58,289 nucleotides of DNA from Chroococcidiopsidaceae cyanobacterium CP_BM_ER_R8_30 (lineage in GTDB: Bacteria; Cyanobacteriota; Cyanobacteriia; Cyanobacteriales; Chroococcidiopsidaceae): NCBI GenBank assembly GCA_019244235.1, contig JAFASY010000252.1, forward strand, positions 1-58,289, given 5' to 3'. Under the pieces are notes generated by a model, which saw only the letters and a program-made list of their open reading frames with translations, did not search any database and was not told the origin of the DNA. Each line of letters opens with the position of its first letter. The stretch's first letter is position 1. The position numbers and the translations under genes were made by a program. Shown here one piece after another: positions 1 to 58,289 of this stretch.

Positions 1-121
1 CTTGAGCTGGGCACTTAGACATGTCGGACGCTTGGTGAGAGCCGATGAATCAGGAATGTCCAAAAGCGATTTTGGAAGCCTGCGCCATACCGCCTAAGCG
101 GTTGGCGTAGGAGGATGTCAC
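1..121 (+). mobile_element. Probable right end of a TnpB-type insertion sequence inserted in cas1
   Basis: The cas1 reading frame loses all family resemblance at about position 121, so the sequence to its left is foreign. It has two properties of IS200/IS605- or IS607-type right ends. First, a plus-strand frame is open from the window edge to a TAA at 95-97. Second, a strong nested hairpin lies next to the junction: CGCCA pairs with TGGCG on the outside and ACCGC pairs with GCGGT inside, around a CTAA loop (about 85-109). In TnpB elements the right end encodes the 3' part of the omega RNA and the guide is read from the flanking DNA, which here would be cas1. The family assignment is inference, because only the last ~120 bp are visible. 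Confidence 0.5.
2..97 (+). CDS. Possible C-terminal tail of a TnpB-like protein (partial, enters from the left edge)
   Basis: An open plus-strand frame of 31 codons runs from the window edge to TAA at 95-97, and the stop sits inside the hairpin described for the element end. The peptide is basic and hydrophilic, as TnpB C-termini often are, but no RuvC or zinc-finger motif falls in this short stretch. The call therefore rests on position: it lies next to a hairpin and abuts a broken gene. It overlaps the 3' end of the cas1 frame on the other strand. It could be chance, and sequence to the left of the window would settle it. Confidence 0.3.
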   Translation: MSWALRHVGRLVRADESGMSKSDFGSLRHTA

Positions 122-877
122 CAAATCTAGTGCCAGCGATGGGCGACCATAGCGTTGGGTGTGTAAATAGCCAAGATAGGGATCAAAGCCAACCAGATTG
201 ACAGCACTTTGGATATCATGACGGAGCAAAGCATAGCCCAAGCTGAGCAAAGCATTCACTGGATCAGTTGGCGGACGGCGACGACGGGCTTCAAACTGAA
301 ATCCTTCAGCCCGAATCAGTTGATTGAAACTGCCAAAATAGGCAGCACTACCTGCTCCCTCCAAGCCTCGTAGCGAATCAATGGAATCAGTTTTAGCAAT
401 CGGGGTGATCGCTTGTTCTAACTGAGTCAGTCCGTTCTGAAAATTGAGCTTGCTCAAGGAAGTCGCTGGAGCCTTCTCCAGGGAACCCTTGAGCTCTGAA
501 AACTCACGTTGCCCACGTAAGAGTGTATTGCGGTAGTTCTTCAGCTTTCCCCGGACAAAACCCTGCACTAGATGGGAAGCTTGATCTGAGGGAGCAATCG
601 CCTTCCACTGGGCTGCTCGGACAAAAATGTTTTTGGTCAGCTCCGGTTCCAAGCGCCCCAAATAGCGTCCCATACTAGTTAGAAAACTGAGGGGAATCTT
701 ACGCTCCAGCAATTCCATCACGGCAGCAGGAGAGACAGTTGTCCGTCCCAGAACAACCACGCCATCGACTTTAATCAGCGGCACATCCAGCAAGGTTTGC
801 TTATTTGCCCTGACAGTCAGTCGTTCGTCTGTTTTGCCAACAAAGGCATCGTCTTGAGTAATGTATATAGTTCCCAT
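50..877 (-). CDS. cas1: Cas1 integrase, truncated at the C-terminus and carrying an in-frame repeat insertion
   Basis: Cas1 is the integrase of the Cas1-Cas2 spacer-acquisition complex. The N-terminal beta domain (residues 1-80) and much of the alpha domain are well preserved, including the metal ligands E173 in RGLEGAG, H239 in YLHTQRYG and D251 in LALDL. Residues 128-144 are not Cas1-like; they come from a 51-bp palindromic repeat in the linker between domains. After L252 the expected MEEFR continuation, with the second acidic ligand and about 70-80 more residues, is replaced by 23 unrelated residues and TGA. The family is usually about 330 residues, against 275 here. Type I-D order predicts cas2 next; it is not in the window. 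The protein is very likely unable to integrate spacers. The gene identity is certain; loss of function is inferred. Confidence 0.93.
   Translation of the reverse strand: MGTIYITQDDAFVGKTDERLTVRANKQTLLDVPLIKVDGVVVLGRTTVSPAAVMELLERKIPLSFLTSMGRYLGRLEPELTKNIFVRAAQWKAIAPSDQASHLVQGFVRGKLKNYRNTLLRGQREFSELKGSLEKAPATSLSKLNFQNGLTQLEQAITPIAKTDSIDSLRGLEGAGSAAYFGSFNQLIRAEGFQFEARRRRPPTDPVNALLSLGYALLRHDIQSAVNLVGFDPYLGYLHTQRYGRPSLALDLVTSSYANRLGGMAQASKIAFGHS
446..496. repeat. Palindromic repeat inserted in frame in cas1
   Basis: A 51-bp segment runs from GAGCTTGCTCAAGG to CCTTGAGCTC. Its ends contain the inverted pair CTCAAGG/CCTTGAG and its centre is a CTGGAG/CTCCAG stem. Related segments lie at 15262-15354 and 35819-35908. 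The length is a multiple of three, so cas1 stays open and gains 17 codons (residues 128-144). Confidence 0.75.
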
Positions 878-936
878 AGGTTGTGATGTACCGAATCAAG
901 ATGTGCAGCTTTTGTGATGAAAAAATGCCCTATTCC

Positions 937-1524
937 CTACGTAACTTCTCGATATCGCTTCACTCTATCTGCGGCTTTTGGTAGGCATTGCTGATGGAGA
1001 CTGCACCCATTACAGCGCTGGGAATAGATAGCTAACGGCATCTTTCCGGTATGCAGTATTTCGGTAATGGCTGCAATCGTGGCAATTGTGTTCTGCCTCA
1101 GTTCAGCAGAAATCTCCACAGGCTGACGCTGGTGGGAGTGGGCATAGTAGATGTAGCCGAGATTTACAGGGCTTCCAGTCATCTCTTCTATACAAAGCGC
1201 CTGGGCACAAACCTGCAACGCATCATTGTCAAACTCTCCCCGATGTCCGCGCTTATATTCCACTGGATACCAGCAACTGTTAGTCTCCTCAATTAAGTCA
1301 GCTTTTCCAATCAGCCGATAACGTTCTGATTTCAACCAAATTGCCCGAATCTGCCAGGTGTCTTCCCGTTGCCCTTCACTCAAAGTATGAACGCGCTCGT
1401 GCAGGCTAGTTCCTTCAACGGTGTACTGATTGTCGGTAAATCCGTCAATGCAGAACATGCGCCAGCAGCGGTGGGGGCAGTAAGAGTAATGGTTTAAAGC
1501 CGCAATTGGGATGTAATCTTCCAT
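937..1524 (-). CDS. cas4: Cas4 nuclease of the adaptation module
   Basis: Cas4 is a RecB-like nuclease with an iron-sulfur cluster that trims prespacers and selects PAM-proximal ends with Cas1-Cas2. The sequence shows the cysteine set C16/C20 near the N-terminus (YCPHRC) and C171, C174 and C180 near the C-terminus, the expected cluster ligands. The nuclease core has D76 in GKADLI and E89-x-K91 in VEYKRG. About 195 residues is normal. The ATG at 1524 overlaps the cas6 stop by one base (TGATG); a GTG one codon upstream is the alternative start. Downstream, 59 bp separate it from cas1. It appears intact although its partner Cas1 is broken. Confidence 0.95.
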   Translation of the reverse strand: MEDYIPIAALNHYSYCPHRCWRMFCIDGFTDNQYTVEGTSLHERVHTLSEGQREDTWQIRAIWLKSERYRLIGKADLIEETNSCWYPVEYKRGHRGEFDNDALQVCAQALCIEEMTGSPVNLGYIYYAHSHQRQPVEISAELRQNTIATIAAITEILHTGKMPLAIYSQRCNGCSLHQQCLPKAADRVKRYREVT

Positions 1525-2339
1525 CACGCCCTCCTAATCATGCCCATCCCCATTGGGGTTTTGCGCCCAACACCTGCATAGAGGGCAAAGTCTGCCAGCG
1601 TATTGAGTTGTTTGATGGCGATTGCATCCACATCACCCAGAATCCGATAGCTGATAGTGCCGACACAGCCAGCCCACTTGCCCTCTGGATGATTGACGAG
1701 TTCAGTGCGGATGTCGAAGAAGCTAGGAAAAAGAGATTCAATCAGGGTTTCAGGAAAAGGAATGCCACTATAGCGATTCCATCGGTTCAACAGACTATGG
1801 AAGACACATTCTCGTGTCGGTAAGGCAGAGTCATATTTCCCTTGTCGGAAGGTGGCGGGAGTGCAAAGGCTGAAGCCTAGCTGGCGGATGTCATCTGATG
1901 CCTGTTCGTAAAGCTGGGCATAGGAATGGAAGTTTGCCCAAGGCTGCGTCGATTGGGCAGTGCCCAGAATGCTAGTGATTTGTAAATTTGCTGGACCTAA
2001 ATGCCAGGGATGGGTAGGGTTTAGGTTGAGCCACAAGGGAGTCAGATGACTAAACAGGGAATCGTCGAGGAGGGAAATACGCCACCAGCAAGGTGTTTCA
2101 GCAGGGATTGACTGTTTGTGTTCCCATTGCAGGGTGCGATCTTGACGGGTACGATTGCTCACTTGCAAAGAACTGAGGGTAAAAGATTTTTCAGTCTTTT
2201 GCCCGTGGAGGCGATCGCCCAGCTCTTGATGCACTGAACTCACTAGAGTCAGAAACAAGGCATGGAGATGCTTTCCGGTTAGATAACCTGATGGAATCAG
2301 TGAGGTGGGCAGTACGTTGAGAACAAGACTGTGGGGCAT
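1524..2339 (-). CDS. cas6: Cas6 crRNA-processing endoribonuclease (type I-D)
   Basis: Cas6 cleaves the CRISPR precursor transcript within each repeat to make crRNAs and, in type I-D, contributes the mature guides loaded into the Cas10d-Csc2-Csc1 complex. The 271-residue protein ends with the glycine-rich RNA-binding loop typical of Cas6 (YAGVGRKTPMGMGM), and an N-terminal ferredoxin-like fold is plausible. A histidine that could act in catalysis is present (for example H26 in the KHLHALF segment), but I cannot assign the active site. The start is six bases after the DUF1016 gene stop, and the stop overlaps the cas4 start, so the three are translationally close. No sign of damage. Confidence 0.93.
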   Translation of the reverse strand: MPHSLVLNVLPTSLIPSGYLTGKHLHALFLTLVSSVHQELGDRLHGQKTEKSFTLSSLQVSNRTRQDRTLQWEHKQSIPAETPCWWRISLLDDSLFSHLTPLWLNLNPTHPWHLGPANLQITSILGTAQSTQPWANFHSYAQLYEQASDDIRQLGFSLCTPATFRQGKYDSALPTRECVFHSLLNRWNRYSGIPFPETLIESLFPSFFDIRTELVNHPEGKWAGCVGTISYRILGDVDAIAIKQLNTLADFALYAGVGRKTPMGMGMIRRA

Positions 2340-2345
2340 AATCAG

Positions 2346-3365
2346 TTACTCCAGTCCTTCCATTAATTTCGCAACCTGCTCTGGAGCGGGAAGTTGGTCT
2401 TTTAGTTCTTGTGGAACGGTTGAAACAATTTGATAGGTTGCAACACCAATGGGCTTGTTAGATTCCCGCAGGGCATATTCCACAATCAGTCGATCTTTAG
2501 ACTTGCAAAGAATGATGCCAATTGCTGGATTTTCCTCCGCTAAACGCACTTGATCGTCTAGAACTGCCAGATAGAACTGCATTTTTCCAACATACTCTGG
2601 CAAAAAATCACCAATCTTAAGTTCTACAGCAACCAGACACTTGAGGCGACGATGATACAGCAACAGGTCGATAAAATATTCCTGGTCACTAATTTCTAAC
2701 CGATACTGACTACCAATAAAGGTGAACATCCCTCCCATTTCTCGTAGAAAAGGTTCCACCCTGCTCAGAATTGCCTGCTCTAACTGGCGTTCGGAGTGGC
2801 GATCGCTTAGTTCTAGAAAGTCAAACGTGTATTCATCTTTAACGGCGAGCTTTGCTTGGTTACGGATGTCTTCAGAGAGTGCCCGATCAAAATTAGTCTG
2901 GTTGAGCAGAGTTTTCTCATATGTCTGGTTCTCGATCTGATGAACCAAAACATTTTTTGTCCAACCAAATTTCCGAGTCATGCGGAGGTACAACTCCCGC
3001 TCCAGATCGTCTTTGCATTTCTCCAGGATGACCACATTATGAGTCCAACCAATTTCTCGCGCTAATGGTGCGAGTTTTTCTTGGTTGGCATAGGTTGAGT
3101 AGAAAAGCCGCATACGCCAGAGGTTAGCAGCAGAGAACCCACTGATGCCAGGAAACTCTGTCCGCAAGTCTTTTGCCAGTTGCTCAACTACAGATTTCCC
3201 CCAACTGGTTCCTTGTTGTTGAGAGACAATTAGTTTGCCAATGTCCCAGTAGAGAGCAATGAGTTCTCTGTTGACAGCTCTCAACGCTTCATATTGAGCA
3301 GAGCGAATTCGCTGTTTAACTTCGATCAGCAGATACTTGTAATTGTCGGGAATGGGGCTGGTCAT
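2346..3365 (-). CDS. DUF1016 (YhcG-type) PDDEXK nuclease inside the cas operon
   Basis: This 339-residue protein has the two-part YhcG/DUF1016 layout. The N-terminal helical domain contains AVNRELIALYWDIGKLI and a second conserved block around GFSAANLWRMRLFY. The C-terminal PDDEXK domain has D233 in FIDLLLYHR and E248-x-K250 in VAVELKIG. Family members are predicted DNA nucleases associated with restriction and recombination systems; a substrate is not known here. It is not a standard type I-D gene, yet it sits between cas3' (80 bp upstream) and cas6 (6 bp downstream) on the same strand, so it is probably co-transcribed. It may be an accessory defence nuclease or a guest gene that rides in the operon. 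Confidence 0.88.
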   Translation of the reverse strand: MTSPIPDNYKYLLIEVKQRIRSAQYEALRAVNRELIALYWDIGKLIVSQQQGTSWGKSVVEQLAKDLRTEFPGISGFSAANLWRMRLFYSTYANQEKLAPLAREIGWTHNVVILEKCKDDLERELYLRMTRKFGWTKNVLVHQIENQTYEKTLLNQTNFDRALSEDIRNQAKLAVKDEYTFDFLELSDRHSERQLEQAILSRVEPFLREMGGMFTFIGSQYRLEISDQEYFIDLLLYHRRLKCLVAVELKIGDFLPEYVGKMQFYLAVLDDQVRLAEENPAIGIILCKSKDRLIVEYALRESNKPIGVATYQIVSTVPQELKDQLPAPEQVAKLMEGLE

Positions 3366-3445
3366 AGCAAGAATATAGCGTTGCTATCAGTAGAAAAGTT
3401 CTAGTTAGTCATAGGTGAGATTGAAGCAAATAAAATAAAATAGCT

Positions 3446-5734
3446 TTAGGTGATCCAGAATTCTTCCTCATCCATTAAGCGGATTTTAATACCGTTCATA
3501 GCGGCAGTCATGATCCCAAATAATCCAGGAAAAATTCTGTAGCTCTTCTGAGCATCATCACAAGCTACTAAAAATGGATATGAATCAATGCCTTGTTTAT
3601 GCAGTCGAAAAATTACACCCTGGTTTGCTGTTTCTGACACAACAACTCCTGGCAACCAAGACTTTTCTAGTTCTTTAAGCAGAGGTGTTGGAGTAACAGC
3701 GCCTTTTAGCTGTCTTCGGATTTGACAATGTTGGAATGCCGTTAGTTTATTTAACTGGGTTCCAGTGAATTCTTCAGCTCTGCCGTAGTAGCGCAATTGG
3801 AAGCTTAGTTCATAGGTTGCTTGTGCACGAGCAACAATTTCAATCTCACCATTATTGCTAATGAACTCATAGTTCCTCAACAGATGAACTGGATCAAGTT
3901 GAGTTTCCTCTGATATATCAAGTAAAAAACCTTTTGGATCGCGGATGCATAAACTCTCAAACAGGCTAGAGCGAAACTGAAATAATGGTGCATAACTAGC
4001 GCTAAAGACTGAAGCAAAAATCTTAAGTTGGTGTGCCACCTCAGCATCTTCTCGAAACAGCTTCTCAAAGTCGCTTAATGAAACTTGCTTCGTTTTAAGC
4101 ATTTCCCAGTCTTCTGGGGATTCACTTCTAAGAAATGCCGCTGTGATTGCCCATCTGGATTTACCTTTAACAAACCTAAGTGGATCTTCAGCAATATCTT
4201 TCTTTGGTGCTGTAGCAATCGCTTGTGCAGCTTGTAAAGCTCTCATCCGCTGCTGATAGTACTTCCAGTCACGATTGCCGCCGAAAATAGCTTTTAGAGT
4301 CTCAAAAAGTTTTGGCACTAAGTCCGCTTGGGGTAAAGTTTCCAGTAATTCTTCTAGAATGAGCATTGGACGAGCAGCCTCTAAAAAAGCTTCTGACTGC
4401 CAGTATGCCCAGAGGAAAGGACGTTCAAGAGATGGAAGTTCTTGCAATTTCTGTTCGAGGGCATTGCGTCCAGCGTTCTCATCTAATACAGTTAAGCCTT
4501 CATTCCAGGCTCTTTCAGGAAGATAGGCGATCGCAGATGAAGGATTCTCAGTTTCTTTTTTGCCTAGCACTCGTCCCACCCGTCCAACACGCTGCCAAAA
4601 CACTGCACGATCGCGTGCTGAAAAAATTAACCAATCAAGATTTTGACGTAGGGGTGCTGGATCGCGTTCAAAGTTAAAGCCAACATCTATTGTACTTGTA
4701 GCTAAAATGACATGTTGTTGAGCTGCCCAGGCCCGATCTTTCTTAGGTGTAGAACCATGAATTCTGCCAAATTGATCTCCCAAACCTTTAGTTTTTAGTA
4801 GCCCAGCCAACTTATCAATCTGAACTTTGGAGTCTAGAATTACAGCTCCATTTTCATGAGGACATTTTGTTAAACGCCGAGCAATCTCATCTGCCAGTTC
4901 CGATAACAGCACGTCTCGCTCTGGTTGTGGACGAATCTCTAAATAGACAGCGGTTTGTGATGGAATTTGATGCTCTCCTGCCTCACCGTTAATTTTCTTA
5001 ATGCGAACTCCCCGACTCTCCAAAACTGTCAAGGCTGTTTCACACCCAGGCTCTGGTGTTGCTGTCAATAGAATAACTCGCCTACCAGCCTCAAAAAAAC
5101 CAAAGATGTACAGATAGGCTAAGTAAAAGAGCAATCCCACGAGTTGCTTTGCATCATATAAATGAAACTCGTCAAATATAATGGTTGAGAATTGCGTATA
5201 GAAGCTAGTTGCAACATTGACTTTATCAAGTCGATGGTAGCTAAAGAATGTTGCATAGTAAAAAATGTCTGGATTCGTCACCAGCAGTAGAGGAGAGTTC
5301 TCACCTATGTCTGGAAAAATTGTTGCTGGGTTCCTCAAAAGGTTATAGAGCTTCTCTCCTGGACGCGAACCAACAAGATCGTTCGACCACTTTCTGACTT
5401 CTTGTGCAGACACTGACTTGACAATGTGAGGTAATCCCGCAGCTTTCACAAATTCCTCTGCTGCCTTAGTTTGCTGTTCAATCAGAGCATTGGTAGGCGC
5501 GATATAAATTGCATTTTTGCTCGGCTGATGCAGTAGTACCGTTAAGCTTGCCTTGGTCTTGCCTGTACCTGTTGGAGCTAAGTCTAGGATAATATCGTGA
5601 TCTTTCGCCGCCTCAAAAACATCAACTTGGTGTTGTAATGCATTCTTGAGGCAATCTTTCAATGCTAGTGGAGGATCATTACAGGCGGCAATACTTCTGG
5701 GCTCTAGCTGAATTGAAATTGGTTTATGTGCCAT
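3446..5734 (-). CDS. cas3: Cas3' superfamily 2 helicase (type I-D, no HD domain)
   Basis: This is the ATP-dependent DNA helicase recruited by the I-D effector to unwind target DNA. Visible motifs are Walker A PTGTGKT (residues 54-60), a DEFH box (188-191), LTATPEP motif III (223-229) and QRVGRVGR motif VI (381-388). No HD nuclease domain is present; in type I-D that activity sits in Cas10d, so this is Cas3'. I chose the ATG at 5734 (MAHKPISIQL) rather than the upstream codon at 5806, because it overlaps the csc1 stop by only 11 bp and removes a leader that is antisense-like. In the Synechocystis I-D locus cas3 precedes cas10d, whereas here it follows csc1, a rearranged order. Confidence 0.94.
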   Translation of the reverse strand: MAHKPISIQLEPRSIAACNDPPLALKDCLKNALQHQVDVFEAAKDHDIILDLAPTGTGKTKASLTVLLHQPSKNAIYIAPTNALIEQQTKAAEEFVKAAGLPHIVKSVSAQEVRKWSNDLVGSRPGEKLYNLLRNPATIFPDIGENSPLLLVTNPDIFYYATFFSYHRLDKVNVATSFYTQFSTIIFDEFHLYDAKQLVGLLFYLAYLYIFGFFEAGRRVILLTATPEPGCETALTVLESRGVRIKKINGEAGEHQIPSQTAVYLEIRPQPERDVLLSELADEIARRLTKCPHENGAVILDSKVQIDKLAGLLKTKGLGDQFGRIHGSTPKKDRAWAAQQHVILATSTIDVGFNFERDPAPLRQNLDWLIFSARDRAVFWQRVGRVGRVLGKKETENPSSAIAYLPERAWNEGLTVLDENAGRNALEQKLQELPSLERPFLWAYWQSEAFLEAARPMLILEELLETLPQADLVPKLFETLKAIFGGNRDWKYYQQRMRALQAAQAIATAPKKDIAEDPLRFVKGKSRWAITAAFLRSESPEDWEMLKTKQVSLSDFEKLFREDAEVAHQLKIFASVFSASYAPLFQFRSSLFESLCIRDPKGFLLDISEETQLDPVHLLRNYEFISNNGEIEIVARAQATYELSFQLRYYGRAEEFTGTQLNKLTAFQHCQIRRQLKGAVTPTPLLKELEKSWLPGVVVSETANQGVIFRLHKQGIDSYPFLVACDDAQKSYRIFPGLFGIMTAAMNGIKIRLMDEEEFWIT

Positions 5735-6524
5735 TGCTGACAGCTCCACCACAAAACTGCAAGTTAGCTGGAATAACGAAGTCACCAACCTGCCAAGCCT
5801 CAGCATAAAATCGCAGATTTTTGAGCAGCGATGTTGGTGGTATGGAGATCAGATCGAAGGACAGTAAATTAATCCCTGTGGGTAAATCTGCTGTGCTGAA
5901 GTAGGCTTTACTGGTGTATTGGGCAAGAGGCAGGTGTACTAGGGGTTTTTCATCCAAAACTGTAACGCGGACTTTACTCATGAATTTGCCCAAGCGAATG
6001 TACTCAGGTAGTTCGCGGTCCCCAAACACTAGAGTATGAAATCGGTTGCCCCGCTCGATCATTCGTAGTCGCCCTGTCTGGGGATAGTTACTGGGGCGAA
6101 ACGTATTGGGTTTATCTCCTTGGCGCACCTTGATAATGTCCTCACGGGCTGTGGCAACACGGTTATTAGTCATCGCATACCAGTACGCATCTGAGAGAGC
6201 ATTGAACCGCTCAAATCGAAAGGTAGGATTGCTCTTGTCTGACCAAGCTGGAAGGACATAGCATTCTTGATTAAGGGGCGTTAAATCCTCGATATAACGC
6301 GGTCTTCCGGTGTCTCGTCCCGTGAGTCGATATGGCGATCGCGCCCAGCCAAAGGCATACACCAAGGCATAGTTACCAATTGTGCCCTCGGTGTAATAGG
6401 TATCTGATAGTTCCCTGGATGCAAAGAAAACGGGTTCTGCACACCAAAGTTCAATCAGTTTTGCTGTTTTGAACTTTGGTTTGGTCACATTGGCATTGTC
6501 TGGGAGACTCAGTTGCTCAGTCAT
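5724..6524 (-). CDS. csc1: Csc1 (Cas5d), type I-D effector subunit
   Basis: Csc1 is the Cas5-like subunit that caps the 5' handle of the crRNA in the type I-D effector and contacts Cas10d. The 266-residue product has the family length and features such as a WCAEPVFFASREL segment near residue 27 and an IGNYALVYAFGWARSPYR segment near residue 49. It starts three bases after the csc2 stop and overlaps the cas3' start by 11 bp, so it lies in a tightly packed operon. No truncation or frameshift is visible. The call rests on family resemblance plus its position between csc2 and cas3'. Confidence 0.92.
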   Translation of the reverse strand: MTEQLSLPDNANVTKPKFKTAKLIELWCAEPVFFASRELSDTYYTEGTIGNYALVYAFGWARSPYRLTGRDTGRPRYIEDLTPLNQECYVLPAWSDKSNPTFRFERFNALSDAYWYAMTNNRVATAREDIIKVRQGDKPNTFRPSNYPQTGRLRMIERGNRFHTLVFGDRELPEYIRLGKFMSKVRVTVLDEKPLVHLPLAQYTSKAYFSTADLPTGINLLSFDLISIPPTSLLKNLRFYAEAWQVGDFVIPANLQFCGGAVSNGT

Positions 6525-6527
6525 AGA

Positions 6528-7547
6528 CTAGTTCCCTGCTTCGACCGTTTCTTTCTTCTTGTTTTTGCCTTTTTTCGCTTCACCCATTTGGCGAAATGGC
6601 TCATAGGATTCGTCTAACCGTTTCAGGAAAGCTTCCCGCTCTGTGTCTGCCCAATGGCGATCAACATCAGCTATTACAGCAGCAAGTTCTTCATCAGACA
6701 GTTGCAGCGAAATACCTCGGCGGTTGCTCCACCCTGAAATGCTGTTCTTAGTAGCCTCAATTAACTCGCCATTATCCAGCGGGTGTTCTAATGGTTTATT
6801 GCTTGCGGTGAACTCATCATGAACTGCTTGTACCAACTCCAAGGAACTTGGCAATTCTGCAATACCGCCAAAAATGCCTAGAATTTGATTTTCCATACGT
6901 CCCACTCGGCTAGACACAGCACCATAGCGGCTAGTAAGCAAGATGTTGCCGACAATATAGCGAAACTCGTCTGCCGTTACATCTTTGAGAGTGACAATAT
7001 CAAGAAAATGGACCCCTGGTTTAATGTATTCACTGGTGTTCAGTGCAGTTGAAGCATTGCCCTTTTCATCACGCATTGTTCCATTTTCAAAAAGGGCATT
7101 GATAGTGCGATCACCAAGGGTATCAGTTGCCGTTAGTACACTGAAAGCATCCTCTGTCCAAATTCGGCTTTTCTGAGCACCACCACCACCTGCGGCAAAT
7201 CCATACAGAAAACAGTCAATGCACATCTCGCAGGGCGCATTTGTATTCAGAGCGCAAGGTGAACCCTCTTTGTTTGGGCGAAGCAAATTATTAGCACGAA
7301 GATGTTCGCGACCTTTTCGCCGCTCTGGTGCCACTTGTTTGCGCTTAGTCATCACCAATCGTTGCACCACTTGTTTGTCTGCTTGTCCGGCTTGAATAAA
7401 CTCGCGACACATTGGTTCGCCAGTGCCCTCAGTCCGCAGAATCAACTCAGATAAGGAGGTTCTCAAAACCACTAAACTGATCGTGCGTCCTTTGGGAAAG
7501 TTTTCGTAAGTAGGTGCAAAGAAGGGATTCAATTTTTCAATCGACAT
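6528..7547 (-). CDS. csc2: Csc2 (Cas7d), crRNA-binding backbone subunit
   Basis: Csc2 is the RAMP-fold protein that polymerises along the crRNA spacer and forms the backbone of the I-D effector. At 339 residues it has the usual length. A cysteine cluster at C98, C106, C109 and C112 marks the zinc-binding insertion known from Csc2 structures, followed by a glycine-rich loop (AAGGGGAQKSR) that fits an RNA-contacting segment. SRYGAVSSRVGRMENQILG lies in the conserved C-terminal half. It follows cas10d by 42 bp and precedes csc1 by 3 bp. It ends in a lysine-rich tail (KKGKNKKKE), which may add nucleic-acid affinity. Confidence 0.95.
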   Translation of the reverse strand: MSIEKLNPFFAPTYENFPKGRTISLVVLRTSLSELILRTEGTGEPMCREFIQAGQADKQVVQRLVMTKRKQVAPERRKGREHLRANNLLRPNKEGSPCALNTNAPCEMCIDCFLYGFAAGGGGAQKSRIWTEDAFSVLTATDTLGDRTINALFENGTMRDEKGNASTALNTSEYIKPGVHFLDIVTLKDVTADEFRYIVGNILLTSRYGAVSSRVGRMENQILGIFGGIAELPSSLELVQAVHDEFTASNKPLEHPLDNGELIEATKNSISGWSNRRGISLQLSDEELAAVIADVDRHWADTEREAFLKRLDESYEPFRQMGEAKKGKNKKKETVEAGN

Positions 7548-7589
7548 GACAATTCCTCAGTAATAAATTAATTAGCGACAAATCAATGG

Positions 7590-8027
7590 TTATGCAGCCG
7601 TCTCTTCAGCCTGTTTGTTAGTCTCTGCCTTTACTCTCAGTTCCCGACGCGCTTCCTCTAGGAAAAATAGATAGGCAGCTTCTAGATTTTTCTGATCGCT
7701 CAATAGCTTATCTGGACGCCCCTGATAGACTTCCTCATAGAGCTTCCGAACCACCGCGTAGTAATTTTTGATTTGTTCCAGCTTAGTTAAGCCCACGCCA
7801 TGTTCTCGAATCCGGTCAAGTCGGGTGTGATATTTCTGCACCAATGCTGCAAACATAAACTCCAAGTCCATATATGCTTTTTGGGAACGGGCTGCTGTGA
7901 CAAATTCCGCAAATGGTTCTGCAAGTGATGTTCGCTTCTCCGCAGAACTCCCCCAAAGTTTTGCCTCTGCGGCAATCTGAGCCGCTGCTTTTAGATAGCT
8001 GGTTAAAGCAGAATTTTCGTTTGGCAT
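7590..8027 (-). CDS. cas11d: Cas11d small subunit translated from an internal start of cas10d
   Basis: Type I-D effectors are known to need a small subunit made by internal translation of the 3' part of cas10d. The sequence supports this here: on the minus strand AGGAG lies four bases before an in-frame ATG at 8027, a far better ribosome site than the one ahead of cas10d itself. The product would be 145 residues (MPNENSALTSY onward), mostly helical and of the size expected for Cas11. It would line the groove of the complex next to Csc2. The SD and start are seen directly; the function follows from the known I-D mechanism. Confidence 0.8.
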   Translation of the reverse strand: MPNENSALTSYLKAAAQIAAEAKLWGSSAEKRTSLAEPFAEFVTAARSQKAYMDLEFMFAALVQKYHTRLDRIREHGVGLTKLEQIKNYYAVVRKLYEEVYQGRPDKLLSDQKNLEAAYLFFLEEARRELRVKAETNKQAEETAA

Positions 8028-10295
8028 AAGACTCCTCATTAGCGTTTGTAAAGGTTCACGAATCCGATTCCAGTTAAATCCAAGATTTGGCTCATCCTGC
8101 TCTCGCAAAATCCAGCGCAGTAGTACAAAGTAGAGACTAAATGGCTGTGCACAGGCACGCGCAAGGTCATACAGACAGTCATCTAATTTGGATAAGCTGA
8201 CTATCGCGATCGCCAAATCTGACAAACAGCGCAATCGGATAAGAATTTCTGCTGCCTCAAACTGGTCATATATCCCAACTTGAGAGTTTCTAGTACATAA
8301 AAGTGGTTGCAGCGCTGAGGGAACACCTTCCACGCGACCGAAGACATGGGACGAGATCTTCACTTGTAACCCAGCACTAAGAACGAATGGGAAACCAAAC
8401 TCAGGTGCCAGTGAAAGCTCTAACGCTAATCGCAGCGATTTCAACAGTGACAGTGATGCAGTAGTATCTCCCCAGGTAATCGGGATTGTTACGATTGAAT
8501 GAACAAAGTCACGACGCTTGGGCAAGGCGAACCCAACAACTTTATTCGCTTTGAATACGATTTCTTGATCTCGGTACAGTTTCAATTCATCTATGCTGAC
8601 AGGACCTCCTTCAGCATTTGTTGCAGCTGTATCTTCTAGCCAGTCCCGCCAGATTCGCAGAAGTTCTGGGCAAGAACCTTGTGGTAAAGCGAAGTGTAGA
8701 TAATAGGGTGGTTCCTTCTTTGCAGCTGGAAAGTGAGCGCCAACTGTCATGAGTTGATAGGCAAGTGCTGCCATTGGTTCAGCCTGTCGTACCGGATCGC
8801 TCGTCATTCCACCGGGTAGGCGATTGGAAAACATTTGTACCTTGGTTCCGATCGGCATTTTGTCAGAACTAAGCGTATTGGTTTCACTAATGGTTGCGCC
8901 CAAAGAACAGCGCTGACGGGGATTCGCTTCAACATAAGTAGCCAATTCACTGCTTCCAATTGTGTTTTTCACGAAATGACAACTGAGGGAACGTTGGACT
9001 GCTGAAATCACATCTTCTGCAACATCGGCATCACCTAGTTGAGTTTCGCTATTTCGTAACTCCAGCGATTCCTGCAAAGCCGCAATTACTCCCTGCATCC
9101 CATTCGGCGATTTTTTTGCAGCGAAGAGCGATCTCCCATACAAGGCATCAAATGGCTCTAGCGCAAGTCGCTCTTGCTCAGATAATCCCGCGTGAGCAGC
9201 GATTCTATCCCATACCTGTTTCGGTGTTAATTCCGGCTCAACTTCTCGGTAGCTGAGATAGGCTGCTTTCATCCCTTCAGAAATACTGAAGTCTTCTGCA
9301 TCGGCGACTGGAATTAGCTCCATAGCTAACGCTGTCTGCAATGCGGCAGGTTCAACTTTTTGATTACCCCATTTTTCAACATCACTTTGAATCTTTTCCA
9401 GCTTGAATCCGGCTTTCTTTTTCTCCAGTAGTGCTAGCACTACATTCAACACTTCTTCGCGATCGTGCTGTACCGCTTGATGGGAGATTTTAATGCCATC
9501 TTTAGTTGCTCTAACAAGTTGCTCAATGTTGCCGCCAAACACTTGATCGATTTTTGTTTGCCAAGCAGTGGCGATTTTCACAGTTAAATCTAGACCCTGA
9601 TTAACTCCTCCTTCAACTAGAACACCATCTGGAAACAGCGCTAACACGTTGTATTGCTGCTGATGCAAAACTTCTTCGCAAGCGCTCAACAGCATCGCGG
9701 TGATATATCCGTGGTCTTCTGTAATCCTGATTCGATAAAGCTCACAGGGACGACCAAGCGCATGAATCAATTCAGTTCTAATTTTCTGAACCAATTTTTC
9801 TTCTGCTAGTTCCAAATCAAATAAATCTGCTGCCCGAAGGATAGATGCCCACCGTTCAATTTGCGGATCTTCTGGTAAAAATCTGGCTCCATCGCTAACG
9901 TTGTGTCCCGAATGCCGCTCAATTAATTTTCGTGCCAATTCCAAATCTGCATCTGCTTGAATCAAAACACTGACCCCTGCTTGATCTAGCTGCTCCTTAA
10001 GAAATTTCTGATTTCTTGCCAGAGTTTTGACATTGCGACCGTTCGCGCCATCCAGCTTGTTGAGGTCATGAACAGCGGTTGCTGCCAGCAACACAGCTCT
10101 TTGTGGCTCTGGCACAGCAGCTAAGCGGCTCACGGTCAAAATAAACTGACACGCCGAATCCAAATGTTCAGCTAGCGTTCGGCTCTCACGTACACCATGC
10201 TGTCGGTGCCTACCATGAAGTTCATAAAGTTTAGGGCGAATTTCTTGAAAATAACGAGCTTCAAGTGTTTTAGGAGCGCGATTTAGCAGGGACAT
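7590..10295 (-). CDS. cas10d: Cas10d (Csc3), large subunit of the type I-D effector with HD nuclease domain
   Basis: Cas10d is the hallmark type I-D protein. It recognises the PAM and carries the HD nuclease that cuts DNA, a job done by Cas3 in other type I systems. The 901-residue protein shows the HD signature in its first 140 residues: H44, the H76-D77 pair in TAVHDLNK, and H128/H131 in ERHSGHN. The middle is a Cas10-like palm region without an obvious GGDD cyclase motif. The last ~145 residues are helical and can also be made separately as Cas11d. The ATG at 10295 lies three bases after the stop of a short upstream ORF in the same frame. It looks intact and is the first large gene of the operon. 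Confidence 0.95.
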   Translation of the reverse strand: MSLLNRAPKTLEARYFQEIRPKLYELHGRHRQHGVRESRTLAEHLDSACQFILTVSRLAAVPEPQRAVLLAATAVHDLNKLDGANGRNVKTLARNQKFLKEQLDQAGVSVLIQADADLELARKLIERHSGHNVSDGARFLPEDPQIERWASILRAADLFDLELAEEKLVQKIRTELIHALGRPCELYRIRITEDHGYITAMLLSACEEVLHQQQYNVLALFPDGVLVEGGVNQGLDLTVKIATAWQTKIDQVFGGNIEQLVRATKDGIKISHQAVQHDREEVLNVVLALLEKKKAGFKLEKIQSDVEKWGNQKVEPAALQTALAMELIPVADAEDFSISEGMKAAYLSYREVEPELTPKQVWDRIAAHAGLSEQERLALEPFDALYGRSLFAAKKSPNGMQGVIAALQESLELRNSETQLGDADVAEDVISAVQRSLSCHFVKNTIGSSELATYVEANPRQRCSLGATISETNTLSSDKMPIGTKVQMFSNRLPGGMTSDPVRQAEPMAALAYQLMTVGAHFPAAKKEPPYYLHFALPQGSCPELLRIWRDWLEDTAATNAEGGPVSIDELKLYRDQEIVFKANKVVGFALPKRRDFVHSIVTIPITWGDTTASLSLLKSLRLALELSLAPEFGFPFVLSAGLQVKISSHVFGRVEGVPSALQPLLCTRNSQVGIYDQFEAAEILIRLRCLSDLAIAIVSLSKLDDCLYDLARACAQPFSLYFVLLRWILREQDEPNLGFNWNRIREPLQTLMRSLMPNENSALTSYLKAAAQIAAEAKLWGSSAEKRTSLAEPFAEFVTAARSQKAYMDLEFMFAALVQKYHTRLDRIREHGVGLTKLEQIKNYYAVVRKLYEEVYQGRPDKLLSDQKNLEAAYLFFLEEARRELRVKAETNKQAEETAA

Positions 10296-10298
10296 CTA

Positions 10299-10406
10299 TC
10301 AATACCTAATAAGGTCAGCAATATCGTCGAAATGAGTGATTTCACCGTCGTCTACTTCTACTGCTCGCCAACTCAGCTTGCGGATAGTTCGGCGTAGCCA
10401 GGTCAT
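10299..10406 (-). CDS. 35-residue ORF directly ahead of cas10d, unknown function
   Basis: A short frame starts with ATG at 10406 and stops with TGA at 10301-10299, three bases before the cas10d ATG and in the same frame as cas10d (TGA then TAG separate them). The peptide begins MTWLRRTIRKLSWRAVEV, strongly basic, and ends acidic and hydrophobic (EITHFDDIADLIRY). An AGG near its end may serve as the cas10d ribosome site, so translation of the two could be coupled. No good Shine-Dalgarno precedes it. It could be a leader peptide, a small Cas-associated protein, or a detached N-terminal extension of Cas10d. I do not recognise the family. Confidence 0.45.
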   Translation of the reverse strand: MTWLRRTIRKLSWRAVEVDDGEITHFDDIADLIRY

Positions 10407-10447
10407 TGGGTTAGTTCTATATTGGCAACAAGAATATGAAATGTCCA

Positions 10448-10460
10448 GTACAAAGTGTAC
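10448..10460. promoter_or_regulatory. Palindrome GTACA-AAG-TGTAC, candidate operator between the WYL gene and the cas operon
   Basis: A perfect 5-bp inverted repeat with a 3-bp spacer lies 18 bp before the WYL regulator start and about 42 bp before the short ORF that heads the cas operon. Position in the shared 72-bp divergent region suggests a binding site for the WYL protein or for another regulator acting on both promoters. Binding is not shown by sequence. Confidence 0.4.
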
Positions 10461-10478
10461 GTGCAAACCGGAGTTTCA

Positions 10479-11336
10479 ATGGGTCGTCGAGGTCAGTCCA
10501 TTACACTGTCAATCTCAGACAGAGACAAAGCACAGTTAGAGCAAATCGCTGCTGAACAGGGCATGTTGTGGGGCAACCGCCCCAACATTTCCCGACTGGT
10601 AGAAGCGATCGCCCGTCGAGAGTTACTGATTGGTCGCAACAACGATTGGTCAGAAACTCGGATTGGGGCTTTACAGCAATCCATCCAGGCACTTGTTGAT
10701 ACTGGACATCCTCAGTTTGCCCAAATCATTGCCAAGCTTTTACAAGAGCGGAGCGAATTACCGATTCCCTTAAGAAATGAGATCGATCGCTTCCTGGAAA
10801 CTCCCGTTGTTCCCTGGCGGCTGGAAATCGATCAGTACATCCGCTGCCAGCAGCCTTTCCAACTAACGTACCGCGATGCTGCCGATCGCCCTTGGACATT
10901 CACGATCCGCCATGCCAGAATCGCTCTTTATGAACGGCGGCAATACCTGGATTGCTGGTGTGAAGAAACAGCTAGTAACCAAGACTTACCAGAGTTGCAC
11001 CATAACTGGAGCCTGCGCCTCGATCGTATCCCCGATGCAGCTCTAGGAACAGTTCGAGGTCAGTGGCATCGTAGCCTAGACACGGTTGAAGTCGAAATCC
11101 ACCTGTTGCGGGGACTGGCGTTCGCCTACGAGTCTAAACCTGGGGACATTGCTAATACCTGGTTGCCAGGTAGCAATCCTCCCATTCGCCAGGTGATCAG
11201 AAAAGTCTCCAACACTTTCTGGTTCTTGCGAGAGGTATTGCAGTATGGGGAAGATTGCGTAATTGTGTCTCCAGAGAATGTGCGAGAGCGATTTAAGCAA
11301 AAGCTGCGGTCGCTCAATGAGCTGTATGGACTGTAG
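10479..11336 (+). CDS. WYL-domain transcriptional regulator of the CRISPR-Cas locus
   Basis: The 285-residue protein has an N-terminal DNA-binding region (RGQSITLSISDRDKAQLEQ, then a helix-rich block) and a WYL-type domain in the middle to C-terminus (RHARIALYERRQYLDCWCEE). WYL proteins sense ligands, probably nucleic acids or nucleotides, and often control defence genes. Sll7009 of Synechocystis, a WYL-type protein beside a type I-D locus, acts as a repressor of that locus. This gene is divergent from the I-D operon with an operator-like palindrome between them, so the same role is likely. The ATG at 10479 follows GGAG by seven bases; the upstream GTG at 10455 is less likely. Confidence 0.85.
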   Translation: MGRRGQSITLSISDRDKAQLEQIAAEQGMLWGNRPNISRLVEAIARRELLIGRNNDWSETRIGALQQSIQALVDTGHPQFAQIIAKLLQERSELPIPLRNEIDRFLETPVVPWRLEIDQYIRCQQPFQLTYRDAADRPWTFTIRHARIALYERRQYLDCWCEETASNQDLPELHHNWSLRLDRIPDAALGTVRGQWHRSLDTVEVEIHLLRGLAFAYESKPGDIANTWLPGSNPPIRQVIRKVSNTFWFLREVLQYGEDCVIVSPENVRERFKQKLRSLNELYGL

Positions 11337-11432
11337 AGCCGCTATCTCCTAAATTTTCCCACCAGATGCTTGCTGCTGTGCCTGTAAAAGACACTGCTGC
11401 TTGAAACATATTCTGGTTTTACACAAAACGAT

Positions 11433-11454
11433 ATATCGCGATATGTTCTATAAT
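11433..11454 (+). promoter_or_regulatory. PadR-type operator palindrome with adjacent TATAAT box
   Basis: ATATCGCGATAT at 11433-11444 is a perfect 12-bp palindrome of the kind bound by several PadR-family repressors at their own promoters. TATAAT at 11449-11454 follows immediately and is a good -10 box for the gene starting at 11484. A bound dimer would cover the spacer of the promoter, fitting autorepression. No convincing -35 box is seen. Confidence 0.55.
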
Positions 11455-11483
11455 TGAGTTGTTGACTCTTAAGAGGAACAGTT

Positions 11484-12038
11484 ATGTTTGGTAGCTTTTG
11501 TGCCCAACGCGATTTTTTTGCCTCAGAACATGAGGGGAGTGAACGAAGAAGACGATTTGGTCGGGGTCGTCGTTTTACACAAGGGTGGGAGGAGGAGCAG
11601 CGAACGCCCCGTGGTGACATTAAGTACATCCTGCTAGCACTCATTGCTGAGCAACCCCGCCATGGATACGAGTTGATCAAAGAACTAGAGGCTCGTAGAG
11701 CAGGTTTCTACCGACCTAGCCCTGGTTCGGTTTATCCTACGCTGCAGTTGCTTGAAGAAGCAGGGCATCTTACTAGTGAGCAGATTGAAGGCAAGCGCGT
11801 TTATACGATTACCGATAGCGGCAGACAATTACTTGCAGAACGTGACAACCTCTCTGAGGTAATGGGTAGAGGAGATCGGTCCCAGCAGATGTTTGGATTA
11901 AAAGATGCGATGACTGAGTTAGCTGGAGCTGTTAAGCAGGTAGCTCGCAGTGGCAATTCAGAGCGGATTGACAGAGTTCGTGAAATGCTGAACCGAGTCA
12001 AGCGTGAGATTTACACCATGCTTGCTGAAGAGGACTAA
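11484..12038 (+). CDS. PadR-family transcriptional regulator
   Basis: After a basic, low-complexity N-terminus (RRRRFGRGRRF), residues from about 42 form a winged-helix domain typical of PadR: DIKYILLALIAEQPRHGYEL, then SPGSVYPTLQLLEEAGHL, then KRVYTITDSG. A C-terminal helical region (about 130-184) would dimerise and bind ligand, as in subfamily-1 PadR proteins extended at the C-terminus. These repressors usually respond to toxic small molecules or antibiotics. The palindrome and -10 box upstream suggest autoregulation. The gene downstream encodes a VOC-family protein, which may be a co-regulated resistance or detoxification function, although an 80-bp gap separates them. Confidence 0.88.
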   Translation: MFGSFCAQRDFFASEHEGSERRRRFGRGRRFTQGWEEEQRTPRGDIKYILLALIAEQPRHGYELIKELEARRAGFYRPSPGSVYPTLQLLEEAGHLTSEQIEGKRVYTITDSGRQLLAERDNLSEVMGRGDRSQQMFGLKDAMTELAGAVKQVARSGNSERIDRVREMLNRVKREIYTMLAEED

Positions 12039-12135
12039 GTACCAAGTCAGGCGCTTTGCGCGTCTGACACCCCCTTGTAGTTTTGGTTAACTTCAAAGTG
12101 TTAGCCTGGTTTGAACCGTGCCTCCTGGAGTAGCC

Positions 12136-12531
12136 ATGAATATTCAATCTGCCTACACAAGACTCCTTGTCCGTGACTTAAAAGCTTGCTTTCTGTTTTA
12201 CCGAGATATTCTGGGACTTGAGGTGACAGTGAATGATGAAAAAGGCGGATACGCTGAATTTAAAGCTGGAGATATGAAGCTTAGTTTGTTCAATCGTCAA
12301 GAAATGGCAGAAATGATTGACAACGACCATTTACCTTTACATACAGAATGCCAAGACGGTGTCGCCTTAATATTTGTCGTACCCGACTTAGACGAAACCT
12401 ATCAGCAGTTAAAACATAAGGACGCCAAATTTATATCAGAACCAACGGCTAAACCTTACTATGGAATCAAAACTGCTTATTTGCGAGACCCTGATGGAAC
12501 GCTTATAGGGCTATATCAGCCTTTACTCTGA
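12136..12531 (+). CDS. VOC-family (glyoxalase/bleomycin-resistance fold) protein
   Basis: The 131-residue product has the paired beta-alpha-beta-beta-beta modules of the vicinal oxygen chelate fold: TRLLVRDLKACFLFYRDILG in the first half and VPDLDETYQQLKHKDAKF, then YLRDPDGTLIGLYQP, in the second. Members bind metal and act as dioxygenases, glyoxalases or drug-sequestering proteins. The substrate cannot be told. The ATG at 12136 is preceded by GGAG at five bases, better than the GTG at 12118. It may be the target of the PadR regulator upstream. Confidence 0.82.
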   Translation: MNIQSAYTRLLVRDLKACFLFYRDILGLEVTVNDEKGGYAEFKAGDMKLSLFNRQEMAEMIDNDHLPLHTECQDGVALIFVVPDLDETYQQLKHKDAKFISEPTAKPYYGIKTAYLRDPDGTLIGLYQPLL

Positions 12532-12601
12532 TATGTTCATCACTAAGGGAGAATTTACTAAGGCAGCTGACTTGCCCATGCAGCTTTATGCCAACCTAAT
12601 G

Positions 12602-12635
12602 AAAAAAGGAGGCTGTGTATTCAGCCTCCTTTTTT
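12602..12635. terminator. Strong bidirectional rho-independent terminator
   Basis: A perfect 14-bp stem (AAAAAAGGAGGCTG pairing with CAGCCTCCTTTTTT) encloses a 6-base loop TGTATT. It lies between the plus-strand VOC gene and the minus-strand DUF1517 gene, whose 3' ends face each other. The A and T runs at both sides let it serve both directions. Confidence 0.9.
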
Positions 12636-12699
12636 ATCTAGAAACAAACTCAGGGCAACTCTTATGAAAGCTCACATGCGTTGCCTTAAACATACTCAA

Positions 12700-13689
12700 C
12701 TACACCATCTTCAGGTCTGAGTACTCAGCTAGCAAGTCATCAGAAGTTAGTGTATCGCCTTCAGCTTGAGGCGTCCACAAAACCTCAATTGCTAAGAGTC
12801 TATCGCCAGACATAGCACCCAACTGACGAAGGGCTTGACGCAAGTCATCAGCATTATTGATGGGCGGCAACTGCATTTTACCTAGAGTAGCGGCTAGTAG
12901 GGTAACAATGACGTATTCCCCAGGACCTTCTGTGATCAAACTTGTGGGATTATCCACCTTCTGACCTGGTAAAACACCTTTATGAGTTGTAGCTGCTTTC
13001 AGCTGGTTGTTGACGTTAGAAAGGGTTTCTTCCGTAAACTTACTCCGCTCTGCCAGTGCCAACCGATTAAACTGAGATTCAGCACTTTCTAAACGAGCTT
13101 GCTGTGTAGAACCACCAGCATAAACCCAGTACTCAGGGTGGCGTAACAAAGCGAGTGTTGTTTCCTGCAATACTTCTGCTCGACCAGCTTCAGAGTTGGT
13201 GTCAGCAGTCTCAGCAATTCTGTTGAGTTCTGCTTGTAAACCACGAGCATCAGCTAACAAACCTACCTGTAGACGGGTGACAGAAACAGTGGGATTACTG
13301 CTGTATTCGTATCCTTCTGTTTCACCCTGACCGCCAGCAACACGACGGAAGGTTTGTACCAAGAAGCCAGCGATCGCCAAGAAAATGAGAATGCTAAACA
13401 GACCGCCAAACCCACCACCGATACCAAAGATGGGAACTATAAATGGGAAGCCAAATCCCCCACCCGGATAGTAAGGAGCGGGAGCGTAATAGCCTCCACC
13501 TGGAGATGAATAGGACCGGGGCGACGTGTAGGTACGGCTGGGAGCTCTAAAAGAACCACCGCCTATTCTACCTCCACTCCGAGCTGCCAAAGCTCCATCA
13601 GCTTGGCTCAAGGCTAGAGTCGCCACAAGACCAACAAGGAAGAGGGATTTAAAAAGCGGTTTGATTGCTTGAAGCAGTTTTTTACGCAT
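12700..13689 (-). CDS. DUF1517 membrane/secreted protein
   Basis: This is a cyanobacterial and plastid-lineage DUF1517 protein of about 329 residues. The N-terminus has a basic start, a hydrophobic segment (LFLVGLVATLALSQ) and a likely signal cleavage near GALAARS. A Gly/Pro/Tyr-rich stretch (SPGGGYYAPAPYYPGGG) is followed by a second transmembrane segment (GLFSILIFLAIAGFLVQTF). The remaining ~200 residues form the conserved DUF1517 domain, including RLQVGLLADARGLQAELNRI and GPGEYVIVTLLAATLGKMQLP. The function is unknown; a role at the thylakoid or cell envelope is inferred from the topology. The ATG at 13689 is preferred, with 13710 as an alternative. Confidence 0.85.
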   Translation of the reverse strand: MRKKLLQAIKPLFKSLFLVGLVATLALSQADGALAARSGGRIGGGSFRAPSRTYTSPRSYSSPGGGYYAPAPYYPGGGFGFPFIVPIFGIGGGFGGLFSILIFLAIAGFLVQTFRRVAGGQGETEGYEYSSNPTVSVTRLQVGLLADARGLQAELNRIAETADTNSEAGRAEVLQETTLALLRHPEYWVYAGGSTQQARLESAESQFNRLALAERSKFTEETLSNVNNQLKAATTHKGVLPGQKVDNPTSLITEGPGEYVIVTLLAATLGKMQLPPINNADDLRQALRQLGAMSGDRLLAIEVLWTPQAEGDTLTSDDLLAEYSDLKMV

Positions 13690-13978
13690 AACCTGGTGCC
13701 TAAGAAACAATCTTGTTTATGCGAGTTTACCAACTCGCTCCTGAATCTATCCTGATCTTCGGATATTTTTTACTTAACACACTAAAGCCCTATCTGGATA
13801 GCTTGCTAACAGGGCGAATCTACCGGGATTAAGCAACTATAGAAGAGACATTCAAGCTACATCTATTTTTACATTTTGCCCGACTCTTCTAATCTAGATT
13901 CTCTCATCCTCTATAAGCAGCAACCGCAGGGTGGATTCCTGGGTAAGATACCCGTACCTCGGTTATCCCCCTGCCTCT

Positions 13979-14191
13979 TCACCCGCCCCCAACAATCGTA
14001 ACGACCTCCAGGCGATCGCCTGGTTGGACTTCAGTTTCATGCCAAAACTGATGATGCAAAATTTCGCCGTTATACTCCACTGCAACCAGACGGGGATTGT
14101 AACCCAGTAGTTCTAGTAGTTCGGGTAATTGGGATTGAGCTGGACAGGTACGGGTTTCGCCGTTGACCTGAAGCGAAATTTGACTAGCCAT
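13979..14191 (-). CDS. thiS: ThiS sulfur-carrier protein for thiamine biosynthesis
   Basis: This 70-residue protein has the ubiquitin-like fold pattern of ThiS: a beta-rich start (ISLQVNGETR), the helix PELLELLGYNPRLVAVEYNGEI, and the diagnostic C-terminal Gly-Gly (TIVGGG) that is adenylated and thiocarboxylated to deliver sulfur for the thiazole ring. Its start overlaps the thiE stop by 8 bp, so the two are translationally coupled. ThiG and ThiF are not in the window. The full-length family size and intact tail indicate function. Confidence 0.95.
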   Translation of the reverse strand: MASQISLQVNGETRTCPAQSQLPELLELLGYNPRLVAVEYNGEILHHQFWHETEVQPGDRLEVVTIVGGG

Positions 14192-15242
14192 GAGACTGAG
14201 TAACGCTAATAGTATTGGGTTCTAAACGATTAACGCGATTCAATTGGGAGATGAAATACTGGGTTACCAAGGTTGGTTGTTCTGCTTCCATGAGCGCTCG
14301 CACTACAGCTACACGCTTTGCCCCAGCCGAAAGAACATCATTGAGATTGTTCACATCAATTCCCCCAATGGCAAACCAAGGTATGGGAGAGTGGGCTGCG
14401 GCATATCGGACGTAATCTAGTCCTGCTGCTGGTTTATCCGCTTTAGTTGGCGTTTCATATACCGGACCAACACCAATATAATCTGCTCCCTCCTGAACCG
14501 CTCGCTGCATCTCATCTGGGTTAGTTGTCGAGCGACCGATCAGACGCTGGGGACCGAGTAACTGTCTAGCGATCACAATGGGGATGTCTTGCTGTCCCAG
14601 ATGGACACCGTCCGCATCTACTGCCAAGGCTAGATCTAGTCTATCATTCAGGATAAAAATTGCTCCATACTGATGGCATAGCTGGCACAGTTTCTGGGCA
14701 TGAGCTAATTTCTCGCCATCTTCGGCGGTTTTGTCACGGTATTGTACGAGGGTTAATCCCCCTTGGAGAGCTGCTTCTACTGTTGCTAGTAGCGCTGGAG
14801 TTGGAGATGTGACTAGATACAGATGTGATCGCTGGAGGAGCTGATGGCGCTGGTACCCTAGCAACCTGCTTTCTAGGGTATAAACGCGATAACGCATTTG
14901 TTTAAACGCGTCGCCCATCTCCTGGTGGTAAAGCTTACCATACTCTTCCAAAACCCGTAGCGCTTCTTCCACCCGGCAGAAATTAGCTTGCAACAGTGCT
15001 GCCAAATTAGATCGTTTTTTTTCCTGAGGATGAGTAAGTTCTGTGCCCAAATCTCCAGGGGTATCTCGTGCGGCTCGAAGTTCAGCCGTATGCCATTTAG
15101 CTAATTCTTGTCTAAGTTGCTTACATTCCTCTGTCAACGCTCTTGCATTCAAACCAAAGCGGCACCATTCTTCAACAATCCGCAAGCCTTCACGTGCACG
15201 GTCTAAGTTGGCATCGAGTATACGGTAAACTGCTGGCTGCAT
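14184..15242 (-). CDS. thiE: Thiamine phosphate synthase, long two-domain cyanobacterial form
   Basis: ThiE joins hydroxymethylpyrimidine pyrophosphate and thiazole phosphate to thiamine phosphate. The C-terminal ~210 residues are the TIM-barrel ThiE: LTLVQYRDKTAEDGEKL, AIFILNDRLDLALAVDADGV, HLGQQDIP, GADYIGVGPVYETPTK and FAIGGIDVNNL. The N-terminal ~140 residues (RILDANLDRAREGLRIVEEW onward) form the helical domain found in cyanobacterial ThiE proteins. At 352 residues it has the expected length for that form. It lies upstream of thiS, overlapping by 8 bp. The ATG at 15242 opens the conserved N-terminus. Confidence 0.95.
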   Translation of the reverse strand: MQPAVYRILDANLDRAREGLRIVEEWCRFGLNARALTEECKQLRQELAKWHTAELRAARDTPGDLGTELTHPQEKKRSNLAALLQANFCRVEEALRVLEEYGKLYHQEMGDAFKQMRYRVYTLESRLLGYQRHQLLQRSHLYLVTSPTPALLATVEAALQGGLTLVQYRDKTAEDGEKLAHAQKLCQLCHQYGAIFILNDRLDLALAVDADGVHLGQQDIPIVIARQLLGPQRLIGRSTTNPDEMQRAVQEGADYIGVGPVYETPTKADKPAAGLDYVRYAAAHSPIPWFAIGGIDVNNLNDVLSAGAKRVAVVRALMEAEQPTLVTQYFISQLNRVNRLEPNTISVTQSHG

Positions 15243-15587
15243 TGCCCCTGTTGGCTATATTGAGCTTGCTCAAAGCAGCAGCCGGAGCCTCCTCCGGAGC
15301 CAGTCGCGTGCGGGGGTTCCCCCCGTTGAGCGAACTGGCGTGCTGACCTTTGAGTACTCATCATCAAAAAATCAATCTAATGTCTTCATACTACCAGCCA
15401 GTTTGAAAATTGCAGCATCAATAATAAGTCTTAGTTAACGCTTCAAATGCAGGTCCCAGATAAATTCATTGTGCATAACTTTCAAAACCATTGATTTTTT
15501 GCAGCATCAGCTGCTATTAAGAAAGCAAAATCAGCAGCAGCATATCTAGTAACAATTATTCACAGTAGAGGTGTGTGGAGGATTCCC
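15243..15587. other. Divergent intergenic region between thiE and the beta-helix gene
   Basis: About 345 bp without a gene. It holds a 93-bp copy of the palindromic repeat near the thiE side. The rest is moderately AT-rich and contains the leaders of the two divergent genes. I see no riboswitch fold, such as a TPP element, ahead of thiE. Confidence 0.6.
15262..15354. repeat. Palindromic repeat, intergenic copy
   Basis: It begins GAGCTTGCTCAAAG and ends ACCTTTGAG, the same terminal pattern as the copies inside cas1 and the di-heme gene. Internally CCGGAGCC...GGAGCCAG and GGGGGTT/CCCCCC stretches give further stems. It lies 20 bp upstream of the thiE start and could affect its promoter. Confidence 0.65.
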
Positions 15588-17603
15588 TTGAGTTTGATAC
15601 ACCAAAGTAAAAAAGATACTAAGTGTCATGTGCTAAGTGCCCAAGTCTGGAAACAACAATGTTCGAGACTGATCTTAACCGCTACAAGTATAGGACTTGC
15701 TTCGTTCCCAGCTCTGCTTTGCTTGAGCAACTCCTTAGCCGCAGTTGCCCAGACACCCACCTTACAGAGAAACAACACGCTGTTTGTCAACCCAAACCTT
15801 GGGAATGACATCAGGGGTGATGGTAGCGAACGAGCTCCCTTTAAAACCATCACTAGGGCACTACAAGTCGCTCAATCAAATAATACGATTGTCCTTGCTC
15901 AGGGCATCTACAGCACAACTTCTGGCGAGACTTTCCCCCTGATACTCAAACCAGGCGTCTCTATTCAAGGCGACCCCAACACTCAGGGTCGCAATATCAT
16001 CATCCAGGGGGGTGGAATTTTTCTCAGCCCCACGTTCGCCCGTCAAGACGTCACGATTCTGGGAGCAAGCCTTGCTCGACTGACTGGGGTAACTGTAACG
16101 AATCCTCACCCGCGCGGTTATGGTCTATGGATTGAGTCTAGTAGCCCTATAGTGGTCGGAAATACTTTTATGGGAAATAACCATGATGGTATTTCCATGA
16201 CTGGTAGCAGCGATCCAATCATTCGCCGCAACTACTTCTATCACAACGGGGCAAATGGGATCACAATTTATGGGACGTCCCAACCAAAAGTGCAAGAGAA
16301 TGTATTTGAAGCCACTGGGTATGGGATCAATGTTGCCCAGCAGGCAGCACCAATACTAGTAGGCAATCGCATCATTCATAACCGCTCTGGGATAGTGTCT
16401 CAAGCTAATTCCCACCCAGTATTGCGAGGCAATGTGATTGAAGGCAACGCAGAAGATGGGCTGGTGGCAATCACTGCCAGTCGTCCGGATTTAGGGACAA
16501 AAGCTGAACCGGGAGGCAACATATTTAGCCAAAATGGTCAGTATGACATTGATAGTCGGGCTTCTAATCAAACTATCCCTGCCTTTGGCGATCGGTTAAC
16601 CAGAACCCAGATCGCTGGCAACATCGATTTAGGGGGGGCACAAAATCCTCAAATTGGCGGCAAACTGCCCTCAAAAACTTTGGCTCTGTTGCCCCCAACT
16701 AATAGCAGCGCTAGCTGGCTACCCAATCCTCATCGTCCTGAGCAAATTAGAGGTGCAACTTCAAAGCCGATCGTCCTTTATGTGCCACCACCAGCCTCAA
16801 TGCCTGCTAATGATGATAGCTCGTTGCCCACGTTTCTTCCCCGCTCAGTTGGCAATAGAGCGATCGCCTCTAATGATTCTGGTGCTGGCTCTTTTCCCTT
16901 TTTCCCCCCCAAGCAAATGACAGGACAATTGCAAGAACGCAATTCCCAATTCGCAATTAAACCAAGAACAACGGCAGGAAACCTACCAGTACCAGTCTTA
17001 AAACCTGCACCAGCCGAGATGGTGCCAGCACAAAACGAGGCTCCGATAGTTATTAACGTACCACCACCAGCCTCAACAACTAGGGTGCTACCAACACCAG
17101 CTTCCGCGTCATCCTCAGATAGTGGCACTGAGGTGTTACCAAATCCTGCCTCATCCTCAACCATTACCACTCAGGCAACCCATTCTCCGGCTACCTCTGC
17201 ACTATTAGCATCACCGCCTTCACAGACACTGCCAGTGTTAAATGCTGCCCCGATTGACGAATCGGAGCTACTGCCCGTTCCCAACTCAAATATCCCGCTT
17301 GGTCACACAAGAAAGCCTTCCAGACAAACCACGTTACAGCCAGGTTTGCATACCGCTACCACGCTTAGTCCGACGCCGTCTTCTACCAAATCGCTAGGTC
17401 CGCTTTATCGGCTAGTTGTTGATGCACCTAAAGAAAGTGAACAAGCAAAAGTGCGTCAGCTCGTGCCTGGTGCCTTTCCAACCTCTTCGCGGGGTCGGGT
17501 TGTCATGCAGGTAGGTATCTTTAGTGATCGCATCAATGCTGAGCAAATGATACAGCTTCTCACCAGCAATGGTTTGAAAGTTACACTAGAGCCGATGAAT
17601 TAG
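15588..17603 (+). CDS. Exported right-handed beta-helix (DUF1565) protein with a SPOR-like C-terminus
   Basis: A signal peptide or anchor (LILTATSIGLASFPALLCLS) precedes a DUF1565 region: LFVNPNLGNDIRGDGSERAP, then many repeats of the parallel beta-helix type (SSPIVVGNTFMGNNHDGISM, SDPIIRRNYFYHNGANGITI, SQPKVQENVFEATGYGINVA). A long Pro/Ser/Thr-rich linker with repeated PPPAS follows. The last ~45 residues (RVVMQVGIFSDRINAEQMIQ) resemble a SPOR domain, which binds peptidoglycan lacking stem peptides. I chose the TTG at 15588, because GGAGG lies six bases ahead; the GTG at 15573 would start inside that site. An envelope-attached polysaccharide-active or adhesive role is inferred. Its stop abuts the dapF stop. 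Confidence 0.82.
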   Translation: MSLIHQSKKDTKCHVLSAQVWKQQCSRLILTATSIGLASFPALLCLSNSLAAVAQTPTLQRNNTLFVNPNLGNDIRGDGSERAPFKTITRALQVAQSNNTIVLAQGIYSTTSGETFPLILKPGVSIQGDPNTQGRNIIIQGGGIFLSPTFARQDVTILGASLARLTGVTVTNPHPRGYGLWIESSSPIVVGNTFMGNNHDGISMTGSSDPIIRRNYFYHNGANGITIYGTSQPKVQENVFEATGYGINVAQQAAPILVGNRIIHNRSGIVSQANSHPVLRGNVIEGNAEDGLVAITASRPDLGTKAEPGGNIFSQNGQYDIDSRASNQTIPAFGDRLTRTQIAGNIDLGGAQNPQIGGKLPSKTLALLPPTNSSASWLPNPHRPEQIRGATSKPIVLYVPPPASMPANDDSSLPTFLPRSVGNRAIASNDSGAGSFPFFPPKQMTGQLQERNSQFAIKPRTTAGNLPVPVLKPAPAEMVPAQNEAPIVINVPPPASTTRVLPTPASASSSDSGTEVLPNPASSSTITTQATHSPATSALLASPPSQTLPVLNAAPIDESELLPVPNSNIPLGHTRKPSRQTTLQPGLHTATTLSPTPSSTKSLGPLYRLVVDAPKESEQAKVRQLVPGAFPTSSRGRVVMQVGIFSDRINAEQMIQLLTSNGLKVTLEPMN

Positions 17604-18437
17604 CTAGAACTTACCCGTAAACACACACTCAGCTGGACCAGTCATGTAAAGCCGCTGGTCAAGAGCTGACCATTCAATTTCCAGGGTGCCACCAGGAAGT
17701 TCTACCTTGGCGATACGTTCGCACTTGTCGGTCAATACTCCAGCAACTAATGCAGCACATGCGCCTGTTCCACAAGCTAGTGTTGCTCCAGCACCCCGCT
17801 CCCACACCCGCATAATTAGGTAATTAGGGTTCACTACTTGAATAAATTCTGTATTTATCCGTTGAGGGAAAGCTGGGTGATGCTCAAACTGCGGACCAAT
17901 TGTTTCGAGGGGAACTGCTGCCACATCCTCCACAAAGGTAATACAGTGAGGATTTCCCATGCTTACACAAGTCACCAGCCAAGATTGACCTGCCACTTCC
18001 AGGGAAGTGTCAATCACTTTCTGGTTGCCTAACGTAGTAGGAATCTCAGATGCGAGTAGCCTTGGCTCACCCATATCAACCGTAACCTGACCGTCCGATT
18101 TAATTTCAGGGGAAATCGCACCAGTAAGAGTGTGAATGCGATATTGCACGATTTGGTTAGACTTACCCTCTAAATCTGCCAGAAATCGGGCTAAACAACG
18201 AATGCCATTACCGCACATCTCCGGCTCTGAACCATCAGCGTTAAAAATCCGCATGGTGTAATCAGTACCAGGGTGTCCTCGTAGAGCAAAGATGACTCCA
18301 TCCGCCCCAACTCCAAAATGGCGGTCGCATAGCTTAACCGCCTGAGCAGGAGTGATAACTGGTTCCTCTGACTCACGATTGTCAATCAGGATAAAATCAT
18401 TACCCAGTCCGTGATACTTAATAAACTCAATAGACAC
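17604..18437 (-). CDS. dapF: Diaminopimelate epimerase
   Basis: DapF converts LL- to meso-diaminopimelate for lysine and peptidoglycan synthesis, in the cytoplasm, without a cofactor. The two catalytic cysteines are visible in MCGNGIRC and in ACGTGAC, in the usual pseudo-symmetric halves. The N-terminus [14 protein letters not shown] is canonical, and 277 residues is normal. It is convergent with the beta-helix gene with no gap between stops and divergent from the hfq-like gene with 18 bp between starts, so their promoters must overlap each other's 5' regions. Confidence 0.97.
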
Positions 18438-18455
18438 GTTTTTTGTCCCCTCCCT

Positions 18456-18674
18456 ATGAAGAACGAATTTGACACTGCATTACCCAGTATCCGGCAAGTT
18501 CAAACACTAATCAAAGAAGCAACCGCAGTCGAGTTGAAGCTCATGAGTGGCGAACTTCTCACCGGAAAAATTGACTGGCAGGATCAAAACTGCCTATGCC
18601 TGCTGGATGAGAACAAACAGCCCACCATTGTTTGGAGACACGCGATCGCCTATCTCAGACTCCAAAGCCATTAG
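18456..18674 (+). CDS. hfq: Cyanobacterial Hfq-like protein
   Basis: This 72-residue protein resembles the divergent cyanobacterial Hfq (Ssr3341 type): [20 protein letters not shown] covers Sm1 and ends in [12 protein letters not shown] in place of the enterobacterial Sm2 motif. In Synechocystis this protein binds the pilus motor PilB1 and affects motility rather than acting as a general sRNA chaperone. The ATG at 18456 gives the usual length; the upstream ATG at 18411 would overlap dapF. Location beside dapF is common in cyanobacteria. Confidence 0.88.
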
Positions 18675-18693
18675 CCTGAGATACTTCCACGTT

Positions 18694-20997
18694 TCATCTC
18701 CCCATCTCAGTAGCTCTTACAACAGAAAGAGACGGTAGCGGGATTTGGGCTGGTGTAGACAGCCACTGTTGTAATTGGAGTGTGGACTGATAGCTGCCGC
18801 ATAACAGAAGTTGGTCCCGAGCTTGTAAACCCATACCGCTCTCAGGAAACCGCAGGAACTTTCCATCTCGTCGCACTGCTTGCACCTTCATCCCGCATTG
18901 ACGTTGGATTTCTGACTTAGAGACAGTTTGACCAACGACTGGGCTAGACTCCGGCACCATTATCCAGTGACAGAGCATATTTTCTTCGCGAACAGCTGCT
19001 TCACCCTTAGCCAGTTCATCAAAGGCAACCATTTCCTCAGCCTCTCCTACTATTAACAGGCGATCTCCAGCCTCTAGAATTGTTTGCGGATTGGGGTAAT
19101 CGACTTCCTGACCTCCAGCCCGTCGAATTGCCATCAAACTCACGCCAGTTAAGTAGCGCAGATCGGCTTCTTCTAAGGTCATTCCGGTTAGGGGAGAACC
19201 AGTAGGTAAGCGATACCAGCGACTGTTTAAATCTTGGGCTGCTCGCTTGAGATCTCGCGAGATTTGAGACGCTGGTTGCTCTGGTCTTAGCTCCATGTAA
19301 TGATGAGCGCGGATTTGCTGTACTTCTTGTCGAACCAGATGTGGTAGCAAACCCATGCCAGTCAACAGATGCGCTGCCAGTTCCAAACTCGCCTCAAAGT
19401 CTGGTTGTACTACCTGTATCGCTCCTAAGTGGTAGAGCAGTTCGATGTCCCTATCCCGATTGGCGCAGACGACTGAATCCAAGTCTGGGGTTAATTCCAA
19501 AGCTCGTTTGAGGCAGAGGCGGGTACTCATGGGGTCCCTAAGAGCGATCGCCAGGGACCTAGCCGAGGCTACCCCAGCTGTTTCTAATACACGTAAGCTG
19601 CTAGCATTACCATACACATAGGGAACACCAGCCTCTCGCAACTGCTGAATCTTACTCTCTGATTGGTCAATCACCACAACGGGTAGCTCATGTTCCCGAA
19701 GTAATCGCACTAAATTGCTTCCCAATCTCCCGTAGCCACAGACGACCACATGCCCTTGCATTGGTAAATCAGCTGCTACAGAAAGCGGCAGATTAGAGGA
19801 GACTAAATACGGCTTCAGCCAGGACACTGTCTCCGCCCAGTTAAAGAGATATGGTATCAGTTGCAGCACAAACGGAGTCAGCACTAGCGTGACTGCAGTT
19901 GTGCCTAAAATCAGCAGATATACCCGACGGGAAACTATTCCCAGTGCTTGCCCCTCACTAGCTAGGACAAACGAGAACTCTCCAATCTGAGCCAAGCCCA
20001 AACCTGCCACTAAAGCAGTTTTCAATGGATAGCGAAATGCTTTAACCAGAGGTGTGACAATTAAAAACTTGCCTACCCATACCAGCGCCACTAGTCCTAA
20101 AATCAACTCCAAGTTATTCCACAAGAACACTGGATCGATGAGCATCCCAATCGAGGCAAAAAACAAAGTGGCAAAAATATCCCGTAATGGCTCCACATAG
20201 GTTAGGGTTTGATCGGCATATTCCACTTCCGAAATCATTAAGCCAGCAACAAAGGCTCCCATTTCAATTGAAAGACCCAAGTGTTCCGTCAGCAAAGCAA
20301 TGCCTAGACAGAGTGCTACTACCCCCAACAAAAACAGCTCCCGGCTCTCTGTTCGAGCTAAGAGTCGCAGTAGGGGAGGGATGAGCCAAATTCCAACCGC
20401 TACAGCCCCTGCTGCAAATAATCCGATCCTAAGTAGTGCCCAACCTGTAGCGAGAGCCATCGATTCAACTGGTTGGTCTAAGGCTGGCAGCACTGCTATC
20501 ATTAGCCCTAGAGCTAAATCCTGAACGACCAAGATTCCCAACATTACCTGTCCATGGGGAGTTTCCGTCTCGTTGCGCTCGATCAGGCACTTAAGAACAA
20601 CAGCGGTAGAAGACAAAGACAGAATAGCCCCTAAAAATATCCCCTTTGCAGGCGTACTCACCCAGCCCATTCCTACAGATATCAGAGCTGTAACCAAAAT
20701 GGTGAGGGCGATTTGTAATCCGCCACCGCCCAGGCTAATAGCTTTAACTTTTTTGAGTTCTGCAAAGGAAAACTCAACCCCTAGAGTAAATAATAAAAAG
20801 GCGACGCCAAACTGCGCTAAAGTTTCTACTTGAATTAATTCTTTAACCAATCCTAGGCCAGCTGGACCAACAACCATCCCACCGAGTAGATACCCCAGCA
20901 AGATGGGTTGTCGTAAAAGCGCCGCCAATAGTCCACCTCCCGCAGCAGCAGCTAGAACTAACACTAAGTCAACTATTAGCCTCAGATCTTCTTGCAC
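18694..20997 (-). CDS. KefB-type cation:proton antiporter with RCK domains
   Basis: The first ~385 residues form a CPA2 antiporter with about 12 hydrophobic segments; ILLGYLLGGMVVGPAGLG and FLLFTLGVEFSFAELKKVK are typical. A TrkA-N/RCK domain follows (GHVVVCGYGRLGSNLVRLL, a nucleotide-binding GxGxxG fold) that would bind NAD(H) and gate transport. Two TrkA-C-like domains end the protein (about 575-650 around GMTLEEADLRYL, and 690-767 around VVGQTVSKSEIQ). It probably exports K+ or Na+ in exchange for protons in the plasma or thylakoid membrane. The 767-residue length fits the doubled C-terminal domain. Its start is 33 bp from the divergent M23 gene. Confidence 0.9.
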   Translation of the reverse strand: MQEDLRLIVDLVLVLAAAAGGGLLAALLRQPILLGYLLGGMVVGPAGLGLVKELIQVETLAQFGVAFLLFTLGVEFSFAELKKVKAISLGGGGLQIALTILVTALISVGMGWVSTPAKGIFLGAILSLSSTAVVLKCLIERNETETPHGQVMLGILVVQDLALGLMIAVLPALDQPVESMALATGWALLRIGLFAAGAVAVGIWLIPPLLRLLARTESRELFLLGVVALCLGIALLTEHLGLSIEMGAFVAGLMISEVEYADQTLTYVEPLRDIFATLFFASIGMLIDPVFLWNNLELILGLVALVWVGKFLIVTPLVKAFRYPLKTALVAGLGLAQIGEFSFVLASEGQALGIVSRRVYLLILGTTAVTLVLTPFVLQLIPYLFNWAETVSWLKPYLVSSNLPLSVAADLPMQGHVVVCGYGRLGSNLVRLLREHELPVVVIDQSESKIQQLREAGVPYVYGNASSLRVLETAGVASARSLAIALRDPMSTRLCLKRALELTPDLDSVVCANRDRDIELLYHLGAIQVVQPDFEASLELAAHLLTGMGLLPHLVRQEVQQIRAHHYMELRPEQPASQISRDLKRAAQDLNSRWYRLPTGSPLTGMTLEEADLRYLTGVSLMAIRRAGGQEVDYPNPQTILEAGDRLLIVGEAEEMVAFDELAKGEAAVREENMLCHWIMVPESSPVVGQTVSKSEIQRQCGMKVQAVRRDGKFLRFPESGMGLQARDQLLLCGSYQSTLQLQQWLSTPAQIPLPSLSVVRATEMGR

Positions 20998-21030
20998 AAC
21001 TCTAAATTTATGAGAAAACTATAAAGGTCC

Positions 21031-21933
21031 ATGAACTTTACTGTAGTACCTAATTTAGCTTCCTGGACAGTCCAATTTCTGCTCACACTGGGGATAACGT
21101 CCTTCAGTGTTACCGTGGTTGCTCCTGCTAGTGCCTTGCAAGTCAAGGTTGCTCCTGAACAGCCTCACTTAGGGGATACGCTATCGGTAACAATCGAGCA
21201 AGACAGTACAAACATCAGCAAGGTTGTCACGAGCAACCCGATAGTTACCTTCAACCACAAGTCATATCCAACTTTTTTGATTGCGCCTAATCGGTTTCGA
21301 GTCCTGTTGCCCACGACTCCTCTTGATCAACCAGGAAATAAGCAAATTCAGGTAAAAGAGGCAGATCAGGAGCAGAAAGTGTCAGTGTATTTAGGCGATC
21401 GCTCCTTCCCCATCCAACATATTCATCTTTCTCCCCAAAAAGCAGATCTGGAAGCATCAACAGATGAACTGAAGCGCATAGAGGCTTTTAAGCAGCTAGA
21501 CACTCCGCAAAAATTCTGGAATGGTCTTTTCCTAAGACCCAATAAAGGTCCCATTACTACGGTTTATGGCGTTCGGCGCTACTACAATGGAGAATTTGCC
21601 AAAGACTATTACCATGCTGGCATTGATTACGCTGGTGCCTTTGGCTCACCTGTCATCGCCCCAGCTGCAGGAAGGGTGGCTCTGGTAGGACGGGAGTCGC
21701 AGGGATTTAGAATTCACGGCAACTGCATCGGTATTGACCATGGTCAAGGAGTGGCTAGCATTTTCATGCACTTGAGCAAAATCTACGTTAAAGAAGGGGA
21801 TTTTGTTCAAGCAGGTCAAGTCATTGGTGCTTTAGGTTCTACAGGATTAGCAACTGGTCCCAACTTGCATTGGGGTCTATATGTTCAGGGAAAAGCAGTT
21901 GACCCAGAACCGTGGCGAAATTATCTTCACTAG
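21031..21933 (+). CDS. M23-family (LytM) metallopeptidase, exported
   Basis: The N-terminal segment WTVQFLLTLGITSFSVTVVA is a signal peptide. The middle (about 40-150) is a beta-rich region. The C-terminal LytM domain carries the zinc motif HxxxD in YYHAGIDYAG, and later MHLSK and LHWGLY complete the usual H/D/H set. Members cut peptide cross-links of peptidoglycan, or act as regulators if a ligand is missing; here the ligands look present. The 300-residue size is typical of cyanobacterial versions. A role in cell-wall growth or separation is inferred. Confidence 0.9.
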   Translation: MNFTVVPNLASWTVQFLLTLGITSFSVTVVAPASALQVKVAPEQPHLGDTLSVTIEQDSTNISKVVTSNPIVTFNHKSYPTFLIAPNRFRVLLPTTPLDQPGNKQIQVKEADQEQKVSVYLGDRSFPIQHIHLSPQKADLEASTDELKRIEAFKQLDTPQKFWNGLFLRPNKGPITTVYGVRRYYNGEFAKDYYHAGIDYAGAFGSPVIAPAAGRVALVGRESQGFRIHGNCIGIDHGQGVASIFMHLSKIYVKEGDFVQAGQVIGALGSTGLATGPNLHWGLYVQGKAVDPEPWRNYLH

Positions 21934-22024
21934 ATTTTTACCCGTTTTCACTTAAGAGTGAGCCAAAATGTTTTGCAGGCATGTACTCAATTGAGAGATT
22001 GCAGTTGAAAGGTCGAAAGGCGTT

Positions 22025-22570
22025 ATGAGTATAAAAAAAATCGTTACACAAGCTCTACAGGATGGTTACCTTACACCAGCTATGGAAGCGGAGGTAGGTC
22101 GGATTTGTGACGCTGCTACTGAGCTTTCAATTGAAGAGTACATGGCTTTAGACAAGCTTATGGGGGCACTGTTAACCAGCGAAGTGGTGGCAGTACCGCG
22201 CAAGCAGTTTATCAATGTGATGGAAGAATTAGTGCTAACTGCTGCGATCTCTCGAGTTGCAGAAATTCAAGTAAAGAGCGAACATCACCTTGATGTTGGC
22301 GATGTTGCTGCCTACGCCCTCAACCGTCTGCCTCCAATGTACGCTACCACAGAAGAGGGAGCTAGATATCAGCGCCAAAGAGCTAGGGAAGAACTACAAG
22401 AGTTAATTGCCCAGCAAGTTGAGGAGGCAATTGCCCGTAACCTAGACCGACCTGATTTTTTCCCAGAACGGCAGGCTATAGGGAAAAGCACTGGCAACGA
22501 AGTCTTTAATCAAATCAGCACCTTGCTTCAAGCCTCCGCCCCTAACTTTGAACAAGAAACAGCCCCCTGA
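22025..22570 (+). CDS. ComFB-family (late competence) protein
   Basis: The 181-residue protein shows the ComFB block (KQFINVMEELVLTAAISRVA, then DVAAYALNRLPPMYATTEEG). In cyanobacteria ComFB-like proteins bind cyclic di-GMP or cyclic AMP and influence motility and natural competence. N-terminal helices (GYLTPAMEAEVGRICDAATE) precede it, and a Gln/Glu-rich helix (RQRAREELQELIAQQVEEAI) follows. It has no signal peptide. The start follows a weak purine-rich stretch. The gene ends right before a region of CAAGG repeats. Confidence 0.85.
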   Translation: MSIKKIVTQALQDGYLTPAMEAEVGRICDAATELSIEEYMALDKLMGALLTSEVVAVPRKQFINVMEELVLTAAISRVAEIQVKSEHHLDVGDVAAYALNRLPPMYATTEEGARYQRQRAREELQELIAQQVEEAIARNLDRPDFFPERQAIGKSTGNEVFNQISTLLQASAPNFEQETAP

Positions 22571-22719
22571 AAGAGGACAAGGAGACAAGGAGACAAGGAG
22601 ACAAGGGGAGTAAGAAGAGGACAAGGGGAATAGAAGAAGAGAGAGACAAGCGCAAAATGCAGAAAGCCTTGAATAAAATTCCCCTTGTCACCCCATCACC
22701 TTGTCCCCTTGTCCTCTTC
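22571..22719. repeat. GACAAGG tandem repeat and long inverted repeat after comFB
   Basis: Four copies of a GACAAGGA-type unit run at about 22575-22606. Next, a 16-bp arm at 22614-22629 pairs perfectly with TCCCCTTGTCCTCTTC at 22704-22719, so the region can fold into one long hairpin that could end comFB transcription. The same 16-mer recurs at 40440-40455. Confidence 0.65.
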
Positions 22720-22814
22720 ACAGTGAGCCAGTAAGAAATCTGGCACTAACGATGGGAACTTCCTCTTGAGGACGGTGTCTAATTAGAGGGGATGTTCTAG
22801 AGCCAGTGTCCTCT

Positions 22815-23471
22815 ATGAGTCAATCAATTCCTGTCGGCTGGTCAGCGATTGAGGCAACGGAGTCTCAAGCGTCAGTGCAAGTTGAAAAAATGTCTAATTA
22901 CGATTTGATTTTGCGCTGTCAGGTCGGAATACGCCCTGAGCGAGCTGCGTTCGGGGAGTTGCTGCGCCGCTATCAGTCCCATGTTGAGCGGGTTTTATAT
23001 CACCTAGCTCCGGACTGGCAAGATCGGGCTGACTTGGCTCAGGAAGTCTGGATTCGAGTGTACCGAAATGTTAAGCACTTGAACGAACCAGTGAAGTTCC
23101 GAGGGTGGTTGAGCCGCATTGCGACAAATCTGTTTTACGACGAGTTGCGTAAACGCAAGCGGCTCTTGATTCCACTATCCCTAGATGCCCCTCGCTCAAT
23201 GGAGGATGGTGAGATGGAGTGGGAAATTGCTGGGGATAATCCAGGTCCAGAAGAAGAGTTGACAACGCGGGAATTTTACGATCAACTACGAGAGGCAATT
23301 AAAGATCTACCAGAAGTGTTTCGGACAACAATTGTTCTGAGAGAAATTGAAGGAATGCCTTATGAAGAGATTGCCGACATTACTGGTGTTTCTTTAGGAA
23401 CCGTGAAGTCAAGAATTGCTAGAGCAAGGTCTAGGCTCCAATCCCAGCTTCAAAGCTATCTAGATGGTTAG
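22815..23471 (+). CDS. sigG: ECF-type RNA polymerase sigma factor (SigG type)
   Basis: This is a two-domain group 4 sigma factor. Region 2 is at residues ~45-115 (FGELLRRYQSHVERVLYHL, DLAQEVWIRVYRNV, FRGWLSRIATNLFYDELRKR) and region 4 near the end (PYEEIADITGVSLGTVKSRI). A gene for a probable anti-sigma factor follows 152 bp downstream, the usual arrangement for SigG in cyanobacteria, where it controls envelope and stress responses. The ATG at 22815 (MSQSIPVG) is preferred; a GTG three codons earlier is possible. About 218 residues is normal. Confidence 0.92.
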   Translation: MSQSIPVGWSAIEATESQASVQVEKMSNYDLILRCQVGIRPERAAFGELLRRYQSHVERVLYHLAPDWQDRADLAQEVWIRVYRNVKHLNEPVKFRGWLSRIATNLFYDELRKRKRLLIPLSLDAPRSMEDGEMEWEIAGDNPGPEEELTTREFYDQLREAIKDLPEVFRTTIVLREIEGMPYEEIADITGVSLGTVKSRIARARSRLQSQLQSYLDG

Positions 23472-23623
23472 ATTCCCCGCTGATGCTGATTGAAAATGTA
23501 TTTCTTCCTTAAAGATGAACAAACAACAGAGCTGAAGGATTTATGATGAAAGAATCTCTGTAGCCAACCAGGGTTAGTTGTAAGAGCGTGCTTCCCTTCA
23601 CGTGACTTGATAGTAGTTCTAAC

Positions 23624-24151
23624 ATGACGTCTAAGTTTGAGTCTCAAAACATTTCTAGAACCAACTCCCATGAGACATTGCCTCAAAGTACGCTGAAGCG
23701 TGATCGCTTTGAGCTATTAAGTGCATACCTTGATGGTGAAGTGAGTGCTGCTGAGCGGCGGCAGGTAGAGGCATGGCTGGCAACAGATACAGAAGTTCAG
23801 CGGCTTTATGGGCGGCTCATAAATCTACGCCAAAGTTTGCAGACGATGCCAGTACCACAGGTGCAGCAGTCAGCAGAGCAAACAGTCCACCAGGTATTTG
23901 CCCGTCTGCATAGACCCTGGCAAGCCATAGCTTGGGTAGGTGCAGCGTTCGTGGCTATGTTCGTTGGTAATTTGTCAGGTATTGTCCCGACTAATGTGTC
24001 GTCTGTGAACCAAGTTGCTCGAACCCTACAATCTACAAATAAACACGAAACTCTGCTGGTTGCCTTGAACACTCCTGTAGTAGAAATTCCCTCTAAGCCT
24101 CCCGCGCCTGTCAAGCCAGTCCAGTCTCAGCCTCCCCAGCGGATTAATTAG
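23624..24151 (+). CDS. Probable anti-sigma factor, single-pass membrane protein
   Basis: The N-terminal ~80 residues include FELLSAYLDGEVSAAERRQV, a conserved block of cyanobacterial anti-sigma proteins that binds sigma region 2/4. A transmembrane helix follows near residue 110 (AIAWVGAAFVAMFVGNLSGI), and the proline-rich tail would be periplasmic (SKPPAPVKPVQSQPPQ). It lacks the HxxxCxxC zinc motif of ZAS proteins. It lies directly downstream of the ECF sigma gene on the same strand, so it probably holds that sigma inactive at the membrane until stress. The identity is inferred from motif and neighbour. Confidence 0.8.
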   Translation: MTSKFESQNISRTNSHETLPQSTLKRDRFELLSAYLDGEVSAAERRQVEAWLATDTEVQRLYGRLINLRQSLQTMPVPQVQQSAEQTVHQVFARLHRPWQAIAWVGAAFVAMFVGNLSGIVPTNVSSVNQVARTLQSTNKHETLLVALNTPVVEIPSKPPAPVKPVQSQPPQRIN

Positions 24152-24160
24152 CGATCTACT

Positions 24161-24553
24161 CTAACTACTCCACCACCCGTTTGGCAGCAGGTTCCCCTGG
24201 CAGGAGCGAATCCGCTCCTTAGTCATTAAGTAAACCCAAGCTGGGCCAAGAGATACCATCTCTAAGTTGTAGATCTCAATTTGCTGCCGATTGTACTCAT
24301 TTTCTGTAGCGGCTCTCTTAGGGTCGTAATCTTCTAGCCAGTCAAGGTGGTGCAAGATAGTTTCGTTGCTAAACGAAAGCAAAAAGCCATGGACAAGGCG
24401 GTTCCCTAAAGTCATTGCTGGGTAGCCAAATGGAAGCGCGAATAGTTGACCGAAGGCGACCGCTCTTTGAGCTTCTACTACGAGTCCGGCACAGTAGCGT
24501 TGATAATTTAATTCTCCAGGTTTTAGGGTGCCGTAGACAAATACTTTTACCAA
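24161..24553 (-). CDS. Gamma-glutamylcyclotransferase-like (AIG2/GGCT fold) protein
   Basis: The 130-residue protein begins VFVYGTLKPGELNY, the substrate-binding YGTLK/RxGE motif of the GGCT/AIG2 fold. LFALPFGYPAMTL and a glutamate in WLEDYDP fit the active-site region. Such enzymes release 5-oxoproline from gamma-glutamyl compounds, though many bacterial members have unknown substrates. It is convergent with the anti-sigma gene (9 bp between stops), and its start faces leuS across about 90 bp. Confidence 0.85.
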   Translation of the reverse strand: MVKVFVYGTLKPGELNYQRYCAGLVVEAQRAVAFGQLFALPFGYPAMTLGNRLVHGFLLSFSNETILHHLDWLEDYDPKRAATENEYNRQQIEIYNLEMVSLGPAWVYLMTKERIRSCQGNLLPNGWWSS

Positions 24554-24643
24554 ATTATGAGATTCGTCATGACATCCCGATTCTACTAACTGTTAACCCA
24601 TTAAAATATGGGGACAGACACTGATACAGTAGGAGTTCCGTGC

Positions 24644-27238
24644 GTGGAGTCCCGATACAACCCAGCAGCGATTGAGGAAAAGTGGCAACAGATTTGGAAA
24701 AGAATAGGTTTAGACAAGACCCCTACAGCTAGGGAAAAACCTAAATTTTATGCCCTATCGATGTTCCCATATCCATCGGGTAGCCTGCACATGGGTCATG
24801 TTCGTAATTATGTGATTACGGATGTTATTGCTAGACTGAAACGGATGCAAGGGTATCGGGTTCTCCACCCAATGGGATGGGATGCATTCGGCTTACCAGC
24901 AGAAAATGCCGCGATTCAAAGAGGCATTCCTCCCGCTCAGTGGACTTACCAGAACATTGCCCAGATGCGGCAGCAACTCCAGCGACTAGGCTTGTCGATT
25001 GACTGGAACCTTGAAGTGACTACCTGTTCTCCGGATTACTATAAGTGGACACAATGGATTTTCCTACAGTTTTTTAAAGCAGGACTGGCGTATCAGAAAG
25101 AAGCGGCTGTCAACTGGGACCCGATTGACCAAACAGTACTGGCAAACGAACAAGTAGATAATGAAGGACGCTCTTGGCGCTCAGGTGCCAAGGTCGAACG
25201 CAAGTTGTTGCGGCAGTGGTTTCTCAAAATTACTGATTACGCTGAGCAGTTGCTCAACGACCTAGACCAACTGAGCGGTTGGCCTGAGCGAGTAAAGCTC
25301 ATGCAAGCAAACTGGATTGGGAAATCAGTAGGAGCGTACCTAGAATTTCCCATAGTTGGCTTGGATGAAAAAATCGGTGTCTATACTACACGACCGGACA
25401 CGGTTTATGGGGTCACTTATGTTGTATTAGCACCAGAACATCCTCTAACTCGCCGAGTGACAACCGAAGAACAGCGCTTAGCAGTAGAAGAGTTTATTCA
25501 AGCAGTTGCTGCTCTAGGTGAGTTGGAACGAACGGCAGAGGATAAACCTAAGCGTGGTATCCCAACAGGTGGTAAGGCAATTAATCCCTTCACAGGTGAA
25601 GAAATTCCCATCTGGATTGCTGACTATGTGTTGTATGAGTACGGTACTGGGGCAGTTATGGGCGTCCCAGCCCATGATTCGCGAGACTTTCAATTTTGCA
25701 AAACCTATCACTTGCCTATCAAGGTCGTGATTGCACCTCCTGGTACCGCTGATGTACCAGTTCTACTAGAGGCTTATACCGACCCTGGAATTGTTGTCAA
25801 TTCCAATGACTTCAATGGTATGGCTTCGACAGAGGCGAAAGCAGCGATTGTAGAATATGCCCAAGAACAGGGATTTGGCAAAGTTCGTGTTCAGTACCGT
25901 CTCAGGGATTGGCTGATCTCGCGACAGCGGTACTGGGGTGCTCCAATTCCTATTATCCACTGTCCTCAATGTGGCGCGGTTCCAGTACCTGAAACAGACT
26001 TGCCAGTAAGATTGCCAGAAGGTATTGAGTTTACGGGTCGTGGTCCTTCTCCGTTAGCTCAAATGGAAAGCTGGGTTAATGTACCTTGCCCTACTTGCGG
26101 GATGGTAGCCAAGCGGGAAACAGACACGATGGATACATTTATTGATTCATCCTGGTATTTCTTGCGCTATCCCGATGCGAGAGACGAACAGCAAGTTTTT
26201 GACTCCAACAAGACTAACGGGTGGATGCCAGTCGATCAGTATGTGGGTGGAATTGAACATGCGATCTTGCACCTACTCTACTCGCGGTTTTTTACTAAAG
26301 TCTTGCGAGATTGTGGTCTACTCAATTTCGACGAACCGTTTCAGCGCCTCCTGACTCAGGGCATGGTGCAAGGTATGACGTACAAAAACCCTGTCACAGG
26401 TAAATACATTCCACCAGCACAGGTTGATCCCGCCTATCCAAAAGATCCAGAAACTGGTGAGCCTTTAGAAGTCTTCTACGAAAAAATGTCCAAGTCAAAG
26501 TACAACGGGGTTGAACCACAGGAAGTCTTGCTGAGATACGGGGCAGATACAGCTCGAATGTTTGTCTTGTTCAAAGCACCACCAGAAAAAGACTTGGAAT
26601 GGGATGAAGCTGATGTAGAAGGGCAGTTCCGGTTCTTAAATCGTGTCTGGCGATTGAGCACAGAGTTTATGGAACAACAGTCAACCAACAGGATAAAACA
26701 ATCCGCTCATCCAGTCGTTCTCGGCTCTGTGCAGACGCAAGAGCCACTATCCAAAATTGAAAAAGATTTACGGCGGGCAATTCATACAGCGATCGCTAGA
26801 GTCACAGAAGACTTAGAGGGTGAATATCAATTCAATACAGCCGTCTCAGAGTTGATGAAGCTGAGCAATGCCCTAGCTGATGCCGAATGTAAAGACTCAC
26901 CTGTGTATGCTGAAGGCATTGAGACACTGATACTGCTGCTAGCACCCTTCGCACCTCATATTGCTGACGAATTGTGGCATTTAGGCGGACACGCCGACTC
27001 AGTTCACACACAAACTTGGCCTCAAGCCGACCCAGATGCTTTAAAGCTTGAGGAGATTACGATAGTTATTCAAATTATGGGTAAAACTCGCGGAACGATT
27101 CAAGTACCAGCACAAGCAGACAGACAGGCATTAGAACAGTATGCCCGTGAATCGGAAGTTGCTCAGCGTTATCTTGAGGGTAAAGAGATTAAAAAGGTCA
27201 TTGTTGTACCAGGTAAGTTAGTAAATTTTGTGGTCTAA
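24644..27238 (+). CDS. leuS: Leucyl-tRNA synthetase
   Basis: LeuRS charges tRNA-Leu. The class I signatures are present: [16 protein letters not shown] with the HIGH-type HMGH, and [10 protein letters not shown] with KMSKS. Between them lies the CP1 editing domain, with [19 protein letters not shown] as its conserved threonine-rich loop, then the zinc-like CPQCG/CPTCG pairs. It ends with the anticodon-binding and C-terminal domain ([13 protein letters not shown]). The GTG at 24644 ([13 protein letters not shown] follows) has AGGAG eight bases upstream and matches family N-termini. The ATG at 24608 would add 12 residues and lacks a ribosome site. The full length is present. Confidence 0.96.
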
Positions 27239-27295
27239 TGACAGATACGCAAAATTAGTGTACGTTTAGGTTGCTCGAATCGAAAAACAACTTTT

Positions 27296-27868
27296 ATGTC
27301 TAAGTTCGATAATCTTTGGCAGGGTTACATTCATTTAGCCGAAAACTATACAAGATATAAAAATACATGCTTTGAATTTATCCCTAAACTTGTAGATCGA
27401 ATAGTTGACAACCTTGGATGGCCTAAAGATAAGGTGGAATATATTCTCTTGAAGGAGCAATTTGAATATAAAAAGTATATAGAGGAACTTGACCATGAAA
27501 AGTATATAGAGGGTCAATCTAAGATTGACAGCATTATCCTACCTGACCACCCTGGTTTTTGGAAATTTGGTCTGATGCTACAGCTAGCTTCCAATAAAAT
27601 AAAGCAGGGGGATAATGTTTATCCCATTAATTTCATTATTCCTATAGCAGTAGGAAAAAGCATTTCTTCTGTTGATGGCATTAATTCTTTTGTTGTAGAG
27701 ATTATTGGTAAATCAGTTAACGACTCTTTTTTGGTTTACGAAACTGATAAATTTGAAGAGATCTCTGATTGTATTTTTAGCAGAGTCACCAATAAACTCA
27801 ATGCTGAAATCCATTGGTTTATGGAGCAACAGCAAGGAACTGCGAAAATTTTCTATCTGGACAGTTAA
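27296..27868 (+). CDS. Hypothetical AT-rich orphan, 190 residues
   Basis: I do not recognise this protein. It has no signal peptide or membrane helix. Composition is rich in Lys, Ile, Asn, Glu and aromatic residues, and the DNA is noticeably more AT-rich than the flanking genes, a hint of transfer. Features include WPKDKVEYILLKEQFEYKKY near residue 42, a central alternating hydrophobic stretch (PINFIIPIAVGKSI) that may be a beta-sheet core, and a C-terminal helix (ISDCIFSRVTNKLNAEIHWF). It starts 57 bp after leuS and is followed by a possible terminator. It could be a small accessory or defence-linked protein; function unknown. Confidence 0.6.
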   Translation: MSKFDNLWQGYIHLAENYTRYKNTCFEFIPKLVDRIVDNLGWPKDKVEYILLKEQFEYKKYIEELDHEKYIEGQSKIDSIILPDHPGFWKFGLMLQLASNKIKQGDNVYPINFIIPIAVGKSISSVDGINSFVVEIIGKSVNDSFLVYETDKFEEISDCIFSRVTNKLNAEIHWFMEQQQGTAKIFYLDS

Positions 27869-27903
27869 CTAGGATTAAGCAACTGCCCTCATTGAATAAA
27901 GAA

Positions 27904-27927
27904 TCCCCGCGTACGCACGATCGGGGA
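27904..27927. terminator. Possible terminator between convergent genes
   Basis: TCCCCG (27904-27909) pairs with CGGGGA (27922-27927) around a 12-base loop. It lies between the stops of the plus-strand hypothetical gene and the minus-strand exported protein. A pyrimidine-rich tail follows but there is no perfect T run, so confidence is modest. Confidence 0.45.
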
Positions 27928-27967
27928 GTGTCAACCTCTCTCTTTTACTTGCTAACTTTTTGTACTA

Positions 27968-28351
27968 TTAGTCCCTGCCAGTGACCTTGTCTGTAATTGC
28001 TTCCAAAAAGTTTTTCGACTTATCCTCAACCGAAATGGCATCCTCAGAATTTTCTGGGCGGCTCATCTTTTCGGCATCGGCAGTTCCTTGGATCTCATTT
28101 AGACCCGGAACAGCTTTGTCTTGCGTCTGCTTCCGCGAATATGGCTTGTCTAAAGCTGCATCTTGAGCTCCTTTCTCAATACTTCTGAGCTGTGCTTCTC
28201 CTTGTTCAGGAGCAGATTGTTTACCAGTAATATTGACTGGATCGCTGTAGGCAGGGGAAGCGTAAGAGAACGCCAGCAAAGCACAAGCACAAACAGCCAC
28301 TAAAAGACGTACTAAATGCAGACTAGACAGATAAGAGCGGATAGATCTCAT
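27968..28351 (-). CDS. Small exported protein, resembles low-temperature-induced proteins
   Basis: The 127-residue product has a basic start, a hydrophobic segment (VRLLVAVCACALLAFSYASP) and a signal cleavage site near SPAYSDP. The mature part is hydrophilic and rich in Lys, Glu, Asp and Gln (KQSAPEQGEAQLRSIEKGAQ), ending in a helical segment (KSKNFLEAITDKVTGRD). It resembles small cyanobacterial proteins annotated as low-temperature-induced, but I hold this loosely. The ATG at 28351 follows GGAG by nine bases and avoids a leader of 26 unlikely residues from the upstream start. Confidence 0.6.
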   Translation of the reverse strand: MRSIRSYLSSLHLVRLLVAVCACALLAFSYASPAYSDPVNITGKQSAPEQGEAQLRSIEKGAQDAALDKPYSRKQTQDKAVPGLNEIQGTADAEKMSRPENSEDAISVEDKSKNFLEAITDKVTGRD

Positions 28352-28518
28352 ACCGAGTTTCTCCGTATTGTAGCGATTGAGTGATTGAGGGCATTGGGCT
28401 ATTTGACTAAGCAAAAGCCCACTTTGCACCTACTCCATTGACCCGGAAAGTTGATGCCGATACATCTACACCAAGATAGATATGATACGTGCTTCACTAA
28501 TCAAATACAACTAGCTAG

Positions 28519-29070
28519 TCAAAAATCTTGTAGCAGAATGCGAGACTGGGGAAGTCGCATCAACTTTCCTTCTTGTTCAAACTGGTTAAGCAGTCGCGTT
28601 ACAGTTACTCGTGATGTCCCAGTAATTTCAGAAATTGCTTGATGGGTCAAGCGTAGGTCGAGCAACCATCCTTGGTCAACTTCTCGACCAAACCTGTAAA
28701 CCAGCCAGTTGAGGAATTTCAGCAAGCGGAGTGAAACCAGTTTACAGTGCATAATGTTGAGAAGTTCTTCCATTTGTCGGATATGTGAAAGCATGGCGTC
28801 TTGTAGGCGATCGCCTTGAAATGATAGGTTGCGGACTTTCACGCTCGTCAGGCACTCAACTTGATAAAGCTTGAATTGAGACAGAGGTTTCCCGACAATA
28901 TCCCCTGGTCCCCAAACCCCCAAAGTTGCTACCATCCCCTCTTCATTCCAGGTTAAAAAGGGGCTGAGCCCCTTTTTAACGTCAAGGTACGAACGAATCC
29001 ACTTTCGATCTCCCACAGAAGAGCTGGTTGCAGTGGCAACAAGTCTCCCCGTCTGAATGAATGTTGGCAA
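28519..29070 (-). CDS. Crp/Fnr-family transcriptional regulator
   Basis: The 183-residue protein has a short cyclic-nucleotide-binding-like region (GLSPFLTWNEEGMVATLGVW, then GPGDIVGKPLSQ) and a C-terminal winged helix (LRLTHQAISEITGTSRVTVT, with RLLNQFEQEGKL). This is the short cyanobacterial Crp-like group. The arginine expected for cAMP phosphate binding is not evident, so it may not respond to cAMP. The start used is TTG (MPTFIQ). A 29-bp perfect inverted repeat lies within codons ~31-40. The targets are unknown; small upstream and downstream genes are on the same strand. Confidence 0.82.
   Translation of the reverse strand: MPTFIQTGRLVATATSSSVGDRKWIRSYLDVKKGLSPFLTWNEEGMVATLGVWGPGDIVGKPLSQFKLYQVECLTSVKVRNLSFQGDRLQDAMLSHIRQMEELLNIMHCKLVSLRLLKFLNWLVYRFGREVDQGWLLDLRLTHQAISEITGTSRVTVTRLLNQFEQEGKLMRLPQSRILLQDF
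28952..28980. repeat. Perfect 29-bp inverted repeat inside the Crp-like gene
   Basis: GTTAAAAAGGGGCT pairs with AGCCCCTTTTTAAC around a single G. It is GC-rich in the loop-proximal stem with a T run in the outer arm, like an intrinsic terminator, but it lies within the coding frame about 90 bp from the start. It might attenuate transcription or translation of the gene. It could also reflect the conserved amino acids alone. Confidence 0.6.
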
Positions 29071-29097
29071 GAGTGATTAATAGGTGACAAAACTGAA

Positions 29098-29487
29098 TTA
29101 GAAATCGTCATAGAACTTTCTACAGCTTATGGTTGATGTTATCGCAGCGAGAGACACTGTCGCGTTCACTCTAGAGCTAGTCTGTTTTCTTTGATAATGG
29201 GATTGAGTTGAAATGACAGTAGGAGAGGTTGGTTGATAGTCAGGGCAGTCAATAGCAGCTTCTGATAGAGCTATTGAGGGGTGGACGGTACATTTAAGGC
29301 AGTAATTCCCTGTGAAAAATTGACAATGAGCGCACGGAATTTGATGTAGACGCTTCAACCGCTTTACCCCGTCTCGTGTAGCTACCCAAAGACTCCAGAG
29401 GAATAGAGCCATCAAAGTCCAAACACAAAAACAACAGAAAGGAACTGTTACCCGTTGAATAATCTGAACTAAAGATAACTTGAGCAT
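29098..29487 (-). CDS. Hypothetical membrane protein with a cysteine cluster
   Basis: The 129-residue protein has an N-terminal hydrophobic helix (RVTVPFCCFCVWTLMALFLW) and then a soluble part with C-A-H-C, C-x2-C and a further Cys in CAHCQFFTGNYCLKCTVHPS and AIDCPDY. The spacing could bind zinc or an iron-sulfur cluster. Similar short Cys-rich proteins are common in cyanobacteria but have no known job. Its start overlaps the alpha/beta hydrolase stop by 19 bp, so the two are probably co-transcribed. Confidence 0.65.
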   Translation of the reverse strand: MLKLSLVQIIQRVTVPFCCFCVWTLMALFLWSLWVATRDGVKRLKRLHQIPCAHCQFFTGNYCLKCTVHPSIALSEAAIDCPDYQPTSPTVISTQSHYQRKQTSSRVNATVSLAAITSTISCRKFYDDF

Positions 29488-30263
29488 TGTTTACTATCAC
29501 CTGAAAAAACGCTGACATTCAATTCTTCTGAGAGGGGCTGCTTTATTGGAGGCAGACTTGCCCAGAAATCAAACATGGCAAGAGCCGTCTGTTGCGGATA
29601 GAAATAATGAAAGAAATAGCGTCCACCTGAGCAAACCCAGAGCCAATTGAGTGTCGCTTTGTCTTCGTGAAAATACTGCTGCCAACTGCGAAGGTGATGG
29701 GGGTTGACTACAATATCATCGACGCTACCACATGTCAGTAGTGGTACAGTAGGTCGAATTGGCAGTAAGTCCATTCGACGGAAAAGGCTATGTGGAGACA
29801 AAGAATGGTCTAAATCTTGTTCTAGGAGCTTCACCAACTTCTGGATCATGGCTTTTGACTGGAAGCCAAACAAATCGTGAACCATTTGCGTTAGGATAAC
29901 CTGACGACTACAGGGCAGGGATTGGCGATGGGTGTAGTAGTGATACTGCCAGTCTTGTGCTGGATAGATACCTACCGAAAGCAGCGTGAGTGATCGCACG
30001 CGCTCTGGATGGTGTTGGGCGTAGAGCAATCCTAGTAGTCCACTGATGCCGTGACCAACTAGATGAATCGGACTAACTAGCTGTTGTAAGTAGTCATGCA
30101 GCAACTCTAAGGCAACCGCAAGCGAACTAGGTTCATCTTGGGTTTGGCAGTATTCCCATTGGGCAATCGTGAACTTTTGAGAGAGAGCTTGTAGCAGAGG
30201 GCGATCGAAGCCTTTCAATTTGGGATTTGCACTCAAGCAAAGCACATCAGGTAGATTTGACAT
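29469..30263 (-). CDS. Alpha/beta hydrolase
   Basis: The 264-residue protein has an alpha/beta hydrolase core with the nucleophile elbow in HLVGHGISGLLGLLYAQHHP. The usual GxSxG reads GHGIS here, so the nucleophile serine position is occupied by glycine, which is unusual. PERVRSLTLLSVGIYP and LLTCGSVDDIVVNPHHLRSW, with an acidic residue and a nearby His, fit the rest of the fold. Without the serine it may be inactive or use another mechanism. It overlaps the Cys-rich membrane protein gene downstream and lies 60 bp from the cupin gene upstream. Confidence 0.75.
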   Translation of the reverse strand: MSNLPDVLCLSANPKLKGFDRPLLQALSQKFTIAQWEYCQTQDEPSSLAVALELLHDYLQQLVSPIHLVGHGISGLLGLLYAQHHPERVRSLTLLSVGIYPAQDWQYHYYTHRQSLPCSRQVILTQMVHDLFGFQSKAMIQKLVKLLEQDLDHSLSPHSLFRRMDLLPIRPTVPLLTCGSVDDIVVNPHHLRSWQQYFHEDKATLNWLWVCSGGRYFFHYFYPQQTALAMFDFWASLPPIKQPLSEELNVSVFSGDSKQCSSYL

Positions 30264-30323
30264 TACAGATTTTTGGTGCAGTAAATTGGTTATTAACGGA
30301 GTGAAATGAGTCCCTAAAATGGC

Positions 30324-30677
30324 TTAAAACGGCTCTGGTTCACAGCGAACCAGTAAGAAAATCAGACTAGCTTGTGTCCGCAGAGTGTGAGGTGTTTGAG
30401 CTGGAATAAATACAAACATCCCTGGCTCTAAAGTCAAGACTTCTTCATACAAGGTTAGGCTACCTTGACCTTCTAACACTGTGAGCGTCACATCTTTGGC
30501 ATCGCAAATTTCTAGCAACTCTGCCTCAGTCCCCAAACTCATCAAGTTCTGTTGATACATAGTTTGTCGAGCGTAGGAGTGTTGAACTATCTCCAAGTTG
30601 ATTGCTTGGTGTGGTAATGATCCTATTAGCAATAGCTGTAGGTGAAAAGCACGGTGCATATTCATCGCTTGAACCAT
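30324..30677 (-). CDS. Cupin-domain protein
   Basis: The 117-residue protein shows the double motif of a small cupin: strands around VTLTVLEGQGSLTLYEEVLT, then LEPGMFVFIPAQTPHTLRTQ, with a His in PHT for metal binding. The first motif lacks the full HxH pattern. Members sense or bind small ligands and metals. The gene is followed on the same strand by the alpha/beta hydrolase. The start at 30677 leaves about a 640-bp gap to the next gene. Confidence 0.75.
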   Translation of the reverse strand: MVQAMNMHRAFHLQLLLIGSLPHQAINLEIVQHSYARQTMYQQNLMSLGTEAELLEICDAKDVTLTVLEGQGSLTLYEEVLTLEPGMFVFIPAQTPHTLRTQASLIFLLVRCEPEPF

Positions 30678-31319
30678 AATGATGCTCCAAAAAAAGGAAT
30701 TGGGCTTTTGGAAGCGCCTGCGATTGCACTAATTCAATCGCCGACGATAAAAAAGATAAATTCTAGTTCGCTGCCAGCATACATCTGGGATTTTCGCCCT
30801 CCAAGGACAATCAGCAGTGGCCGGTGTTGCACATCCTTTTTGAGAAAATTCGCATTATTTTGAACAAAATTGCGGCGATGTGTTTCGTGGAATTTGGCTG
30901 GAACTTGAACTAAGCTCAGTTTGGGACTGCTTAGCTCAACAGATCTGCCGATGAAGCAAGTGATTTCCACTCTCCAAGGAGACATCAATACCTTGCTTCA
31001 CTAATAGCAGACTTCAAGGAGCCGCAGTCATCGTTTTCGCTCTTCCAGTATTGTTGAGAATAATCTTCAATAATGCCTGCAATACAGCTTACACTAAAAC
31101 CAAAGCTATTGACAATGGTTTTTATTAATTTCCTAAGATTTTCAGATAGAGGCGTAACTTTCAAGCAACAGCATCGTTTTTTTCACCTCTGCTACAAACA
31201 GATATATGACTACTTAAACCCACAACATGATTCTGGAGAAGATAACTCATCTCCAGGGAATTAACTGAAGAATTGTAAACGGGTCTAACTAACAAGGATT
31301 TTGTTAATTATTCTGCCAA
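30678..31319. other. Long intergenic region between bacterioferritin and the cupin gene
   Basis: About 640 bp. A minus-strand frame at 30734-30985 (83 residues) follows a fair AAGG site but resembles nothing and lacks a clear promoter, so I do not call it. The section 31050-31300 is AT-rich with short T runs. I see no tRNA, riboswitch or repeat of known type. Confidence 0.5.
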
Positions 31320-31754
31320 TCAACTATAATCGCGTAACATCTTTTTAATCTCGATATTGTGTAGTTCTTCTTGACTAATCATAGTGCGAGCGAATTCTTC
31401 CAGATAAATGCTGGCATCTTCAACTGTATCTAGCAACTCTTTGTAGAGACTCAATGCTTTTTTCTCATGGTTGAGACTTTCCTCTAGAATATCCCGCACG
31501 GCATGTTTGTAAGTTTCCTCGATTGGCGTAATCCGTAGAGTAGGATGCCCCTCTAAACCTGTGAGAATTTCTCCTACCTGTTGGGCATGAGTGAGAGATT
31601 CAGTCGCCTGCATTTTGAAAAAATCCACAATGGGAATCCGGTTAGGACCTGTCACCATTAAGGAATAGTGGGTATAACGCACCACTCCGGCAAGTTCAAA
31701 TTCCATGATGGAGTTCATCAAGTTTACGGTTGATTTCAGGTCAAGCTCTTTCAT
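31320..31754 (-). CDS. bfr: Bacterioferritin
   Basis: Bacterioferritin stores iron by oxidising Fe2+ at a di-iron site in a four-helix bundle, forming 24-mers with haem. The 144-residue protein has glutamates E18/E20 in the first helix (MEFELAGVVRYTHY), E52 and H56 (TESLTHAQQ, the ExxxH ligand pair), and a second ExxH in E129-E130-x-H132 (QEELHNIE), the expected ferroxidase ligands. The haem methionine is near M33 or M48, uncertain. The ATG at 31754 is used; a TTG lies one codon earlier. It is near FTR1 and other iron genes, so iron storage is the likely role. Confidence 0.88.
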   Translation of the reverse strand: MKELDLKSTVNLMNSIMEFELAGVVRYTHYSLMVTGPNRIPIVDFFKMQATESLTHAQQVGEILTGLEGHPTLRITPIEETYKHAVRDILEESLNHEKKALSLYKELLDTVEDASIYLEEFARTMISQEELHNIEIKKMLRDYS

Positions 31755-31858
31755 CAATTGTTATTGTTTGGAAGGTGGATAGTAAAAAGTGCTACTAGTC
31801 GTTGCTGTTGTAACTTGCAATCCCCAGTTGGCTAGCACCGGAGATGATTATCTGGCTA

Positions 31859-32320
31859 CTAGAGGGTGCTAGCGTAGCTATTTATGCTTTTCGAGAGTGA
31901 TTGCAAGGCAGTAAGTATCTTGGCTTTGTTCGGTTGAGCAGCTTTCAGCCCATTGGTGACATTATCTATGTTGTCCTCAACCTGCTTGTATGTCTTGGCT
32001 GACTTAGCTTTCACGCCATCTTCAACCTTTGACCAATAACCATCATCAAAATTCTGAAATTCTTGCTTGGCTTTGCCAAAATTACCAGCTTTTACTGCTG
32101 CAGTTGTCTTAGCCACGATTTCCTTCATGAGCGCGAAGGTCGTCTTAGGGTCAGCTGTAGCACCAGAACTGGCTGGGGTTTCTGGACTGGTAGCAGTTTG
32201 GGTTGTCGCTGCTGGACTCTGTGTATTGTTAGCGGCAGGTTGATTGGGATTGTTACAAGCTGCCAAAGCCAGCAGCATCAGTGTACTGGCAATCCAAAGG
32301 CGATAACGCGCTTGAACCAT
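31859..32320 (-). CDS. Lipoprotein sharing a domain with the adjacent FTR1 permease
   Basis: The first ~22 residues are a lipoprotein signal (LWIASTLMLLALAAC, lipobox LAAC). A Pro/Asn/Thr linker follows. Residues ~60-153 resemble each of the two N-terminal repeats of the FTR1 protein: here YWSKVEDGVKAKSAKTYKQV, there DWFDVEDGVKQTSRQAYKDI. It lies 24 bp downstream of the FTR1 stop, so the two are probably an operon. It may present iron at the periplasmic face to the permease, playing a part similar to EfeO. The function is inferred from domain sharing and neighbours. Confidence 0.72.
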   Translation of the reverse strand: MVQARYRLWIASTLMLLALAACNNPNQPAANNTQSPAATTQTATSPETPASSGATADPKTTFALMKEIVAKTTAAVKAGNFGKAKQEFQNFDDGYWSKVEDGVKAKSAKTYKQVEDNIDNVTNGLKAAQPNKAKILTALQSLSKSINSYASTL

Positions 32321-32344
32321 AGTTGTCTCTACTCCTTTTTGAAA

Positions 32345-33991
32345 CTAGCGAACGCTTTCCACTTGTGACCGAGCCGTTTTTCGCCGTGTATAGAGGATTA
32401 CGGCAATAGCTCCTACTAGCAAAGCCAGCTGGGGCAAAGTTGTTTCCCAGGTTGGGTAGAGTCCCAAGCCTTCAACAGCGGGTAATAAATTGGCGGGAGT
32501 GGCAGGCAAAATTCCAGCGACTTGCAAAGAGTGGATGCCAGCGCCGACAAACTTGAAGCCCAGATAGTAAATCAAGAGACTCGCAACGACAAAGAAAGGT
32601 TTAAGGGGAATTTTTAATCCCAGCCCTAACATCAGAACGGCAATGACGACCAGCACCACTAGCCCTAGTCCCAATCCCTCAAATAAGTCAGTCCTACTGA
32701 TAGCAGGGGCAATGCCAATGTAGAACAAAACTGTTTCTGCCCCTTCGCGAAACACAGCTAAGAAAGCGAGCAACGCTAAAGATAACACGCTGTTGGTTGC
32801 TAAGGCTGAGGTCATTTGTTCCCGGATGTACCCCTGCCAAGCTCCCAAGGATGACTTGCTATGCAGCCAATAGCTGACATAAAAGAGCATCACTGCCGCT
32901 ACTAAGCCTGTGATTCCCTCTAACAGTTCGCGATTGGTGCCAGCAGCAATATTTGAGAACAACAGATTAATGACAAAAGCGGTGAGAATCGAAGCCAGCA
33001 CACCAGCCCCAGCGCCGATCCAGAGCCACTGAGCTTTATCTCCATTGCCACTTTTGCTTAAGAAGGCTAAGAGCGCTACCAGGACTAGCAGTGCTTCCAA
33101 GCCCTCCCGCAGCAGGATCGCCGCCGCATCAAACAGGCTGTACTGCAAGGACTTCCCGGCATAGGGTTGGAGATCTTGTTTCAGGGAGGCGATCGCTCTC
33201 TTGGCACTGATTACGTCAGCCGGACTAGCTTTCAGGAATCCATAGGCTTTTGCCATATTGTTCTCAACGTCTACATAGGCCTGTTTTGACTTAGCAGCTA
33301 CTACGCCTTCCACCTCCAGCCAGTCGGTCTGAAATCCCTGAATTTCATTAGCTGCTGTAGCGGTGTCCTTTCCGTCAATCGCAACTTCAGCACGGTTAAG
33401 CCGTTCAATTAAGCTGGCGATTGTGACCTTGCTTGTGCCAGTAGGAGTGGTTGAATTTGGACTAGTATTAAATCCCCCAGTAATGAATTTTTGGTGGGTT
33501 GCATGCAGTTTTTTCAGAGCTGCAACCACTTGAGACTGATTAGGGGGCTCGGTTGAGAAAGCAAACTTCACCTCACCACTGGCAGATTCAATGTCTTTGT
33601 AGGCTTGACGCGAAGTCTGTTTGACCCCATCTTCCACATCGAACCAGTCGTTTGCATATTGCTGGAAAGCTGCAGCAGCTCCTTGCAAATTTTTGGCATT
33701 AGCTTTGGTCAATGCCTGCTCGATATAAGTATCTAGGCGCTGCACATTCTGCTGCGGGGTGCTGGTTGCCAAAGCGGGCAATGCCATGACAAACAGCATG
33801 GCGCTTAGGGCTAGCGCTAATAGCCACTGCCACTGAGTCGGATTGAATCTTGGCGCTGCCACTTTTTCTGTCCTGTGCTTAACGTTGCTGTTGGTCGAAA
33901 GACCAAAGTAGAGCGAATTCTGTCCTAACCAAGGCAGATAGAGATTTAACAATCGCAAGCAATTTCTAAGAACCTCTCGGAAGTTGAGCAT
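32345..33991 (-). CDS. FTR1-family high-affinity iron permease with periplasmic repeat domain
   Basis: The C-terminal half (about 285-548) is an FTR1/EfeU permease with seven or so membrane helices and the two iron-translocation motifs REGLE (295-299) and REGAE (415-419). The N-terminal part has a signal-like helix (near residues 57-75) and two ~110-residue repeats, with DWFDVEDGVKQTSRQAYKDI (115-134) and DWLEVEGVVAAKSKQAYVDV (223-242). Such repeats probably gather ferric or ferrous iron outside the membrane. It belongs with the lipoprotein downstream and with the imelysin and DUF1111 genes on the other strand. Uptake of iron across the plasma membrane is the likely role. Confidence 0.9.
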   Translation of the reverse strand: MLNFREVLRNCLRLLNLYLPWLGQNSLYFGLSTNSNVKHRTEKVAAPRFNPTQWQWLLALALSAMLFVMALPALATSTPQQNVQRLDTYIEQALTKANAKNLQGAAAAFQQYANDWFDVEDGVKQTSRQAYKDIESASGEVKFAFSTEPPNQSQVVAALKKLHATHQKFITGGFNTSPNSTTPTGTSKVTIASLIERLNRAEVAIDGKDTATAANEIQGFQTDWLEVEGVVAAKSKQAYVDVENNMAKAYGFLKASPADVISAKRAIASLKQDLQPYAGKSLQYSLFDAAAILLREGLEALLVLVALLAFLSKSGNGDKAQWLWIGAGAGVLASILTAFVINLLFSNIAAGTNRELLEGITGLVAAVMLFYVSYWLHSKSSLGAWQGYIREQMTSALATNSVLSLALLAFLAVFREGAETVLFYIGIAPAISRTDLFEGLGLGLVVLVVIAVLMLGLGLKIPLKPFFVVASLLIYYLGFKFVGAGIHSLQVAGILPATPANLLPAVEGLGLYPTWETTLPQLALLVGAIAVILYTRRKTARSQVESVR

Positions 33992-34091
33992 CTACTTGAC
34001 AAAAGATATCACTAAAGTTTAATGTCCACATTACGGTAGATAAGAATTAATTGCAACAAGAAAGACATGAAAATTTTGTCGAGAACAGGGT

Positions 34092-34130
34092 GTGGGGGAG
34101 GCAACCTCCGGGAGCTGTGGCGACTTCGCC
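34092..34130 (+). repeat. GGAGG-loop-CCTCC hairpin repeat in the imelysin leader
   Basis: GGAGG (34097-34101) pairs with CCTCC (34105-34109), then GGAGCTGTGGCGACTTCG follows. Similar GGAGG/CCTCC stems followed by a GACTTCG or GGAGCTGTGG motif lie at 40463-40527 and 48047-48085. It sits in the 5' leader of the imelysin gene and would be read as protein if the upstream ATG at 34067 were used. Confidence 0.55.
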
Positions 34131-34162
34131 TTCATGCGCCCTTGTGGGGTGTAGTGAAGAGA

Positions 34163-35338
34163 ATGAAAACGAAGAGTGGGGGAACTATTAATAACTCAAA
34201 GCTCTTTGTTGCTCTAACTGCTCTACTGCTAGCAAGTGTCTGCAATCGTGATGGCGGATTTGCTGCCACACCACCATTGAGTTTGCGGGAGCATGCCCCC
34301 AGAGCTACCTCAGTAGTCTTAGCCACAAACAGTGCCACATTCAACAATCGCCAGATTCTTAGCGATTTTGCTGACAAGGTCGTCATTCCAACATTTCAGA
34401 CCTTTACTGGCAAAGCTAGTGCGTTATCAACCGCTATCAATGCCTTTACCCAACATCCCAATCGCCAAACGCTGCAAGCTGCTAGAACTGCCTGGGTTGA
34501 GGCGCGTTCTCCCTGGGAGCAGAGTGAATGTTTTGGCTTTGGACCAGTCAAGGACGGAGGGTTCGATGGCAATTTAGATACCTGGCCAATTGATGAAAAC
34601 GACATTAAACAGATCCTTGCTAGTGGGGACAAACTTACATCCAGCTACGTTGAGGGGTTGAGGGAAAGCGATAAGGGCTTTCACGTAATTGAATATCTGC
34701 TGTTCGGTACTTCCGGCAGCAAGCAGCCCAGTGACTTTACCTCAAGAGAACTAGAATTTCTGAAACTGTTGGGTGCGAATTTTGCTCAAACCGCTGGCGA
34801 TATGACTGATAGCTGGGTCAAGGGAACAAAAGATGGCAATCCAGCTTATCGAGAGGTGATTGCAACAGCAGGGGTAAAGGACAATACAACTTACCCCACT
34901 TTACGGTCGGCTGCACAGGAGATGATTGGAGGGATGCTTGACAGTCTGGATGAGGTTGCCAATAGCAAGATTGCCAAACCTTTTGATAAGAAAGATCCCA
35001 ACCTCGCTGAAAGTCGATTTAGCTTTAATACCCTTAACGACCTCAAAAGCAATATCCGAGGTTCTCAAAATGTCTACTTGGGTCATTTCCAGCCCGCTAA
35101 TACTAACGGTTTGGGGTTAACTACCTTTGTTGCCAAGGTTGATCCAAACTTGGATGCGAAAGTGAAGCAGCAGTTTCAGGCAGCACTGGAGGCACTGAAT
35201 AAAATTCCCGCTCCTTTCGAGAAATCTGCGCTTGTCCCCCAGAATGCAAGTACAATCAAAGCGGCTGAGGATGCTGTTAACACACTGCACGACACTCTGG
35301 ATAAAGAAGTCAAGCCTTTAATTGGCGGCGCTAGTTGA
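34163..35338 (+). CDS. Imelysin-family (M75) protein, probably exported iron-binding
   Basis: This is an imelysin/M75 family protein of about 391 residues with a signal peptide (KLFVALTALLLASVCN) and the family motif GxHxxE visible in GFHVIEYLLFG. ARTAWVEARSPWEQSECFGF is another conserved block. Members in the iron-regulated ICMP group bind iron; peptidase activity is doubtful. The ATG at 34163 was chosen because the 32 residues upstream are encoded by a repeat element and are not signal-like. It precedes the DUF1111 gene by 18 bp, a common pairing, and is divergent from FTR1. Confidence 0.85.
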   Translation: MKTKSGGTINNSKLFVALTALLLASVCNRDGGFAATPPLSLREHAPRATSVVLATNSATFNNRQILSDFADKVVIPTFQTFTGKASALSTAINAFTQHPNRQTLQAARTAWVEARSPWEQSECFGFGPVKDGGFDGNLDTWPIDENDIKQILASGDKLTSSYVEGLRESDKGFHVIEYLLFGTSGSKQPSDFTSRELEFLKLLGANFAQTAGDMTDSWVKGTKDGNPAYREVIATAGVKDNTTYPTLRSAAQEMIGGMLDSLDEVANSKIAKPFDKKDPNLAESRFSFNTLNDLKSNIRGSQNVYLGHFQPANTNGLGLTTFVAKVDPNLDAKVKQQFQAALEALNKIPAPFEKSALVPQNASTIKAAEDAVNTLHDTLDKEVKPLIGGAS

Positions 35339-35356
35339 TTGCTAGAGGGGTTATTC

Positions 35357-36889
35357 ATGCAGTCATTACTCAGCAAATTTTTCAGAGCTAAGTCCTTCCG
35401 GTTCATTGTTGTATTTTTTCTGACGCTCGTAGCCGCAATCGCCTTATCAGGCTCTCTGAGTCATGCTCAGTTGCCACAGCAAATCCCTCAGGCTGGAGGA
35501 GAAACAACGATTTTCGACCGGACCTCTCACGGCTTGCAACAGCCAGCCGCCAATTTAACGGCAGCGGAACTGACTTTGCATCAGGATGGGGATAGCACTT
35601 TTGAAGCCGTCTTTGTCAGCGCCCCTGCCCCAGTCCATGCTGGTTTGGGAGCAACCTTCAACAATACTTCCTGCACAGCCTGCCATATTAATGATGGTCG
35701 AGGCTTACCCGTGAAGGGGAATTTACTGGTCAGAGTCAGCATGCCAGTGTCTCATCCTATTGCTGCCAGTCAACCCGTTGCCGCTGGGGGTTCCAACAAA
35801 TACACCTCGTCAATTTTTGAGCTTGCTCAAGGAAGTCGAGGCTGTTGGGGTCGGTCGCACCGACCCCTTCATCAGCCGTGCCGGAGCCGCCTCCGGCGAA
35901 CCCTTGAGTCTCAACCTCAAGCATCAGTCACGTTAGGCAATGTGCCTCCCGTTCCCGGACTTGGCACGCAGATTCAAGACCAGGCGCTCTTCGGTCATCA
36001 ACCGAAGGCGACAGTAGAAATCTCCTGGCAGGAGACATCTGGTACCTACGGTGACGGAACAGCTTATCGGTTACGCTCACCTCGACTCAAGATTACCCTC
36101 CCCGAGGGTAAACCTCTTCCCCCGCAAGTGCTGACCTCACCGCGCGTACCGCCGCCGATAACGGGTCGAGGTCTTCTAGAAGCAATTCCTGAACCCACTC
36201 TTCTAGCATTAGCTGATCCTCAAGACAAAAACCAAGACGGAATTTCCGGTCGTCCCAATTATGTCTGGGATGTACAAAAAAAAGCGAAGGTGCTGGGACG
36301 CTTTGGACTGAAAGCCAACAACCCCCACCTGTTGCAGCAAAATGCTACTGCTTTCATCAATGACATGGGCGTGACTAATCCACTGTTCCCCGACAAAGAT
36401 GGTTCTAGCTACATTGACATTGCCACCTTGAAAGCTGTTACTTTTTATACTCAAACCGTTGGCGTTCCTGCCCGAACGTTACTGGATGATCCACTGGTGC
36501 AACACGGGGAAAAACTGTTTTCTCAAGCCAACTGCGCGGCGTGCCATATTTCTCAACTCCGTACTGGCGACCATCCACTTAAGGCAGTAGCGTATCAGAG
36601 CATTCATCCCTACACTGATCTACTGCTTCACGACATGGGACCTGGACTGGCAGACGGGAGACCAGACTTTGAAGCATCTGAGACTGAGTGGCGAACACCA
36701 CCTTTGTGGGGTTTGGGTTTGACCAAGACTATATTACCCAGCGCTGGCTACCTCCACGACGGACGGGCACGGACTCTAGAGGAGGCGATTCTCTGGCATG
36801 GGGGCGAGGCGGAAAGCGCTAAACAGGCATTCCGCGCTTGGGCTAAGAGCGATCGCGAAGCCCTGCTGCGATTTTTAACTTCGCTGTAA
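35357..36889 (+). CDS. Di-heme DUF1111 (thiol oxidoreductase-like) c-type cytochrome with in-frame repeat insertion
   Basis: A signal peptide (FIVVFFLTLVAAIALSGSLS) leads into a DUF1111 protein with two heme c motifs, CTACH (residues 106-110 of this start) and CAACH in the C-terminal half. The family pairs with imelysin proteins in iron-uptake islands and probably does redox chemistry on iron in the periplasm. Residues 155-184 (start ELAQGSRGCWGRSH) come from a 90-bp palindromic repeat and are not cytochrome-like; the frame is kept. The ATG at 35357 has GAGGGG upstream. The protein may still fold, because the insert lies between the heme domains. Confidence 0.87.
   Translation: MQSLLSKFFRAKSFRFIVVFFLTLVAAIALSGSLSHAQLPQQIPQAGGETTIFDRTSHGLQQPAANLTAAELTLHQDGDSTFEAVFVSAPAPVHAGLGATFNNTSCTACHINDGRGLPVKGNLLVRVSMPVSHPIAASQPVAAGGSNKYTSSIFELAQGSRGCWGRSHRPLHQPCRSRLRRTLESQPQASVTLGNVPPVPGLGTQIQDQALFGHQPKATVEISWQETSGTYGDGTAYRLRSPRLKITLPEGKPLPPQVLTSPRVPPPITGRGLLEAIPEPTLLALADPQDKNQDGISGRPNYVWDVQKKAKVLGRFGLKANNPHLLQQNATAFINDMGVTNPLFPDKDGSSYIDIATLKAVTFYTQTVGVPARTLLDDPLVQHGEKLFSQANCAACHISQLRTGDHPLKAVAYQSIHPYTDLLLHDMGPGLADGRPDFEASETEWRTPPLWGLGLTKTILPSAGYLHDGRARTLEEAILWHGGEAESAKQAFRAWAKSDREALLRFLTSL
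35819..35908. repeat. Palindromic repeat inserted in frame in the di-heme gene
   Basis: A 90-bp segment runs from GAGCTTGCTCAAGGAAGTCG to GAACCCTTGAG, with CTCAAGG/CCTTGAG ends and internal stems GGGGTCGGT/ACCGACCCC and CCGGAG/CTCCGG. It starts exactly on a codon boundary and adds 30 codons. The first 20 bases match the copy in cas1. Confidence 0.75.
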
Positions 36890-37071
36890 AGATAACCAAG
36901 TCAATAAATCGTGTTGGTCTTTATAAGACGATTGATGGAGCCGATTGGATTTATCTAAACACGGCCTTAACATGACTTACCAAATCATACCAAATAGTTT
37001 AAATCCAAAATTAGGAACGCATTCGTCTTTAAAGAAGGAAACAAGGCTAGTTTATTTGAAGAGACACAACC
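36890..37071. other. Intergenic region with a small hairpin
   Basis: A hairpin GTCTT-TAT-AAGAC at 36917-36929 lies near the end of the di-heme gene and may terminate it. The rest is AT-rich with no gene that I would call. Confidence 0.35.
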
Positions 37072-37347
37072 ATGAAAATATTAGGTCAAGATACCATAGA
37101 GACTTCACCTTTCAGTCTTGTATCTCTTGCTTATCAAGGTGGTTTATGTTCACAAGGCATTCCTAGTCATGGTGCGCTAATTACGGCTCACCGGAGCAGA
37201 CAAATTAGCGCTTTAGATCTTATCCACAGTGCAGTTGCACTCAATCGACTCCCTTCTGATCTCGTTAATCAAGGGTATCTTAAAGCAGTCGAGAACGGTT
37301 TTTTATTCTATTACTTGTCACATCCCAGATCAAAATCAACTCTTTGA
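37072..37347 (+). CDS. Hypothetical protein, 91 residues
   Basis: I do not recognise a family with certainty. It is a soluble, slightly basic protein with no signal peptide. Several segments look globular: PFSLVSLAYQGGLCSQGIPS near the start, then SALDLIHSAVALNRLPSDLV and GYLKAVENGFLFYYLSH, the latter likely a helix-rich C-terminus. Small proteins of this kind occur widely in cyanobacteria. The ATG follows a purine-rich stretch. It is convergent with the ABC permease gene (38 bp between stops). Confidence 0.5.
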   Translation: MKILGQDTIETSPFSLVSLAYQGGLCSQGIPSHGALITAHRSRQISALDLIHSAVALNRLPSDLVNQGYLKAVENGFLFYYLSHPRSKSTL

Positions 37348-37385
37348 ATCTAAGAATGCTTCATAAGACCTTCTAATTCAGCTGC

Positions 37386-38426
37386 TTAATTCAGTTTTTC
37401 TAGTCGAATCCGAGGGTCCACAGCCTTGAGCAGAAGATCTGCTAATAGGTTTCCAACAATTAGCAATACAGCACCCATCATCGTACCTGCCATCACTAAA
37501 TAGATATCCTTGGCAGTCACAGCCTGTAACAGCAACTGCCCCAAACCGGGCCAGTTGAAGAAGTTTTCGACAATGAACGAACCACTGAGTAAGCCTGCCA
37601 ACTCAAAACCTAGTAGGGTGACTAGAGGGTTGACTGCGTTGCGCAGGGCATGGACGTAGATCACGCGGTTTTCTGGTAGTCCTTTAGCACGAGCTGTTTG
37701 GATGTAATCCTGACGCAGAACATCCAATAATTCCCCCCGAGTAATGCGCTGTAATCCAGCAAAGCTGCTAACACAAAGCGCTAGTGTTGGTAAGATCATA
37801 TGCCATCCCACATCTAGAAATTTACCTAGAAGGGTTAGGTCATCGAAATTAATACTAGTTATGCCACCCACCGGAAATAGAGGCGAGGTATTCTGTGCCA
37901 AGAAGAGCAGCAATAGGGCAGTGATAAAGCTAGGAAATCCTTGTCCACCGTAACTCATCAGACGCAGAAACCGATCGATTGCGTGATTTTGCTTAACGGC
38001 AGCAATGATGCCCATTGGGATAGCAACAGCCCAAGTGATTACCAAAGAAGAGAGTGCTAATAACAGTGTTGCTGGAATCCGCTCCCCAATTAGCGATGCG
38101 GCAGGGCGTTGGAAAATAAGACTTGGGCCAAAATTCCCCTGACTCAGAATTTGCCACAGCCAGTGCCAATACTGCACGTGCCAAGGCTTGTCCAGTGCCA
38201 ACTGCTGATTTAGTTGCGCGATGAATTGTGGGGAATTCTTCGGATTTTCTCTCAACGTATCTAGATAGTTGCCTGGAGCTAATTGGCTAATCAAAAACGA
38301 GAGCAATGACACTAAGAACAGAGTCAAAATCGCCTGCAATAGCCGCTTCGATATATAGGCGAAGGTATCGCCACCAAAAAACCTACTTAGCCAGTCCCTA
38401 CTTGCCTCAACCCTAGTAGCAGTCAT
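37386..38426 (-). CDS. ABC transporter permease, DppB/oligopeptide-nickel type
   Basis: This is a 346-residue permease of the peptide/nickel (DppB) class. The N-terminal TM segment (ISKRLLQAILTLFLVSLLSF) is followed by the conserved LAPGNYLDTLRENPKNSP external loop. Five further TM helices contain the EAA-loop region (IQTARAKGLPENRVIYVHAL), which contacts the ATPase. It lacks partner genes nearby. It sits 7 bp downstream of apt on the same strand. The substrate could be oligopeptide, nickel or another small solute; I cannot tell. Confidence 0.88.
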   Translation of the reverse strand: MTATRVEASRDWLSRFFGGDTFAYISKRLLQAILTLFLVSLLSFLISQLAPGNYLDTLRENPKNSPQFIAQLNQQLALDKPWHVQYWHWLWQILSQGNFGPSLIFQRPAASLIGERIPATLLLALSSLVITWAVAIPMGIIAAVKQNHAIDRFLRLMSYGGQGFPSFITALLLLFLAQNTSPLFPVGGITSINFDDLTLLGKFLDVGWHMILPTLALCVSSFAGLQRITRGELLDVLRQDYIQTARAKGLPENRVIYVHALRNAVNPLVTLLGFELAGLLSGSFIVENFFNWPGLGQLLLQAVTAKDIYLVMAGTMMGAVLLIVGNLLADLLLKAVDPRIRLEKLN

Positions 38427-38433
38427 CTTGAAG

Positions 38434-38955
38434 CTAATAATTGATTAGCGTTACGACTGGCACATCTGGTGGCAGCCGTTTCCGCCCTTGCAAATCCTGT
38501 AACTCGATAATAAACCCAAAGCCCATCAGCTCACAGCCAATCTGCTGCACCAACTTTGCCGTAGCACTTGCTGTTCCACCCGTAGCAATCAGATCGTCTA
38601 CGATTAGAACTCGGCTTCCTGCTTGTAAGGCATCTTGATGCATTTCCAACCGATCCATACCGTACTCTAGTTCATACTCAACAGAATAGACTTGGAACGG
38701 CAGTTTACCAGGTTTACGTACTGGAATAAAACCAGCCCTGAGCTTATAAGCTAAAGCCGCGCCAATGATAAACCCCCGCGACTCTATCCCCACAACGTAA
38801 CTTGCATTTAGCCCAGCCGCAGTACACTTTTCGGCTAAGCTATCAATGGCGTAATGCAGTCCATCTGGGTCTCGCAGCAGGGTGGTAATATCTCGAAACA
38901 AAATTCCAGGCTTGGGAAAATCAGGAATATCGCGAATCAGGGACTTCAAATCCAT
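38434..38955 (-). CDS. apt: Adenine phosphoribosyltransferase
   Basis: Apt makes AMP from adenine and PRPP in purine salvage. The 173-residue protein begins with the typical [20 protein letters not shown], and the PRPP-binding loop is [37 protein letters not shown] and [20 protein letters not shown] are canonical. The length is normal and the gene is intact. The next gene on the same strand, seven bases downstream, is an ABC permease; the linkage may be only transcriptional. Confidence 0.96.
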
Positions 38956-39114
38956 AATGGTCTATAGAGACACCTGAAAAATCGTACACTAGAAATCCTA
39001 GTTGTTTTAGATTACCGCTAACATTTGCTAGGAATAGACGTATAGTCTGCCAGTTTGAGAATCTTTAATGCCAAGATTGTGTTGCAAATCTCTTCACCCG
39101 CCGAGCCTGCTACG

Positions 39115-39741
39115 ATGAATGCTTCTGTGAGCTTAACGCCGTTAGATAGTTCAGCTGTCCAATCAAATCCCACAATCTTGGACAGTTTACCTGACTTACC
39201 AATTGAGGTTCGAGGATGTCCGCGCCGTACGCGTTTGCAAATAGACCTGATTCTACTGGCAATCGAAGCTCTAGAACTTAGGGGTTCAGAAGCGATTCTA
39301 GCGGTTGCCAAGGAACTAGAACTTGATAACATTATCAAAAACCGGGTGAATCTATGGCGATTGCGCAGTACCAACCCTTGGCGACGCGCCCATACACGTC
39401 GTTCATTGAGCCTTAGGGAGGCGAAAGCGCTAGTAGTGATTGCCTGCTATTTAGCACGGCGATTGACTGTTGTCATCCGAGAGTTGCTGCTGGTTCACCA
39501 AAAGATGAGTGAGAAGCAGCTCCCGTTAGAGCAGAATTTACGATTATCCAATTACTTAGAGCGGTTCAAAGTCCATTTCCGCAGCCGGATGAATCCCCGC
39601 CGTTCGGCTGTAATTGTCTACAGTTCAGACGAAAAATTGAATCAACTAGCTATGAGCCTATTAGAACAATTACTGTTTTGCACTGGCACAGCTGGAATGC
39701 AAAGGTTTTGGATAAGTTTGTTTGACGGGGAAGTGGAATGA
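39115..39741 (+). CDS. DUF3038 protein
   Basis: This is a cyanobacterium-specific protein of about 208 residues. The helical core includes RRTRLQIDLILLAIEALELR, then AVAKELELDNIIKNRVNLWR and LSLREAKALVVIACYLARRL. No signal peptide or TM segment is seen. It occurs with a DUF4335 gene in many cyanobacteria. The ATG at 39115 is chosen over 39055 because the upstream residues are not conserved-like. Its stop overlaps the next start by 4 bp, so the two are co-translated. Confidence 0.82.
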   Translation: MNASVSLTPLDSSAVQSNPTILDSLPDLPIEVRGCPRRTRLQIDLILLAIEALELRGSEAILAVAKELELDNIIKNRVNLWRLRSTNPWRRAHTRRSLSLREAKALVVIACYLARRLTVVIRELLLVHQKMSEKQLPLEQNLRLSNYLERFKVHFRSRMNPRRSAVIVYSSDEKLNQLAMSLLEQLLFCTGTAGMQRFWISLFDGEVE

Positions 39742-40430
39742 ATATTCAGCGTTTGTACAGCTTACCCAACTGTAAACTAATCGTAGAGGGTCTGAGTAAC
39801 GCGAATGACACATCGCCCACCGAAGCCCGCCCTTTACTTTCGATGCTAGTAAATGTGGAGTGCTACTTAGCGGGAACCGAGCAACCTCTGACAGGTGGTC
39901 GCGATTTTTTTGAAAGTCTGGTTACAGCAGTTAGTGCCTATGCTCAGGAATTTTTGAGTAAAGTGCATCACCCATTAGCCCACAGGCAAGTCCCAGGATC
40001 AGTACAGTTACAGAAAGTTGACGACAACTGGCATCGGTTGACAGTGCGGTCAGGATTGGAGGATCAGGGCTCGAATATTGGCGAAAGCCCAAATCAACCA
40101 CCAATTCAGATCGATTTAACAACTGTGCAATTATTCGATCTGGTAGAAGCCGTCGATCAGTTTTTTGCTGACAGCCAAACGTTACCAGAAATGTCACCGC
40201 GACTATCGCCGATTTCAAAGCGATTTGTCACTTCCAGCCAAATAGTTGCTAAACAAGCATTACCAACAGCTGTAGGAATATCAAGTTTAGCTCTAGCCGC
40301 GATCGCCTTCTTCTTCATCCCAGTTCCAACAAAAATCCCCCAACCACACCCCCAATCCAACCCAACCAGATCGAGTAGTAATTCCTCTACCAGAACTAGC
40401 CCCATCTCCAAACCTCTAAAATCCCCCTAA
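39738..40430 (+). CDS. DUF4335 protein
   Basis: This 230-residue protein is the usual partner of DUF3038. The N-terminal part (MNIQRLYSLPNCKLIVEGLS, RPLLSMLVNVECYLAG, DFFESLVTAVSAYAQEFLSK) is the conserved domain. A C-terminal transmembrane helix lies near residue 185 (VGISSLALAAIAFFFIP), followed by a Pro/Ser-rich tail. The function is unknown; a complex with the DUF3038 protein at a membrane is inferred from the overlapping reading frames (ATGA) and conserved linkage. Confidence 0.82.
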   Translation: MNIQRLYSLPNCKLIVEGLSNANDTSPTEARPLLSMLVNVECYLAGTEQPLTGGRDFFESLVTAVSAYAQEFLSKVHHPLAHRQVPGSVQLQKVDDNWHRLTVRSGLEDQGSNIGESPNQPPIQIDLTTVQLFDLVEAVDQFFADSQTLPEMSPRLSPISKRFVTSSQIVAKQALPTAVGISSLALAAIAFFFIPVPTKIPQPHPQSNPTRSSSNSSTRTSPISKPLKSP

Positions 40431-40434
40431 CTCC

Positions 40435-40527
40435 CCTTGTCCCCTTGTCCTCTTCCCTCTTACGAAGTTCCGAGCTTCCTAAAGGAAGAGCTGCGAAGAG
40501 CGGAGGAAACCTCCGAGCTTGACTTCG
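40435..40527. repeat. CTTGTCC repeat followed by a hairpin element with inverted ends
   Basis: TCCCCTTGTCCTCTTC at 40440-40455 is an exact copy of the arm at 22704-22719. A second element runs from CGAAGT (40463) to ACTTCG (40527), a 6-bp terminal inverted repeat, with internal stems AGCTTCCT/AGGAAGAGCT and GGAGG/CCTCC. It fills the gap between the DUF4335 gene and the PBP stop. Confidence 0.6.
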
Positions 40528-40529
40528 CG

Positions 40530-42815
40530 CTACTCCCCCACAACCCGTCGCATATACTCTCCCCACAACTGGGCAGCTTGGGCACTGCTGCCAGTAGTGG
40601 GGGAATTGTTGTCATTCCCCAGCCATATACCTGTTACTAGTTGCCGACTCGGAATGTATCCAATGAACCAGAGGTCAACGTCTTTGTCTGTAGTGCCAGT
40701 TTTACCGACTTCCCCCAAACCAATAGCAGCATTGCGACCAGTGCCATTTTGGATCACGCCTCGGAGTAGCTCAGTCATTACATCTGCAACATCTGGTTGC
40801 AGTACCTTGACATTGGCTCCATCACTTTGATCGAAGGAATAGATGACACGGCAGGTTTTGGGATTATTGCGATCGCTACAGTCGCTGCTGTCAAGAATCC
40901 GATTGATGAGGTGCGGGCGATTCCAGATACCACGATGAGCGAGTGCACCATACGCGCCCGTTATTTCCAACACATTCACCGCGCTTTGACCGATCACCAA
41001 GCCAGGGACAGGGTCTAGGGGGGATTGTATCCCTAGCCTTCGCGCCATCCGTACCACATTGTTAAGCCCAACATCCTCCTGAGCAATCCGTAGAGCAATC
41101 ACATTCTCAGACTGTGCTAAGGCTGCATACATATTGGCCCTATCACTCCCAAGGCGTTCGCAACCGCGAAAGTGACGACCTTGCCAATTTAAGGGGGCGC
41201 AGGAATAAGTTTTCTCTGGTGAGACGCCTTTTTCAATAGCGGCAGTGTAAGTAAAGATTTTGAAGCTCGAACCTGGTTGGCGTTCAGCTTGAATTGCACG
41301 GTTGAACTGGCTTTCTTGATAGCTGATCCCGCCAGTGAGGGCTAGGACGGCACCAGTGCTGGCATCAAGCGTGACGATCGCACCTTGAGAAAAGCCATAG
41401 TTCGCTCCAACTGTATCAATATAACGCCGCAAAGAGGCTTCTGATGCCGCTTGAATCCGTGGATCTAGTTGGGTTTCTATTGTGAAGTTGCCTTCATTAG
41501 CAAGTTGTTCCCCTAAGATAGATTGCAGCTCCTGAAATACAGAACTGTAGAAGTAAGGAGCAATAGTCTGGGATTGCTCTTCACAGACTCTATGGCTGAC
41601 TGTAATTGATGAGCGTCTTGCCCGGTTGGCTTGTTCTCGCTGGATTTTACCTTGCTCTAACATGCGGTCAATCACGCGATCACGGTAGGCAGCAGCTCTC
41701 TGCCGACTCTGTGCATCGCCGCAGAAATTAAAACTGTTGGGAGCTGGTAAGATCCCCACTAGAGTAGCGGCTTCTGAGAGGTTTAAATCTTTCGCTGACT
41801 TACCAAAGTAGTACTGAGCAGCATCTTCAAAACCATAGGTGTCATGCCCCAGATAGACACGGTTTAAGTAAGTCAGCAGGATGAAGTCCTTGCTATAAAA
41901 TGTCTCTAGTTTCAGCGCCATAATGGCTTCTCGCAGTTTGCGATTTAACGAGTCCTTGGTTCCCACATAGTTACGGAACAAACTACGGGCAACCTGTTGA
42001 GTCAGGGTGCTAGCTCCTTGCTCATATGCGCGGTTGCGTGTATCAACCAATACAGCTCGCGCAATGCCAACTGGATCAATTCCCAAGTGCCAGTAAAAGC
42101 GACTGTCCTCTGAAGCAATCACCGCTTTGGGCAAATAAGGACCAAAGCCAGATAACTGCTTCATGTCTACATGAGCTGTATTCTGTTGCGGATGTAGAGG
42201 CGTCTGTTCATCTCGGGCATAAACAATGACTGGACCTTTAGCAACATTAGGCAAGGGTCGCACCGCAGGCGCTTGCACCCACTCAATACCTATGCCTATT
42301 AATGCGAGTATGGCAAGTCCTTCAATACCGTAAGTTCCCCAGTTAGCAGCTCGGACATACCAAGGTGGTGGATCAACATATTGAACTCGGACAGAGGCTG
42401 CAAGTTCCGGTGGACCTAAGGTAATAACATCCCCATGGCGCAGTTGCAAGCTTCTTGTGAGCCGACGCTTACCGCGATAGACGCCGTTAGTCGAGTTTTC
42501 ATCTTTAATGACAAAGGGGGTTTGCCGTGAACGGCGCGAATCTCGCGAGATAGATAGGTGAACCTGGCTAATGACTGGGTTACGGATCACAATATCGCAG
42601 GATTTTGAGCTGCGACCTACTAGATAGCGATCGCCTATGAGGGGATAGACTTCGGCTTTATCCGCCCCAGCATCCTGTACCCAAAGCTCTGGTACTCTGG
42701 CATTCGGCTTGAGCGCTAGCGCACCAAAATTCATTTTGGCTTGCATCGTTTTTACTGCCTGAGTCACTTGACCTAGAAGTGTTTGGGAGTTATATGGTGG
42801 TTGGGGAGAACTCAT
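40530..42815 (-). CDS. Class A penicillin-binding protein with N-terminal FHA domain
   Basis: The N-terminal FHA domain (about 45-140) shows DRYLVGRSSKSCDIVIRNP and ENSTNGVYRGKRR, and would bind phosphothreonine. A TM helix (GIEGLAILALIGIGIEWV) near residue 170 anchors it. The GT51 transglycosylase follows (VIASEDSRFYWHLGID and GASTLTQQVARSLFRNY), then the transpeptidase with SSFK (GSSFKIFTYTAAIEK) and KTG (GKTGTTDKD). At 761 residues it polymerises and cross-links peptidoglycan at the plasma membrane. FHA fusion suggests control by a Ser/Thr kinase. Confidence 0.94.
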   Translation of the reverse strand: MSSPQPPYNSQTLLGQVTQAVKTMQAKMNFGALALKPNARVPELWVQDAGADKAEVYPLIGDRYLVGRSSKSCDIVIRNPVISQVHLSISRDSRRSRQTPFVIKDENSTNGVYRGKRRLTRSLQLRHGDVITLGPPELAASVRVQYVDPPPWYVRAANWGTYGIEGLAILALIGIGIEWVQAPAVRPLPNVAKGPVIVYARDEQTPLHPQQNTAHVDMKQLSGFGPYLPKAVIASEDSRFYWHLGIDPVGIARAVLVDTRNRAYEQGASTLTQQVARSLFRNYVGTKDSLNRKLREAIMALKLETFYSKDFILLTYLNRVYLGHDTYGFEDAAQYYFGKSAKDLNLSEAATLVGILPAPNSFNFCGDAQSRQRAAAYRDRVIDRMLEQGKIQREQANRARRSSITVSHRVCEEQSQTIAPYFYSSVFQELQSILGEQLANEGNFTIETQLDPRIQAASEASLRRYIDTVGANYGFSQGAIVTLDASTGAVLALTGGISYQESQFNRAIQAERQPGSSFKIFTYTAAIEKGVSPEKTYSCAPLNWQGRHFRGCERLGSDRANMYAALAQSENVIALRIAQEDVGLNNVVRMARRLGIQSPLDPVPGLVIGQSAVNVLEITGAYGALAHRGIWNRPHLINRILDSSDCSDRNNPKTCRVIYSFDQSDGANVKVLQPDVADVMTELLRGVIQNGTGRNAAIGLGEVGKTGTTDKDVDLWFIGYIPSRQLVTGIWLGNDNNSPTTGSSAQAAQLWGEYMRRVVGE

Positions 42816-43135
42816 TGTCTATCCGAGAACCAGTGTGTTAAACAAATAATTCTGCTGCTGTGGGCTTGAGACTTTTGTCCTCACCTATTCTACTGGCAAG
42901 CCTCGATAAGGCTAGCTCGTTGCTGATTCTACTTCTATAGATAGGTTAATTGTTCGTTGTTTATAGTTCATCTCAATGGATCATAAGCTGAATTCTTGCC
43001 TTGAAGCAGCCATTTCGGCTTTGTTCTCCATACTGCAATTTTTACATCCCCCTTAAGACAGATTCTGTAATACTCTTCCTCTGATTAAATTAAGCTCATA
43101 AATTTGTTCAGGTTCTAGGTGCGAGGTTTATCGAG
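42816..43135. other. Divergent intergenic region before the Gly/Pro-rich gene
   Basis: About 320 bp, AT-rich toward the right. It must hold promoters for the FHA-PBP (minus) and the exported Gly/Pro protein (plus). I see no riboswitch, tRNA or convincing repeat, and no clear -35/-10 pair that I would assert. Confidence 0.5.
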
Positions 43136-43717
43136 ATGAAGATAAGATATTTGACCTTCATTGGTACAGCTTTGACTCTGGTAGCAGCTAGTGGTGTTGC
43201 TTTTGCCCAATCATCAGATAGTAATAAACCCTCGGACATCAAGCTTTCTCCAGCAGCTAAGACCATTTTGTGTAAGCAGTTCCCGCTCAATTCCCGTTGT
43301 GAAAGTAGTGAGTCGTCTAGTAGCCCATCACCTAGTGGCAGTAGCGCTACGACTCCTGGTGGAAGTACAAACACGCCAAGCAATCCACCTGCATCAGGGA
43401 ACCCCGATAACACAAATGCACCATCCGTAGGCGCTCCTAATGGCCCTGCTCCAGGTGGTCCTAGCGGTCCAAGCGGCCCTGGTGGCGCAATAACTCCTGG
43501 CACAACGCCCCCCGCTGGTCCTAATGGTCCAAGCGGTCCTGGCGGCAGCGAAACGACTCCCGGCACAACGCCTCCTGGCGGGAGCACAAACCTGCCAAGC
43601 AACCCACCTGCATCAGGGAACCCTGACAACACAGTTGCACCATCTGTAACCTATCCTAACGGACCAGGTACAGGTCCTGGCAATCCAGGCAGTTCTGGTG
43701 GTGGGGATACCAAATAA
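43136..43717 (+). CDS. Exported Gly/Pro/Ser-rich repeat protein
   Basis: A signal peptide (FIGTALTLVAASGVAFAQ) is followed by a short conserved segment (IKLSPAAKTILCKQFPLNSR) with two Cys that could form a disulfide. The remainder is low complexity, with units of GPSGPGG and a direct repeat, PSNPPASGNPDNT, occurring twice (about residues 80-93 and 153-166). The DNA repeats span 43377-43430 and 43597-43650. Glycine- and proline-rich exported proteins of this sort may be part of the sheath or cell surface. The start ATG is at 43136. Confidence 0.72.
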   Translation: MKIRYLTFIGTALTLVAASGVAFAQSSDSNKPSDIKLSPAAKTILCKQFPLNSRCESSESSSSPSPSGSSATTPGGSTNTPSNPPASGNPDNTNAPSVGAPNGPAPGGPSGPSGPGGAITPGTTPPAGPNGPSGPGGSETTPGTTPPGGSTNLPSNPPASGNPDNTVAPSVTYPNGPGTGPGNPGSSGGGDTK

Positions 43718-43742
43718 CGCCTATCCCATTATCAATAGGTAC

Positions 43743-43777
43743 TAAGCTGAGGGGGTTCCAGAAGCTCCCTCAGCTTA
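43743..43777. terminator. Terminator between the Gly/Pro gene and lspA
   Basis: TAAGCTGAGGG (43743-43753) pairs with CCCTCAGCTTA (43767-43777) around a 13-base loop, giving an 11-bp stem. It sits between two convergent stops. The 3' side has a mixed T-rich sequence (TTGGTTTATC), so it probably serves the plus-strand gene. Confidence 0.75.
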
Positions 43778-43785
43778 TTGGTTTA

Positions 43786-44259
43786 TCAAAGTCTGCGATT
43801 TGGTGGCGATTTCTGGAAGCTGGCAAGTAGCAGGCAAGCGATACCAATATCGATAAACGCATCTGCCAGATTAAACACCCAAGGAAATTGAATAGGTCGG
43901 AAGTCCAAGAAATCCGTAACGCCGCCAGCAACAAATCGCCCTATCCCATTTCCCAATGCTCCACCCAAAATCAAACCATAGCCTAGCTGCTCCCAACGAC
44001 TGAGAGATGGTCCAAACCAAGCTAGCGCAATCAAGAATAAACTTACACTCAATGACAGCCAGCGTAACCACTCACTTCCGTTTCGGAAGAGCCCTAAAGC
44101 TGCACCATGATTTACGATGTATGTCAGGTTAAATACTCCTGGCAAAATGGGTCGTGTCTCTCCCAGGCTGAGGTTCTGCATCACCCAGGATTTAGTTATC
44201 CAGTCTAAAAGCAGACTGATAGTAGCAGCTAACCAGAAGTAGCCGTTCTTAAGACGCAT
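43786..44259 (-). CDS. lspA: Lipoprotein signal peptidase (signal peptidase II)
   Basis: LspA cleaves prolipoprotein signal peptides in the plasma membrane. The 157-residue protein has four membrane helices and the two conserved aspartate motifs: VTDFLDF after GNGIGRFVAGG, and FNLADAFIDIGIA. The NHGAALGLF segment is the third conserved block. The length is typical. It lies 15 bp downstream of bioY on the same strand, suggesting an operon. At least one probable lipoprotein is encoded in the window. Confidence 0.96.
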   Translation of the reverse strand: MRLKNGYFWLAATISLLLDWITKSWVMQNLSLGETRPILPGVFNLTYIVNHGAALGLFRNGSEWLRWLSLSVSLFLIALAWFGPSLSRWEQLGYGLILGGALGNGIGRFVAGGVTDFLDFRPIQFPWVFNLADAFIDIGIACLLLASFQKSPPNRRL

Positions 44260-44274
44260 CTAATCAGTATTTAC

Positions 44275-44880
44275 TCATTTAATAAAGAGTATGTACCGTA
44301 AACCGTAAGCTAAGACAGTGACGGCACAAACAATGATGATTTGCCCTGGGAGTGGGTAGAGGGAATAATTTAGGACAGCTTGCTGTAAAGACATAGCTGC
44401 GGCACCTGCCCAACCAAATGTGTAAAGCAGGATGAGATAGACTAGACCAGTGATGTGAATGGTAAGTAGACCGAAGGCACAACTGAAGGTAAGATACTCT
44501 AGTCTTGGGGGAGTCCGGAATGCTAGTAAGCCGCAAACCCAAGCGCCAAAAACAAAGCCAATTAAGTACCCAAAGTAAGGCTGTCCAAGGCAGATAACAC
44601 CGCTGCACTGAGCAAAAACTGGCAACCGTGTTAGACCGAGGACCAGATAGGCGATTTGAGAGAGTGCCCCAGCATTCTTGCCTCCTAGGCAGCTAATTAG
44701 CAGCACTGCCCCAACTTGGTAACTCACACCCAAAGAGTAAGTTTTGATCCCATGCTGTCCCCAGCCCCAAGGTGAAGTCGTGAAATATGCCTCTACAAAG
44801 GTACCACCAATAGTTAGGAATAGACCTATCAGAGACCATAACAGTTGGTTCGAGGCGCGAAAGGTACGAACTATATCCAT
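44275..44880 (-). CDS. bioY: BioY biotin transporter S component
   Basis: BioY is the membrane substrate-binding component of an ECF-type biotin transporter. The 201-residue protein has about six TM helices and shows typical segments (YFGYLIGFVFGAWVCGLLAF and HGIKTYSLGVSYQVGAVLLI). BioM/BioN (EcfA/EcfT) genes are not seen nearby; a lone BioY can work with a shared ECF module. It precedes lspA by 15 bp on the same strand. The length is normal. Confidence 0.88.
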   Translation of the reverse strand: MDIVRTFRASNQLLWSLIGLFLTIGGTFVEAYFTTSPWGWGQHGIKTYSLGVSYQVGAVLLISCLGGKNAGALSQIAYLVLGLTRLPVFAQCSGVICLGQPYFGYLIGFVFGAWVCGLLAFRTPPRLEYLTFSCAFGLLTIHITGLVYLILLYTFGWAGAAAMSLQQAVLNYSLYPLPGQIIIVCAVTVLAYGLRYILFIK

Positions 44881-44954
44881 GTATAAAAATTACTAATTTC
44901 AACGCTGCAACAGTCCAAACAGCTATCTGGCTTTGACCAACTTTTTTGCCTGCC

Positions 44955-44973
44955 CTTAACCTTCCCTTAACGC
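44955..44973 (+). promoter_or_regulatory. Pho box upstream of pstC
   Basis: CTTAACCT (44955-44962) and CTTAACGC (44966-44973) are two 8-bp repeats with a 3-bp spacer, matching the cyanobacterial SphR/PhoB-type Pho box (CTTAACCT-N3-CTTAACC-type). It lies about 125 bp before the pstC start, and no other gene intervenes. Phosphate starvation control by SphR is likely. Confidence 0.78.
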
Positions 44974-45095
44974 TAGTTGAGTATTCTTATAGCCAAAATG
45001 TATCATGGTGTTTACTAAACTCCACCATAGATTCCGAATAACACCGATGATTTAATGATATAGGGCAATTATTAGCTCAGCTTTTAAAGTAAGTT

Positions 45096-46046
45096 ATGAA
45101 TTCACCAACTCTAGAGACACAAAATCAAATTCAACCGCGATCACCTCTGTCTCGGTCAATCGATCGGGGATTTGTTTGGCTCACCCTGCTTTTTGCCCTG
45201 GGAGTTGCAGGTGTCTTAATTTGGATGGTTATAGAAGTAGCAATCCAAGCAATACCAGCAATGAAGCAATTTGGCGCTGGTTTTTTGGTGAGTACAGTCT
45301 GGGACCCAAATACGGATAAGTATGGGGTACTACCCCAGATTTATGGAACCATAGTTACATCAGCAATTGCCTTAATACTTGCTGTACCAGTTGGAATTGG
45401 GGTCGCCGTTTTTTTAAGCGAAAACTATATCGCGCCTCAGATTCGGCTAATAATTGTCTTCCTTGTGGAACTCCTAGCGGCGATTCCTAGCGTCGTGTAT
45501 GGGTTTTGGGGTGTTATAGTCTTAATTCCCATTTTGCTCGTCTTTCAACAATGGCTCCATCAGATTTTGGGTTGGTTGCCAATTTTTAGCACCCAACCCT
45601 CTGGACCAGGACTGGTCCCAGCTGGCGTTGTCTTGGCGATTATGGTTTTGCCGACGATTACAGTCATTTCCCGTGACGCTTTAATTGCCCTGCCATCTGA
45701 ATTGCGACAGGCAGCTGTTGGGTTGGGTGCAACTCGCTGGGAAACGATTCTCAAGGTGCTCTTACCAGCCGCCTTCTCTGGTATCATCGGTGGAGTTATG
45801 CTAGCCCTTGGTCGCGCGATTGGCGAAACGATGGCAGTGACGTTAGTAATTGGCAATGCAAACCGTATTGGTGCTTCAATTCTTGCGCCGGGAAATACGA
45901 TTCCCTCACTATTAGCAAGTGAATTTCCTGAGGCGAGTGCTTTGCAGAAAGCCGCGCTACTCTATGCGGCTTTGATTCTGTTCGGCATCACGCTAATTGT
46001 TAATATTTTAGCCCAGTTACTGGTCCGACGGGTGCAGCGGATTTAG
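45096..46046 (+). CDS. pstC: Phosphate ABC transporter permease PstC
   Basis: PstC is one of the two permease subunits of the high-affinity phosphate ABC transporter. The 316-residue protein has about six TM helices and the EAA motif in SELRQAAVGLGATRWETILK that contacts PstB. The N-terminal helix (GFVWLTLLFALGVAGVLIW) is typical. pstA and pstB follow on the same strand (51 and 65 bp gaps), so they form an operon. A Pho box precedes it. No pstS lies upstream, so the binding protein must be encoded elsewhere. Confidence 0.96.
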   Translation: MNSPTLETQNQIQPRSPLSRSIDRGFVWLTLLFALGVAGVLIWMVIEVAIQAIPAMKQFGAGFLVSTVWDPNTDKYGVLPQIYGTIVTSAIALILAVPVGIGVAVFLSENYIAPQIRLIIVFLVELLAAIPSVVYGFWGVIVLIPILLVFQQWLHQILGWLPIFSTQPSGPGLVPAGVVLAIMVLPTITVISRDALIALPSELRQAAVGLGATRWETILKVLLPAAFSGIIGGVMLALGRAIGETMAVTLVIGNANRIGASILAPGNTIPSLLASEFPEASALQKAALLYAALILFGITLIVNILAQLLVRRVQRI

Positions 46047-46097
46047 CAAGCAGCAAGAAGAAGAAACTAATTTGGAAAGCAAGGGTAGAACTTAGCA

Positions 46098-46982
46098 ATG
46101 GATATATCTGGACAAGGTTTTAGCAAAGCTAGTAGTCTCCGGCGATCACCTGCGTCTCCCCGGAACCTATTGAATCGAGTTATGGATTTACTCGTGTTTG
46201 CCAGTGTTGCCCTTGCCCTTCTGCCGTTGCTGGCAGTTCTGATTTACGTGACAGTTCAAGGTGCTAGTAGTCTAAGCCTAGCGATCTTTACGCAGTTGCC
46301 ACCACTGCCAAATGCACCACCAGGCGGTGGTTTCGGCAACGCTATTCAAGGCACTCTGATTATGGTGGCAATTGGAGCGGCGATCAGTATTCCATTCGGT
46401 GTGATGGCAGCAATTTATTTGTCAGAGTTTAGTAGTGGAAATATCCCTGGCTGGATTCGGTTTGCTACCAATGTCCTCAGTGGTGTACCGTCGATCATTG
46501 TGGGGGTATTTACTTTTGGTGTGGTTGTGCTAGCTCTGGGATTTTCCGGATTTGCTGGTGGAGTTGCTCTCTCAATCCTGATGCTGCCGATTATCGTTCG
46601 TACTACAGACGAAGCCCTGAAGTTAGTTCCAGGAGAACTCCGTCAAGCTGCCGTGGGATTAGGTGCAACGAAACTTCAAACAGTGTTACGGGTCGTGTTG
46701 CCAGCAGCCCTACCAGCAATTATTACAGGGACGACTTTGGCAATCGCCCGTGCTGCTGGCGAAACTGCACCGCTACTGTTTACAGCCGTGTTCTGGGACT
46801 ATTGGAAGGCCAACCCTTTCAATGGTCCAATGGCTTCTCTGGCAGTTTTAGTCTATAACTTTGCCCAAGTTCCTTTCGCAAATCAACTGGCATTGGCTTG
46901 GACAGCTTCCTTAATCCTAGTTTTACTCGTTCTGCTTACCAGTGTGGCTTCTCGCTTAGCAACAGCCCGTAGAACTTATTAG
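46098..46982 (+). CDS. pstA: Phosphate ABC transporter permease PstA
   Basis: PstA is the second permease subunit of the phosphate transporter. The 294-residue protein has six TM helices, the EAA loop in GELRQAAVGLGATKLQTVLR, and PSIIVGVFTFGVVVLALGFS in the conserved central region. It shares the EAA-loop sequence with PstC. The N-terminal ~25 residues are hydrophilic and rich in Ser/Arg. It lies 51 bp after pstC and 65 bp before pstB. Confidence 0.96.
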   Translation: MDISGQGFSKASSLRRSPASPRNLLNRVMDLLVFASVALALLPLLAVLIYVTVQGASSLSLAIFTQLPPLPNAPPGGGFGNAIQGTLIMVAIGAAISIPFGVMAAIYLSEFSSGNIPGWIRFATNVLSGVPSIIVGVFTFGVVVLALGFSGFAGGVALSILMLPIIVRTTDEALKLVPGELRQAAVGLGATKLQTVLRVVLPAALPAIITGTTLAIARAAGETAPLLFTAVFWDYWKANPFNGPMASLAVLVYNFAQVPFANQLALAWTASLILVLLVLLTSVASRLATARRTY

Positions 46983-47047
46983 TTCAAACTTTGTGAAGCA
47001 CTACTCAATCACTCGCGTTCCTGTTTCATTAATTTAGCTAGATTTTT

Positions 47048-47854
47048 ATGCATTCTGACGCTTTGACTGCTAACCAAACAGAAACTGTTTTGCGAACTCG
47101 AGATCTAAATATCTACTACGGCAAATTTCTCGCCTTGCAGGGTATTAACCTCGATATTCCTAAAAACCAAGTTACAGCCTTTATTGGACCTTCAGGTTGC
47201 GGTAAGAGTACTTTGTTGCGGTGCTATAACCGCCTTAATGATCTCATCCCGAGTTTTCGGGCAGAGGGTAAGGTATATTACCGCAATCAAGACCTCTACG
47301 GTGCCGACATTGACCCAGTAGAAGTCCGGCGAAGGATTGGCATGGTGTTTCAAAAGCCGAATCCTTTCCCTAAGTCAATTTTTGACAACATCGCCTTTGG
47401 TCCTCGGATTAACGGTCATCGAGGTAATCTGGATGAACTGGTTGAGCGCTCGCTGCGGCAGGCGGCTCTATGGGATGAAGTCAAAGATAAACTCAGAGAA
47501 AGCGGGCTGTCTCTTTCGGGAGGACAACAGCAACGGCTGTGCATTGCTCGCACAATCGCCGTTGAGCCTGATGTTGTCCTAATGGATGAACCTTGCGCTT
47601 CCCTCGACCCGATCTCAACCCTAAAAGTTGAAGAGTTGATTCAGGAACTTAAGGAGCATTACACCATCGTTATCGTCACCCACAACATGCAGCAGGCTAC
47701 GCGGGCATCTGACATGACAGGTTTCTTCAATGTACAGACGACAGAAGGTGGCAAGCGTATGGGGCATTTAGTGGAGTTTGATAGAACGGAAGTCATTTTC
47801 CAAAGCCCTCAGCAGCAAGCAACACAAGAGTATGTGAGCGGTCGCTTCGGCTAA
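47048..47854 (+). CDS. pstB: Phosphate ABC transporter ATP-binding protein PstB
   Basis: PstB energises phosphate import. The 268-residue protein has Walker A in [10 protein letters not shown], the ABC signature in [16 protein letters not shown], Walker B in [12 protein letters not shown], and the switch histidine in [30 protein letters not shown] is the Q-loop region typical of PstB. It ends the pstCAB operon, and no phoU follows. Confidence 0.97.
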
Positions 47855-47919
47855 TAGGGAGGGGCGGTGAGTAGCGGTGAGTAGCTAGGGGAATGAAGAC
47901 ACAAACTGCGGCTTTGGGC

Positions 47920-47966
47920 AGTGCCGATGCTCGACCTGGAATTGAATTCCAGGTCGGTTGGCACTT
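47920..47966. repeat. Long palindrome with 12-bp perfect core
   Basis: CGACCTGGAATT (47932-47943) pairs with AATTCCAGGTCG (47945-47956) around a single G. AGTGCC on the left and GGCACT on the right extend the pairing outside a small bulge. It lies about 65 bp downstream of pstB and is followed by TTTAG, so it may be a terminator or a small palindromic element. Confidence 0.65.
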
Positions 47967-48046
47967 TAGTTGTGGGTTACAAGCCTGATAATAAACAAAG
48001 AACTATACCGAGATGCGGGGCACTCTTGTATAAGACATCCACCATT

Positions 48047-48069
48047 CTCCTTGAGGGAACCTCAAGGAG
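48047..48069. repeat. Hairpin CTCCTTGAGG-GAA-CCTCAAGGAG
   Basis: A perfect 10-bp stem with a GAA loop, followed by CTGTGGTGGCTACG, similar to GGAGCTGTGGCGACTTCG in the copy at 34092. It belongs to the palindromic repeat family seen at several places in the window. Confidence 0.6.
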
Positions 48070-48181
48070 CTGTGGTGGCTACGTCAAGTTTCCAATTCCA
48101 CACCTTGAGGTATCATGGATTCCCTAGTTACTCACCGCTCCTAGTCCCTCTAAACTCCTAGCTCCTAGTCCCTCCAAACTA

Positions 48182-49861
48182 ATGATTGCCAAACACAAAT
48201 CTTCCCTGCTGCTCACCTTAAGCGTTACTGGCTTGCTGATCGGTGGAGGAATTGTTGCCTACTGGGTATTGAGCCAACGAAATAGTTCGCCACAAGCCCT
48301 GCCTATGGGGGCTAACATCATTCCTCAAGATGCCCTAGTCACCGTTTCTATCTCTACAGATCCCGCTAAGTGGGAGCATTTACGAGAGTTTGGGACGAAA
48401 GCGACCCAAGCAGAACTAGACCGAGAACTCACCCAGCTGCGCGAGCAATTCCTCACCAATAATGGCTATGACTATCAGGAAGACGTTCAGCCCTGGGTAG
48501 GTCAGGAAGTGACACTCGCAGTTCTGCCCCAACCCGCACCGACACCTGGTACAGTTCCTCCACCACCTGGGACCAGTCAACAATCGGTGATGGCAGTTTT
48601 GCCAATTGCGGACCCAGTGCGTGCTAAACAGCTATTAGAGGATCCTAAACCCCTAAAACAGAGTCAGTGGACTAAGCGCACTTATAAGGGTGTTCAAATC
48701 GAACAGAGCCAAGGCGCGTCAGATTACTCAGCTACGGTACTAGATGGACGGTTCCTCGTAGTCACCAACAACCCAAAAGCAGTAGAGCAGGCAATAGACA
48801 CAGATAAAAGTGGAACATCTATCGCCACGACACCTGGCTTTACAGCAGCATTAGAGCAAATTCAAGCCTCCCAACCTTTTGCCCAGCTGTATCTTAATAT
48901 CCCAGCTGCGGTCAGGTTTATGGCTGCCAATTCAGGACAGTCTATTTTCCCCCAAACTCTAACCCAACTTCAGGAAAACCAGGGTTTGGCAACAACTGTG
49001 ACTCTGAAGCAAGAGGGAATTGAGCTGCAGAGTATTTCTTGGCTGCAGCCGAATAGTAGCCAAAAGCATCTTGTAGAAAACAATGCTGGTGGAATGCCTA
49101 GCCGCTTTCCGGCCGATACACTAATGATGCTATCGGGTGGTGATCTACAGCAGTTGTGGCAGGACTACTTCCTCTCGTCATCTAACTCTAAAGCACCCAT
49201 AGCGCCAGCAAATTTGCAAGCAGGTGTGAATTCACTAACTGGTCTGGATCTCGATCGAGATTTTTTAAGTTGGATGAAGGGGCCGTTCTCGCTGTCGCTT
49301 ATCCCCTCTGCTCCAAAAGCTAATGTCCCAAACAATTTTGCCTTGGCATTGGGATTGATGGTGCAAACAAACGATCGTGCCCAAGCCGAAAAAACTTTTC
49401 AAAAGCTGGATCAGCTTATGAGTAGCCGCTACCAGTTCAACGTACAGCCAGCGAAAATTAACGGTCAACCAGTAGTTAAGTGGGTTGCCCCCTATGGCAC
49501 CTTGACTGCTACTCATGGTTGGTTAGATGGCAATGTGGCTTTCTTGACTGTGGGCGCTCCTATCGCTGAGCAGATTGTCCCCAATCCCGGCACAAACACC
49601 TTAGCTAGCTCTGCACTATTCCAGAAAACTGTACCACCACAACCTAATCCTAATAACGGTCAAGTTTTCATAGACATGGATCGTCTGCTCAAAACCTTTC
49701 CCGGAATTCAATCCCTGCAACAACCCTATATTGATGCTATCCGCTCGATCGGTATTACAACAGCTGTCAGTGATGAGCGTAGCATTCACTACAATGCTTT
49801 TGTCTCACTGAAAAATGCAGGCGAACCAGATCCGTTGCCCAGTCCCACAACATCACCCTAA
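48182..49861 (+). CDS. DUF3352 protein, membrane-anchored
   Basis: The 559-residue protein has one N-terminal TM helix (LLLTLSVTGLLIGGGIVAYW). The rest is a periplasmic region with DUF3352-type blocks: NIIPQDALVTVSISTDPAKW at residues ~43-62, then WTKRTYKGVQIEQS and LDGRFLVVTNNPKAVEQAID. A Pro-rich loop (APTPGTVPPPPG) interrupts the first half. This family is common in cyanobacteria and has no known biochemical role. A stand-alone ATG at 48182 is used. Confidence 0.85.
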   Translation: MIAKHKSSLLLTLSVTGLLIGGGIVAYWVLSQRNSSPQALPMGANIIPQDALVTVSISTDPAKWEHLREFGTKATQAELDRELTQLREQFLTNNGYDYQEDVQPWVGQEVTLAVLPQPAPTPGTVPPPPGTSQQSVMAVLPIADPVRAKQLLEDPKPLKQSQWTKRTYKGVQIEQSQGASDYSATVLDGRFLVVTNNPKAVEQAIDTDKSGTSIATTPGFTAALEQIQASQPFAQLYLNIPAAVRFMAANSGQSIFPQTLTQLQENQGLATTVTLKQEGIELQSISWLQPNSSQKHLVENNAGGMPSRFPADTLMMLSGGDLQQLWQDYFLSSSNSKAPIAPANLQAGVNSLTGLDLDRDFLSWMKGPFSLSLIPSAPKANVPNNFALALGLMVQTNDRAQAEKTFQKLDQLMSSRYQFNVQPAKINGQPVVKWVAPYGTLTATHGWLDGNVAFLTVGAPIAEQIVPNPGTNTLASSALFQKTVPPQPNPNNGQVFIDMDRLLKTFPGIQSLQQPYIDAIRSIGITTAVSDERSIHYNAFVSLKNAGEPDPLPSPTTSP

Positions 49862-49936
49862 ATAAAGTTTTCAAGAATCGTTAGGATCGACACATCAGAA
49901 GTCATAATTTGATAAAAAACAGGGGGAATACTATCT

Positions 49937-51019
49937 ATGAATCTGGTTGAACTCCAGACCTGGTTGGATAATGGCTCGTTTGCCCTCCTATTCGCCACTA
50001 TGCTGGTTTATTGGAGTGGAGCAGCTTTTCCTCAGCTTAACTATCTATCAGCTTTAGGGACAGCTGGGATGATAAGTGCTAACTTATGCATAGCTACCCT
50101 GCTGGGAGCCAGATGGTTAGCTGCTGGTTATTTTCCTTTAAGCAATTTGTACGAATCTCTATTTTTTCTGGCTTGGGGAATTACTGCTGTTCACCTGATT
50201 GCAGAAAGTATGAGTCGTAGCCGCTTGGTAGGGGTTGTGACTGCGCCAGTAGCAATGGGGATTGCAGCTTTTGCTACCCTAACACTGCCTAAAGAAATGC
50301 AATCAGCAGCACCGCTAGTTCCGGCACTTAAATCAAATTGGCTGATGATGCATGTCAGCGTTATGATGCTGAGTTATGCAGCTTTGATGGTAGGGTCATT
50401 GCTGGCGATCGCTTTCCTTGTTGTGACTCGCGGTCAAAACGTTGAACTACGAGGTAGTTCTGTCGGTACTGGCAGCTATCGCTTGCACAAGGCGACAGAT
50501 GCTGTCGCGCTTCTTAATTCACCTGCTTCAAACCCAGCTGCAGTAGCTCATCTAGTTGAGAGCAATGGCAAGGGTCAAACTGCTGTTCTCGATCTTGTTA
50601 CTGCCCCAGTAGTTCCAACCACAGCGGCGGTTGATCTGGCTCAAGCAAGTCGTCAGAATGACCAAAGGCGAAGCCCTGAGTTGCTGTCACCACAGCGTCT
50701 TAGTTTAGCTGAAACTTTAGATAATATCAGCTACCGCATCATAGGGTTAGGATTTCCTCTGCTAACAATCGGTATCATTGCTGGTGCAGTTTGGGCGAAT
50801 GAAGCCTGGGGTTCTTACTGGAGCTGGGACCCAAAGGAAACTTGGGCATTGATTACTTGGCTAGTGTTTGCTGCCTATCTTCATGCTCGAATCACGCGGA
50901 ACTGGCAGGGGCGTCGTCCGGCAATTTTAGCTGCCACAGGATTTGCCGTCGTTTGGGTTTGTTATCTTGGCGTCAATTTATTGGGCAAGGGGCTACATTC
51001 CTATGGCTGGTTTTTCTAA
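49937..51019 (+). CDS. ccsB: Cytochrome c biogenesis protein CcsB (CcsA/Ycf5 type)
   Basis: System II cytochrome c maturation needs this protein together with Ccs1 to bring heme across the thylakoid membrane. The tryptophan-rich WWD motif is present in [16 protein letters not shown], and histidines for heme are in MMHVSV and LHARIT, with a further His in LHSYGW. About eight TM helices can be seen. A ~100-residue non-conserved insertion lies between about 170 and 255 ([11 protein letters not shown] onward). The 360-residue length is longer than the plastid CcsA but usual in cyanobacteria. Confidence 0.93.
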
Positions 51020-51049
51020 CTGGGATTAACAACGGCTACCTGAAGCCTA

Positions 51050-52075
51050 ATGGCTGAGAATTCTATTTGGACTCCTCTCCACGCACAACTACACCAAACA
51101 CTGCGATCGCGCCAACTCCTACCACGACATGAGCGATTACTGGTGGCAGTCTCCGGTGGGCAAGATTCCCTTTGCTTAACCAAATTACTGATAGATTTGC
51201 AACCGAAGTGGGGTTGGCAACTCGGCATTGCTCACTGCGATCATCGTTGGCGTCCTGACTCCGAAGCCAATGCTAAACATGTAGAACAACTGGCTCACAA
51301 CTGGGAACTACCGTTTTACTGTGACGTTGCCAAGCAACCATTACCGAGTGAGGCAGCAGCACGGCAATGGCGCTATCAAGCTCTCAGCGTGATTGCTCAA
51401 GCCAACGACTACCAATACATTGTGACTGGTCACACAGCAAGCGATCGCGCTGAAACCCTAATTTACAACTTAATTCGCGGCAGCGGAGCAGATGGATTGC
51501 AAGCCCTGACTTGGCGGCGCTTACTAGATTCTAGACTCGTGCTAGTGCGTCCACTTTTAGAAGTGACAAGGACGCAGACTGCCCAATTTTGTCGCGATTG
51601 GCAAATGTTGGTTTGGGAAGATGTGACTAATCAGGATTTAAAGTACGCGCGTAATCGCATCCGCCAAGAGTTGCTGCCCTATTTGCAAACCCATTTCAAC
51701 CCTCAAGTCGAATCAGCCTTGGCTCAAACAGCGGAGCTGTTACAAGCTGAAGTGGAATACCTTGAACTTGCTGCCCACACCCTAAAACAACAGGCGATGC
51801 CACCAGTGGCAAGTAGTTCTTCAAATCAATTAGGGTTAAATCGCCGCATCTTGCAGAAAGCACCACTCGCATTACAACGACGTGTTATGCGTCAGATATT
51901 GCAACAAGCACTTGCTATTGGGGCTCCGAGTTTTGATCAGGTAGAAAAGCTGACATCTTTGATTGCAGCCCCCAATCGTTCGCGAACCGATCCGTTTCCC
52001 GGCGGTGCGATCGCAGAGGTTGATGGCGATTGGATCTGGATCAAAAAATCGCTGGAGTTCATCTCGAAAACTTAA
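51050..52075 (+). CDS. tilS: tRNA(Ile)-lysidine synthase
   Basis: TilS converts C34 of tRNA-Ile(CAU) to lysidine, so that it reads AUA. The PP-loop motif SGGQDS is at residues 35-40, and HCDHRWRPDSEANAKHVEQL and YIVTGHTASDRAETLIYNLI are conserved. The C-terminal half contains a helical TilS substrate-binding domain. The 341-residue length fits the cyanobacterial form. It starts 30 bp after ccsB on the same strand. It is an essential gene. Confidence 0.96.
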   Translation: MAENSIWTPLHAQLHQTLRSRQLLPRHERLLVAVSGGQDSLCLTKLLIDLQPKWGWQLGIAHCDHRWRPDSEANAKHVEQLAHNWELPFYCDVAKQPLPSEAAARQWRYQALSVIAQANDYQYIVTGHTASDRAETLIYNLIRGSGADGLQALTWRRLLDSRLVLVRPLLEVTRTQTAQFCRDWQMLVWEDVTNQDLKYARNRIRQELLPYLQTHFNPQVESALAQTAELLQAEVEYLELAAHTLKQQAMPPVASSSSNQLGLNRRILQKAPLALQRRVMRQILQQALAIGAPSFDQVEKLTSLIAAPNRSRTDPFPGGAIAEVDGDWIWIKKSLEFISKT

Positions 52076-52159
52076 TTTCGAGAATTGTTTCGATCTCTGT
52101 AAGGCTTTATGATCGAGCAAGCGTGACTACGTGAATGTCGCTGACCCAGAGGCAAGATA

Positions 52160-53419
52160 GTGAGTCGTGTTGTTTTAACCACCATCGGTTCTCTCGGTGA
52201 TTTACATCCCAAAATTGCGATCGCGCTTGAGTTGCGTCATCGGGGTCATAGTGTGGTGTTTACAACCCATAAAGAATATCAAGACAAAATTGAAGTCCTA
52301 GGATTCGAGTTTCATCGGATGCGCCCTGACAACACTGCGCTCAACGATCCTCAAGAGATGGCGCGGATGATGGATCTGAAAACGGGTACGGAGTATATCA
52401 TCAAAAATTGGGTTTGTGCAAATTTACGTGAAACCTATACAGATTTAATGGACAGTGCTAAAGACGCAGACTTCATCATTGCAGGTGAAGGAGTCGTGGC
52501 GGCTCGATTGGTTGCAGAAAAATTAGGGATTCCATGGGCGTTCGCTGTTCTGCAACCCGCCTCATTTCTCTCCGTTTACGACCCATCAATCCTCCCTGTG
52601 GTTCCATTTCTAGGTAAATTGCGCGGGCTAGGTTCTATTGCTAACCGAGGCATTATTCAACTATCAAAAGTTATTTCTAAAGCTTGGGCGGAACCAATTC
52701 ATCAGCTACGAGATGAACTCGGCTTGCCGCCCCTCGTTGGCAATCCCTTTATTGATGATAAGTATTCCCCTTACCTTGTGCTGGCGCTGTTCTCATCAGC
52801 CTTTGCCAAGCCTCAACTGGATTGGCCAGCGAATACGGTAATTACAGGGTTTACATTCTATGATGGCAGCGAGAGCGGAGCGCAACTCACACCAGAACTT
52901 CAGCAATTTCTGGATGCAGGTGAACCACCGATTGTTTTTACCTTGGGTTCAGCCGCAGTCATAGCTCCTGGTCGATTCTATGAGGAAAGCCTTCAAGCTG
53001 CAAAGTACTTAGACCGCCGTGCTGTTTTGCTAATTGGCAAGAATGCCCCTCCCAAAAATCTTTCAGAAGGCATTATTGCTGTAAGCTATGCGCCATACTC
53101 TCAAATTTTTCCGCGTGCTTGTGCAATTGTGCATCAAGGCGGCATTGGCACAACAGCTCAGGCGTTACGGGCATGTCGTCCAACGCTTGTGATGCCCTAC
53201 AGCCACGATCAGCCAGACAATGCAGCAAGAGTTGAACGATTGGGAGCTTCGCGGACAATTTCCCGTAAGCAGTATTCAGCGATACGAGTAGCTAAGCAGT
53301 TACGTGAATTGATAGAAAATCCCAACTATGCAGCTAAAGCAATAGAAATTGGACGTATTCTCCAAGCAGAAAATGGGGTTGGAGTGGCGTGTGATGCGGT
53401 TGAAAAACAGTTGCAATGA
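52160..53419 (+). CDS. GT1-family glycosyltransferase (UGT/MGT type)
   Basis: The 419-residue protein has the two Rossmann halves of a GT-B UDP-glycosyltransferase: LTTIGSLGDLHPKIAIALEL at the start, and VFTLGSAAVIAPG then HQGGIGTTAQALRACRPTLV with the donor-binding HQGG at the C-terminal half. It may glycosylate lipid, sterol or a natural product; the acceptor is unknown. The GTG at 52160 is used with AGAGG ahead. The final residues (AVEKQLQ) are followed at once by a VapC-like relic, so the 3' end has been a recombination site. Confidence 0.88.
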   Translation: MSRVVLTTIGSLGDLHPKIAIALELRHRGHSVVFTTHKEYQDKIEVLGFEFHRMRPDNTALNDPQEMARMMDLKTGTEYIIKNWVCANLRETYTDLMDSAKDADFIIAGEGVVAARLVAEKLGIPWAFAVLQPASFLSVYDPSILPVVPFLGKLRGLGSIANRGIIQLSKVISKAWAEPIHQLRDELGLPPLVGNPFIDDKYSPYLVLALFSSAFAKPQLDWPANTVITGFTFYDGSESGAQLTPELQQFLDAGEPPIVFTLGSAAVIAPGRFYEESLQAAKYLDRRAVLLIGKNAPPKNLSEGIIAVSYAPYSQIFPRACAIVHQGGIGTTAQALRACRPTLVMPYSHDQPDNAARVERLGASRTISRKQYSAIRVAKQLRELIENPNYAAKAIEIGRILQAENGVGVACDAVEKQLQ

Positions 53420-53420
53420 A

Positions 53421-53450
53421 TTACAAACAGAAGACTGGTCAATACCGTAG
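53421..53450 (+). pseudogene. Ten-codon relic of a VapC-like PIN toxin 3' end
   Basis: A short frame reading LQTEDWSIP-stop lies one base after the glycosyltransferase stop. It closely matches the end of the intact PIN toxin at 54640-55065 (LRTKDWSTP-stop). Similarity continues past the stop (GATGAATG against GTGAATG). Only the last codons of the gene remain. It is too short to have a function. Confidence 0.5.
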
Positions 53451-53654
53451 GATGAATGTATTTGTGACAAGTTAAGACAGCATCGCATTTGTCACTAGGC
53501 AATTTCACTCGAATTGGTGCGGTTCAAGATGTATGATATGAACCGAATACATGTAAAAATCGGACATACCACTTAGAATTTAATCCGCTACTGGATTCAG
53601 ACGGCTAGATGGGAAGCATACAGCGTCAAGCTTTGCTATCCCTAGGATTTAGCC

Positions 53655-54089
53655 CTACGATTTTTTTGTGAGTCTCTTTTTTAAGAAGTATCGACGATAA
53701 CCTGGTGGAAAATCCTCTAACTCTCCAAACACTTCGTACCCTAAGTGCTGATAGAACTCAGGTGCCTGGAAGCTGTAAGTGAATACATATGCATTAAAGC
53801 AGTTATGTTTAAAAGCTTCTTGCTCTGCCGCTGATAGAAGTGTCCTTCCATACCCATAACCTCTCAACTCTTCCGCAATCCAGAGCGTGCCGATGTGAAG
53901 CCATCCCAAACCCATAAAGCCTTCCAAGCCACCCACCACCTTTTGCTCTGAATCACGCAGAAACAGAATCAGTGGGATATATTGGTACTCCCCAATCTTG
54001 CATACATTGAATTCATGCAGCTGCTTGTCTACCAAGTTAACTTCTTTAGAGTCTGGCTGAGTGTCAATTGAGATTTTGTACTCAGACAT
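53655..54089 (-). CDS. GNAT-family N-acetyltransferase
   Basis: The 144-residue protein has the GNAT acetyl-CoA-binding signature GYGRTLLSAAEQEA, preceded by LHIGTLWIAEELRGYG (beta-4, motif A) and followed by NCFNAYVFTYSFQAPEFYQH (motif B). The acceptor is unknown. The start at 54089 (MSEYKISI) is used. It stands between two plus-strand genes with ~235 and ~320 bp of noncoding DNA. It is in the accessory region next to toxin-antitoxin genes and may be a passenger. Confidence 0.87.
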   Translation of the reverse strand: MSEYKISIDTQPDSKEVNLVDKQLHEFNVCKIGEYQYIPLILFLRDSEQKVVGGLEGFMGLGWLHIGTLWIAEELRGYGYGRTLLSAAEQEAFKHNCFNAYVFTYSFQAPEFYQHLGYEVFGELEDFPPGYRRYFLKKRLTKKS

Positions 54090-54409
54090 CTGAATTCTTG
54101 TTTAACGTTGTTGTGGGTGGATAAGCGCGAAGCTGTTATCGGGGTTAGACGAGACTCACAACTGTTGCGAGAGAGGCACGGGAGCCCGTTATTTCTGTGT
54201 TGGTACAGGGTTTTGTGAAAGCTCTGTATCAAAAACTAATAATAACTTAGAGAAAACCAGGTGCCAGCACTGCTCCTATTTTTATGGCTAAGTTGTGATT
54301 GCTCAGTCAATTGATATTTTACTGCTAGAACCCACAAAGCTCAATTCAATCAGCAATTCTAGAGATCTCGCTATAATGCTTCTGGAGTTCTAATTTGCAG
54401 CAGATTTCT
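54090..54409. other. Intergenic region before the first antitoxin gene
   Basis: About 320 bp. It should contain the toxin-antitoxin promoter close to its right end and the GNAT promoter on the left. I see no palindrome long enough to call an operator. Short inverted stretches are weak. Confidence 0.4.
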
Positions 54410-54622
54410 ATGACCTCCCAGCAGCTTGAAGAACGATCTCAAAAACTCGAAGCGCGAGTTGCCAGTTTGGAGACAGAACTGTCACAAATGAAACAGATGC
54501 TATCTGGGTTCCTCCAGCAAAAAGCTCCTTGGTGGTTAAAAGTTGCAGGTAGCTTTGAAAATGATCCTACCTTTGATGAAGCGGTTCGCCTCGGACAAGA
54601 ATGGCGCAAGACTGCTGAGTAG
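54410..54622 (+). CDS. Putative antitoxin (coiled-coil) of a VapC-type pair
   Basis: The 70-residue product is mostly a charged coiled coil (SQQLEERSQKLEARVASLET, LSQMKQMLSGFLQQK). Its C-terminus (WLKVAGSFENDPTFDEAVRL, GQEWRKTAE) fits the toxin-binding tail seen in antitoxins paired with PIN toxins. It lacks an obvious DNA-binding fold. It lies 17 bp before the PIN toxin gene on the same strand. The ATG at 54410 is used rather than the TTG at 54395. The toxin downstream is the main evidence. Confidence 0.72.
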   Translation: MTSQQLEERSQKLEARVASLETELSQMKQMLSGFLQQKAPWWLKVAGSFENDPTFDEAVRLGQEWRKTAE

Positions 54623-54639
54623 GTTCCTACCATTCCACA

Positions 54640-55065
54640 ATGTACATTCTAGACACCGATCATCTCAGTCTCATCCAGCGCAATGGACAAGAGGGAAAGC
54701 GAATCCTGGCAACGCTAGCAGCTGTTAAAGAGCTTGAAGTTGTAGTGACTGTGATTACTTATGAAGAGCAAGTTAGATGTCGGCTCAGTATTTTATCCAG
54801 GGCGAAAACTCCAGATGAACAAGTCCTTGTATATCAAGGACTACAGCAACTTGCAGCGGACTACCAATCAATCGTGATGGTTCTTTTTGACCGGACAGCC
54901 GCTATAGAACATCAACGCTTACGAAAAGCCTATCCTCGTCTAGGAAATATGGATCTGAAAATTGCTGCGATTGCTCTAACTAATAACGCAATCTTGCTCA
55001 CCCGTAATCAGTCAGATTTTGGGCAGATCGTAGAATTGCGAACAAAAGACTGGTCAACACCATAG
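54640..55065 (+). CDS. vapC: VapC-type PIN-domain toxin
   Basis: The 141-residue protein has the PIN core: D5 (MYILDTDHLSL), a glutamate (VITYEEQVRC, near residue 43) and acidic residues in NMDLKIAAIAL and NQSDFGQI. These are the four acidic residues that bind Mg2+ for RNase activity. Many VapC toxins cut tRNA or rRNA. It follows its antitoxin by 17 bp. It is probably active, and a C-terminal relic of a relative is found at 53421. Confidence 0.85.
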   Translation: MYILDTDHLSLIQRNGQEGKRILATLAAVKELEVVVTVITYEEQVRCRLSILSRAKTPDEQVLVYQGLQQLAADYQSIVMVLFDRTAAIEHQRLRKAYPRLGNMDLKIAAIALTNNAILLTRNQSDFGQIVELRTKDWSTP

Positions 55066-55327
55066 AGTGAATGAACGCGCTAGCAGCGTAACAACATGTT
55101 GTAGCGGACGGAACAGAGGTTGTCGCCGAGAATCAGAAGAATTGTTCCCGTCGCGGAACACGAACATTAGCTTGCTTTATTTTTAGGATGAGAGAGTACT
55201 TCAAATTGATTTATTAGAGTTCAGGCTACAGCTATTAGAACGTTATTTGTAGGGCTCTTAAGCAGAAGAAAGTGTTGAATCTATAAGCAATGTGGCGTGA
55301 TTGGCGTAGAGGCATTGAATAAATAGT

Positions 55328-55543
55328 ATGGCTACTTATCAAGAGATCCGCCGTCAAGTTGAAAATCTTACCTCGGATGAACAACTTCGTTTGTTAGCAG
55401 AGTTGGCTGCAATGGTTCATCACCAGATGCTTGTAAGACCCAAGCGTAGCATTATGGAATTAGAGGGTCTAGGAAAAGAAACCTGGCAAGGACTTGATGC
55501 TCAAGAGTACGTTAACCAGGAACGTGCTTCATGGAATAGCTGA
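55328..55543 (+). CDS. Putative antitoxin of the second PIN pair
   Basis: The 71-residue protein is largely helical: TYQEIRRQVENLTSDEQLRL and LLAELAAMVHHQM, followed by a short C-terminal segment (ELEGLGKETWQGLDAQEYVN) typical of antitoxins that wrap around VapC. It ends ...NS with TGA at 55541-55543, overlapping the next frame. The overlap with the following PIN gene is the usual TA arrangement. I cannot assign it to a family. Confidence 0.75.
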   Translation: MATYQEIRRQVENLTSDEQLRLLAELAAMVHHQMLVRPKRSIMELEGLGKETWQGLDAQEYVNQERASWNS

Positions 55544-55971
55544 TTCAACTGCAAGGTCAAGTCGTTGGCTTAGATACCGCACCACTTATTTACTTTATCG
55601 AGCAAAATGAGGCATATTTAGATCTTGTTCGTGCCTTTTTTCAAGCGATGAGTCAAGGCGATTTTCAAGTTGTTACGTCTACGTTGACTCTGACAGAAGT
55701 TTTAGTCCACCCACTAAGGTCAGGCAATGTAGAACTCACTGAACAGTATCGTGATATTCTTCTTGACCAAGAAAGCTTGATGATTTTACCTGTCGCTGTT
55801 GAGATTGCTGAAGTTGCTGCCCAGTTAAGAGCAACACAAAACTTGCGAACCCCAGACGCAATTCAAATTGCAACTGCTATGCAAGGAGGTGCTACGTTTT
55901 TCCTAACCAATGATATCCGTTTAGCTACTGTCCCAGGTTTAGAAGTTTTGGTTCTGGATGCTCTTTTATGA
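55540..55971 (+). CDS. VapC-type PIN toxin with a non-canonical start codon
   Basis: An ATG at 55648 gives 107 residues, but the same frame is open upstream and encodes GLDTAPLIYFIEQN, which is the conserved PIN N-terminus with its first acidic residue. The frame opens after TAG at 55537-55539, so the likely start is CTG at 55540 (overlapping the antitoxin TGA) or ATT right after. Later motifs are TLTLTEVLVHPLRS and TPDAIQIATAMQG, and NDIRLATVPG with the last Asp. The start probably was ATG in the past. Either it is weakly translated or the toxin has been lost. Confidence 0.65.
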   Translation: MIQLQGQVVGLDTAPLIYFIEQNEAYLDLVRAFFQAMSQGDFQVVTSTLTLTEVLVHPLRSGNVELTEQYRDILLDQESLMILPVAVEIAEVAAQLRATQNLRTPDAIQIATAMQGGATFFLTNDIRLATVPGLEVLVLDALL

Positions 55972-56876
55972 AGCTCAATCGTTTTAGTTGTGCCAGTCAA
56001 TATTACTCGCGGGTCAAAGATTATTTACTCCAACGTGAAGCAGAACACAATCTGATGCTTGGGATTTGCGAGACTCTCACTCGCTTTCCTAAGCGGTTTA
56101 CACATACCCCCTACCTGGCGGCGGTAGAAGAGGATGACACAATACTAGCCGTTGCTTTTAGAACGCCACCTCACAAGTTGGCTATATCGCGCTCAGTGCA
56201 TCCTCAAGCCCTACAAGTGCTAGTAGAAGATCTGTATTCGCAGTCAGAACATTTGCCTGGAGTGATGGGACCAGAACCTGAAGCAAAAACCTTTGTTGAA
56301 GCGTGGCAAGCTGTGACTGGTCAGTCCTACCGAATGGGTAGGCAAGAGCGCATTTACCAGCTTGAACTAGTAAAGCCTATCTCACTAGCATCAGGTCAGT
56401 TTCGACGAGCCACTATGGATGACCGCAGCCTTTTAATTGGTTGGTGTCAAGCACTTCTTGAGGCGATAGGCGATGAGGCTAAGCAGGATGCTGAACGCCT
56501 TGTTGATGGGCACTTAATTGATCATGCCCTTTATCTATGGCAGGACAATGTAACAGTGTCTATGGCGGGTTGCAGTAGACGAACACCCAATGGGATTAGC
56601 ATCAACATGGTGTTCACTCCGCCAGAATACCGGAAAAAAGGCTATGCCACCTCCTGCGTTGCTTCTTTGAGCCAAACCTTACTTGATTCAGGGCATAAAT
56701 ATTGCTTTTTATTTACAGATCTCAATAATCCCACTTCCAACCAGATTTACCAGGACATTGGTTATCAGCCTGTATGTGATGTGAACGATTACTGGTTTAA
56801 ACCTACAACCGTCACGCATTCCCCAAACAGAGCGAAGCAGGGAGGGGTTAGTGGCGGACGGGGTCTTTCGGGTTAG
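55968..56876 (+). CDS. GNAT-family acetyltransferase with altered C-terminus
   Basis: The 302-residue protein has an N-terminal GNAT-like half (residues 1-140) and a C-terminal GNAT domain with FTPPEYRKKGYATSCVASLS (motif A) and the closing segment LNNPTSNQIYQDIGYQPVCD. The start overlaps the PIN gene stop by 4 bp, so the two are coupled. After YWF near residue 282 the last 20 residues (TVTHSPNRAKQGG onward) look like mobile-element sequence, and the stop lies within the region of the RHH gene on the other strand. The protein is probably intact up to YWF. Confidence 0.85.
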   Translation: MKLNRFSCASQYYSRVKDYLLQREAEHNLMLGICETLTRFPKRFTHTPYLAAVEEDDTILAVAFRTPPHKLAISRSVHPQALQVLVEDLYSQSEHLPGVMGPEPEAKTFVEAWQAVTGQSYRMGRQERIYQLELVKPISLASGQFRRATMDDRSLLIGWCQALLEAIGDEAKQDAERLVDGHLIDHALYLWQDNVTVSMAGCSRRTPNGISINMVFTPPEYRKKGYATSCVASLSQTLLDSGHKYCFLFTDLNNPTSNQIYQDIGYQPVCDVNDYWFKPTTVTHSPNRAKQGGVSGGRGLSG

Positions 56877-57000
56877 GAAGGCGACGAACATATTCCCTCA
56901 AGATATGCGCCATCGATACCTTTTTCAGTTCGGCGTAAGCCTGTAACTTGGCATATTCTTCAGAATCTAAACGGATTTTTAAGCTCTTGTCTTTAATCAT
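56848..57000 (-). CDS. Ribbon-helix-helix-like small protein, divergent from TnpB
   Basis: The 50-residue protein (MIKDKSLKIRLDSEEYAKLQ, then AELKKVSMAHILREYVRRLP) has the beta-strand and two-helix pattern of a CopG/RHH DNA-binding protein. The start at 57000 was chosen, since 25 residues more from the upstream start would overlap TnpB. It lies 28 bp from the TnpB ATG on the other strand. Small RHH genes next to TnpB are common in cyanobacterial elements and may regulate tnpB. It overlaps the end of the GNAT gene by 29 bp. Confidence 0.7.
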   Translation of the reverse strand: MIKDKSLKIRLDSEEYAKLQAYAELKKVSMAHILREYVRRLPNPKDPVRH

Positions 57001-57028
57001 CGGAGTACAAATGGGGTACAATATCTTT

Positions 57029-58289
57029 ATGATTTTAACCCGACGCACTACCTTCAGGCTGTATCCCACTGCCATCCAAGAGCAAAAGCTTTATAAATGG
57101 AGGCGTCTCCACGCCTACTTGTTCAATGCGGCCATTAGCAATCGTAGAACCCAGTACGAGAAGTTTGGGCATTCAGTTGACTACTTTGAGCAGCAGAACT
57201 GTCTGCCAGTGTTTAAAGAAGTTTGGACTGATTACAAGGCGTTGGGTTCTCATGCTCTACAGGCAACTCTTAAGCGCGTAGACATGGCGTATCAAAGATT
57301 TTTTCAAGGTTTAGGAGATTACCCAAAGTTCAAATCTATTCGTCATTACAGCGGTTGGACTTATCCTGATAGAGCTGGTTGGAAAGCTCATACAATTGGG
57401 GATAACGGTTATTTGGAATTGTCTAATTTAGGGCAGATTCAAATGAGGGGCAAAGCCAAAATCTGGGGGAATCCAACCACTTGTACAATTGTGCATCGTC
57501 ACGGCAAATGGTATGCTAGCATCACGATAAACCGTGAGCCTGTATCTAGAGAATTAGGGACTGGCTCGATTGGTATTGATTTTGGAACAAACACGGCTGC
57601 TGCGATTTCTGATGGGGAGAATGGATATTTACTCTCGAATCCTCGTTGGTTAAAACAAGCAATGCCCAAAATCAAAAAAGCTTCTAAAGATAAGCGTCGT
57701 AAACGTGCGCCAAATCGGAAGAAGAAGATCAAAGCTTCTAGAAGATGGAAACATGCATCAAAAAAGGTGAGTCAACTACAGCGTAAGATTGCTTGCTCTA
57801 GGCAGAACTGGGTTCATCACCAAGCAATACAGATCACAAGCGGTAACAGCATGGTTGCTTCGGAAAAACTAGAAGTTAAGAACATGATCCGCAAAGCTAA
57901 ACCAGGTAGCAAAAGGAAACAGCAAAAAACAGGACTCAATCGCTCTATTCTTGATGTTGGTTGGGGCATGTTAAAAGGCGCGATCAGGTACAAGTTAGAG
58001 GAAGGCGGCGGTGTTTTTGTAGAAGTCCCTACAAAAAAAGTGGCTCCATCTCAAACTTGTCCTAAATGCGGAGATCGAAAGGAAAAAGAACGTGGTCAAC
58101 GGATTCATGCTTGTCAGAAGTGTGGCTATGTTCAAGATAGAGATCTGGCTGCTGCTGAGGTGATGGTTTTGTGGGCTAGAGGTGTTCTACCGGGGTTTGG
58201 AACGAGCCTCGCAAACGTCGATGTCTCCAGCTCTACTTTGTCACCCAAAGCTCGTAAGAGTTGTGGAGGGATGAGGCAACTGGGACAGA
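57029..58289 (+). CDS. tnpB: TnpB RNA-guided endonuclease (partial, runs off the right edge)
   Basis: The frame is open for 420 codons to the edge. RuvC residues are D184 (SIGIDFGTN), E279 (ASEKLEVKNM) and D372 (VQDRDLAAAEV). The zinc finger has C344, C347, C362 and C365 (CPKCG and CQKCG). The N-terminal HTH (RRTTFRLYPTAIQEQKLYKW) is present. TnpB proteins are omega-RNA-guided nucleases that cleave DNA at a TAM and support persistence of the element. All catalytic residues appear intact. It ends probably within ~60 bp past the window edge. Confidence 0.93.
   Translation, partial: MILTRRTTFRLYPTAIQEQKLYKWRRLHAYLFNAAISNRRTQYEKFGHSVDYFEQQNCLPVFKEVWTDYKALGSHALQATLKRVDMAYQRFFQGLGDYPKFKSIRHYSGWTYPDRAGWKAHTIGDNGYLELSNLGQIQMRGKAKIWGNPTTCTIVHRHGKWYASITINREPVSRELGTGSIGIDFGTNTAAAISDGENGYLLSNPRWLKQAMPKIKKASKDKRRKRAPNRKKKIKASRRWKHASKKVSQLQRKIACSRQNWVHHQAIQITSGNSMVASEKLEVKNMIRKAKPGSKRKQQKTGLNRSILDVGWGMLKGAIRYKLEEGGGVFVEVPTKKVAPSQTCPKCGDRKEKERGQRIHACQKCGYVQDRDLAAAEVMVLWARGVLPGFGTSLANVDVSSSTLSPKARKSCGGMRQLGQ

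Follow-up and report, generated by a model that had tools for sequence, protein, structure and literature searches.

The first 121 bases of the window (the whole 58,289-nucleotide stretch that was analysed, which is the whole of contig C39) have the features of the right end of an IS200/IS605-type TnpB element, and they are joined directly to a type I-D cas1 gene that is cut short. In all likelihood, an element bearing tnpB has inserted in this gene right after the LALDL codons; the cas1 break, the boundary of the element, and the family to which its end belongs are all shown below and carry this reading. The features are collected in Table 1.

Table 1. Features of the window at the cas1 junction and in the type I-D locus
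Feature	Position	Strand	Basis or remark
Right end of IS200/IS605-type TnpB element	1-121	+	Similar DNA in other genomes, covariance model; cut by contig end at base 1
C-terminal tail of tnpB frame, 31 codons and stop	2-97	+	Tail similarity to L162 and L232 TnpBs; gene start outside contig
First hairpin, TCCAAAA-GCGA-TTTTGGA	59-76	+	Predicted fold of window; absent from consensus structure
GAAG tetranucleotide 5' of main hairpin	75-78	+	Candidate transposase guide tetranucleotide, by analogy (PMC6006769)
Main right-end hairpin	79-111	+	Predicted fold and consensus structure
Terminal TCAC, element end	118-121	+	Aligned right ends
cas1 stretch, putative TnpB guide, 16 bases	122-137	+	By comparison with ISDra2 (PMC8612924)
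Truncated type I-D cas1	50-877	-	Native part 122-877, remainder read from element; profile matches, relatives' loci
cas4	937-1527	-	TIGR00372, 1-180 of 180
cas6	1524-2339	-	TIGR01877, 2-200 of 200; PADLOC Cas6d
YhcG/DUF1016-type PDDEXK nuclease gene	2346-3365	-	PADLOC PDC-S02; between cas3' and cas6
cas3'	3446-5806	-	TIGR03158, 1-357 of 357; PADLOC Cas3d, 1-758 of 758
csc1	5724-6524	-	TIGR03159, 2-225 of 225
csc2	6528-7547	-	TIGR03157, 1-280 of 282
cas10d	7590-10295	-	PADLOC Cas10_Id, 3-891 of 893, 1545 bits
WYL-type regulator gene	10455-11336	+	Divergent from cas10d

Truncation of the type I-D cas1 gene

The minus-strand Cas1 frame encodes 275 amino acids and closes with a TGA that can be read directly at 50-52, and its similarity to type I-D relatives stops at base 122, about 95 residues early. 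In a profile search, TIGR04093 matches residues 3-253 with positions 2-240 of its 334, and the Pfam Cas_Cas1 match reaches only 234 of 283 model positions. The original prediction had described cas1 as recognizable up to LALDL and foreign from there on, with its frame ended by the minus-strand TGA at 50, and both points agree with what we find, the similarity being lost exactly at 122. A search for I-D cas1 covered 100 genomes, our own included; 48 of the 99 others gave a match to Cas1 residues 1 to 253-255 at 63-88% identity, all 48 reported in open frames of at least 334 amino acids (one with an in-frame TGA), and two more (G064 and G098) contain pieces of Cas1 only. Among 72 loci from named genomes, the C-terminal part of Cas1 follows the truncation point in every one, and cas2 lies downstream of cas1 in 71, the exception (L084) ending soon past cas1.

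The residues at the break were compared in an alignment of full-length Cas1 with 14 relatives whose Cas1 is complete. LDL or its equivalent is followed by MEEFRP in these 14 proteins, whereas the window has VTSSYANR instead and altogether 22 residues past LDL before the stop. Solved Cas1 structures align with a full-length relative across the C-terminal part that the window lacks, where an acidic residue would bind metal. Without the MEEFRP segment and everything C-terminal to it, the truncated Cas1 is probably inactive.

Earlier in the gene, positions 444-493 hold a palindromic repeat of about 50 bases, which adds a net 15 residues in frame and is absent from the 14 aligned relatives. It occurs at no fewer than 39 further places in the genome (40 of 86 candidates were scored), and of 30 copies that were looked at, 18 fall within open frames of at least 150 amino acids, in three reading frames, which is reminiscent of the palindromic elements in Rickettsia genes. 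This short extra stretch and the hairpin at 59-76 both lie beyond the account given in the original prediction.

A conserved family of TnpB right ends

The nested hairpin of the foreign part can be read directly, CGCCA (83-87) and TGGCG (103-107) enclosing ACCGC (89-93) and GCGGT (98-102), and the plus-strand frame 2-97 closes inside it with a TAA at 95-97, just as had been claimed. The predicted fold of bases 1-121 has a z score of -2.70, with 1 of 200 shuffled sequences folding as well. A DNA search with bases 1-128 across 291 genomes of the order, in which a maximum of three candidates was scored per genome, found right-end-like DNA in at least 30 genomes, our own and 29 others. At least 42 places besides the window match; of 42, 23 end exactly at 121, 38 end at 120-128, and 4 end earlier, and by eye the flanks past this boundary look unrelated to one another.

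We aligned 29 right ends (alignment A1), the window and 28 others, after dropping L165, which is without a clear terminal motif. In these rows, all found through their similarity to the window, the consensus hairpin has 12 pairs, 8 of them with compensatory changes on both sides, and the conserved structure ends at the element boundary, as an omega RNA (reRNA) does. GAAG together with a terminal TCAC is present in 26 of the 29 rows (the window and 25 of the 28 others), the remainder being two rows with GAAG and TTAC and one that is shifted. The transposases of the IS200/IS605 family are described as locating the cut by a tetranucleotide 5' of the hairpin foot together with the final tetranucleotide of the right end (PMC6006769), and the GAAG and TCAC of the window match this arrangement.

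A link to tnpB itself comes from two sources. One of the matching places, in a plasmid of Oscillatoria nigro-viridis, overlaps the end of a gene annotated as RNA-guided endonuclease TnpB and extends slightly past it. The element on this plasmid, pOSC7112.02 (L190), resembles the window in its main hairpin and terminal GTCAC, with 85% identity over 75-121, and in having the tnpB stop within the hairpin region; unlike the window, it has a different TnpB protein tail, and L241, the same element, shows no tail similarity either. The other source is the frame 2-97, which was compared with 17 C-terminal tails of TnpBs. The tails of L162 and L232, themselves nearly the same, gave scores that were equaled by 2 and 7 of 1,000 shuffles, respectively (uncorrected for the 17 tails tried); L174 was equaled by 43 of 1,000, and the other 14 by more than 100 of 1,000. 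In L162, L232, and the window alike, the tnpB stop precedes the end of the element by 24 bases. The tail peptide had no match at E up to 10 against plasmids, and in an Rfam search of window 1-1000, listed at E up to 1, no family reached its gathering score; the sole match, at 15.5 bits where the gathering score is 50, was taken as chance. The similar ends, the covariation, the plasmid TnpB match, and the tail similarity together support the original identification of the right end of a probable TnpB element, and the 23 places that end at 121 place its boundary at 121|122, directly before cas1, again as proposed.

The family hairpins also occur at L161, L166, L176, and L177, where the longest frame ending nearby is by eye not TnpB-like; these are possibly small noncoding copies.

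TnpB elements in the same genome

The covariance model R1, built from the right end and run on our own genome, gives 26 hits with E no higher than 1 (23 of them with E < 0.01), the window included. For 14 of these hits, a TnpB zinc ribbon on the same strand lies 10-201 bases upstream, where about 0.07 would be expected by chance; the other 12 have no TnpB domain within 500 bases upstream, the window being counted among them with its upstream side cut off. The genome has 57 matches to the TnpB zinc ribbon (51 over the curated cutoff), several of its TnpB matches being short or interrupted by stops, and 11 matches to the Y1 TnpA family, of which two are short pieces and one has a stop; none is known to be the transposase of this element. 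Since zinc-ribbon, Y1 TnpA, and right-end matches are so many, a TnpB insertion of this kind is not surprising here.

Some of these numbers would also suit an element that is only a remnant, with tnpB decayed or deleted, so that cas1 is broken but the element gives rise to no active TnpB carrying this guide. We regard this as possible but doubtful: family right ends without a nearby TnpB domain and short or stop-containing TnpB matches fit it, whereas the 31-codon tail frame of the window is open, and its stop keeps the distance to the end seen in L162 and L232.

The type I-D locus and its adaptation genes

The effector set of a CRISPR system decides its subtype, and cas1 and cas2 are its adaptation genes. 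The type I-D effector genes cas10d, csc1, csc2, cas3', and cas6 are all present with near end-to-end NCBIfam or PADLOC model matches, cas4 looks whole too, and the claim that the effector genes look intact holds; Cas10d had no match at E 0.001 in Pfam, NCBIfam, or the PDB. In the I-D operon of Leptolyngbya sp. FACHB-321 (L058), csc2, csc1, cas3', cas6, cas4, and cas1 come in the same order at 75-86% identity, but there cas1 is full and followed by cas2, and the YhcG-type gene is lacking. This gene was found in none of the 72 relatives' loci, 14 of which show both cas3' and cas6.

On the adaptation side, no full I-D cas1 with cas2 was found: cas1 is cut at residue 253/254, and the assembly yielded no I-D cas2, the Cas2 family exceeding its cutoff only on another contig, C316. 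Pieces taken from a relative to find the remaining part of cas1 and the I-D cas2 likewise match only C316 genes in the assembly. A search of the window gave no CRISPR array, and the G005 repeat pattern, searched in the genome with one mismatch, gave 3 single sites, a search by which a differing repeat would be missed. C316 carries a system of another subtype, assigned by NCBIfam to type I-MYXAN for cas6, cas8, cas5, and cas1, with cas3, cas7, cas4, and a Cas2 match in addition; its cas4-cas1-cas2 set is complete, it has two sets of repeats with 8 and 5 copies, and its Cas1 is 34% identical to that of the window. The original prediction of interference without adaptation is therefore supported in one half: the effector genes appear complete, whereas the searches gave no I-D array and the C316 adaptation set is present. 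Because C316 might serve the I-D system, the cell may still be capable of adaptation.

Adjoining the array and the cas2-cas1-cas4 genes of the C316 system is a frame (L057, 6040-6828) with a TnpB-like C-terminal part and an unmatched N-terminal part.

The target site and a possible larger loss

The six bases before the guide are TTCCAT (42) or CTCCAT (30) in the 72 relatives, giving an expected preinsertion TCCAT. The left-end flanks of related elements are TTTAG (L222-L224), TTAG (L228-L230), and TTAC (L242 and L243), with boundaries taken from pairs of copies, and about TTTAAC for L183 and L187, judged by eye. The left-end guide was considered by the tetranucleotide pairing rule of IS200/IS605 ends in five cases picked by eye, which serve as illustration only; by eye, L174, L232, and L244 do not fit. 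The target motif of this element may be a different one, the site may have differed in this strain, or the history may have been more complex.

The difference between TCCAT and the flank motifs of related elements speaks against the favored reading of a tnpB-element insertion. So do the lack of any tnpB body or left end, in a contig that starts at base 1, the lack of an Rfam family at its gathering score, and the fact that 15 of the 17 compared TnpB tails are not clearly similar to that of the window. Bases 1-140 are moreover single copy, the next best match in the genome having E 0.67 over 16 bases, although where a contig breaks the same sequence would often be met on either side. One more complex history is an insertion with, or before, a larger loss in which the remaining cas1, cas2, and perhaps the array were deleted past the element. 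We consider it rather unlikely. In the assembly we indeed found neither the C-terminal part of cas1 nor the I-D cas2 nor an I-D array, and the expected motif is unlike the known target motifs of related elements; however, this is a draft of 328 contigs at 97% completeness with a contig end at base 1, and an assembly gap explains the absences too, while a deletion on the far side would leave the motif next to the right end unchanged.

The contig ends

Only the 31-residue tail of TnpB is in the contig, the RuvC and zinc-ribbon part being expected before base 1, and the element body, the left end, and the remaining cas1 were not found elsewhere in the assembly. The junction 121|122 sits right at the edge of its contig, the draft is rich in TnpB elements, and the junction might in principle be an assembly error that joined a right end from elsewhere to cas1; this is highly unlikely, as the right end is unique in the assembly and is joined exactly at the element boundary.

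Both ends of C39 lie within TnpB elements, a plus-strand TnpB frame of another type (56948-58289) running off the right contig end. That the contig is circular and this frame supplies the missing body was rejected as scarcely credible: despite TnpB sequence at both ends, three plasmid relatives and one from our own genome continue past QLG/QLA with tails unlike the left-end tail, and direct joining of the ends gives a stop two codons on.

Two further contigs, C134 and C168, start with the same 147 bases (L257 1-147 and L258 1-147), which end exactly at a family right end; here the terminal bases are TTTAC, and the tetranucleotide before the hairpin is by eye AAAG, not GAAG.

Discussion

We favor an insertion of a tnpB-bearing element in the type I-D cas1 gene, and propose the following course. 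The element would have entered directly past the LALDL codons, and bases 1-121 would be its right end, made up of the final 31 tnpB codons, two hairpins, and the terminal TCAC. By analogy with studied TnpBs, transcription of this end would yield an omega RNA with the cas1 bases from 122 onward as its guide; the TnpB protein, encoded outside the contig, would cut copies of cas1 that are free of the element, with repair restoring it.

The model for these steps is ISDra2. In the report on it (PMC8612924), its TnpB binds a right-end RNA that takes roughly its final 16 bases from the flank, a source described as constant among studied TnpBs, and cuts the donor joint left by excision, for which the authors propose that repair brings the element back. 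In a preprint (PMC11870625), this activity is characterized as an insertion-sequence drive in plasmids. As in the window, the right-end hairpin of ISDra2 overlaps the 3' end of tnpB, and the boundary is followed by a flank corresponding to the would-be guide; unlike ISDra2, the element is seen here in its last 121 bases only, and the site predicted from relatives is not TTGAT (PMC8612924). If the element works like studied TnpBs, the boundary at 121|122 means that its guide would be window 122-137 and start CAAATCTAGTGCCAGC, in keeping with the prediction that it begins with cas1 sequence.

It had further been suggested that a nuclease is thereby guided against cas1, one RNA-guided nuclease parasitizing another. 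The structural reading stands, but parasitism is overstated. A studied TnpB draws its guide from the flanking DNA and cuts at the joint that excision leaves, so such an element normally carries a guide against its own empty site, and thus against the host gene; to call this one RNA-guided nuclease parasitizing another says little beyond known TnpB behavior. As an instance of a mobile element that breaks a defense gene, the window is clear, though rather ordinary. Our literature search met no published case of a TnpB element inside cas1; absence from print is not claimed.

A stronger reading, which we think quite improbable, is that an active TnpB with the cas1 guide acts as a drive against adaptation: whenever recombination or gene transfer brought in an intact I-D cas1 with the site, TnpB would cut it and it would be converted. 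If this were true, the TnpB drive would prevent this CRISPR system from acquiring memory of new invaders, among them the element itself. With its covariation, the right-end family could be of use in delimiting the TnpB elements of cyanobacteria. The locus offers a concrete example from nature of a TnpB-type element disrupting a CRISPR adaptation gene, one needed to record new invaders, and it makes testable the question of whether TnpB helps to keep a defense gene broken.
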